A stretch of DNA of 37,526 bases from Flavobacteriales bacterium (lineage in GTDB: Bacteria > Bacteroidota > Bacteroidia > DT-38): NCBI GenBank assembly GCA_013214205.1, contig JABSPQ010000037.1:1-37526 (forward strand), written 5' to 3'. Below are positions 1-37,526 of the stretch, one piece after another (positions within the stretch are counted from its first letter, which is position 1; every line of letters starts with the position of its first letter). Under the pieces are notes generated by a model. The model was given only the letters and a program-made list of their open reading frames with translations. It had not been told where the DNA came from and did not search any database. A program made the translations under genes and the position numbers.

Positions 1-218
1 GAATGATTGGAGAGCCTATCAGAGAAACACATATTTTTGACTTCTTTAATTCTATTTTCACTAGCATCGCCTCTTTTCACATAAATTTTAAGATAAATTT
101 CACGGGCATCTTGCTCTGGCAAATTACTAACGAAGTGTCTGATATTCATTCCTAAACCTGTGCTTTCGGTTCTGTCCTTTAGATTAGCAAAGTAAATAAT
201 TAGAAGAAAATAGACTGT
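1..218 (-). pseudogene. C-terminal part of an IS1380-type transposase, remnant
   Basis: The minus strand is open from 218 to the window edge. It reads NLKDRTESTGLGMNIRHFVS, then a stretch containing YLKIYVKRGDASENRIKE and FSDRLSNH. The FVSNL...IY..Y.KRG..ENRIKE.K....DRLS spacing matches the region around the last catalytic Glu of IS1380-family DDE transposases (the E of ENRIKE). The frame is closed by a TAG at 219-221, and no N-terminal two-thirds of a transposase is visible upstream, so this is a 5'-truncated copy. The rest of its C-terminus lies outside the window. Family assignment is from remembered motif layout, not a search. Confidence 0.65.
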
Positions 219-604
219 CTAAAAAGAGGTTTCTTGGATGATGCTCATATCTTCTAATTTTACTGATAAATAAAAAAGAATGGGGTGAACTCTGGTTCTG
301 TCTAGGCTAAAGGCCTTCAATGCGAATTAGTCCCCATTCTTTTATTCCAGTTGCAAGAACCATTTAGAATTTCAGACGTGAGGGGCTTTTAAAGGGCTGA
401 ATTCAAGTAATAAATGCAACTTTGGGGCTAAATAATAATTGATTCAATACACAAGTTTCATTCCCTTTCGCCACTCCGCTGTCCCCAGAACAGTATTAGA
501 ATCAGCAAGAGTATTGACGGATAGTTTTGTAAGTATGTCTCAATACTCAAAACTCCTTGGTCCTTCGAATCTTTTGTGAAGAAGGGTGCTCTATACTGTA
601 AAAG
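219..604. other. Non-coding stretch with several inverted repeats
   Basis: I see no convincing gene here. The stretch holds a long-armed inverted repeat at 274-343 (listed separately). A second pair is GAGTATTG at 509-516 with CAATACTC at 541-548. A third is AGTTTTG at 523-529 with CAAAACT at 547-553; the last two pairs share bases 547-548 and so cannot form fully together. The position between a transposase remnant and a tRNA gene suggests decayed mobile DNA, but that is inference. Confidence 0.5.
274..343. repeat. Inverted repeat, 12-bp arms
   Basis: AAAAGAATGGGG at 274-285 is the exact reverse complement of CCCCATTCTTTT at 332-343, with 46 nt between. Both outer sides run into T-rich sequence on their respective strands, so it could act as a weak two-way terminator. 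It could also be the end of a small non-autonomous element next to the IS1380 remnant. The loop contains a smaller GGC-TAAAG-GCC hairpin. Confidence 0.5.
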
Positions 605-688
605 TGCCCAGGACTGGACTCGAACCAGCACAATCTTTCAATCACCAGCCCCTCAAGCTGACGCGTCTACCAATTTCGCCACCTGGGC
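605..688 (-). tRNA. tRNA-Leu (anticodon GAG)
   Basis: On the minus strand the acceptor arms GCCCAGG and CCTGGGC pair fully. The anticodon stem is TCAGC/GCTGG around loop TTGAGGG, giving anticodon GAG. A long variable arm, as expected for a class II leucine tRNA, precedes the T arm GCTGG-TTCGAGT-CCAGT. The 3' CCA is not encoded; the discriminator base is A. It lies head to head with dapF, about 70 bp apart. Confidence 0.95.
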
Positions 689-705
689 AGGCTTTAAAAT
701 CGGCT

Positions 706-713
706 CAAAGTTA
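706..713 (-). promoter_or_regulatory. -7 box of the tRNA-Leu promoter
   Basis: The minus strand reads TAACTTTG, a perfect match to the Bacteroidota -7 consensus TAnnTTTG, 17 bp before the mature tRNA 5' end. A TTG lies 13 bp upstream, closer than the usual spacing, so the -33 element is uncertain. Confidence 0.6.
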
Positions 714-744
714 TATTAATATTTAACAATCTTTCTAAACCTAC

Positions 745-752
745 TATCTTTG
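745..752 (+). promoter_or_regulatory. -7 box of the dapF promoter
   Basis: TATCTTTG matches TAnnTTTG and ends 7 bp before the dapF ATG at 760. A start site about 6-7 nt downstream would fall at or next to the start codon, so the message would be leaderless or nearly so. No clear TTG is seen at the usual -33 distance. Confidence 0.55.
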
Positions 753-759
753 TTGCCCT

Positions 760-1545
760 ATGAAATTTGATTATTACAAATACGAAGGCACCGGCAACGA
801 TTTTATTATGATCGACAATCGTAATAAATTATTCGACACTTCTAACGTTGAGTTGATTAGAAGTTTGTGCGATAGAGAAAGCGGCATTGGTGCAGATGGA
901 TTCATTACTATCGAGAACGAGGAGGGCTACGATTTTAAAATGGTTTATTTTAATTCCGACGGCAACGAAAGCACCATGTGCGGCAATGGAGGCAGGTGCA
1001 TTATACATATGGCCCATACCATAGGAATAACAGAAATAGACACCAAATTTATAGCAATTGATGGAGCGCACGAGGGTGTTTTTAGCAACGATTCTACCAG
1101 GTTGAAAATGATGAACGTAACGGGCGTTAGGCAACATCAGTCCGATTTTATTCTGGATACAGGGTCACCACATTACGTTGTTTTTAAAGACGATATCGAT
1201 CAGTTAGATTTGGTTGAAGAGGGCCGAGCAATCCGATACAACGAAGAATTTAAAAGCGAAGGAATCAATGTAAACTTTGTAAGCAAGCAAGATGGATTTA
1301 TCAAAGTAAGAACCTACGAACGCGGAGTAGAGGACGAAACCTTATCGTGCGGAACAGGTTGTGTTGCTTCTGCAATCTCTGCTTCAATAGAAAGTGGGAG
1401 AGCAGGTAATGGATTTTTAATTCAAACCAAAGGCGGACAACTTTCTGTGAGTTTTAACGACGATGGCAATTCTAATTATTCGAATGTTTGGTTGGAGGGA
1501 CCAGTTATTATAGATCACCAAGGTACTTTTAATGACAACTTATAG
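760..1545 (+). CDS. dapF: Diaminopimelate epimerase
   Basis: DapF interconverts LL- and meso-diaminopimelate without a cofactor, the last step before meso-DAP is used for lysine and peptidoglycan. The 261-residue protein has the usual family length. The two catalytic cysteines are visible: C74 in MCGNGGRC and C197 in ETLSCGTGC. The N-terminal GTGNDFIMIDNR and the GIGADGFI motif are also typical. The ATG at 760 gives the standard family N-terminus. Its 3' end overlaps the likely start of the next gene (ATG at 1532) by 14 nt, and the following genes lead to mltG, so a cell-wall-leaning operon is plausible. Confidence 0.96.
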   Translation: MKFDYYKYEGTGNDFIMIDNRNKLFDTSNVELIRSLCDRESGIGADGFITIENEEGYDFKMVYFNSDGNESTMCGNGGRCIIHMAHTIGITEIDTKFIAIDGAHEGVFSNDSTRLKMMNVTGVRQHQSDFILDTGSPHYVVFKDDIDQLDLVEEGRAIRYNEEFKSEGINVNFVSKQDGFIKVRTYERGVEDETLSCGTGCVASAISASIESGRAGNGFLIQTKGGQLSVSFNDDGNSNYSNVWLEGPVIIDHQGTFNDNL

Positions 1546-2072
1546 TTTTAGCAACGTTTTAAAAGCCCTTCCTCAAGTTGGAAATAAAGGGATTTATATT
1601 TGGCATTTTTAATGCCGACAAAACACCGCCTCACTTGGGTTTTACTATAAATGGAAAATGTTTCTCGCTCTCACACAGTAAGATGGGTTGTGGTATTGAT
1701 GCCTCCATCCTTCACCGAACCATCGAATCGAAACAGATTCCAACTTTGTTTGTCGAGATAATTCAATCGAAAGAATCCGACATTCAGAGTAATATTGAAA
1801 TTACAACCAGCATTTTTGGTGAATACAAAGATCTCTCAAAAACAAAAGAGACTTGCATTACACCTCTAAAAAAGTCGTTAGAACAAATCATAAACTTTAC
1901 CTTAGCAGATTGCAATGTAATTTTCGATGTATTTAACAGGTGCAAGGAAGAGGATTGTGAACTAAAATACCATCAAATGCACTTAGACTATATGGTAATG
2001 GCAGGTGAATTTAAAATGGAACATTATAGTATAAAGGAAGTAAAAGATCGAATAGACAAACTGATAAATTAA
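1532..2072 (+). CDS. Unknown protein, single-base frameshift near the 5' end
   Basis: I cannot name this gene. The unbroken downstream frame (from a TTG at 1578) gives about 164 residues with no recognised domain. A better N-terminus lies one frame over: ATG at 1532 reads MTTYSFSNVLKALPQVGNKG then IYIWHF and hits TAA at 1610-1612. The switch point is a run of five T (1606-1610). With four T the frames join as IYIWHF-NADKTPPHLGF, which reads as one continuous protein of about 179 residues. So either the gene carries a one-base insertion, the sequence has a homopolymer error, or slippage is used. It sits in the dapF to mltG run, 2 bp before the GNAT gene. Confidence 0.7.
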
Positions 2073-2074
2073 AC

Positions 2075-2590
2075 ATGGAAGTAGGAGAATTATTGTACCT
2101 CAGAGATATTAAGCCAAGTGATGTAATAGCGTTGCACAAGTGGGAGAACGATCCTGAAGTTCAATTGCATGGAACGCAAAAAACAGGCATAACAGTTAAC
2201 GAGCTAAAAGAATATATATCTTCTATTAAAGATATTTATAGTGCCAAACAATTGCGTTTAATGATTGGTATTAAAAGAGGATTTGAAACCATAGGCACCA
2301 TCGATTTGTTTGATTTTAATGCAGAAGAAAAAACGGCAGGTGTAAGCATCTTAATAGCCGAAAAAAGACATAGAGAAAAAGGATATGGCAATGAGGCGCT
2401 TAAATTGCTTATTAAATACTCCAGAGAAACATTGAAAGTGTCGAGGTTGTTTTGCAATATTGCTGCAGATAACGAAATAAGCTTGAAACTCTTCGAAAAG
2501 AACGATTTTCGAGAGATAGAAGATAAATCGGAATGGTTTGGCGACGATACTTTTATTAACGACGATAATGTGAAGCAGCTTATAAGATAG
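2075..2590 (+). CDS. GNAT-family N-acetyltransferase (RimJ/RimL type)
   Basis: A 171-residue acetyltransferase of the Acetyltransf_3 kind. It opens with LRDIKPSDVIALHKWENDPE, typical of RimJ/RimL-like enzymes. The acetyl-CoA binding motif A is AEKRHREKGYGNEALKLLI at about residues 95-113, followed by CNIAADNEISLKLFEKNDF. The substrate (protein N-terminus, amino acid or other amine) cannot be told from sequence. It starts 2 bp after the preceding gene and its stop codon directly abuts the mltG start codon, so co-transcription and translational coupling are likely. Confidence 0.88.
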   Translation: MEVGELLYLRDIKPSDVIALHKWENDPEVQLHGTQKTGITVNELKEYISSIKDIYSAKQLRLMIGIKRGFETIGTIDLFDFNAEEKTAGVSILIAEKRHREKGYGNEALKLLIKYSRETLKVSRLFCNIAADNEISLKLFEKNDFREIEDKSEWFGDDTFINDDNVKQLIR

Positions 2591-3655
2591 ATGGCCAGCA
2601 GTATAAAAGGGAAGAAAACGTCGGTTTACCGCAAGGTAATGTGGGCATTTACGTTGCTCATTATGTTGTGCGGTACGGCAATGGCTTACGAGTTGTATTC
2701 CATGATTTATGCTCCACGAGTGTCCCTAGGCGATAAAGACACCGATTATTTATACATCCCATCCAATTCGAGTTTTGAAGATGTAATTAAGCTGTTGTAT
2801 CAACGAGAATTAATTAGCGACCAAACCTCTTTTAAATACTTGGCTTCTTGGAAAAACTACAAGGAAGTTCATTCGGGTAAATACATGATTAAAAAAGGCA
2901 TGAGTCATAACGATCTCGTAAACCTTTTAAGATCGGGTGTGCAGGAGCCCATTAAAGTGATAATAAACAACATTAGAACTGTTGAGGAGTTGGCTGGGAA
3001 GGTGGCAAAACAATTGGAGGCAGATTCTACTTCTATAGTAAGCTTGCTAAAAGATGCCAAGTACTTAAACAAAATCAACGTTAAAAAGATAGAGGTGTTA
3101 GCGCTTTTTATTCCGAACACCTACCAAATTTACTGGGATACATCGGCTAAGGAGTTTATAGAAAGAATGCAGGGCGAACACAAATGCTTTTGGACTTCCG
3201 ATAGAACTGATAAAGCCGAAAAGGCAGGATTAACTAAGGTTGAGGTTGCTGTACTAGCTTCTATTGTGCAGAAAGAAACAAGTAAAAAAGACGAAAAACC
3301 GAGAGTGGCTGGGGTTTATATGAATAGATTGGACAAGGGGATGAAGCTTCAGGCTGATCCTACTTTAATTTATGCGCTCGGCGACTTTTTAATTAAGCGT
3401 GTTTTAAACAAACACAAACTAATAGATTCTCCATACAACACATATATGTATGCGGGTTTACCTCCAGGGCCTATTTGCCTTTCAGAAATCTCTTCGATAG
3501 ATGCGGTTTTAAACTACGAAAGCCACAGTTATATATATTTCTGTGCAAAAGAAGATTTCTCTGGATACCATAACTTTGCAAAGACTTATGCGCAGCATTT
3601 GCTTAATGCACGGAGGTATCAGAGAGAATTGAATAAACGGAAGATACTGAGCTGA
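2591..3655 (+). CDS. mltG: Endolytic murein transglycosylase MltG
   Basis: MltG (YceG-like) cleaves nascent glycan strands at the membrane and helps set their length. The 354-residue protein has one N-terminal membrane helix (about residues 15-37), a LysM-like segment (about 50-115) and the catalytic domain. The catalytic glutamate is E229 in ASIVQKETSK, matching the conserved Glu of the family. MNRLDKGMKLQADPTLIYAL and YAGLPPGPI are signature stretches. The ATG follows the GNAT stop with no gap. Its placement downstream of dapF fits peptidoglycan metabolism. Confidence 0.95.
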   Translation: MASSIKGKKTSVYRKVMWAFTLLIMLCGTAMAYELYSMIYAPRVSLGDKDTDYLYIPSNSSFEDVIKLLYQRELISDQTSFKYLASWKNYKEVHSGKYMIKKGMSHNDLVNLLRSGVQEPIKVIINNIRTVEELAGKVAKQLEADSTSIVSLLKDAKYLNKINVKKIEVLALFIPNTYQIYWDTSAKEFIERMQGEHKCFWTSDRTDKAEKAGLTKVEVAVLASIVQKETSKKDEKPRVAGVYMNRLDKGMKLQADPTLIYALGDFLIKRVLNKHKLIDSPYNTYMYAGLPPGPICLSEISSIDAVLNYESHSYIYFCAKEDFSGYHNFAKTYAQHLLNARRYQRELNKRKILS

Positions 3656-3662
3656 CATTTTT

Positions 3663-3670
3663 TATCTTTG
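3663..3670 (+). promoter_or_regulatory. -7 box ahead of the sugar-phosphate mutase gene
   Basis: TATCTTTG matches the Bacteroidota -7 consensus TAnnTTTG and lies 5 bp before the tandem repeats and 43 bp before the ATG at 3714. Transcription would begin about at the start of the repeat array. No TTG stands at ideal -33 spacing. Confidence 0.5.
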
Positions 3671-3674
3671 TATT

Positions 3675-3710
3675 TACACAACTTAATACACAACTTAATA
3701 CACAACTTAA
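3675..3710 (+). repeat. Three tandem copies of a 12-bp unit
   Basis: TACACAACTTAA occurs three times without mismatch at 3675-3686, 3687-3698 and 3699-3710. A partial fourth copy (TACA) runs into the ATG of the mutase gene. The array fills almost the whole predicted 5' untranslated region. Confidence 0.95.
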
Positions 3711-3713
3711 TAC

Positions 3714-5126
3714 ATGACTAACACAAAAATCAAATTTGGAACGGACGGGTGGAGAGCAATTCTTGATACCGATTTTACAGAATCTAATGTAGCGCGCGTT
3801 GCAATTGCAGTAGAGCAATGGTTAAACGAAACAACTCCGAACGGAACAGTTGTAGTTGGCCACGATTGCCGTAGAGATGGTGAGCTATTCGCAGCTACCG
3901 TTGCCAAAGTGCTTTTAAAAGGTGGTATCAATGTTAAATTAGCTAAAGGTTTTGTAGCTACACCAATGGTTTCTTTGGGTGTAGTAGAAACCAAAGCCGA
4001 TTTAGGAATCATTATTACAGCAAGTCATAATCCTGCTTCATACAACGGTTTTAAAATTAAGGCATCTTTTGGTGGGCCTTTATTGTTGAAGAATATTGAT
4101 GAAATTGAAGTAATAATTCCAGACGAGAATACAATTGATTTAAATGCAATTGATTTGGATTCATTTTTGAGTTCTGGACAATTAGAAATTATTGATTTAG
4201 AAACCAATTACTGCGACCATATAGTTAAAAGTTTCGATCTTCAAGCCATTAAGGATTCGGGAATCAAGATTGCTTTTGACGCCATGTATGGGTCGGGGCA
4301 GAATGTATTAGAAAGAGTGCTTCCTGGACATAAATTGTTGCATTGTGTACACGATGATACTTTCCAAGGACAAGCACCAGAGCCAATCGACAAGAATCTA
4401 CAAGAGCTTGCCAACTTGATTAAAAACGACGATAATATTCATATTGGATTAGCTGTTGACGGCGATGCGGATAGAATTGGGTTGTACGATAGCGAAGGAA
4501 ACTTTGTTGATTCGCACCATATTATTTTGTTGCTCATCTGTTACTTCTATGATGTTAAAGGATTAAGAGGAGATGTTTGCTCAACGTTCTCTACATCTAG
4601 CAGAATTAAAACGCTTTGCGATCAATACGGCCTACACAACGAAGTGGTTAAAATCGGCTTTAAATATGTGTGCGAAGTAATGCTTAATAACGAAGTGTTA
4701 GTTGGTGGCGAAGAATCTGGTGGAATTGCTGTAACAGGTCATATCCTAGAAAGAGATGGTATCTGGATTGGTTTAGTATTGATTGAATACATGGCAAAAA
4801 CAGGCAAATCGTTACAAGAATTAATTGCAGAAGTTTACGCCAAAGTTGGAAGTTTCGCGTATGAAAGAAATGACCTTCACCTTGATGAAGCGCTTAAATT
4901 GAGCATTATTGAAAAATGTGGCAACGAAGAGTTCAAGAACTTTGGTTCTTATGAGGTGAAATCATTAGAGAAATTGGACGGATTTAAATACTTTTTCGAA
5001 AATGGCGATACATTGTTAATCAGACCTTCTGGTACTGAGCCTGTTTTGAGAACGTATGCAGAATCAAAAACAAGAGAAGAAGCATTCGCAGTACTTGAAG
5101 TAGTGGAGAAGGAACTATTGAATTAA
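3714..5126 (+). CDS. Phosphoglucomutase/phosphomannomutase (alpha-D-phosphohexomutase family)
   Basis: This 470-residue enzyme moves phosphate between C1 and C6 of a hexose phosphate. All four family signatures are present: the phosphoserine loop TASHNPASYNGFK (S104), the metal loop DGDADRIGLYD, the sugar-binding loop GGEESGGIA, and the C-terminal phosphate-binding RPSGTEPVLRTYAES. The N-terminal KFGTDGWRA is standard. Whether glucose or mannose phosphate (or both) is used cannot be decided here. The start is the ATG just after the 12-bp repeats. Its TAA overlaps the next ATG by one base. Confidence 0.93.
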   Translation: MTNTKIKFGTDGWRAILDTDFTESNVARVAIAVEQWLNETTPNGTVVVGHDCRRDGELFAATVAKVLLKGGINVKLAKGFVATPMVSLGVVETKADLGIIITASHNPASYNGFKIKASFGGPLLLKNIDEIEVIIPDENTIDLNAIDLDSFLSSGQLEIIDLETNYCDHIVKSFDLQAIKDSGIKIAFDAMYGSGQNVLERVLPGHKLLHCVHDDTFQGQAPEPIDKNLQELANLIKNDDNIHIGLAVDGDADRIGLYDSEGNFVDSHHIILLLICYFYDVKGLRGDVCSTFSTSSRIKTLCDQYGLHNEVVKIGFKYVCEVMLNNEVLVGGEESGGIAVTGHILERDGIWIGLVLIEYMAKTGKSLQELIAEVYAKVGSFAYERNDLHLDEALKLSIIEKCGNEEFKNFGSYEVKSLEKLDGFKYFFENGDTLLIRPSGTEPVLRTYAESKTREEAFAVLEVVEKELLN

Positions 5127-6139
5127 TGAAGCATTTAAACACAGGTATTTTATTTTTCATAATAACATGCCAGTCGATTTATGCTCAAGATATAGAAATG
5201 ACTTTAGCAGACTATACTACTGCTAAGGAAGAAACTTCTAAAAAAGGAAAACACACATCTGTACTTAAAACCAATTATTTAACTAAGAATTCCATTCCGA
5301 CTTCTTTAAATAAGAAAAAACTTATTGGCATCGTGGCTTCAGAAGTTGTTCTATATACTGGTGCGGTAGTTGGTTTACATCAGCTTTGGTACAACGATTT
5401 TGAAAAATCCAGCTTTCATTTCTTCAACGATAATCAACAGTGGAAGCAAATGGATAAGGTTGGTCATGCTTTTTCTGCTTATTATTTAGGCCGTTTGGGT
5501 ATGGATCTTTTCGACTGGACAGGCATGAAGCACGAAAAGGCATTTTGGATTGGGGGCAATGTGGCTACTGTAATTCTTACTACGATTGAAATGTACGACG
5601 GCTTTTCGGAAAACTGGGGTGCTTCACCTGGTGACATTATCGCTAATTTAAGTGGAACGGCATTATTGATTTCTCAAGAGCTACTTTGGAAACAACAAGT
5701 TGTAGTAATGAAATACTCGTTTCATACTTCGTATTACAATCAATTTAGGCAAGAATTGCTGGGACATAGTCTGGCAGAAAAAATGTTTAAAGACTACAAC
5801 GGGCAAACTTATTGGTTGTCGGGCAACTTGTCTACCATGATTAGTGAAGACACTAAAATTGGAGCACTAATTCCTAAATGGCTCAATGTTGCCGTTGGTT
5901 ATGGCGCTGATGGAATGGTTGGGGGAGAAGTCAATTTAATTAACGACTCACTTAATCTATATCCATACCGTCAATTTTATTTGTCGCTTGATATTGATTT
6001 TACGAGGATAAAAACCGAATCGAAAGCATTAAAAATATTATTAAAAGCAGTTAATATTATAAAAGTTCCTTTTCCGGCGGTTTATTTTAGTAAGCCTGGC
6101 GAGACGTTTAGAGTAAAACTCAAACCATTTTATTTTTAA
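5126..6139 (+). CDS. DUF2279-like envelope protein
   Basis: A 337-residue protein beginning with a signal peptide (about residues 1-20, ending near SIYAQ). The middle part, with WKQMDKVGHAFSAYYLGRLG followed by a hydrophobic stretch and GASPGDIIANLSG, resembles the DUF2279 family of predicted exported or outer-membrane-associated proteins in Bacteroidota. The C-terminal half has alternating aromatic strands that could be a small beta barrel. Function is not known. The ATG overlaps the mutase stop codon (TAATG), so translation is probably coupled. Confidence 0.72.
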   Translation: MKHLNTGILFFIITCQSIYAQDIEMTLADYTTAKEETSKKGKHTSVLKTNYLTKNSIPTSLNKKKLIGIVASEVVLYTGAVVGLHQLWYNDFEKSSFHFFNDNQQWKQMDKVGHAFSAYYLGRLGMDLFDWTGMKHEKAFWIGGNVATVILTTIEMYDGFSENWGASPGDIIANLSGTALLISQELLWKQQVVVMKYSFHTSYYNQFRQELLGHSLAEKMFKDYNGQTYWLSGNLSTMISEDTKIGALIPKWLNVAVGYGADGMVGGEVNLINDSLNLYPYRQFYLSLDIDFTRIKTESKALKILLKAVNIIKVPFPAVYFSKPGETFRVKLKPFYF

Positions 6140-6146
6140 AATTTCA

Positions 6147-6674
6147 ATGAAGGCAGGTGATAGAGTTCAGTTTTTGAATGAAAACGATGAAGGTGTTGTT
6201 GCTTCTGTATTAACTGCAGACAGAGTGATGGTTACCAATTCGGATGGTTTTGATATAGAGGTTGCCATCAAAGATTTGATTTTAAAGGATGATGAATGCA
6301 GCAATGATTTACTCATCCAAACTGTGCACATAGAACAGCAAATCTTCAGAAAAGAAAATAAGAAGCAGCATCAAGGAGAAGATTTTTGGGATCATGTATA
6401 TACGATTGATCTACACATTGAAGAAATTAGAAGTGACCATCGAAAGCTGAACGGTTTTGAAATGTTGATGTCTCAATTGAGTTACCTGAAAGACAAAATT
6501 GGAGAGGTTCAAAGGAAAGGACTCACCGAGTTTGTGGTTATTCATGGGGTTGGTACAGGGGCTCTTCGAGCTGAAGTAGCTCAGATTCTTAGCCTTGACA
6601 GTGACTTTGTTTACGATTCGGCATCTGCTACCAAATATGGAGATGGGGCAACACTTGTGCAGATAAAAAGTTAA
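6147..6674 (+). CDS. Smr/MutS2-type DNA-binding domain protein
   Basis: A 175-residue protein. The N-terminus (MKAGDRVQFLNENDEGVV) is the small beta domain found before Smr in Bacteroidota versions. The Smr domain covers about residues 87-175, with YTIDLHIEEI and the loop VVIHGVGTGALRAEV that contains the conserved HGxGxGxLR motif. Smr domains cut or bind branched DNA or mRNA; which applies here is unknown. The usual Bacteroidota relatives tend to be longer, so this is a short form. The stop codon (6672-6674) overlaps the predicted promoter of rnpB. Confidence 0.85.
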   Translation: MKAGDRVQFLNENDEGVVASVLTADRVMVTNSDGFDIEVAIKDLILKDDECSNDLLIQTVHIEQQIFRKENKKQHQGEDFWDHVYTIDLHIEEIRSDHRKLNGFEMLMSQLSYLKDKIGEVQRKGLTEFVVIHGVGTGALRAEVAQILSLDSDFVYDSASATKYGDGATLVQIKS

Positions 6675-6679
6675 TTTCG
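6655..6679 (+). promoter_or_regulatory. Likely rnpB promoter inside the end of the smr gene
   Basis: TTG at 6655-6657 is followed after 14 bp by TAATTTCG at 6672-6679, close to TAnnTTTG. A start 5-7 bp downstream would fall at about 6684, where the RNase P RNA P1 helix begins. The -7 box includes the smr stop codon. Confidence 0.4.
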
Positions 6680-6682
6680 CGG

Positions 6683-7059
6683 AACAAATCGTTCTATCGC
6701 CGTTCCGATTTATCGGAGAGGAGGAAAGTCCGGACAACGTAGAGCTCCATACTTCTTAACGGGAAGGCGCCATGTAATGTGGCGACAGATAGTGATGCAG
6801 AAAATAAACTACCATTACGCTTGCGTAATGGAAAAGGTGAAAAGGCGGGGTAAGAGCCCACCAGTGTATAAGGCGACTTATATAGCTATAAAACCTTATG
6901 GGTTGAAAGGCCAAATAAACCGGGACGGTTCGTTCGCGAACCAAAGAGCTGCTCGCTTTACTCGGAGGGTAGGTCGATATATCCTAACAGCAATGTTAGG
7001 AATAGATAAATGATAGAATGTTCCTTGCGGAATAACAGAATCCGGCTTATAGATTTGTA
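6683..7059 (+). ncRNA. rnpB: RNase P RNA, bacterial type A
   Basis: This is the catalytic RNA that matures tRNA 5' ends. The universally conserved core is present at both ends: GAGGAAAGTCCGGAC at 6721-6735 and ACAGAATCCGGCTTATAG at 7035-7052. P1 is formed by ACAAATC (6684-6690) with GATTTGT (7052-7058). GGGTAAGAGCCCACC at about 6848-6862 and the hairpin GGTTCGTTCGCGAACC near 6927 add support. Ends are set by P1 and may be off by a few bases. Confidence 0.96.
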
Positions 7060-7060
7060 A

Positions 7061-7094
7061 AATGCTGTCATCTTAGGATGGCGGCATTTTTTTT
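7061..7094 (+). terminator. Intrinsic terminator of rnpB
   Basis: AATGCTGTCATC and GATGGCGGCATT form a 12-bp stem (with G-T pairs) around loop TTAG, followed by eight T. It starts immediately after the RNase P RNA P1 helix. Confidence 0.93.
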
Positions 7095-7480
7095 GTGCCT
7101 ACTTCCCTGTACGTCATTCCGGCAAGCGCCTATCGAAGAAGGGGGAGCGAGATCACAACAGCTGGAAGGGTGTCAGGATTATTATGTAGCAATTGCTTAA
7201 TCCGCGCCAAATCTGCCTTCGAACTGTCCTATAATTATTAGCGTTACAAATTATAGATGTACAAACTTGTCAATATTTGGTCGGAAACCATTGGTATTGT
7301 TGTGATTCTGTAAGGTATAACCATTTGATTTCAGAATCTTTACTAGTGAAAAATTGAAAAATGAAAAGAATTGGCATTTTTCTTACGTCAGTTATATAAA
7401 CGCTAAGAATGCTTAAACTTTTGAACTTCCCACTAGTATTATTAATTAGAATTATTTGTGAAGGATTAGGAAGTAGAGTG
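7095..7480. other. Intergenic region, no gene seen
   Basis: The first part (about 7105-7175) is richer in G+C than its surroundings and starts with CGTCATTCCGGCAAGC. That resembles decayed copies of the CGTCATTCC... interspersed repeats found in many genomes; this is a weak resemblance. The remainder is AT-rich leader for the lipoprotein gene. I see no further coding frame or clear promoter. Confidence 0.4.
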
Positions 7481-7885
7481 ATGATGAAGATAATTGAGAA
7501 TAGTATGATAGTATTAGTGGTGCTGTCGACCACATTAATAATGGCATGTGGAGCCGAACAAGGCACATTGTCGGAACGAAAAATAATTGCCGATGGATTG
7601 CTTGCGCAGGAGTGTGAAATTGCAAAAAGAATGGCTGGCGATTACATTAGCAACGAAATGCTATCTGGCGCACTAGATATATTGGCAGAGCAATCGTGTG
7701 GTTGTGTTAAGGATATTTTAAGTGCTAACATGGCCAAAAAGTACTCATTAAGCGAACTCGAAAACTTTCAAGAGGATAATATGGATAAGCTTGCTGCTGT
7801 TCAGGGGCTTTTGAGAGAAAATAAAACTGAAGTTCGCAAGTGTTTTAATCTGTTCGAACACAACGGTATCTCTAGCTTAGATTAA
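7481..7885 (+). CDS. Small cysteine-rich lipoprotein of unknown function
   Basis: The frame is open from 7409, but the ATG at 7481 is the better start: it follows a purine-rich AGGAAG and begins a normal lipoprotein signal (MMKIIENSMIVLVVLSTTLI then MAC). The lipidated cysteine would be C23. The mature part is about 112 residues, helical and acidic, with further cysteines in QECE, SCGCV and RKC that could form disulfides or bind metal. I do not recognise a family. It stands alone, convergent with the aminotransferase gene 8 bp away. Confidence 0.72.
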   Translation: MMKIIENSMIVLVVLSTTLIMACGAEQGTLSERKIIADGLLAQECEIAKRMAGDYISNEMLSGALDILAEQSCGCVKDILSANMAKKYSLSELENFQEDNMDKLAAVQGLLRENKTEVRKCFNLFEHNGISSLD

Positions 7886-7893
7886 CTTCTTGT

Positions 7894-8715
7894 TTATTTT
7901 TTAGACTTTATATAAGCCTTAACCATCGAGTTGAAATCGTTGGTTATTGTTTGGAGTACAGTATTGTTTGTCGAAAATTGATTCTTATTAGATTGCTTAA
8001 TTGGTAGAACTTTTAACGAAGTACCCGATAAAAAAAAGGATTCGTAATCAGTCATGTCATTAGTCTTAATACTTATTTCATTTACCACAATCTGATTTGA
8101 TTTACAGATTTCTAAAATCGTTTCTCTTGTAACGCCTGGCAGTACATTGATTGATGGAGTTGTAAAAACCTGTCCATTTTTAACCCCAAAGAAATTAGAC
8201 TTGCTTCCTTCAGTAATTTCACCCGATTCATTTACAAGCAGTATTTCGAATACATTATGCGCAGCAATTAGCTGAGATATTTCATCTTTATATGCCTCAT
8301 TGTTTAACTTGCTCGTTGGGTCTAGTCGAATAACTTGATGCGTTATTACAGACACTCCAAGGTTGTACTCCTCATCATTGGGGTAGTAATGAGGATTTGA
8401 TTGAATAAAGATGTGGTTTTGCTTTAATTCATCTTGAACAACTATAATTTTGATGTTCCCATTCTCAAATTGGTCGTGATTGATTAAAATAGCGATAGAA
8501 CTTTCTATTTCTGCATCATCTGATTTTAAAAAGACGTTAGAGCTTTCGCAAGAATTATGGAGTCGGGCTAGATGTTTTTCAATAAAAAGAGGAACTCCTT
8601 CTATTACCCTAAGTACTTCATAAATGTAATTTTCTCCGTAAAGAGCTGTTTCTGTCTCGTTATTGTTACTAGTGAGATCGCTATTTAGAATGATGTTTAT
8701 TTCTTTTTCCGACAT
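7894..8715 (-). CDS. Class IV aminotransferase (PLP enzyme)
   Basis: A 273-residue fold-type IV PLP enzyme, the group that holds branched-chain aminotransferase, D-amino-acid aminotransferase and aminodeoxychorismate lyase. Visible hallmarks are EKHLARLHNS near residue 46, K136 in TSKLNNEAYK as the likely PLP lysine, EITEGSKSNFFGVKNGQVFT, and PGVTRETILEIC. The exact substrate is not clear; the divergence from textbook IlvE or PabC is large enough that I give no symbol. It is monocistronic, with its promoter in the 8716-8830 region. Confidence 0.85.
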   Translation of the reverse strand: MSEKEINIILNSDLTSNNNETETALYGENYIYEVLRVIEGVPLFIEKHLARLHNSCESSNVFLKSDDAEIESSIAILINHDQFENGNIKIIVVQDELKQNHIFIQSNPHYYPNDEEYNLGVSVITHQVIRLDPTSKLNNEAYKDEISQLIAAHNVFEILLVNESGEITEGSKSNFFGVKNGQVFTTPSINVLPGVTRETILEICKSNQIVVNEISIKTNDMTDYESFFLSGTSLKVLPIKQSNKNQFSTNNTVLQTITNDFNSMVKAYIKSKK

Positions 8716-8831
8716 TTTAGTACTGTTTTATATAGAAAACTATGCTAAATAATAAAATAATTGAAAATAAGAGGCAACCTTTTACATAAAAAGACGTCTT
8801 ATTGTCGTCTTAATAGTACACAACGAAGGAT

Positions 8832-8885
8832 ATTAATGACCCACTGGAGGTCATACCCATAGGTGACAACCGGTGGTTCATTAAT
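8832..8885 (+). promoter_or_regulatory. Structured element with alternative hairpins
   Basis: ATTAATGACCCACTGG (8832-8847) pairs with CCGGTGGTTCATTAAT (8870-8885) in a 16-nt stem with one mismatch and one wobble. Parts of the same arms can form two local hairpins instead: ATGACC/GGTCAT at 8836-8854, and AACC/GGTT at 8868-8878. On the plus strand it is followed by a short terminator-like hairpin at 8924-8947. It could be a leader switch or small RNA, or a palindromic protein site between the two genes. Confidence 0.5.
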
Positions 8886-8923
8886 GTCATTTGAAAATAA
8901 AACGATCAACTTTTAGAAATAGG

Positions 8924-8947
8924 CTCCTTTATTGAAGGGGTTTTTTT
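8924..8947 (+). terminator. Terminator-like hairpin before the cyclophilin-FKBP gene
   Basis: CTCCTT pairs with AAGGGG (one G-T) around a 5-nt loop, followed by seven T (8941-8947). The stem is short. No protein gene ends before it on this strand (the aminotransferase runs the other way), which implies a small plus-strand transcript or an attenuator. Confidence 0.5.
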
Positions 8948-8954
8948 ATTTTTG
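8947..8954 (+). promoter_or_regulatory. -7 box of the cyclophilin-FKBP gene
   Basis: TATTTTTG fits TAnnTTTG and lies 22 bp before the ATG at 8977. It overlaps the end of the T-run of the upstream hairpin. The nearest upstream TTG (8932-8934) is 12 bp away, shorter than usual. Confidence 0.45.
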
Positions 8955-8976
8955 ACGTCTATAGCTAAATAAGATT

Positions 8977-10026
8977 ATGAAAAAGATATTTTACTTAATA
9001 TTCATGTTGTCTTTCATGTTGTCGGCTTGCCCGGAAACTGGACAGGCAGGAAGTAGCGTTGCAAAAGTGATTAAAAAACAACATGGCGAAGGTTTGTACG
9101 CCGCATTTAATACAAACAAAGGGGCTATCATTGTCGCATTAGATTTTGATAAAGTACCCATGACAGTTGGTAATTTTGTTGCCTTAGTAGAAGGCGATAT
9201 GTCGAATGAAGCCAAAGAAGCAGGAGTGCCTTATTACGATGGGCTTTTGTTTCATAGAGTTATTAAAGATTTTATGATTCAAGGTGGCGACCCAGCTGGA
9301 AACGGAAGTGGTGGACCTGGATATAGCTTCCCCGATGAGTTTCACGATAGTTTAAGGCATCTTGGTGGCGGTATTTTGTCAATGGCCAATTCTGGACCAG
9401 CTACTAATGGTAGTCAGTTCTTTATTACACACAAAAGTACACCGTGGTTAGATAATAAGCACAGTGTATTTGGGCATGTAGTTGGCGACTTAAAAATTAT
9501 GAATACCATAGAAAAAGGCGATACCATATTAGATATTCAGATAGTAAGAGTTGGAAAAGCAGCTAAGAAATTTGATGCACTGGAAAGCTTTAATTTTGGT
9601 AAGGAGAATCTAGTCAAGATTCAAGCAGAGAAAATGAAGACAGAAAATGAAGCCTTTTTAACTGTGATTAAAGAGAAGTATGGTGAGATTACAGCTACAA
9701 CAAAAAGCGGTTTGATGTATCAGGTAGTACAGGAAGGCACAGGTAAACAAGCTGGAAAAGGTAGTATTGTAGAGGTGCATTATCAAGGGTATTTAGTAGA
9801 TGGTACCAAATTCGACTCTTCTAGAGATCGTGATAGTCCAATTTCGTTTCCGTTAGGACAAGGAAGGGTTATTAAAGGCTGGGACGAAGGAATCGCTCTT
9901 ATGAAGGTAGGAGGGAAGTACAACTTGTTTATTCCTTATAAAATGGCATATGGCGCAAGTGGTAGGCCTCCAATTCCTCCTAAAGCTAACCTGATTTTCG
10001 AAGTTGAACTGATTAGCGTTAATTAA
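8977..10026 (+). CDS. Lipoprotein with cyclophilin and FKBP prolyl isomerase domains
   Basis: A 349-residue protein joining two unrelated peptidyl-prolyl isomerase folds. Residues 1-18 are a lipoprotein signal (LSAC, lipidated C18), so it should fold proteins in the periplasm. The cyclophilin domain spans about 40-195 with FHRVIKDFMIQGGD and GSQFFITH. A helical linker (about 196-240) leads to the FKBP domain (about 243-349) with VEVHYQGYLVDGTKFDSS and GWDEGIALMKVGG. Such fusions are known in Bacteroidota. It is followed by a strong terminator at 10073, so it is a single-gene unit. Confidence 0.93.
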   Translation: MKKIFYLIFMLSFMLSACPETGQAGSSVAKVIKKQHGEGLYAAFNTNKGAIIVALDFDKVPMTVGNFVALVEGDMSNEAKEAGVPYYDGLLFHRVIKDFMIQGGDPAGNGSGGPGYSFPDEFHDSLRHLGGGILSMANSGPATNGSQFFITHKSTPWLDNKHSVFGHVVGDLKIMNTIEKGDTILDIQIVRVGKAAKKFDALESFNFGKENLVKIQAEKMKTENEAFLTVIKEKYGEITATTKSGLMYQVVQEGTGKQAGKGSIVEVHYQGYLVDGTKFDSSRDRDSPISFPLGQGRVIKGWDEGIALMKVGGKYNLFIPYKMAYGASGRPPIPPKANLIFEVELISVN

Positions 10027-10072
10027 CGGAATAGAATCAAGAAGAATTTAAATGCCAATTCAGGTATTTATT

Positions 10073-10102
10073 GAGCCGATCGTAATGGTCGGCTCTTTTT
10101 TT
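10073..10102 (+). terminator. Intrinsic terminator after the cyclophilin-FKBP gene
   Basis: GAGCCGATC pairs with GGTCGGCTC around loop GTAAT, followed by seven T (10096-10102). Confidence 0.92.
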
Positions 10103-10351
10103 ATGAAAAATTGTTAATTATTCAATGTTGATAGTTATGTCTGAAAGTCACCATTAATGTTGATTTGTGCGTTGTATTGTAATGGCAATAAATTACCTTT
10201 AAATGCTTAAAATGTAGTTTTGAATATTTGTCGAAATGCGTTTTGAACAATAAAATTGTTAATAGGTGAAAAAACATGTATAAAATAAAGGCTTCATCCT
10301 TTGAAAATGCGTCTGATTTTTTCACATTTGAATTTACCTAAAATAGTCGTT

Positions 10352-11125
10352 ATGCTATCCGTTATTTCTCCAGCCAAGCGCTTAGATTTTTCAGAATCTA
10401 CCGTCACAGATGTGTGTACAACGCCTGTATATGTTGACGAGTCGAGCGAATTGATTTCTAAGCTTAAGAAATTGTCTTCCGAAAAAATTGGAGACCTTAT
10501 GAGTATCAATAAAGATTTATCTGAGCTAAATTATGCCAGATATCAGGATTGGACGCCAACTTTTACTGGTAAAAACTCAAAACAAGCGATTCTTGCATTC
10601 AGCGGAGAAGTATATCGAGGCATAGATGCAAAAACTTTCGACAAAAAAGATTTTGGTTTTGCGCAAGATCATCTGAGGATTTTAAGTGGTTTACATGGCC
10701 TGTTACGACCATTAGACATGATTCATCCTCACCGTTTAGAAATGGGTACAAAAATTAAGATTGGAAGGAATAAGAATCTGTATGCGTTTTGGGATAGAAA
10801 AATATCTGACGATATAAACGAATTGATTCAAGGGCATTCAAATAAAGTGCTGGTTAACTTGGCGTCAAACGAATATTTTAGGGCTGTCGATACGAAATTG
10901 ATCGATGCTACAGTTGTAACACCTGTATTTAAAGATTATAAGAATGGGCAGTATAAGGCTATCATGACTTATGCTAAGGTGGCAAGGGGGCTAATGACCC
11001 GTCACATCATTCAGAATAAAATTGAGGACGTAGAAGGCATTAGAACTTTTAAGGCAGATGGGTATTCTTTTAATAAGGGTATGTCGTCTGCAGATGAATT
11101 GGTCTTTACGAGAAAAGCGAGTTAA
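10352..11125 (+). CDS. yaaA: YaaA-family peroxide stress protein
   Basis: YaaA lowers free intracellular iron during peroxide stress in E. coli and binds DNA. The ATG at 10352 gives the family N-terminus MLSVISPAKRLDFSES; the frame stays open upstream to 10301 but those residues do not belong. Family stretches include KQAILAFSGEVYRG, LRILSGLHGLLRPLDMIHPH, LVNLASNEYF and MTYAKVARGLM. At 257 residues it has the usual length. It is followed at 20 bp by the 89-residue gene and then a run of plus-strand genes. Confidence 0.92.
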   Translation: MLSVISPAKRLDFSESTVTDVCTTPVYVDESSELISKLKKLSSEKIGDLMSINKDLSELNYARYQDWTPTFTGKNSKQAILAFSGEVYRGIDAKTFDKKDFGFAQDHLRILSGLHGLLRPLDMIHPHRLEMGTKIKIGRNKNLYAFWDRKISDDINELIQGHSNKVLVNLASNEYFRAVDTKLIDATVVTPVFKDYKNGQYKAIMTYAKVARGLMTRHIIQNKIEDVEGIRTFKADGYSFNKGMSSADELVFTRKAS

Positions 11126-11145
11126 TATTAAATAAAACAAAAATT

Positions 11146-11415
11146 ATGGCAAACAAAAGAGAGATGAAAAAAGGTATCAACGCAGGAGTTTATGATGTAA
11201 TAGACGATTGTTTTTCTGTAGAATTATACAATCCAGATATGGATACGAAAAAAACGGGTGCTATAGTTGATGAAGCGGTAGAATTGAGAAATGCGTTGAT
11301 CGCAAAGGTGAACAGTAATGTTAAGAAGGGTGCAAAGAAGCATTTTAATGAAATAATAGACGAATTGGCTTTGGGTTTGTCGGCGTTGCAAGCGAAAGTT
11401 GATAAACTGGCTTAA
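11146..11415 (+). CDS. Small conserved-looking protein, unknown
   Basis: An 89-residue protein rich in charged residues, starting MANKREMKKGINAGVYDVID and ending in a predicted amphipathic helix (LALGLSALQAKVDKLA). There are no signal peptide, membrane segment or metal motifs. Codon use matches its neighbours, and the gene sits between yaaA and a cyclophilin in the same direction, so it is very likely real. I do not recognise a named family. Confidence 0.75.
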   Translation: MANKREMKKGINAGVYDVIDDCFSVELYNPDMDTKKTGAIVDEAVELRNALIAKVNSNVKKGAKKHFNEIIDELALGLSALQAKVDKLA

Positions 11416-11465
11416 GTTAACCAAAGAGAATTAATAAGGATAAATTAAATTATTACCAATACAAA

Positions 11466-11903
11466 ATGACAAAAGCAGATATAGTAACGGCAAAAGGTAC
11501 CATGAAAGTGGAATTTTACGATGCCGATGCACCGAAAACGGTAGCGAACTTTACAAAATTAGCCAAAGATAGTTTTTACGATAACCTTACTTTTCATAGA
11601 GTACTTCCAAACTTTGTAATTCAGGGTGGATGTCCTGATGGAAACGGAATGGGCGGTCCTGGTTACAACATTGATTGCGAATTAGATGGCGAAAATCAAT
11701 ACCACGATAAAGGTGTTTTATCTATGGCACATGCAGGTAGAAATACAGGTGGTTCACAATTTTTTGTTTGTCATAGTAGAGATCAAACCGCGCATTTAGA
11801 TAAAAATCACACTTGCTTTGGTAGAGTTGTAGAAGGTTTAGAAGTGATAGATTTAATTGTAGAAGGAGATAAAATAGAAACAATTAAGGTTACAGAAGAA
11901 TAA
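11466..11903 (+). CDS. Cytoplasmic cyclophilin-type prolyl isomerase
   Basis: A 145-residue single-domain cyclophilin of the short bacterial PpiB type, without signal peptide. The catalytic core is visible in TFHRVLPNFVIQGGCPDG and GGSQFFVCH, with DKNHTCFGRVVEGLEVID toward the end. It speeds cis-trans isomerisation of proline bonds in the cytosol. The start ATG at 11466 follows directly after an AT-rich 50-bp spacer. It lies 15 bp before the DUF3127 gene and is one of three isomerase genes in this 7-kb stretch. Confidence 0.94.
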   Translation: MTKADIVTAKGTMKVEFYDADAPKTVANFTKLAKDSFYDNLTFHRVLPNFVIQGGCPDGNGMGGPGYNIDCELDGENQYHDKGVLSMAHAGRNTGGSQFFVCHSRDQTAHLDKNHTCFGRVVEGLEVIDLIVEGDKIETIKVTEE

Positions 11904-11918
11904 ATAATAAATAAGGGA

Positions 11919-12281
11919 ATGAGTTTAGTAATTACAGGAAAAATAACTGATATACTTAATGTAGAATCAGGTACTAGTAAGGCTGGGAAAGAGTGGAAAA
12001 AACAAAATTTTGTTGTTGACACTGGCGCTCAGTTTAATCCAAGTGTTTGTTTTAACCTATTTGGAGAAGAGAAAATTGCTGTACTTCAAAATTTTGCTGT
12101 AGGGCAAGAAGTTGAAGTTGCATTTAATGTTTCTTCAAGAGAATTTAACGGTAAATATTACCACAACATTGATGCATGGAAAATCAATGCTGTTGCTGCG
12201 GGTTCTGCTGATGCAGGCGCACCGCCACCAGTAGAAACTGATATTCCTGCTGCAACGGATGAAGACGATCTTCCGTTTTAA
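11919..12281 (+). CDS. DUF3127 protein, single-strand-binding-like
   Basis: A 120-residue protein with an OB-fold-like N-terminal domain (about residues 1-92; GKITDILNVESGTSKAGKEW, HNIDAWKI), a short Ala/Pro linker and an acidic tail ending DEDDLPF. The domain matches the DUF3127 family as I remember it. The tail is strikingly like the C-terminal tip of bacterial SSB, which docks repair and replication partners. A role in single-stranded DNA or RNA binding is inferred. It is tightly linked to mnmD, 3 bp downstream. Confidence 0.82.
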   Translation: MSLVITGKITDILNVESGTSKAGKEWKKQNFVVDTGAQFNPSVCFNLFGEEKIAVLQNFAVGQEVEVAFNVSSREFNGKYYHNIDAWKINAVAAGSADAGAPPPVETDIPAATDEDDLPF

Positions 12282-12284
12282 GTT

Positions 12285-12938
12285 ATGAAACTGAACTTGG
12301 TTGTAACAGGTGATGGTTCACATACATTATACGCTGTTGACCTGAATGAGCATTATCATTCAGTCAACGGTGCTATACAAGAATCGCAACACGTCTTTAT
12401 AGACGCCGCTTTGCGATACCACAAAAAATCAGAAGTAAATATTCTTGAAATTGGCTTTGGGACAGGTCTCAATGCTGTTTTGTCATTAAAGGAAACTGAG
12501 GAGTTTGGTAGGGTGATACACTACCATGGTATTGAACCTTTTCCTTTAGAGAGAGAGTTGTTAGATAAATTCAATTATAGCAGTGAGATAGGCGAAGAAA
12601 AATATTTCGACCTTATACATGCTGCCAGCTGGGATGCTTCTGAATTTATTTCTGAAAATTTCAATCTTTTTAAAGATCAAACTACTATTCAAACCGTTGA
12701 ATTGAGCAAGCGGTACGATATCGTTTATTTCGACGCTTTTGCACCCGATATTATGCCTGAATTATGGACAATAGCCGTTTTTGCTAAAATTTATAAGGCA
12801 ATGAATTTAGATGGGGTGTTTACCACTTATAGCTGTAAAGGAGTTGTAAGGAGAGCTTTGTTAGAGGTTGGTTTTGATGTAGAGAAAATTCCTGGTCCTC
12901 CGGGAAAGAGGGAAATGCTTCGTGCTGTAAAGGTATAG
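12285..12938 (+). CDS. mnmD: tRNA wobble-uridine methyltransferase, MnmD type
   Basis: A 217-residue SAM-dependent methyltransferase matching the methyltransferase half of MnmC, here without the FAD-dependent oxidase half. The SAM-binding loop is ILEIGFGTGLNA at about residues 54-65. YDIVYFDAFAPDIMPELW and TYSCKGVVRRAL are typical of the MnmC methyltransferase domain. It would methylate 5-aminomethyl-(2-thio)uridine at tRNA position 34. The stand-alone form is usual in this phylum. It starts 3 bp after the DUF3127 gene. Confidence 0.86.
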   Translation: MKLNLVVTGDGSHTLYAVDLNEHYHSVNGAIQESQHVFIDAALRYHKKSEVNILEIGFGTGLNAVLSLKETEEFGRVIHYHGIEPFPLERELLDKFNYSSEIGEEKYFDLIHAASWDASEFISENFNLFKDQTTIQTVELSKRYDIVYFDAFAPDIMPELWTIAVFAKIYKAMNLDGVFTTYSCKGVVRRALLEVGFDVEKIPGPPGKREMLRAVKV

Positions 12939-12993
12939 GCTGATTTGGGAGGAAAATCACTCAAAAATTTATATTTTCGCAAGCCCAAAATAA

Positions 12994-14619
<1,626 letters not shown>

Positions 14620-14632
14620 CCAAAAACGTAAA

Positions 14633-15316
14633 ATGAAAACAAACAAAATATTTTTTGTTGCAATATGTGGAGTGCTTGCTCTTGCGTCTTGTGATCAGGA
14701 AAAAGAAGTTGTGGTTGAGTCGCAACTAGAAACAGTAAGTTATATGTTAGGTCGAGAGATCTCTCGGAATGTACTTGCCATGGGAATGGATTCATTAAGT
14801 ATGGATGCCTATTCTAAAGGCCTAGAGGATGGAATGAACGGTGAGGAGAGTTTGTTTGCCGACGAGGAAACTGATCAGGTTTTACAAGCACATTTTGATG
14901 AATTGGAAAAAATTAAAATATTGGCAATTAAGCAAAACGGTGAAGCTTTTTTGGCTAATAATGCAATAATAGATGGTGTAGTTACCTTGCCAAGTGGTTT
15001 GCAATATGAGATTTTGGTGCCAGGTACGGGTGCTACTCCTTTAGCTACAGATATTGTTGAAACACATTACCGGGGTATGTTGTTGGACGGTAAAGTGTTT
15101 GATAGTTCTATTGAAAGAGGTGTGCCTGCCAAATTTGGAGTAGGTGGTGTTATCCCTGCTTGGGTGGAGGCTTTGCAGCTAATGAAAGTTGGCGCAAAAT
15201 GGAGATTGTATTGTCCTAGTAGGTTGGCTTATGGTGAAAGGGGTAGTGGAAGAGCAATTGGGCCTTTCGAAACACTTATTTTCGAAATAGAGTTAATCTC
15301 CATTGTTAAAGAGTAG
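14633..15316 (+). CDS. FKBP-type prolyl isomerase lipoprotein
   Basis: A 227-residue lipoprotein isomerase. The signal ends in LASC (lipidated C20). Residues about 30-110 are a helical FKBP_N-type dimerisation part (VSYMLGREISRNVL). The FKBP domain follows at about 120-227, with VETHYRGMLLDGKVFDSS, VIPAWVEALQLMKVGAKW and YGERGSG. It is similar in design to Mip/FkpA. The gene starts 13 bp after the ABC-F stop and is probably co-transcribed with it. Confidence 0.93.
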   Translation: MKTNKIFFVAICGVLALASCDQEKEVVVESQLETVSYMLGREISRNVLAMGMDSLSMDAYSKGLEDGMNGEESLFADEETDQVLQAHFDELEKIKILAIKQNGEAFLANNAIIDGVVTLPSGLQYEILVPGTGATPLATDIVETHYRGMLLDGKVFDSSIERGVPAKFGVGGVIPAWVEALQLMKVGAKWRLYCPSRLAYGERGSGRAIGPFETLIFEIELISIVKE

Positions 15317-15333
15317 TTCTAGTAAATAGAACT
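15315..15333 (+). repeat. Short hairpin at the stop codon of the FKBP gene
   Basis: AGTTCTA and TAGAACT pair around GTAAA, followed by GTTTT. It includes the last two bases of the TAG stop. It could be a weak terminator ahead of the stronger hairpin at 15361. Confidence 0.4.
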
Positions 15334-15360
15334 GTTTTAAACGTATTAAGATTGAAATAA

Positions 15361-15390
15361 AAAGGCATCTACCTGTTGGTAGATGCCTTT
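15361..15390. terminator. Bidirectional terminator
   Basis: AAAGGCATCTACC and GGTAGATGCCTTT are a perfect 13-bp stem around TGTT. Read on the minus strand the stem is followed by TTTTTATTT, so it is stronger in that direction. It separates the FKBP gene from the minus-strand suhB unit. Confidence 0.85.
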
Positions 15391-15737
15391 CTCTGTAATA
15401 TAAATATAAGAAATGAAGAAAACTTCATTGAGCCGCTACAGCCCGAGCTATTATTCGAAGATAAATCTATTACTATTTTTAAAGCAGAACATTTTAAATA
15501 GGCCTTAAAGTTTGCACGCGTAAGAAAATTAGCAAAATTGTTATGTTATATCAGTGATCCCTTCATGGAAATAAAAATAATGGAGATGATAAAATTATAA
15601 GTGATGTAAGATTCAGGGGTTGATTGTCGATTAATCTCCATTTTTGTTTACTTATCCGCTATTTCAATCACTAAACGAATTGTTTCGATAAAGCTAAGTC
15701 GTCATTTTTTATTGAATTAGCTACGCAAAACTACTCA
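15391..15737. other. Intergenic region with a coding-like trace, no clear gene
   Basis: One plus-strand frame reads ENFIEPLQPELLFEDKSITI then FKAEHFK and a TAG at 15499-15501. It goes on as ALKFARVRKLAKLLCYISDP to a TAA at 15598. It looks more protein-like than chance AT-rich sequence but has an internal stop and no start codon in frame. A different frame has a 31-codon reading frame from the ATG at 15413. This may be a decayed gene fragment; it could equally be the 3' untranslated part of the suhB message. Confidence 0.35.
15579..15642. repeat. Inverted repeat with T-run
   Basis: AATGGAGAT (15579-15587) is complementary to ATCTCCATT (15634-15642), 46 nt apart, and runs into TTTTTG on the plus strand. 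It could close a long stem-loop; the loop itself shows no strong fold by eye. Confidence 0.4.
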
Positions 15738-16526
15738 TTAAAAGAAATGAGAAGAGATTATTTTTGAGGTCTCTAAGTGTGTTTTATTGTTAGTTGCGAT
15801 AATCTCTCCACCCCATAGGTAATTCGTAGATTCTTTAAAATCGGTTACCATTCCACCGGCTTCAATAACAATTAAAGATCCTGCGGCAACATCCCATGCA
15901 TTTAGTCCATATTCAAAAAAGCCATCGAATCTACCACATGCTACGTAAGCAAGGTCGGCTGCAGCCGATCCGAGTCTTCTAACACCCCTTGACTTCTCTA
16001 CCATTTCTTTAAAAGTAGCCATGTACGGTTCTATAAGATCGAATTTTGTATATGGAAACCCTGTTGCGATTAGTGCATTGGGGAGTTGCTTGGTGTTGGT
16101 AACCGATATTTTCTCTCCATTTAAAAATGATCCGCCATCTTTTATAGCGCTAAAGCATTCGTCGCCATTAATTTCATAAACTACACCTAAAACAATTTCC
16201 GAATCATGTTTAAGAGCAATACTCACACAAAACGTAGGTATTCCATGAATAAAATTGGTAGTGCCATCTAATGGGTCGATAATCCAGTTGAAGTGTTCTT
16301 TTTCGTCTTTACCGGATTCTTCTGCAATTATGCCAGCTTCGGGTAAAAATCCCTTGAGTGATTTTATAATGGCTTCTTCGGCCATTTTATCTACGTGCGT
16401 AACGAAATCGTTTTTGCCTTTGGTCTCTATGTTAGTAGAATTAAAACCCTGCCGTTCGGCTAGTATTAATTTACCAACTTCTTTACTTAAGTCACTTACT
16501 TGTTTGCTTAGTAATTTCAGATCCAT
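15738..16526 (-). CDS. suhB: Inositol monophosphatase family protein
   Basis: A 262-residue Mg-dependent phosphatase of the inositol monophosphatase (SuhB) family. Metal-binding motifs are in place: E69/E70 in IIAEESG, WIIDPLDGTTNFIHGIPTF with D84 and D87, and AWDVAAGSLIVIEAGG near the C-terminus. It hydrolyses inositol-1-phosphate or related sugar phosphates; some homologues also act in rRNA maturation. It is last in a minus-strand unit and its start overlaps the end of lgt by 10 bp. Confidence 0.92.
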   Translation of the reverse strand: MDLKLLSKQVSDLSKEVGKLILAERQGFNSTNIETKGKNDFVTHVDKMAEEAIIKSLKGFLPEAGIIAEESGKDEKEHFNWIIDPLDGTTNFIHGIPTFCVSIALKHDSEIVLGVVYEINGDECFSAIKDGGSFLNGEKISVTNTKQLPNALIATGFPYTKFDLIEPYMATFKEMVEKSRGVRRLGSAAADLAYVACGRFDGFFEYGLNAWDVAAGSLIVIEAGGMVTDFKESTNYLWGGEIIATNNKTHLETSKIISSHFF

Positions 16527-17674
16527 TTATTTTGGCAGCGTGCTTTTTGGGTAAATAATAGTCCAGTAATTCCGGCGATTACAAAGACGGAAGAGATTAG
16601 TTCTGCTTGTGTAATGTCATATCCGAATATATCGTAGTTGTAATTAATCCTGATTTTTTCAATAAAGAATCTTTCAGCTCCATTAATTATTAAGTAGATA
16701 GAAAAGATGAGCCCAGGTATCTTTATTTTATTTCGAATTGACCAGATTATCACGAAGAAAATGATGTTTAAAACAGATTCGTAAAGTGGGGTGGGCCACG
16801 CTTTCCCTGTTATGCTCACATAGTCGTCTTTTGCGTATTCGGTTATTAGGTCCCAGCCGAGTACGTTGTTTTCGTAGCCATAAGACCAAACCCATTCAGG
16901 CATAAAGCTCAACCAGTCGGGCATTGGAGCATCGTTCGGAATGCCCCAATCTCCATCGCCAGATACATGGCATCCAATTCTTCCAATTCCGTATGATAGT
17001 AGCAATACGGGGGCAAAAACGTCAAACATGTGAACGATGGTCAAATTGTTTTTTTTGCAATAGCCTATAAGGCCAGCGGCGCCTCCAGCTAAACCTCCAT
17101 AAAAAGTAAGTCCGCTAAAAGAGATCATAGCTGCTACTGGATCCGAAGTGAAATTTTCCCAGTCCTCTAAATTGTGAAACACCTTTGCGCCAAGTAGCCC
17201 TGTAAGGGCAGCAATCAATACCATGTTGCCCGCATGTTGATTTGATGAAACTAGCTGATTGACGAATTTGGGCGTTTTTAGTTTAAGGTCGTCCTTCTCC
17301 TTATATTTAGCGTAGGCAGCTATTAGTGCGCCACCAATGCCACCCAGTAAGCTGCCTTCTAAACTTAAAAGAGCATCTTGTGGGTTGTCTACAAATGAGC
17401 TGTAATCTAGTATTAAATAGATCAGTTTGAAACCTATGATGAAACCAACGAAACCTGACGAAATCAACTCAAATATTGCAGCTGGTTCTCCTACAAATAC
17501 TTTTTTAACCGTTGGTTTGAAAATTCCTTTGCGCTCTTTTTCCTTTAATCCTTCCGATAAGAAATAGCTTCCTGTTAAAAACGCTAGGGCAACAAAAAAA
17601 CCAAAGCTTTGCACTGGCATTGGGAAATCAATTCCAAAGAGGTCGAGTAGGGCGTCTGATATTTTGGGATACAT
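16517..17674 (-). CDS. lgt: Prolipoprotein diacylglyceryl transferase
   Basis: Lgt attaches diacylglycerol from phosphatidylglycerol to the lipobox cysteine, the first step of lipoprotein maturation; this window encodes several lipoproteins. The 385-residue protein has several membrane helices, the Lgt signature GRIGCHVSGDGDWGIP and the late PTPLYESVLN motif. It is about 90 residues longer than E. coli Lgt (291), with extra sequence around residues 45-75 and 125-150, as is usual in Bacteroidota. Its start codon overlaps the mtaB stop by one base. Confidence 0.94.
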   Translation of the reverse strand: MYPKISDALLDLFGIDFPMPVQSFGFFVALAFLTGSYFLSEGLKEKERKGIFKPTVKKVFVGEPAAIFELISSGFVGFIIGFKLIYLILDYSSFVDNPQDALLSLEGSLLGGIGGALIAAYAKYKEKDDLKLKTPKFVNQLVSSNQHAGNMVLIAALTGLLGAKVFHNLEDWENFTSDPVAAMISFSGLTFYGGLAGGAAGLIGYCKKNNLTIVHMFDVFAPVLLLSYGIGRIGCHVSGDGDWGIPNDAPMPDWLSFMPEWVWSYGYENNVLGWDLITEYAKDDYVSITGKAWPTPLYESVLNIIFFVIIWSIRNKIKIPGLIFSIYLIINGAERFFIEKIRINYNYDIFGYDITQAELISSVFVIAGITGLLFTQKARCQNKWI

Positions 17675-19008
17675 TAATTCGAATATGAATTCGTGAGCAA
17701 TTCTTCTTGTTTAACTATACTTCCTGTCATAACACAGTCTTCATCAAGAGAAATCAGCTTGATTTTATTGATTGTATTGATCTTTTTAGCGTCGAATTCT
17801 GTTTTAACTCGAATGTAATTATTGGTAAATCCAGAGATAAAACCATCCTTATTTTCACCTTCAAACAAAGCCGACTGAATATTGGATATGTTGTCGGAAT
17901 AAAATTTTCGCTTTTTCTTCTCCGATAAAATCTGAAGCATTTTTCTTCGCTTTGTTCTGTCTGCCATCGGTACAACTTGGTCGCTTCTTAAAGCCGTCGT
18001 ATTGTCTCTTTCAGAATAAGTAAACACATGTAAATAAGCAATGTTTAGTTCGTTTAAGAAGTTGAAAGTTTCGAGGAAATAATCTTCTGTTTCACCCGGA
18101 TAACCAACAATAACATCAACGCCAATACAGCAGTTGTCAATCAGTTGGTGAATTAACTCCACTTTAGATTGATAATGTTCTCTGTCGTATTTTCTCCGCA
18201 TTGCCTTTAGTATTTCATTTGATCCTGATTGTAAAGGAATGTGAAAATGAGGCATTATTTTATTCGAATTACTTACCAGTGTTACTATTTCTTTAGTAAG
18301 CAGGTTGGGCTCTATCGACGATATTCTAATTCTATTTAAACCTTTAATATTATTCAGTTCTTTTAGTAAATCGAAAAATGATTCGTCTGTTCCATTGCCG
18401 AAATCACCAATATTAACACCCGTTAAAACGATTTCCTGAATTCCAGATTCAACAATTTCGTTGGCTGTTGCTACGATTTTAACAACGGAAGAGCTCCTGC
18501 TTTTACCTCGAGCTAATGGAATTGTGCAAAAGGAGCAGTGATAATCGCAACCATCTTGCACCTTTAAAAAAGACCTGGTTCGTTCATTGTTGGAAAAAGC
18601 AGGTACAAATTCTTCGATTTCTTTGATACTGCTGTTTATCACCTTTACGGCATCACCCGTATTGATGTTTTTTAAATATTTAGAGATGTTGAATTTCTCT
18701 TGAGCTCCTAGTACTAAACTCACTCCTGGTATTTCCGATATTTCTTTAGGTTTTAATTGAGAATAGCAGCCAATGATAACAACAAACGCTTTTGGCGAAT
18801 GATTTAAAGCATCCTTAACTAGCTTTCTGCATTTTTTATCTGCATTGTCTGTTACCGAACATGTATTAATTACATAAACATCTGGATGGTCGAAGAAATC
18901 TACCCGTGCATAGCCAGCTTCCATCAAATCTCTTGAGATTGAAGATGTCTCGGAAAAGTTGAGTTTACAACCCAATGTGTAATAGGCTACTTTACTAAAT
19001 GGAATCAT
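17674..19008 (-). CDS. mtaB: tRNA t6A methylthiotransferase MtaB
   Basis: A radical-SAM enzyme that adds a methylthio group to N6-threonylcarbamoyladenosine at position 37 of tRNAs decoding ANN codons. The 444-residue protein has the N-terminal UPF0004 domain with C14, C50 and C81 (second cluster), the radical-SAM triad C154-x3-C158-x2-C161 in QDGCDYHCSFCTIP, and a TRAM-like C-terminus. TLGCKLN and SFCTIPLARGKSRS favour MtaB over MiaB or RimO. It heads the mtaB-lgt-suhB run. Confidence 0.93.
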   Translation of the reverse strand: MIPFSKVAYYTLGCKLNFSETSSISRDLMEAGYARVDFFDHPDVYVINTCSVTDNADKKCRKLVKDALNHSPKAFVVIIGCYSQLKPKEISEIPGVSLVLGAQEKFNISKYLKNINTGDAVKVINSSIKEIEEFVPAFSNNERTRSFLKVQDGCDYHCSFCTIPLARGKSRSSSVVKIVATANEIVESGIQEIVLTGVNIGDFGNGTDESFFDLLKELNNIKGLNRIRISSIEPNLLTKEIVTLVSNSNKIMPHFHIPLQSGSNEILKAMRRKYDREHYQSKVELIHQLIDNCCIGVDVIVGYPGETEDYFLETFNFLNELNIAYLHVFTYSERDNTTALRSDQVVPMADRTKRRKMLQILSEKKKRKFYSDNISNIQSALFEGENKDGFISGFTNNYIRVKTEFDAKKINTINKIKLISLDEDCVMTGSIVKQEELLTNSYSN

Positions 19009-19150
19009 GGTGCAAATTTAATATAAAAACACCTGATTTGCTTACCAATCAAAAGAATGGTGTTAATAAGATTGTTTAAAAAAGTTGTGGCACCTCAGGA
19101 TATTGTCCTGTAGTATTTAATATCATTACTCCCAATCTCTTACAATATAA

Positions 19151-20806
19151 ATGAGCAACAAATTTTTCGTTTTAATTTTTCTTCTATTAGGTGTTTTAGG
19201 ATGCTCTAGCCCAGGTGGTTCTCATGAAGGGAAAACAGTTTTTCGTTATAATGAGCCCGGAGGTATCGTTTCTTTAGACCCTGCATATGCGGGTAGTGTA
19301 GAAGGGATGTGGGTGATGGGACAGCTTTTTAATGGTTTGGTTCAGTTGGATAAAAACTTGGAGTTGGAACCATCTATTGCTAAATCTTGGGAGATAGATG
19401 CGGATGGTTTAATATATACATTTCATTTGCGTGATGATGTGTTTTTTCACGATCACGAATTATTTAGTGGAGGAAAGGGTCGGAAAGTAGTGGCTTCAGA
19501 TTTTGTAAACAGCTATTTTAGATTGTCGGATATTGAGGTAGCTTCTACTGGTAGTTGGCTCATGAAAAATATTGACAACAGTGAAAAGAGTAATAATTTG
19601 GGATTTGTGGCGGTGGATGATTCTACGCTTCAGATTTTTTTAAAGCAGCCTTCGCCATCATTTTTACCCAAACTTACTATGGTATACTTCTCGGTTGTGC
19701 CTTACGAAATTGTTGAGCATTATGGCAAAGATTTTCGTCGTCATCCAATAGGAACGGGACCATTTAAGTTTAAAATTTGGAAGGATGGTGTGAAGATGGT
19801 ATTTGTGAAAAATGAGAACTATTTTGAATTCGACGGAAAAAACAGATTACCATATTTAGATGCGGTATCAATTTCTTTTAGCACGGATCCGCAACGAAAC
19901 CTTGAATTTTTAGAGTTTTTAAAGGGGAATTTAGATTGTTATGCTGGTCAGCCACCACCATCTTTAAAAGACGAAGTGTTTTATTCTAACGGCGAGTTAA
20001 CAGAAGAATATAAAGACAAGGTTAAGCTCGAAAAACAAACTTGGCTTAAAACAGATTACTTGGGTTTTTTACTTGATGAGGAAATGGCCATTGTAAAAGG
20101 CAGCCCTTATAGCATTAAAGAGGTTCGCCAAGCGATTAGTTATGGCATCGATAGAAATGAGTTAATTAAGCACATTCGTGGAGGAATTGGGTATCCTGCT
20201 AATTCGGGTTTTGTTCCCAGAGGAATGCCTTCGTACAATGAGGATAAAGTAATTGGGTACGAATTTGATCCTGAGAAATCACAGGCGTTGTTAAGAGAGG
20301 CTGGTTTCCCCCAAGGCGATGGGTTGCCCGTATTGGAGTTGGGAATTACCATGACCGAAAAAGAGATTTACGAATACATTCAAGGGCAGCTTTCTAATAT
20401 CGGAATCACGGTTAAGTTAGTAGTTAGTCCAGTGGCCATTCATCGTCAAATGAGGTCTACTTCTAAATTGAATTTCTTTCAAAGAAATTGGGTTGGGGAT
20501 TACCGAGATGCAGAGAATTTTCTTGGCCTTTTCTATAGTTCTAGTCCTAATGGTTTAAACAATACTAGGTTTAATAATGCTGAGTTTGATAAGCTTTTTG
20601 ATGACGCTAAAAATGAACTTAACGATTCTATTCGGCATACCATGTATCAGCAAATGGACAATATTATAATGGAGGAAGCCGCTGTTATTCCTTTATTTTA
20701 CGATGAGGTTATTTTCCTTACCAGAACAAATGTGTCTGGCTTAGAGACGAATGCATTAAAATCATTGGTGCTTAAAAGGGTTCAAATTAAGAACGAGCAA
20801 CCGTAA
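19151..20806 (+). CDS. Peptide-type ABC transporter substrate-binding lipoprotein
   Basis: A 551-residue extracytoplasmic solute-binding protein of family 5 (OppA/DppA/NikA type). The signal ends in VLGC (lipidated C18). Family stretches include SLDPAYAGSVEGMWVMGQLF, YTFHLRDDVFFHD, HPIGTGPFKFKIW and REAGFPQG. The ligand is probably a peptide, though nickel or murein peptides are possible. No permease or ATPase genes are beside it; the flanking gene is mtaB in the opposite direction, so partner genes must lie elsewhere. Confidence 0.9.
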   Translation: MSNKFFVLIFLLLGVLGCSSPGGSHEGKTVFRYNEPGGIVSLDPAYAGSVEGMWVMGQLFNGLVQLDKNLELEPSIAKSWEIDADGLIYTFHLRDDVFFHDHELFSGGKGRKVVASDFVNSYFRLSDIEVASTGSWLMKNIDNSEKSNNLGFVAVDDSTLQIFLKQPSPSFLPKLTMVYFSVVPYEIVEHYGKDFRRHPIGTGPFKFKIWKDGVKMVFVKNENYFEFDGKNRLPYLDAVSISFSTDPQRNLEFLEFLKGNLDCYAGQPPPSLKDEVFYSNGELTEEYKDKVKLEKQTWLKTDYLGFLLDEEMAIVKGSPYSIKEVRQAISYGIDRNELIKHIRGGIGYPANSGFVPRGMPSYNEDKVIGYEFDPEKSQALLREAGFPQGDGLPVLELGITMTEKEIYEYIQGQLSNIGITVKLVVSPVAIHRQMRSTSKLNFFQRNWVGDYRDAENFLGLFYSSSPNGLNNTRFNNAEFDKLFDDAKNELNDSIRHTMYQQMDNIIMEEAAVIPLFYDEVIFLTRTNVSGLETNALKSLVLKRVQIKNEQP

Positions 20807-20878
20807 TATTCTCTTCATTAGATAGCCATTTTTCTCTTTAAATTTAATTTTAAGCTCATTTAAATGTTGTTTTAAGCT

Positions 20879-21976
20879 TTAAAAACTTAAATCTGTTGTA
20901 ATCGGATAATGATCTGAGAATTCCTTATTTATTTTGCTGTAATTGGTGGATTCAATTCCGTCGCTGTGGAGCACGTAATCAATTCTGATTGAAGGGAAAT
21001 TATTGATGTACGTTGGACCCATTAATTGTCCGCCATGCTCAAAGGCATCGGTCATATCATCAGATAAAACTTGAAACGCATAACTGAAAGGTGTATCGTT
21101 GAAGTCGCCGCAGATAACTGTTTGGTAAGTACAGTTATTCATGTGTTCTTTAATTTTATTGGCCTGGCTAGATCGTCGGATGAAAGCATCTTTAATGAGT
21201 ACACTAATATTGGTTAGGCCCTTTATGTTTTCCTCGTTATCCGTTTCATTAAGCTTTTCGAGCACTTCGTAATTCTCCTTTTTAAGCCCTACAGAAGCTA
21301 GGTGAAGATTGTAAACCCGTAATGTATCGTCGTTAATTTTTAAGTCGGTAAAAATGCAAAGGTCATTGCCTTGATTTTCGAAGAGAATCTGGCCTTTATT
21401 AATAATGGGATACTTGCTAAAGGTTGCGATGCCCCAGTGGTGCTTGGTTCTTTTGGCTACGTCGATGTATTGTAAATGCTTGTGCCTCGACTTCTTCATG
21501 TTTTTAAGCCTTTTAAGGGAAGAGAAATACCCTCTTTCGTCAGAATGGAAAAACTCTTGAATACAAAGAATGTCTGGTTGTTCTTGTTCAATTAAACTCA
21601 TTATCTGATCACGAGTTTCTTTGCCATCACGCCATCCATATAAATCGAATAAACGCACGTTGTATGATAGGAGCTTAAAAGAAGTACTGTCGGTTGTATG
21701 TTCGCTTTCGCCCAGTTTAAGTTGAAACATAGAAGGGTAGTAGCTAAAACCCAAAATCAGTAAAATGAGCGAAATTGCTGTCTTTTTAGATTTTACCAAA
21801 CCCCAAAAAACAACAAAAATTATATTAACTAAAATGAGATAAGGGAAAGCTATTCCTAGAAAAGCGGTAGGCCAAAAGAAAGCTGGATTGATATATGGAC
21901 TAATGAAGGCCAGCGCCAATAACAACGCAACAACGTAATTGATATAGAGTGTGATTTTTTTTGCTAGAAATTTCAA
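20879..21976 (-). CDS. Membrane-anchored endonuclease/exonuclease/phosphatase-fold protein
   Basis: A 365-residue protein with two to three N-terminal membrane helices (about residues 8-80) and a C-terminal EEP domain. The catalytic landmarks are LLSYNVRLFD (Asn), DILCIQEFF (metal Glu), VYNLHLAS, TVICGDFNDTP (Asp/Asn) and SDHYPI (His) at the end. The fold covers DNases, phospholipases and inositol phosphatases, and the substrate cannot be told. It follows the two rhomboid genes after 11 bp, and this order after mutL appears to be a Bacteroidota arrangement. Confidence 0.87.
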   Translation of the reverse strand: MKFLAKKITLYINYVVALLLALAFISPYINPAFFWPTAFLGIAFPYLILVNIIFVVFWGLVKSKKTAISLILLILGFSYYPSMFQLKLGESEHTTDSTSFKLLSYNVRLFDLYGWRDGKETRDQIMSLIEQEQPDILCIQEFFHSDERGYFSSLKRLKNMKKSRHKHLQYIDVAKRTKHHWGIATFSKYPIINKGQILFENQGNDLCIFTDLKINDDTLRVYNLHLASVGLKKENYEVLEKLNETDNEENIKGLTNISVLIKDAFIRRSSQANKIKEHMNNCTYQTVICGDFNDTPFSYAFQVLSDDMTDAFEHGGQLMGPTYINNFPSIRIDYVLHSDGIESTNYSKINKEFSDHYPITTDLSF

Positions 21977-21987
21977 CGAATCCGAAA

Positions 21988-22872
21988 TTAATTATTCTTA
22001 TTACTCTCTTTAAAGAGGATTCTCTTCTCTTCCGCATTTAAGCTATCATATCCGCTCTTTGATATTTTATCTAAAATTGAATCAATTTTATCTTGATCTC
22101 TTTTTCTGTGCAAATTGTAATCGTCGTCGTTTGTTGGCTTGCGATGCTCCACTTTCATGTTCTGTTTCTTCTTCGACTTAAACAAGCCTGAAAGAGACGT
22201 GATGAAATTGTAGAAATTGCCAGCGTAATCTTTTCCTTTTCTATATTGAATTATATAGAAGTAACCAAAAATTGCACCACCAATGTGCGCAATTTTCCCA
22301 CCTGTGTTCTCTTGCATATCGAGTATAGAGCTTACAATAAAAAGTCCATAGGCCACATATTTAATAGACACTGGGCCAAAGAACATCATGTTGATTTTTT
22401 GGTTTGGGATTAAAACTGCAAGTGCAATAAGAATTGCCATAACCCCAGCCGAAGCTCCAATTAGCGTGTTGTGTTGAATGTCGCCTATATTTAAAGCGAT
22501 CATAATGTTGTAGGCAACAACGTAAAGAACAGCGCCAGCCAAGCCGCCTAGCATAAATAAGCCTGCGAACCTTCTGCCGCCAATTTGTGATTCGAGCACC
22601 CTGCCCATAAAAAAGAGGATGAGCATATTGAAAAATATGTGCCTTAAATCGAAATGGACAAACATGTAAGTGAAAGTTGTCCAAAAATGTGTTAACCAAG
22701 TAAAAATAGACGAATCGACTGCAACCCATTCTTTAAGAATAGATTTTCCCGTATCCGACAAGGAGATTATATTGAATAAAATGAAGACGATAACATTAAC
22801 GGCGATAATGATAACCAGCTGATTATCTTTCTTTTTAAAAACCTTATCGAACTCTTCTTTAAACGCGCTCAT
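21988..22872 (-). CDS. Rhomboid intramembrane serine protease (second of a pair)
   Basis: A 294-residue rhomboid with about six membrane helices. The catalytic dyad is S141 in LIGASAGVMA and H196 in KIAHIGGA. The oxyanion-side HxxxN is in RHIFFNM. After the membrane core comes a charged cytoplasmic tail (about 220-294, KSKKKQN...HRKPTNDDD). It begins 1 bp after the stop of the other rhomboid gene. The two proteins are clearly different in loop lengths, so they are not a fresh duplication. Confidence 0.92.
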   Translation of the reverse strand: MSAFKEEFDKVFKKKDNQLVIIIAVNVIVFILFNIISLSDTGKSILKEWVAVDSSIFTWLTHFWTTFTYMFVHFDLRHIFFNMLILFFMGRVLESQIGGRRFAGLFMLGGLAGAVLYVVAYNIMIALNIGDIQHNTLIGASAGVMAILIALAVLIPNQKINMMFFGPVSIKYVAYGLFIVSSILDMQENTGGKIAHIGGAIFGYFYIIQYRKGKDYAGNFYNFITSLSGLFKSKKKQNMKVEHRKPTNDDDYNLHRKRDQDKIDSILDKISKSGYDSLNAEEKRILFKESNKNN

Positions 22873-22873
22873 A

Positions 22874-23734
22874 TCAAGAGAAATTTTGATTATGTCTATT
22901 CTTGCCCCAATATTTAATCAGAATAAAACCAAATAACATGCCACCCAAATGTGCAAAATGAGCAATGTTGTCGCCCATACTATTCTGAATTCCTCTATAC
23001 AATTCAAATGCTCCATATCCCAATACAAGGTACTTAGCTTTTATAGGAACAGGGATGAAAATAAACATGAGTTCTAAGTTTGGGAACAACATGCCAAATG
23101 CTAATAATATGCCAAAAACTGCACCAGATGCGCCTACAATGTTAGGTAAGCCAAGATAAAATTCTCTGTATTGGTTAAGAAATGCTGTGGCGTCTCCAAG
23201 CGCAATTGTGTTGTTAGGAAACGCGTTAAGTGAACCTATGGTCGATTGGAAATTGCTAAATGCAATTTGCATATCTAGGTCTGAATATTTGTTAATATGG
23301 AATCGGTGTTGTCCTACAAGATTATCTAAATTGCCTAAATTGGGGTTTGCAAGGTATTGATCGATTAAATCAAGCGTAGGTTGAATTTGAAAGTGTACAA
23401 CGACATAGTGTACAACAGCAGCACCAAAACCAGTTATTAGATAATAAATAAGGAATTTCTTTCCGCCCCAAAAATTTTCAATGGTGCTTCCAAACATCCA
23501 TAGCGAAAACATATTGGAGAAAATATGCATCATTCCGCCATGCATAAACATGTGTGTTATTAGCTGATATGGGTGGAACTTGTCGGAATCAAAATAATGG
23601 AGACCCAATATGCCCTCTAAGTTTACAGTGTTCTTTAGCGCGAATGTTGCAAGAAAAAACAGTCCATTAATAATGAGTAGGTTTTTTACTACATCTGGAA
23701 TAACTTTAAAACTACTTGGTCCGAATTGATTCAA
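22874..23734 (-). CDS. Rhomboid intramembrane serine protease (first of a pair)
   Basis: A 286-residue rhomboid. The catalytic serine is S203 in IVGASGAVFG and the histidine is H262 in HFAHLGGMLFG. The L1 region has HMFMHGGMMHIFSNMFSLW. A long insertion (about residues 118-195) sits between membrane helices where other rhomboids have a short loop. It lies between mutL (10 bp upstream) and the second rhomboid gene. Confidence 0.93.
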   Translation of the reverse strand: MNQFGPSSFKVIPDVVKNLLIINGLFFLATFALKNTVNLEGILGLHYFDSDKFHPYQLITHMFMHGGMMHIFSNMFSLWMFGSTIENFWGGKKFLIYYLITGFGAAVVHYVVVHFQIQPTLDLIDQYLANPNLGNLDNLVGQHRFHINKYSDLDMQIAFSNFQSTIGSLNAFPNNTIALGDATAFLNQYREFYLGLPNIVGASGAVFGILLAFGMLFPNLELMFIFIPVPIKAKYLVLGYGAFELYRGIQNSMGDNIAHFAHLGGMLFGFILIKYWGKNRHNQNFS

Positions 23735-23744
23735 TCTTTTCTAT

Positions 23745-25625
23745 TTAGTCCTCCAACAATTTAGCGATGTCTTTGAGGTTAATGGTTTTTAAAATGGCTT
23801 TTCCTTCCGGCGATACATTGGGCATTTGACACGCAAACAAGCTAGCAATTAACTGATCTCTTTCTTCCTGTTTCAATATTCTACCGTTCTGAACAGCCGT
23901 TCGTTTGGCTAAACTTAAAGCAATTTTTTCATGATTGCCAAAGCTATTTCCATTCGTTTCTGTTTTTAATTCTTCTATTATCGAATCTATAACATCTTTA
24001 ACATTCTCGTCGCTAATCAACGAAGGGCGCGCCTGTACAACGTAAGATTGCTTTCCAAAGTTTTCTATTTCGAAACCTAATGCAGCTAAGTCGCCAATTA
24101 TTTCGCCGAACAAAACATTATCGCCAGCCGATAACGAAATATTAATAGGGAAAAGCAACTGCTGTGCAATCACTTGCTGATTGGATAAATCGGCCAGACA
24201 AGATTCGTAAATTACCCTTTCGTGGGCTCTTTGCTGATCGATAATCATCATGCCAGACTCTGTTTCGGTAATCAAATAACGATTTTTAATCTGAATGCTA
24301 AAGCTTTGATCCTCCGTATTAACTTCTTGTTCCTCCTCCCACTCTGGAGCAAAAACACCCTGCACAACGTCTTCTGTTTGGATATTAATATCTGCCGTAC
24401 CACCAATGGTTACTTCTTGTTCGGTAAACAGTTTTTCCCAATTGTCTTTATTCGGTTTTTCTAATGGAGTTGCTTGAGGTTTCGTGTAAGCGCTACCACT
24501 CGAAATAGAGCTACTGCTATCTGCAAACGGATTGTAATCTGGATCAATTTTAATTTGAGGAATCTCAATGTGTTGTGGCCGTAAAGTGTTAGGCGTAATA
24601 TCGGCCTCCATTTCAAAATCTAACGATGGCACAATGTTGTATTTACCCAGCGAATTTTTAACCGAAGCCATAATGATGGCATACAACTCTTTTTCATTTT
24701 CAAACTTCACCTCCGTTTTTGTAGGGTGAATGTTTATGTCGATCATTGCTGGATCAATTTCCAACATTAAAAAATACGAAGGGTGATTTTTCTTAGGGAG
24801 TAGTTGATCGTACGCGTTGGTAACAGCGTGATGTAAATACGGACTTTTTATAAATCTGTTATTCACAAAAAAGTATTGTTCGCCTCTTGTTTTCTTGGCA
24901 AATTCGGGTTTTCCTATATAACCGTTGATGAGTAAAATATTTGTTTCCTCTTCAACCGGAACCAGTTTTTCGTTGTAGCCATTACCGAAAATGTCTATAA
25001 TTCTTTGTCGGAAACTCCCAGCAGGCAGGTGAAATAATTCATTTTCATCGTGGTGCAATTCAAAATATTTATCGGGATTGATAAGCGCCACCTTTTGAAA
25101 CTCGTCTATGATGTGCTTCGTTTCTACCGCATTCGATTTAAGAAAATTTCTTCGAGCTGGTACATTGTAAAATAAATTTCTGATAGCAACTGAAGTGCCT
25201 TTTGCGCATTGCTCTGGTTCCTGACTTTTTACTTTGTTGCCTTCAATTTGCAGTTGAGTTCCTAAATCGTCTTCTTCTCTTTTTGTATTGATGGTTAAAT
25301 GTGAAATAGCCGCCATGGAAGCCAAAGCCTCACCTCTAAAACCGAATGTGTTTAGGGCAAATAAATCGTCGGCAGTTTTTAATTTCGAAGTCGCATGTCG
25401 TTCAATGCTCATTCTGGCGTCGGTTTCCGACATTCCTTTTCCATCGTCTATTACCTGAATTAACGCTTTGCCAGCATCTTTAATAATGAGTTGAATATGA
25501 CTGGAGCCAGCATCTATGGCATTTTCCATTAGTTCTTTAACCGTTGATGCAGGCCTTTGAATTACTTCGCCCGCAGCAATTTGATTTGCCACAAGATCGG
25601 GTAGAAGCTCAATGATATCAGACAT
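23745..25625 (-). CDS. mutL: DNA mismatch repair protein MutL
   Basis: MutL links MutS mismatch recognition to strand removal. The N-terminal GHKL ATPase (about 1-330) shows ELMENAIDAG (E34), DDGKGM and GFRGEAL. A low-complexity linker follows (about 340-440). The C-terminal domain contains DQQRAHERVIYE (463-474). The standard endonuclease motif DQHA(x)2E(x)4E keeps D463, E469 and E474 but has Q465 for His. Whether it nicks DNA is therefore open, though the acidic residues suggest it can. At 626 residues it has normal length. Confidence 0.96.
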   Translation of the reverse strand: MSDIIELLPDLVANQIAAGEVIQRPASTVKELMENAIDAGSSHIQLIIKDAGKALIQVIDDGKGMSETDARMSIERHATSKLKTADDLFALNTFGFRGEALASMAAISHLTINTKREEDDLGTQLQIEGNKVKSQEPEQCAKGTSVAIRNLFYNVPARRNFLKSNAVETKHIIDEFQKVALINPDKYFELHHDENELFHLPAGSFRQRIIDIFGNGYNEKLVPVEEETNILLINGYIGKPEFAKKTRGEQYFFVNNRFIKSPYLHHAVTNAYDQLLPKKNHPSYFLMLEIDPAMIDINIHPTKTEVKFENEKELYAIIMASVKNSLGKYNIVPSLDFEMEADITPNTLRPQHIEIPQIKIDPDYNPFADSSSSISSGSAYTKPQATPLEKPNKDNWEKLFTEQEVTIGGTADINIQTEDVVQGVFAPEWEEEQEVNTEDQSFSIQIKNRYLITETESGMMIIDQQRAHERVIYESCLADLSNQQVIAQQLLFPINISLSAGDNVLFGEIIGDLAALGFEIENFGKQSYVVQARPSLISDENVKDVIDSIIEELKTETNGNSFGNHEKIALSLAKRTAVQNGRILKQEERDQLIASLFACQMPNVSPEGKAILKTINLKDIAKLLED

Positions 25626-25633
25626 TTAATTTA

Positions 25634-25906
25634 TTATTTACTGAGGAAATAGATCACGCAACACATGATGCCTAAAATAATAAGGAGTCGTATGTTTTTA
25701 CTCCGTTTCTCTGTTGTTCTAAATTTATCCAAACCCTCATGCAACGATTCCTTCTCAATTTCCTTAATGCCAGTTTCTAATTCAGCCTCTTTTTTTCTTT
25801 TCTCTTGGTCTTCCGCTTCCTTATCGTAAAAAACAGGCGTATAATCAAACTGTCGATGTTGTGGAACATGGAAGAATGAAGGGATTTTTGGGGGTTGAAT
25901 GGCCAT
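25634..25906 (-). CDS. Small tail-anchored membrane protein, unknown
   Basis: The ATG at 25906 gives a 90-residue protein beginning MAIQPPKIPSFFHVPQHRQF; the frame is open further upstream but those residues look like leader DNA. It has a Pro-rich start, a highly charged helix (about 30-65, KEAEDQEKRKKEAELE) and one C-terminal membrane helix (LLIILGIMCCVIYFLSK). It lies 8 bp before mutL on the same strand, so it likely shares its promoter. I know no function; it is not a shadow of another gene. Confidence 0.72.
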   Translation of the reverse strand: MAIQPPKIPSFFHVPQHRQFDYTPVFYDKEAEDQEKRKKEAELETGIKEIEKESLHEGLDKFRTTEKRSKNIRLLIILGIMCCVIYFLSK

Positions 25907-26050
25907 AAATAGATGTTGTAAACAAAAATACACAATGTCTGTAAAAAAATACGTTGAGTAAATAATAAACATAGCTATTGTTAATAAATTAATGATTCAG
26001 CAAAAAAGCAACGCCTTATTATATATAATTTTATCCAAAACGTACTATTC

Positions 26051-29029
26051 ATGCGGATTATAAAGGTTTTCACGTTCACAATTATGCTGCTAATCGTAAG
26101 CGGCCTGTTAAATCAATCGGATAATAACCTCTCTGCCGAGGAACTTGGACCTCCTTTTAATTGTTGTACCAATGCTTGGGCCGACAGTGTTTACAACAGT
26201 CTTACCGACGACGAAAGGTTGGGTCAGCTGTTTATGATAGCTGCTTATTCTAACAAAGACGAGAAGCATGTTGAGCAAATAAAGAAACTTATTAAAACCC
26301 ATCATTTAGGTGGTTTAATCTTTTTTCAAGGTGGCCCAGTTAGGCAAGCGGTGCTAACAAATCAGTATCAGGAGCTTTCGAAAGTGCCATTAATGATTTC
26401 TATGGATGCCGAATGGGGATTGGGCATGAGGTTGGACAGCACTGTTTCGTACCCGCGCCAAATGACTTTAGGTGCCATACAAGACAACGATTATATCTAC
26501 AGGATGGGCAAAATAGTTGCTTCTCAGTGTAAAAGAATGGGGGTGCATGTAAATCTTGCCCCGGTGGTAGACATCAATAATAATCCGAATAACCCAGTTA
26601 TCAATAGCCGATCGTTTGGCGAAGAACGACAAATGGTTACCGATAAAGGGATTGCATACATGAAAGGGTTGCAAGACCAAAATATAATTGCTGTAGCAAA
26701 ACATTTTCCTGGTCATGGTGATACGGATACGGATTCGCATAAGGCGTTGCCAACTATTAACCACGATAGAGCCAGATTGGATAGCATTGAGATTTATCCT
26801 TTTAAAGAATTGATGAAAAACGGGCTGGCAGGTGTTATGGTAGCGCATCTTTTTATTCCTGCTTTGGATGATAGGAAGAATGTGGCCTCAACGCTTTCGG
26901 AACCAATAATTACAGGTTTACTAAAAGATACATTGGGTTTTGAAGGGCTAATTTTTACAGACGCTTTGAATATGAAAGGCGTTACCAACTTTCTTAGACC
27001 GGGCTTGGTAGATGTTGAAGCTTTAAAAGCAGGCAACGATATTTTGTTGTTTTCGGAAGATGTGCCAACTGCTTTTAAAGAAATTAAGAGAGCCATTAGA
27101 AAAGGAACAATAACTCAAGAAGAGATTAACGAAAGGTGCAAACGGATTCTTTACGCCAAGCAATGGGTTGGTTTAAATAAATATGAGCCAATTAAAGTGA
27201 AGGGGATTGTGGCAGATTTGAATCGGCCACAAGACATAATGATGAAGAGAGATTTGGTACAAGAATCAATCACATTATTGAAAAACAACGATAATATTTT
27301 GCCGCTTCATAGGCTGGATACGTTGAAAATAGCTGCATTGTCGATTGGATCGAAAGAGATTACCGAATTCCAAAAAACGCTTGGCAAATATGCCGAAATT
27401 CAAAACTTTAACATCCCTAGGATTTTTGATGAGGAAGCTGCCAACAAAATGATGGAGGAGTTAAAGCACTTTAACTTAATTATTGTTGGGGTACACAACA
27501 CCAATAATTACCCTTCAAGAAAATTCGGAATTACACCACAAACAATCGAATTGTTGGGCAGAATAGGTAGAGGCCACGAAATGATTGTAGATGTTTTTGC
27601 CAACGCATACAGCATGAAAAGCTTTCGGAAGCTACCTGAAAGAACTTCGTTGATTCTATCTTACGAGGAAGATTCGGAAAATCAAGACTTATCGGCACAG
27701 TTAATATTTGGCGGGATAGGCGCACATGGTAAAATGCCAGTTTCTATAGAAGGGGGCTTTCAGTTTGGCGAAGGTATTACTACGGAAACAACCCGAATGA
27801 AATACACCTTGCCTGAAGATGTAGGCATTTGGTCGGATAAATTGGCCATGATAGACAGTATTGCTTTAAGAGCAATTAGAAAAAAAGCAACACCGGGATG
27901 TCAGATTTTAGTAGCGAAAGACGGCAAGATCTTTTATCAAAAATCGTTTGGCTACCACACATACGATAAAAAAATCCCAGTAAAAAATACCGACATCTAC
28001 GATTTAGCATCCATCACCAAAATTGCTGCGAGCACTATGTCGCTGATGAAATTGGAAGGAGAGAACAAAGTTGACATAGACCTTAGTTTGTGCGATTACA
28101 TACCAATGGTTGATACCACAGAGTATCAGAATATGGTAATTAGAGAAATGTTGGCGCACCAAGCAGGTTTGCTTCCCTGTATATTTTTCTACACCAAAAC
28201 CATGAAAAAAGGGCAGTTGCAATATGGCATGTATAGCCCTTATCAATCACCTGAATTTAATATCCGGGTAGCCGATAAGTTATTCCTCAGTTCAACATAC
28301 CGCGACACCATTTACAAAAGGATCTTAAGTACCAAAATCAGGAAAAAGGAATATAAATACAGCGATCTTGGTTATTACCTCCTTCAAAAAGTAATTGAAA
28401 CGCAAACAGGTAAGAGCCTTGATAATTATGTAACCGACAATTTCTACAAAAGAATGGGCTTGCAAACCATGGGTTATAAACCAACTGAAAGGTTTGGGTT
28501 AGACAGAATTGTGCCTACGGAAAAAGACAAAGATTTTAGAATGCGGTTGGTTCATGGGTATGTGCACGATCCGGGAGCTGCGATGCTAGGCGGTGTAGCT
28601 GGGCATGCAGGGTTGTTTTCTAACAGCAACGATTTAGCGGTGTTGATGCAAATGCTGTTGGACAAAGGTGTGTATGGAGGCCAGCAATACTTGAAAGAAG
28701 AAGTGATTGCAGAATTTACGAAGTGCCAATTTTGTGGTGATAAAAACAGAAAGGGTGCAGGGTTTGATAGACCAGCACGATTACCAGGGCAAGCGAGTCC
28801 GGTTTGTAGCTGTGTATCTCAAAAAAGCTTCGGACACACTGGGTTTACGGGTACTATGACGTGGGTTGACCCTGAAGAAGGATTGGTATATGTTTTCCTT
28901 TCAAATAGGATCCATCCTTCAGCGCTCAACAAAAAGTTGATCTCTTTAAATGTGCGTACCAATATCCAGAAAGTTATATATGATGCCATTAATAGTGGTA
29001 AATTAGCCGATCAAATAGTAAGAAAATAG
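26051..29029 (+). CDS. Glycoside hydrolase family 3 fused to a beta-lactamase-like serine hydrolase
   Basis: A 992-residue exported protein (signal about residues 1-22). Residues about 45-380 are a GH3 domain of NagZ type: KHFPGHGDTDTDSH carries the Asp-His pair (D228, H230), and FTDALNMKG the likely nucleophile D304. A GH3 C-terminal-like domain follows (to about 590). The last 400 residues are a class C beta-lactamase/PBP-like domain with S654-x-x-K657 in ASITKIA, a Tyr motif YSDLGYY, and HTGFTGT. NagZ enzymes remove N-acetylglucosamine from muropeptides, so a role in peptidoglycan turnover is the best guess. Confidence 0.92.
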   Translation: MRIIKVFTFTIMLLIVSGLLNQSDNNLSAEELGPPFNCCTNAWADSVYNSLTDDERLGQLFMIAAYSNKDEKHVEQIKKLIKTHHLGGLIFFQGGPVRQAVLTNQYQELSKVPLMISMDAEWGLGMRLDSTVSYPRQMTLGAIQDNDYIYRMGKIVASQCKRMGVHVNLAPVVDINNNPNNPVINSRSFGEERQMVTDKGIAYMKGLQDQNIIAVAKHFPGHGDTDTDSHKALPTINHDRARLDSIEIYPFKELMKNGLAGVMVAHLFIPALDDRKNVASTLSEPIITGLLKDTLGFEGLIFTDALNMKGVTNFLRPGLVDVEALKAGNDILLFSEDVPTAFKEIKRAIRKGTITQEEINERCKRILYAKQWVGLNKYEPIKVKGIVADLNRPQDIMMKRDLVQESITLLKNNDNILPLHRLDTLKIAALSIGSKEITEFQKTLGKYAEIQNFNIPRIFDEEAANKMMEELKHFNLIIVGVHNTNNYPSRKFGITPQTIELLGRIGRGHEMIVDVFANAYSMKSFRKLPERTSLILSYEEDSENQDLSAQLIFGGIGAHGKMPVSIEGGFQFGEGITTETTRMKYTLPEDVGIWSDKLAMIDSIALRAIRKKATPGCQILVAKDGKIFYQKSFGYHTYDKKIPVKNTDIYDLASITKIAASTMSLMKLEGENKVDIDLSLCDYIPMVDTTEYQNMVIREMLAHQAGLLPCIFFYTKTMKKGQLQYGMYSPYQSPEFNIRVADKLFLSSTYRDTIYKRILSTKIRKKEYKYSDLGYYLLQKVIETQTGKSLDNYVTDNFYKRMGLQTMGYKPTERFGLDRIVPTEKDKDFRMRLVHGYVHDPGAAMLGGVAGHAGLFSNSNDLAVLMQMLLDKGVYGGQQYLKEEVIAEFTKCQFCGDKNRKGAGFDRPARLPGQASPVCSCVSQKSFGHTGFTGTMTWVDPEEGLVYVFLSNRIHPSALNKKLISLNVRTNIQKVIYDAINSGKLADQIVRK

Positions 29030-29040
29030 TCCTCGGAATT

Positions 29041-30174
29041 ATGAGAATCGGAATTGTTTGCTACCCAACCTTGGGAGGAAGTGGCATCGTTGCAACGGAA
29101 TTAGGTATTGCGTTGGCCGAAAGGGGGCACGAAGTGCACCTAATATCCTATAAGAAACCAGTTAAATTCAACGATTCAAAATCGGGTTTACACTACCACG
29201 AAGTAGAAATATCTACCTATCCATTATTCGATTATTCGCCCTATGAAGTAGTATTGGCAAGTAAGTTGGTGGATGTAGTGAAAAGCGAAAATCTTGATTT
29301 ACTTCACGTTCATTATGCCATTCCACATGCTTCGGCGGCATTTTTGGCCAAAACAATATTAGAGGCCGAGGGTATTAAAATTCCTTATATCACCACTTTG
29401 CATGGCACCGATATTACCTTGGTTGGTCGGGATAATGCTTTTAGAAGTGTAATTACATTTTGTATAAACGCATCGGATGTTGTTACGGCGGTTTCGGATA
29501 GCCTTAAAAAAGATACTCTTGCCACATTCGACATTACGAACGAAATAGAGGTGGTACACAACTTTATATGTCCGAGTAACTACGGAACAGGTAACGTGGG
29601 AGAAATTAACCGATCGGATTATGCGAATGATGACGAACGGATCATAACGCACATCTCAAACTTTCGAAAAGTAAAGCGGATTCCAGATGTAATAAAAGTA
29701 TTTACTGGGATAGCGAAAGAGATTCCTGCCAAATTAATTTTGGTAGGCGACGGGCCAGAAATGGAATCGATTAAAAAGCTGGCTGACGAGTCGGAGTTTG
29801 CCGATCGAATTGTTTTTACAGGCGTAGTTAAAGATCCCGAGCGAATTCATTCTATCTCCGACTTATTTGTATTGCCTTCTGAAAGCGAGAGTTTCGGCTT
29901 GGCTGCTTTGGAAGCCATGATATCTAGAGTGCCCGTAATAGGCACCAATTTAGGTGGAATGCCAGAAGTAGTAGGAAGTGGGAAGTCTGGTTTCCTTTGT
30001 GAATTAGGCGATATAGACGATATGATTGCTAAAGCATTGGAGATTTTAAAAAGCGACGATACCCTTAATGTCTTTAAGGACGAGGCACACGAAAAAGCGC
30101 TCACCTTCGACATCATAAATATTTTGCCCAAGTATGAAGCCCTTTATGAAAAGGCATTAGCGGGAAGGAAGTAA
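29041..30174 (+). CDS. bshA: N-acetyl-alpha-D-glucosaminyl L-malate synthase BshA
   Basis: BshA joins UDP-GlcNAc to L-malate, the first step of bacillithiol synthesis. This 377-residue GT4-fold glycosyltransferase has the BshA N-terminus IGIVCYPTLGGSGIVATELG, followed by ISYKKPVKF, LHVHYAIPHASAAFLAK and the donor site ESESFGLAALEAM. The match is to BshA more than to general GT4 enzymes. It starts 11 bp after the GH3 gene. BshB and BshC genes are not in the window. Confidence 0.92.
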   Translation: MRIGIVCYPTLGGSGIVATELGIALAERGHEVHLISYKKPVKFNDSKSGLHYHEVEISTYPLFDYSPYEVVLASKLVDVVKSENLDLLHVHYAIPHASAAFLAKTILEAEGIKIPYITTLHGTDITLVGRDNAFRSVITFCINASDVVTAVSDSLKKDTLATFDITNEIEVVHNFICPSNYGTGNVGEINRSDYANDDERIITHISNFRKVKRIPDVIKVFTGIAKEIPAKLILVGDGPEMESIKKLADESEFADRIVFTGVVKDPERIHSISDLFVLPSESESFGLAALEAMISRVPVIGTNLGGMPEVVGSGKSGFLCELGDIDDMIAKALEILKSDDTLNVFKDEAHEKALTFDIINILPKYEALYEKALAGRK

Positions 30175-30845
30175 TGGAAGAGATTTATTTTGATTTATTA
30201 GGGGTTCGGTTCTCTGAGCCAGCCACTGCAATTACCAATGTGTTTCTTGCCATACAGTGTTTGGTGATTGCCTATTATCTTGGTAAACTGGGCGAAGGGA
30301 AAGCAATTATTAATAATTGGAAGCGATATTATTTCATAACAGGCATATCTAATTTTATTGCTGTTGTTGTACACGGTTTGCTTTTTTATGTAATGGGCAC
30401 CGATCATACAATTGCTTGGGTTATTATGAACTTTGTAGCCACCCTCGCGGTTTACTTTGTAGTGATGGGGACTGTTCAAACCTTTTTTACCGAAGAGCAA
30501 ACAAAATCCTATAACAAATTAATAATAGCCGCATTTCTGGCTTTCTTTATAGCGTTTCTGTTCGTTTTAAAGTTTGTTGTAATAATGGTTTGCCTCATAT
30601 TGTCGATGGGCTTTATATTGGTTATCAATGCCAAGCATTACTTTAAAACAGGGCGTAAGGGGAGCGGTTGGATTGTAGCAGGATTAAGCATGCTAATTTT
30701 TGCAGGTGCTGTTCACGCTACTAAATACGACATTCACCCTTGGTTTAATTACAACGCAATGGCGCACATCTTTATCTCCATCAACTTTGCGTTGGTTTAT
30801 AAGGGGATAAAAATGAACCTGAAAAATAACCTAATAAAAGATTAG
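30174..30845 (+). CDS. Seven-helix membrane protein, unknown
   Basis: A 223-residue integral membrane protein with seven predicted helices. Its start codon overlaps the bshA stop (TAATG), so it is almost certainly co-translated. Conserved-looking polar residues lie in VVVHGLLFY (helix 2-3) and near the end in AVHATKYDIHPWFNYNAMAH, with several His and one Asp. That spacing recalls metal-dependent membrane hydrolases of the ceramidase (CREST) type, a suggestion only. The 3' end overlaps convergent trxB by 4 bp. Confidence 0.8.
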   Translation: MEEIYFDLLGVRFSEPATAITNVFLAIQCLVIAYYLGKLGEGKAIINNWKRYYFITGISNFIAVVVHGLLFYVMGTDHTIAWVIMNFVATLAVYFVVMGTVQTFFTEEQTKSYNKLIIAAFLAFFIAFLFVLKFVVIMVCLILSMGFILVINAKHYFKTGRKGSGWIVAGLSMLIFAGAVHATKYDIHPWFNYNAMAHIFISINFALVYKGIKMNLKNNLIKD

Positions 30846-31795
30846 TGAGTCCCGTTAGCAGATAGGTACCTTTCTGCATCTAGCGCAGCCATACAACCAG
30901 TTCCTGCAGCTGTAATAGCTTGTCGGTATACGTGGTCTGCAGCATCTCCAGCAACAAATACACCTTCCACATTAGTTCTGGTAGATCCATCTCCCTTTGG
31001 CACAATGTAGCCAGTTTCGTCGAGGGTTAACCAATCCTTAAAAATTTGAGTGTTTGGTGTGTGTCCAATCGCAACAAAAAATCCGGTAATGTCTAACGTT
31101 CTTTCTTCTTGTGTTTTGTTGTTGAAAACAACTACGCCTTCAACACCTTCTTTACCCAATACTTCTTTTGTTTCGTGACTGAAAAGCACTTCGATGTTTT
31201 CTGCTTTTTCAACACGGTGTTGCATTGCTTTAGATGCTCTAAACTCATCTTTTCTAACAATCATGTAAACCTTTTTACAAAGCTTAGATAAATAGGTTGC
31301 TTCCTCACAAGCAGAGTCTCCTGCACCTACCAAAGCCACGTCTTGCTGACGGTAAAAGAAACCATCGCACACAGCGCAGGCAGAAACACCACCACCTATA
31401 TCTCTCAATCTAATTTCGCTTTCTAAACCCAACCATCTAGCCGATGCGCCTGTAGAAATAATAATACTATCGGCAGTAATTACTGTACCATCTTCGATAA
31501 TAGCTTTGTGAATAGGACCTGAAAAATCCACTTCTTTTACAAAGCCAGTTCTAACACTTGTTCCAAATCTTTCTGCTTGAGTTTGAAGGTCTACCATCAT
31601 TTGAGGGCCGTCGATACCTTGTGGGTAACCAGGAAAATTATCTACATCGGTAGTTTCTGTAAGTTGCCCACCAGGTTGCATACCTTGATATAAAACTGGT
31701 TGCATATCCGCTCTAGCTGCGTATATAGCTGCGGTATATCCTGCTGGTCCTGATCCGATAATTAAACACTTGTGGTGCTCTGTTACGTTACTCAT
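30842..31795 (-). CDS. trxB: Thioredoxin-disulfide reductase
   Basis: A 317-residue flavoprotein that passes electrons from NADPH to thioredoxin. FAD binding is shown by IIGSGPAGYTAAIYAARA (GSGPAG, 14-19). The redox pair C140-x2-C143 is in SACAVCDGFF. NADPH binding is at VGAGDSACEEA, and the C-terminal FAD motif is VFVAGDAADHVYRQ. It is a low-molecular-weight bacterial TrxB of usual length. The gene is a single unit read toward the bshA run. Confidence 0.96.
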   Translation of the reverse strand: MSNVTEHHKCLIIGSGPAGYTAAIYAARADMQPVLYQGMQPGGQLTETTDVDNFPGYPQGIDGPQMMVDLQTQAERFGTSVRTGFVKEVDFSGPIHKAIIEDGTVITADSIIISTGASARWLGLESEIRLRDIGGGVSACAVCDGFFYRQQDVALVGAGDSACEEATYLSKLCKKVYMIVRKDEFRASKAMQHRVEKAENIEVLFSHETKEVLGKEGVEGVVVFNNKTQEERTLDITGFFVAIGHTPNTQIFKDWLTLDETGYIVPKGDGSTRTNVEGVFVAGDAADHVYRQAITAAGTGCMAALDAERYLSANGTH

Positions 31796-32055
31796 AATAC
31801 TTTCTGATTGGGTGTTTAAAAATAGTTTGCTAAGTTAATTCGCTTTTTGGTTATTCAAAATTGAAGTTGTGAAATGATATACACATAATATTATTGGACG
31901 TACAAAATAATAGACATATTGAAATAACTAAGTAAAAACACGTATCTTGGCTACGTATTTACCACTAGAGCAGGGAAGGAAAAATGGTGAAAAAGACCTA
32001 TGGTTTTCTAATGAAGTGATTTATAACTTCACCCGCACAAAATGTTCACAACATC

Positions 32056-32283
32056 ATGACCAAGAAATATTCACGATTTGATCGATCTGCAGAGATCATC
32101 CCAGCATTTATTAATGATTTTGGTAGCGAAGGAGTAGAATTAGTCTGTACAAATTGCCGCCACGATTTTATCGTTTATCCCGAACATAAGGATAGGAAGT
32201 GGTGCGACGAGTGCACTCCTGTTAAAATAAGTAATCTCAAAAAGGGCAAACGAATCGAGTTTGCGTTGAAGTTTCCTAATTAG
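32056..32283 (+). CDS. Small zinc-ribbon protein, unknown
   Basis: A 75-residue basic protein with C31-x2-C34 and C50-x2-C53 (LVCTNCRHD and KWCDECTP), a likely zinc ribbon that could bind nucleic acid. The N-terminus (MTKKYSRFDRSAEIIPAFI) is basic. A small hairpin TGAAGT/ACTTCA lies at 32012-32031 in the upstream leader. It is the last gene before the broken tRNA and could be core genome or the edge of the island. I do not recognise a family. Confidence 0.72.
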   Translation: MTKKYSRFDRSAEIIPAFINDFGSEGVELVCTNCRHDFIVYPEHKDRKWCDECTPVKISNLKKGKRIEFALKFPN

Positions 32284-32346
32284 GAATCCCTGTTTTTTTA
32301 GAGTCAATAAATATTTGATAGCATTACGTTATGAAACGGATAATGC

Positions 32347-32354
32347 TAACTTTG
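32347..32354 (+). promoter_or_regulatory. -7 box before the tRNA-Pro fragment
   Basis: TAACTTTG is a perfect TAnnTTTG match, the same octamer as the tRNA-Leu -7 box, and ends 11 bp before the tRNA-like sequence. A working tRNA promoter therefore still faces a broken gene. Confidence 0.6.
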
Positions 32355-32365
32355 CCCACCTAAAT

Positions 32366-32408
32366 CGGGGAGTAGCTCAGCTGGTAGAGTACGCGTCTGG
32401 GGGGCGTG
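32366..32408 (+). pseudogene. 5' half of a tRNA-Pro gene, cut after the anticodon stem
   Basis: The sequence can be laid out as tRNA positions 1-43: acceptor CGGGGAG, D arm GCTC-AGCTGGTA-GAGT, anticodon stem CGCGT/GCGTG (with G-T pairs) and loop CTGGGGG, the same loop as in the intact tRNA-Pro at 32509. From 32409 on there is no variable loop, T arm or CTCCCCG acceptor strand. The break right after the anticodon arm is what is left when an element recombines into a tRNA gene, or after a deletion. Confidence 0.7.
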
Positions 32409-32465
32409 CGTGAAGCACTAAAAGACCTTTGGAAAACAACCGTTTAGCGAATATAAAGAAAAATT

Positions 32466-32484
32466 TGCGTGCCATTTGCACGCA
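32466..32484 (+). terminator. Hairpin between the two tRNA-Pro sequences
   Basis: TGCGTGC and GCACGCA form a 7-bp stem around CATTT; a T5 run follows 9 nt later. It could end the transcript from the broken tRNA. The distance of the T-run makes it a weak terminator call. Confidence 0.35.
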
Positions 32485-32508
32485 CTGTGTTATTTTTACA
32501 ACACTAAT

Positions 32509-32583
32509 CGGGACGTGGTTTAGTCAGGTCATAACGCCGCGCTGGGGGTGCGGAGGTCGGAGGTTCGAATCCTCTCGTCCCGA
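32509..32583 (+). tRNA. tRNA-Pro (anticodon GGG)
   Basis: Acceptor CGGGACG pairs with CGTCCCG; the anticodon stem CCGCG/TGCGG holds loop CTGGGGG, giving anticodon GGG. The T arm is GGAGG-TTCGAAT-CCTCT. Discriminator A; CCA is not encoded. A T5 run follows at once (32585-32589). The acceptor stem differs from that of the broken copy (CGGGGAG), so the two are distinct genes rather than halves of one. Confidence 0.95.
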
Positions 32584-32715
32584 CTTTTTCAACCTTACTA
32601 TCTAAAACGACCTTATTCTGAATTTATTAGAATTGAACAACTGAATTCTCCTGTGTTGTGGTTAATACCTATTTATTGTATTTTGCTACTCTCTACACTA
32701 AATTGAAATTTCGCT

Positions 32716-34584
32716 ATGTTTCCAAGAAGAATGTTTCATGACATTGAACATCCTACAGATCAATTGACAGGTGATAAATTAAATTTTTTTGCGGATTCTA
32801 TTGAAATCGTGAACACTAAAGCTGGAACTTTTTATGATTACGAAATAGAAACTCATGGTTCATTCTTAAACGATCATATTTATTTTATTAGAAATGCGAT
32901 AGAATCAGGTGATGATAATAGATTATTAGGGATAAATAAACAAACCATAAACTTGTTTAAGTTTAGTAACCTGTTTTCTGAAGATGATTTGTTTATTAAT
33001 TCTTTTTTCAAGGACGTTTTTAAAGTAATTAATGGCATAAAGAAAATTGAACTACACAAAATAAATACTAAAAAAGACGCTACATGGTTGTTAGGGGAAT
33101 TAAATGTAATTAAGGATCGGCTAACCCCATCCTATATTGAAAACTTGGCTACATTGATAAGTACTCTTTTGCGGTGCAGTCATACTTTGAGTTATCATAG
33201 AGATGACCTAAACTATTCATCTAAACTATTGGTAAGTTATTACTTTCTTTCTGGTTTTCCGAAAACAGAAATCAACAATTTTGTTGCTAGAGTTTTAACA
33301 ATGAAGGTAGAAGTTCAAGGAGAAAGAATTTATTGTCAGTCTCCTCTTCCTGAACTATTGTACAAACGCATGATAGAGCATAATAGGAACAACTGTTTGT
33401 TTAATAAGAAATTGCATGACGACATTAATTATTATTTGAAATCAAGAACACTTAATGAGCAGTATATAGGCTTTTCCTACTTCGCTCATTGTGCAAAACA
33501 TGAGTATACTTTTTGGTTTCGAATATCTAGTTTTGCGATGCAAGAAGATATAGAAGTTGATGGCATTGAATTATTGAATGTTTCGAGCTTTAAAAAACGT
33601 TATCCTGATAGTATTAAGTATGTAGAGGATTTTCTTTCAATCCATAGATCTGTTTTAGCAAAAGTAGTTACAAGCGCTTACTCACAAGATGAAGCGGTCT
33701 TTAAGTCTTTGGATAAACTAAGAGAAACGATAGATGGTTTAGGAGATTATATAAATGGAAGGATTTCTATTGATGACTCACAATATTTAGGAACTGGCTT
33801 TGATGAATTTTATGTAAATGAAACGGGAGGGGGTGTTTTTTTTGATAAGTATAGTATTCGTACTATGAAAAACAGGCGTGCAAGGGTAAAAAAGAATCGC
33901 TTGAGTAATAAGACAAAAAAATTGGAAGAAATTTTGTTCCAGGCAAAGGGGGAAACAGATAAGTTTAATTCAACAGCTCTTTATTCCAAGTTTTGCGATA
34001 ACTTAATTCCTGTAATTCCTAAAACGTTATCAGGGAGGTTTCCTAATAAGATAGGAATAAGTAGCAAGGTTTTTGGGATGGTATTTCTGTTATTAGCAAT
34101 AGAAAAAAAATCTTTTAAGTTCTCTACAGAGTATTGGGCGTTTAATGTAATGGTAAATTCGTTTGATCGGTCTGATAAATTAGGGACAACTGAAGCGGTA
34201 TTGCGGGGAATGACAGATGCAGACATACTCGTTCCTTTAGAAAAGATTAATCAAGAGATAAATCATGCTCACACGTCGTATAGAGTAAGAAAAGCTTTAT
34301 ACTTTAATAAAAAGAGTTATTATAAATCATTTCAATATTATTTAAGAGTATTCGCTATTTTGAATAGTTCACGTAATGTTGGTGAACATATGAATAATAA
34401 GGACGAACTCATTAATCGTAAAATTCAAACGTCAATACATGGATTGTTAAAAAGGGTATTTGATGGATTATTGTTTGAAAGGGGGAGAGTTAAATATCAA
34501 TCTCTAACAGATGACGAATTGATAATAATTCTGATTGAAAAGGGGCTAGAAAAGACCTCCTCATTTTTTAGTCCTAAGTCTTAG
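32716..34584 (+). CDS. Large protein with a HEPN-like C-terminal motif, unknown family
   Basis: A 622-residue soluble protein that I cannot place. It has no signal or membrane segment and is rich in Phe, Tyr and Lys. The middle is basic (about 385-405: YSIRTMKNRRARVKKNRLSN). Near the C-terminus, helix YYLRVFAILNSSRNVGEH carries R553-N-x3-H558, the RNxxxH pattern of HEPN ribonucleases, followed by another helix (LLKRVFDGLLFERG). HEPN RNases are common in anti-phage and toxin systems. The gene is AT-rich compared with the core genes and lies just beyond the tRNA-Pro. Its last 24 bp overlap the convergent zinc-finger gene. The HEPN call rests on one motif. Confidence 0.6.
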   Translation: MFPRRMFHDIEHPTDQLTGDKLNFFADSIEIVNTKAGTFYDYEIETHGSFLNDHIYFIRNAIESGDDNRLLGINKQTINLFKFSNLFSEDDLFINSFFKDVFKVINGIKKIELHKINTKKDATWLLGELNVIKDRLTPSYIENLATLISTLLRCSHTLSYHRDDLNYSSKLLVSYYFLSGFPKTEINNFVARVLTMKVEVQGERIYCQSPLPELLYKRMIEHNRNNCLFNKKLHDDINYYLKSRTLNEQYIGFSYFAHCAKHEYTFWFRISSFAMQEDIEVDGIELLNVSSFKKRYPDSIKYVEDFLSIHRSVLAKVVTSAYSQDEAVFKSLDKLRETIDGLGDYINGRISIDDSQYLGTGFDEFYVNETGGGVFFDKYSIRTMKNRRARVKKNRLSNKTKKLEEILFQAKGETDKFNSTALYSKFCDNLIPVIPKTLSGRFPNKIGISSKVFGMVFLLLAIEKKSFKFSTEYWAFNVMVNSFDRSDKLGTTEAVLRGMTDADILVPLEKINQEINHAHTSYRVRKALYFNKKSYYKSFQYYLRVFAILNSSRNVGEHMNNKDELINRKIQTSIHGLLKRVFDGLLFERGRVKYQSLTDDELIIILIEKGLEKTSSFFSPKS

Positions 34585-35331
34585 CTTTTTTTTACTGAAT
34601 GAATCGAAGAATGAATTGGCCAGACTTCCTTCTAAAACTGGTATTGTGAGGTCTCCATTTTCTCTAATATTTACCGCGTTAAAATGGTTCTGCTTATTGT
34701 GATCGGATATATTAATAGTGTAAAAAAGGCCATTAATGTACATGATATAAGAGTAGTTTGACTCTGATTTTAGTTGAGTAACGGTTTGCATACTTTTCAA
34801 TGGTAAGTCTGAATTTGGAGCCATTTTGAGAATAACTACCGAATATTTTTTTTCATTACCAGCGTTATTGGTTAAAATCATTTTTCTCATGTTTTCTGAA
34901 TGAATTGCACCAAGATTTACCTGTTCAAACATTAAATGTTTTGAGTGATGTGCCCTCCAAAGAATTGAGATTACAAACAATTTAAATTTGGTGTAGTCTA
35001 GCCCTTTGATTTCTTCATGCTTAAGCCCCTCATCGCTAATGAAAGTATTTCTCGTAATATTGGAGCTTTTAGGAAGTTTTCCTCCAAATAGAACAGGTTG
35101 TGCGTAACTTTCCAACGTTCCAATTATGGTTCCGTCACAGTGCCTACATAATATTTCTTTATCATATGCACCATTGTATAGCGTTTTAGGCTTGTGTAAA
35201 GAGTTCATATTTATATGAGTCATCTCATGTTTAGAATTAAACATTCCTTTATACATAAAGTCAGGAATGATGTGAGACTTTTTTTGCAAAGGCTTATGTT
35301 CTAAACATAAACGACATTTTCCTTCTATCAT
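34561..35331 (-). CDS. Zinc-finger protein with SHIIP motif, HNH-like
   Basis: A 256-residue protein. The N-terminal part has C6-x2-C9, then S19-H20-I-I-P23, then C62-x2-C65 (EILCRHCDG). The order CxxC - SHIIP - CxxC is that of a treble-clef HNH-like fold found in many unnamed phage- and island-borne proteins, where the His of HIIP could be catalytic. The rest (about 70-256) is mixed alpha/beta with no known motif. Nuclease activity is a guess. It points toward the HEPN-like gene and shares 24 bp at the 3' ends. Confidence 0.65.
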   Translation of the reverse strand: MIEGKCRLCLEHKPLQKKSHIIPDFMYKGMFNSKHEMTHINMNSLHKPKTLYNGAYDKEILCRHCDGTIIGTLESYAQPVLFGGKLPKSSNITRNTFISDEGLKHEEIKGLDYTKFKLFVISILWRAHHSKHLMFEQVNLGAIHSENMRKMILTNNAGNEKKYSVVILKMAPNSDLPLKSMQTVTQLKSESNYSYIMYINGLFYTINISDHNKQNHFNAVNIRENGDLTIPVLEGSLANSFFDSFSKKKLRLRTKK

Positions 35332-35508
35332 CAGCCATAGTTAAGTTGTATATAAAGTTAAATCAAATAGTTTGTTTTAGTTGATTAATACTGTCTGTTC
35401 TGGAAATTGAAATATTATAACCTTTCTTAACGTTTTATAAACTAAGCGAGACAATCCAGCTACCGGAGTTCTTCATGTCTCATTATTATTAACCTTAATA
35501 TTTACAAT

Positions 35509-35793
35509 ATGAAAATGATAATGTTTGAAGAACAAGCCTATTTTAAATTAATAGAAGAATTAGGTGATATGGTAGAAAGTGCTATAAAGAAAGCCAAGGT
35601 GCAAAAGAAATGGCTCACTAAAGAACAAGCCATGCTAGAGCTTGGAGAAGTAAGTAAAAGTACATTGCAGAAGTATAGAGATGACAATGAAATAGAGTAC
35701 ACCCAAAAGGATAAGAATGATAAGATCATTCTTTATTGTCGTAAAAGTATTGATGACTTTTTAGAACGTCGTAGAGTTCGACGAGTAGCATAG
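35509..35793 (+). CDS. Excisionase-like helix-turn-helix protein
   Basis: A 94-residue DNA-binding protein. WLTKEQAMLELGEVSKSTLQ then KYRDDNEIEYT is a MerR/excisionase-type winged helix (HTH_17), with ILYCRKSIDDFLERR closing it. Very similar small proteins are widespread on integrative elements of Bacteroidota. The likely start is 35509, although the ATG at 35521 (MFEEQ) is also possible. It has its own terminator. No integrase is in the window; this gene is the nearest sign of mobility machinery. Confidence 0.82.
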   Translation: MKMIMFEEQAYFKLIEELGDMVESAIKKAKVQKKWLTKEQAMLELGEVSKSTLQKYRDDNEIEYTQKDKNDKIILYCRKSIDDFLERRRVRRVA

Positions 35794-35811
35794 TTTTTTA
35801 ATTCGGTGAAG

Positions 35812-35844
35812 GGTGCGGGGCAATTATGCTCCGCACCTTTTTTT
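35812..35844 (+). terminator. Intrinsic terminator of the HTH gene
   Basis: GGTGCGGGGC pairs with GCTCCGCACC (one G-T) around AATTAT, followed by seven T. Confidence 0.93.
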
Positions 35845-35999
35845 GCGCCTTATAATTGGGTTTTGGTCGGTTCTGCTATCAAAAAACACCAAGGCAAACC
35901 AGGATATGTTGTTGGATAGCTGATGACGAAGCAGGGTTGATGCAAAGACGGACTAAAGAGAAGCGGGGAGGGAGCGTGGGATTTAATGTGTAATTAGAA

Positions 36000-37386
36000 T
36001 TATTTAATTTTTGTGTCTAGTTTCTTTAATATTTGAATAATCTCTTTTGCCGAAATGGCGAATTCTTTTCTTGCCTCCACTTTATTGTTGGTTGTCCAGT
36101 CAATCAAATCTTTTACAAGTTGTCCCTTGGCTTTAAACTTTGCTTTTTTTTGTGTTGTCTTTAATGCTTTTTTCGCTTTTGCTTGCCATGATTTTGGGTA
36201 ATAGTCTTCAAAGTTGGGTTTCGTGAAAGTGCTGAAGTGCGACTCATCCCAACTTTTAAATTTATTCCTTAACTCTTTAATCGCTGAAATCCCTGGCTTA
36301 TCTCCGTCGGCAATAATCCAAGCTCTATTTTCGTAAGCGCTACTGGTGTGTATAAAGACAAATAATCTTAAAAAATCATGAAACCTTGGGCTTAAATCAT
36401 TGACTCCTTGTGCTGCGATTGTTTTTAGTTTGTTTTTTAAATTAGGAACAAAGGTTGGAATCAAATAATCTCTAATAATTCTTTCGGCGGAAGACTCTTC
36501 GAGAATTAAATATGCTTGCCATAGTTCAAAATCATACAACTCATAACCGAGGTCTTCAAGAACCTTTATTCTAGCCTCAGGTGTGTCGTTTACTCTTTTA
36601 ATCGAAGTTTTAGGAATCCTGTTTTTTAACTCCATCTCTAAACTGAATATTCGAGAGGATTCAGGCGCCCCTAAATATTTGGTAACAATGTTTGAATGTG
36701 TGGAAACAATAAACTGGTTTGATTCTGATTTCTTAATAATTAAATTAAGCAATCCTTTTAACGCTTTGGGATGTATATCGTTTTCTAGTTCTTCTATTAA
36801 AAATAACTTGTCTTCAGCAACACATAAGTCTACAATTAATCCTAATATATTAGTAGTGCCTTCTCCCATCTCATCAATTGAGATGTGTTCATTAGTATTT
36901 ACTATCAATCCTCCTTCTTTACCATTAGTAGATAGAGCACATGAAATGGTAAATCCCAATATGTCTTTACAGCTTTTAACATATTCTTGATAAGCAGGAT
37001 AGTCGGGTGAAGCTATTCTGTCAATTTTAGAATATAGATTTTGTAAGTTCTCTTCTACTACTGTTGCATGACTAGCTTTGATTGTTTGTGTAAAATTAAC
37101 AGCCTTTCGTTTTGAGAAATATGGGTATATGAAATTTTTTGGTTCTTCATTAGAGATAAGGTTGTTTACTCTTGTGGCGTTTTTAGTCCCCCCTGAATAT
37201 ACAAGTGCCGCGAATGAGCTAGGCGAACCAATCTCTAACGCTAAAGTGTTGTTGTAAACACTTGATTGTTTAATTATTTGTTTATTCCAAGGTAGATATT
37301 TGTCATCAAATTGGTTAAACTCAACCATTACTTTAGCACTATTTGATCCTATCCTTATATTCTTTTGAAGGTAATGACCTGCGACA
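36000..37386 (-). pseudogene. OLD-like ATPase-Toprim nuclease, 5' end removed by an IS
   Basis: The minus frame reads as an ABC-type ATPase of the AAA_15/AAA_21 kind joined to a Toprim domain. Counting from a nominal TTG at 37400, the protein has a signature-like segment DEMGEGTTNILGL (177-189), Walker B LFLIEELEND (199-208) and H-loop STHS (233-236). The Toprim part has ILEESSAE (299-306) and IIADGDKPG (362-370). There is no Walker A: the frame comes straight out of IS sequence and starts at VAGHYLQKNIRIGSNSAK, a region that normally follows Walker A by about 20-40 residues. So the gene is cut by the insertion and is probably dead. Intact relatives (OLD, GajA) act in phage defence. Confidence 0.75.
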
Positions 37387-37526
37387 TGGAATTGCAACAA
37401 AATAATGGAGTTTAAGTTAAGCTATGCCGCCTGATTAAATTGATGATTATTGAGATTAAATTGTTCTATTGATTTATTGCCCAAGTGTGAGTGCCTTCTT
37501 TTTCTGTTATACCACGTTTCCAGCCA
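37387..37526 (-). mobile_element. End of an IS3-family insertion sequence
   Basis: The element continues beyond the right window edge. Its inner end is probably at 37387: the plus strand there reads TGGAATTGCAACAAAATAAT, starting with TG as IS3-family ends do and carrying a TGCA...AA...TGG pattern typical of such inverted repeats. The end was placed from this resemblance and from where the ATPase frame begins to look like protein; it could be off by some bases. Confidence 0.65.
37422..37526 (-). CDS. IS3-family transposase (OrfB), C-terminal end
   Basis: The last 34 residues of the transposase are visible, beginning WLETWYNRKRRHSHLGNKSI and ending in NQAA with stop TAG at 37422-37424. The pattern WYNRKRRHSHLG is the hallmark of the IS3-family DDE transposase C-terminus, including the region after the catalytic Glu. 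The rest of the gene is outside the window. Confidence 0.88.
   Translation of the reverse strand, partial: WLETWYNRKRRHSHLGNKSIEQFNLNNHQFNQAA

Follow-up and report, generated by a model that had tools for sequence, protein, structure and literature searches.

A candidate stand-alone small RNA gene with an ECF-type promoter motif upstream of a cyclophilin-FKBP gene in a Flavobacteriales bacterium

The window, a stretch of 37,526 nucleotides on contig JABSPQ010000037.1 of a Flavobacteriales bacterium, carries a class IV aminotransferase gene and a gene for a 349-aa peptidyl-prolyl isomerase with cyclophilin and FKBP domains, which diverge from a short intergenic region. There is no plus-strand open reading frame (ORF) of at least 100 aa between the aminotransferase gene and position 8977, in agreement with the original prediction, which had stated that no plus-strand protein gene lies upstream. 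Judged by eye, the N-terminus of the isomerase resembles a lipoprotein signal (LSAC), and its FKBP domain shows a weak, below-cut-off likeness to GldI. A second cyclophilin is encoded nearby at 11466-11903, and the class A RNase P RNA is found at 6684-7090 with a strong terminator (7059-7090) at its end. The features of the region are as follows.

7894-8715, minus strand: class IV aminotransferase gene, divergent (ORF and family assignment)
8773-8801, plus strand: predicted ECF-sigma promoter, GGCAACC (8773-8779, -35), N15, CGTCTTA (8795-8801, -10)
8806-8953, plus strand: predicted RNA of about 140-150 nt, placed by promoter and terminator, start at about 8804-8810, end at 8945-8953 in the T-tract
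8824-8893, plus strand: long hairpin of 27 pairs from folding, end loop 8855-8862 (8 nt)
8836-8862, plus strand: possible 8-codon frame ATG...TAG over the hairpin 5' arm and loop, the tail of a frame 8761-8862
8894-8920, plus strand: A-rich linker, 8903-8914 predicted unpaired, 8894-8902 able to pair with the U-tract
8921-8953, plus strand: intrinsic terminator from a terminator scan, stem 8921-8930 / 8934-8943, T-tract 8941-8953
8947-8954, plus strand: TATTTTTG, fitting the TAnnTTTG -7 box, a possible isomerase promoter or mere terminator tail
8977-10026, plus strand: cyclophilin-FKBP peptidyl-prolyl isomerase gene (ORF and family assignment)

The imperfect palindrome that was originally noticed here is confirmed, with arms of 28 nt each (8826-8853 and 8864-8891) that are 79% complementary across a 10-nt gap. 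The plus strand folds into a hairpin with three small internal loops, the largest being 2 x 2, and four of its 27 pairs are G-U. Its energy of -34.5 kcal/mol compares with a mean of -15.8 for shuffled sequences (z -6.43), and none of 200 shuffles reached this stability, whereas the minus-strand fold of the same stretch is at -22.3 kcal/mol (z -2.25) and was equalled by 6 of 200 shuffles. In a scan of the whole window in 5-nt steps, the hairpin was the most stable 76-nt stretch on either strand. A long dyad between divergent genes might also be a DNA operator bound by a regulator common to both of them, as had been proposed, and the repeated words GACGTCT (8793 and 8954) and CGTCTTA (8795 and 8806) would suit such a site. 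The difference in folding between the two strands, with the G-U pairs, counts against this reading, as do the length of the arms relative to the gap with a terminator behind them and the position of the palindrome downstream of the predicted start site; we regard it as very unlikely.

It had also been proposed that the palindrome can refold into two local hairpins and thereby work as a leader switch. The local hairpins do exist but are nothing special, because the best short-range fold has only -14.9 kcal/mol, a cost of about 20 kcal/mol relative to the long hairpin, and 212 of 1000 simulated hairpins with the same pairs in random order had local folds at least as good. Mutually exclusive folds are therefore unremarkable here. 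Moreover, when the nascent RNA up to 8933 was folded, the long hairpin was predicted to form and to leave the 5' arm of the terminator free, and the best fold that paired this arm (8926-8931) upstream was 4.6 kcal/mol worse, so that no built-in, RNA-only antiterminator was found. The predicted folds thus give no sign of a switch built into the RNA itself, and the idea of a leader switch is weakened. The 8-codon frame in the hairpin was dropped as a leader peptide, having no run of one amino acid, and is probably meaningless.

The short hairpin followed by T7 (8941-8947), another element of the original prediction, proved to be an intrinsic terminator at 8921-8943, the one site in a scan of 8700-9000 against 0.1 in shuffled sequence. 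A single match of this kind is not rare by itself, because a simple scan of the first 19 kb gave 8 sites, fewer than in shuffles (11.8). However, the two other sites with the longest stems in these 19 kb mark the end of the RNase P RNA (7059-7090) and that of the isomerase gene (10073-10095). The 3' intrinsic terminator expected of a small RNA gene is present. With regard to TATTTTTG in the terminator tail, a TTG stands 12 nt upstream of it, and there is none at the usual spacing from a -7 box. The TAnnTTTG consensus of this box is placed at -12 to -5 in PMC9723704. The same tail also follows the terminators of three other loci (L152-L154), although these were selected with a model of which the tail is part.

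The motif GGCAACC-N15-CGTCTTA was first noticed by reading upstream of the hairpin, toward which it points, and it resembles promoters of ECF sigma factors. The -35 element of ECF promoters contains AAC. A CGT box has been reported for such promoters (PMC9723704). Letters and spacing at 8773-8801 fit the ECF form (-35 AAC, -10 CGT(C), fixed spacing) and recur in the genome, and on these grounds we take the motif as a putative ECF promoter; we make no claim that it is unpublished. Upstream of the hairpin, the plus strand contains no housekeeping -7 box with at least 5 of 6 letters. An Escherichia-type scan for sigma-70 promoters found 2 against 1.5 expected, and this candidate was rejected. With a matrix of the 12 other copies described below, the site scores 27.7 bits and the next best site of the window 11.2, though the score is partly circular since these copies were found with a pattern derived from the site. 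Unlike the score, the gene context of the copies is free of this circularity.

A first, looser pattern gave 5 matches in the genome against 12 for a backward control, and three of the four other matches preceded genes whose products are exported. The motif at up to two mismatches gave 28 matches in 5.1 Mb, three of them exact (the present site included), against 19 for the backward pattern. Since the controls came so near to or exceeded the true pattern, the total number is weak evidence, and it is the context of the copies that counts. Apart from the site at 8773-8801, the 28 matches comprise 13 just upstream of an ORF, 11 inside ORFs of at least 120 aa, and three outside ORFs (L197, L200, L214), which do not fit. 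GGCAACC is intact in 14 matches, namely the site itself, 10 just upstream of an ORF and three inside long ORFs; the three further upstream copies have one -35 letter changed. One of the 13 (L187) runs into an upstream extension of the frame that it precedes.

The proteins behind 12 of these 13 copies were tested (L199/L221 was left out). Seven have a sorting domain of the type IX secretion system (T9SS) or SprB repeats above the Pfam cut-off (L217, L218, L220, L223, L224, L225, L227), and in two more (L216, L226) the SprB repeats narrowly miss it. In two others (L215, L222) a sorting-domain frame stands just behind the first ORF, which is apparently broken or separate, and one protein (L219) is without a family. 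The cargo genes at L215 (C277:1928-3253) and L222 (C248:5894-6882) seem to be split, as the sorting domain is in another frame overlapping the end of the first ORF. The columns after CAACC that the pattern left free are T-rich (T in 9, 9 and 11 of the 12 copies), as at 8773-8801. At the third base of the -10 element, 11 of the 12 copies have T or A, and about half of the copies have CGACT instead of CGTCT. The consensus before these SprB-repeat and T9SS cargo genes can be written GGCAACC(TTT)-N15-CG(T/A)CT(T/A)A.

There are at least 150 matches to the type A T9SS sorting domain in the 5.1-Mb genome, a very large cargo set. We looked upstream of 60 type A cargo genes, obtained from 63 matches that were taken from the top of a 150-entry list with short frames and cases at contig ends left aside, and found no enrichment of the motif, which occurred once among the 60 regions on the gene strand and once on the opposite strand. 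This sample was chosen by sorting domain and not by motif, and the motif-carrying cargo genes were absent from it. A general role of the motif as a promoter of T9SS cargo is therefore unsupported; it marks a subset of secreted-protein genes and not T9SS cargo as such. Furthermore, none of the other 12 motif leaders has a terminator-like site by the criteria used here, which distinguishes the present element from them and favours a separate RNA gene.

Given the strand-specific fold, the terminator and the recurring promoter motif, the stand-alone small RNA has the best support among the three readings originally offered, and we lean, with modest confidence, to the view that 8806-8953 (folding energy -44.9 kcal/mol) is such a gene in an ECF/T9SS-linked regulon. 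Its main rival is an attenuated 5' leader, in which the ECF promoter would serve the isomerase gene and the terminator would set the passage by read-through, by a protein or by the ribosome. The T-tract ends at 8953 and the isomerase starts at 8977, with 24 nt between them, and a secreted folding helper would suit a T9SS-linked regulon; moreover, 64 structured 5' regions thought to be regulatory are described for Flavobacterium psychrophilum in PMC9723704. Against a leader stand the cost of 4.6 kcal/mol and the free 5' arm that leave it without an RNA-only antiterminator, the -7-like box after the terminator, and the lack of a comparable hairpin, by eye, in 20 upstream regions of isomerase relatives and, by a hairpin-only model (R2), in any of 80 named relatives. 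We consider the leader possible but doubtful.

Searches for relatives of the element gave little. No family among the 4227 of Rfam, the check suggested at the outset, reached its gathering score over the element; the best weak match had E 0.22 and 24.2 bits where 64 are needed. No second copy was found in its own genome by blastn, and a model of the element (R1) found there only the reverse strand of the element and one match at E 0.75. Blastn against 149 genomes including its own returned short matches only (60 other genomes at E <=0.1, the best of 43 nt), many of which sit on the terminator side. Similarly, R1 matched 44 of 394 other genomes at E <=0.1 against about 39 by chance, the best 9 scoring mainly through ordinary terminators, and in the same genomes R2 had a single weak match (G046, E 0.005); these searches scored no more than 8 or 12 candidates per genome under strict filters. 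A looser promoter motif upstream of the 80 named isomerase relatives had one unconvincing match (L076). In the only same-genus genome compared (G001), neither the element nor the aminotransferase was matched, and the isomerase matches were weaker and partial. All other genomes compared, including the closest relative outside the genus, share only the class with this lineage. We thus found no credible homologue among the 394 other genomes against which to compare the hairpin for covariation.

A single copy with no homologue found might be what is left of a mobile element, or a hairpin that by chance adjoins a terminator. Plasmid and phage records contained one chance-level match of 26-32 nt each and nothing beyond, an exact 22-mer was absent from viral contigs, and no shuffle out of 200 folded equally well, which makes this origin unlikely. 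The element might also be the 6S RNA of the lineage, since no 6S RNA was found in the genome by either model (RF00013 at E <=10; RF01685 at E <=0.001, for which the control also had no match) and the element is a single hairpin with a terminator. 6S RNA has a central bubble that resembles an open promoter complex. The largest internal loop here is 2 x 2, no large central bubble is present, and neither 6S model matched over the element; among the readings weighed, this one is the most improbable.

Returning to the small RNA, an ECF-type sigma factor would initiate at GGCAACC-N15-CGTCTTA, and RNA polymerase would make the 27-pair hairpin and the A-rich linker and then halt at the terminator 8921-8943. 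By way of the common promoter motif, the RNA would be made while the programme of T9SS and SprB-repeat genes is on. It may act in trans through pairing of its loop or linker or through protein binding; from the common promoter we infer that this action would fall within the same regulon. When the 5' end, loop and linker were scored by duplex energy against 12 regulon and 27 window gene starts, they did no better than shuffled sequence (equalled by 77, 156 and 110 of 200 shuffles, respectively). The isomerase gene would depend on a promoter of its own within the terminator tail or on low read-through. We tentatively suggest, as a possibility short of an expectation, that an ECF-sigma T9SS programme has its regulatory arm in this RNA, which would be made together with large SprB-type surface proteins and tune envelope or cargo load in trans, beside a secreted folding helper that belongs to that programme as well.

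According to PMC9723704, a CGT-box ECF-type motif of F. psychrophilum (SM6) precedes T9SS genes and also the regulatory RNA Rfp11, which is among the RNAs with strong predicted structure in that species. Because that report places a small RNA among ECF/T9SS promoters, the kind of RNA proposed here is already known. Rfp11 and, by prediction, our element are alike in being a small RNA with a strong fold and a CGT-box ECF-type promoter of a class common to T9SS genes, a likeness drawn by description and not by sequence or by the SM6 logo. Most SM6 targets named there belong to the T9SS machinery, whereas the present motif precedes cargo and SprB-repeat genes. For Bacteroides thetaiotaomicron, PMC7366714 gives 49 high-confidence terminator-bearing intergenic small RNAs, such as GibS, 27 of which are strain-specific, and housekeeping promoters for 76 or 52% of the RNAs in its intergenic and antisense classes. 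Our element likewise is intergenic, with a promoter of its own (predicted here) and an intrinsic terminator, but its predicted promoter is of ECF type where theirs are mostly housekeeping. Since so many of those RNAs (27 of 49) are strain-specific, missing homologues are no argument against a small RNA.

MicA, RybB and MicL are sigma-E-dependent small RNAs of enterobacteria. The likeness to them is in idea only, namely that an ECF sigma factor of the envelope would have an arm made of RNA, as the sigma group and the phylum are unrelated and the present element gave no target signal. If true, a trans-acting RNA of the T9SS programme would be a Bacteroidota counterpart of these RNAs. To our knowledge, little is known of small RNAs in Bacteroidota beyond Bacteroides and Flavobacterium. 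The element should offer a testable link between a small RNA, a sigma factor and type IX secretion, and the motif GGCAACC-N15-CG(T/A)CT provides a ready list of candidate co-regulated genes. As a minor observation, the two copies of GACGTCT are 161 nt apart, on both sides of the element, and those of CGTCTTA, located at the predicted start, are separated by 11 nt.
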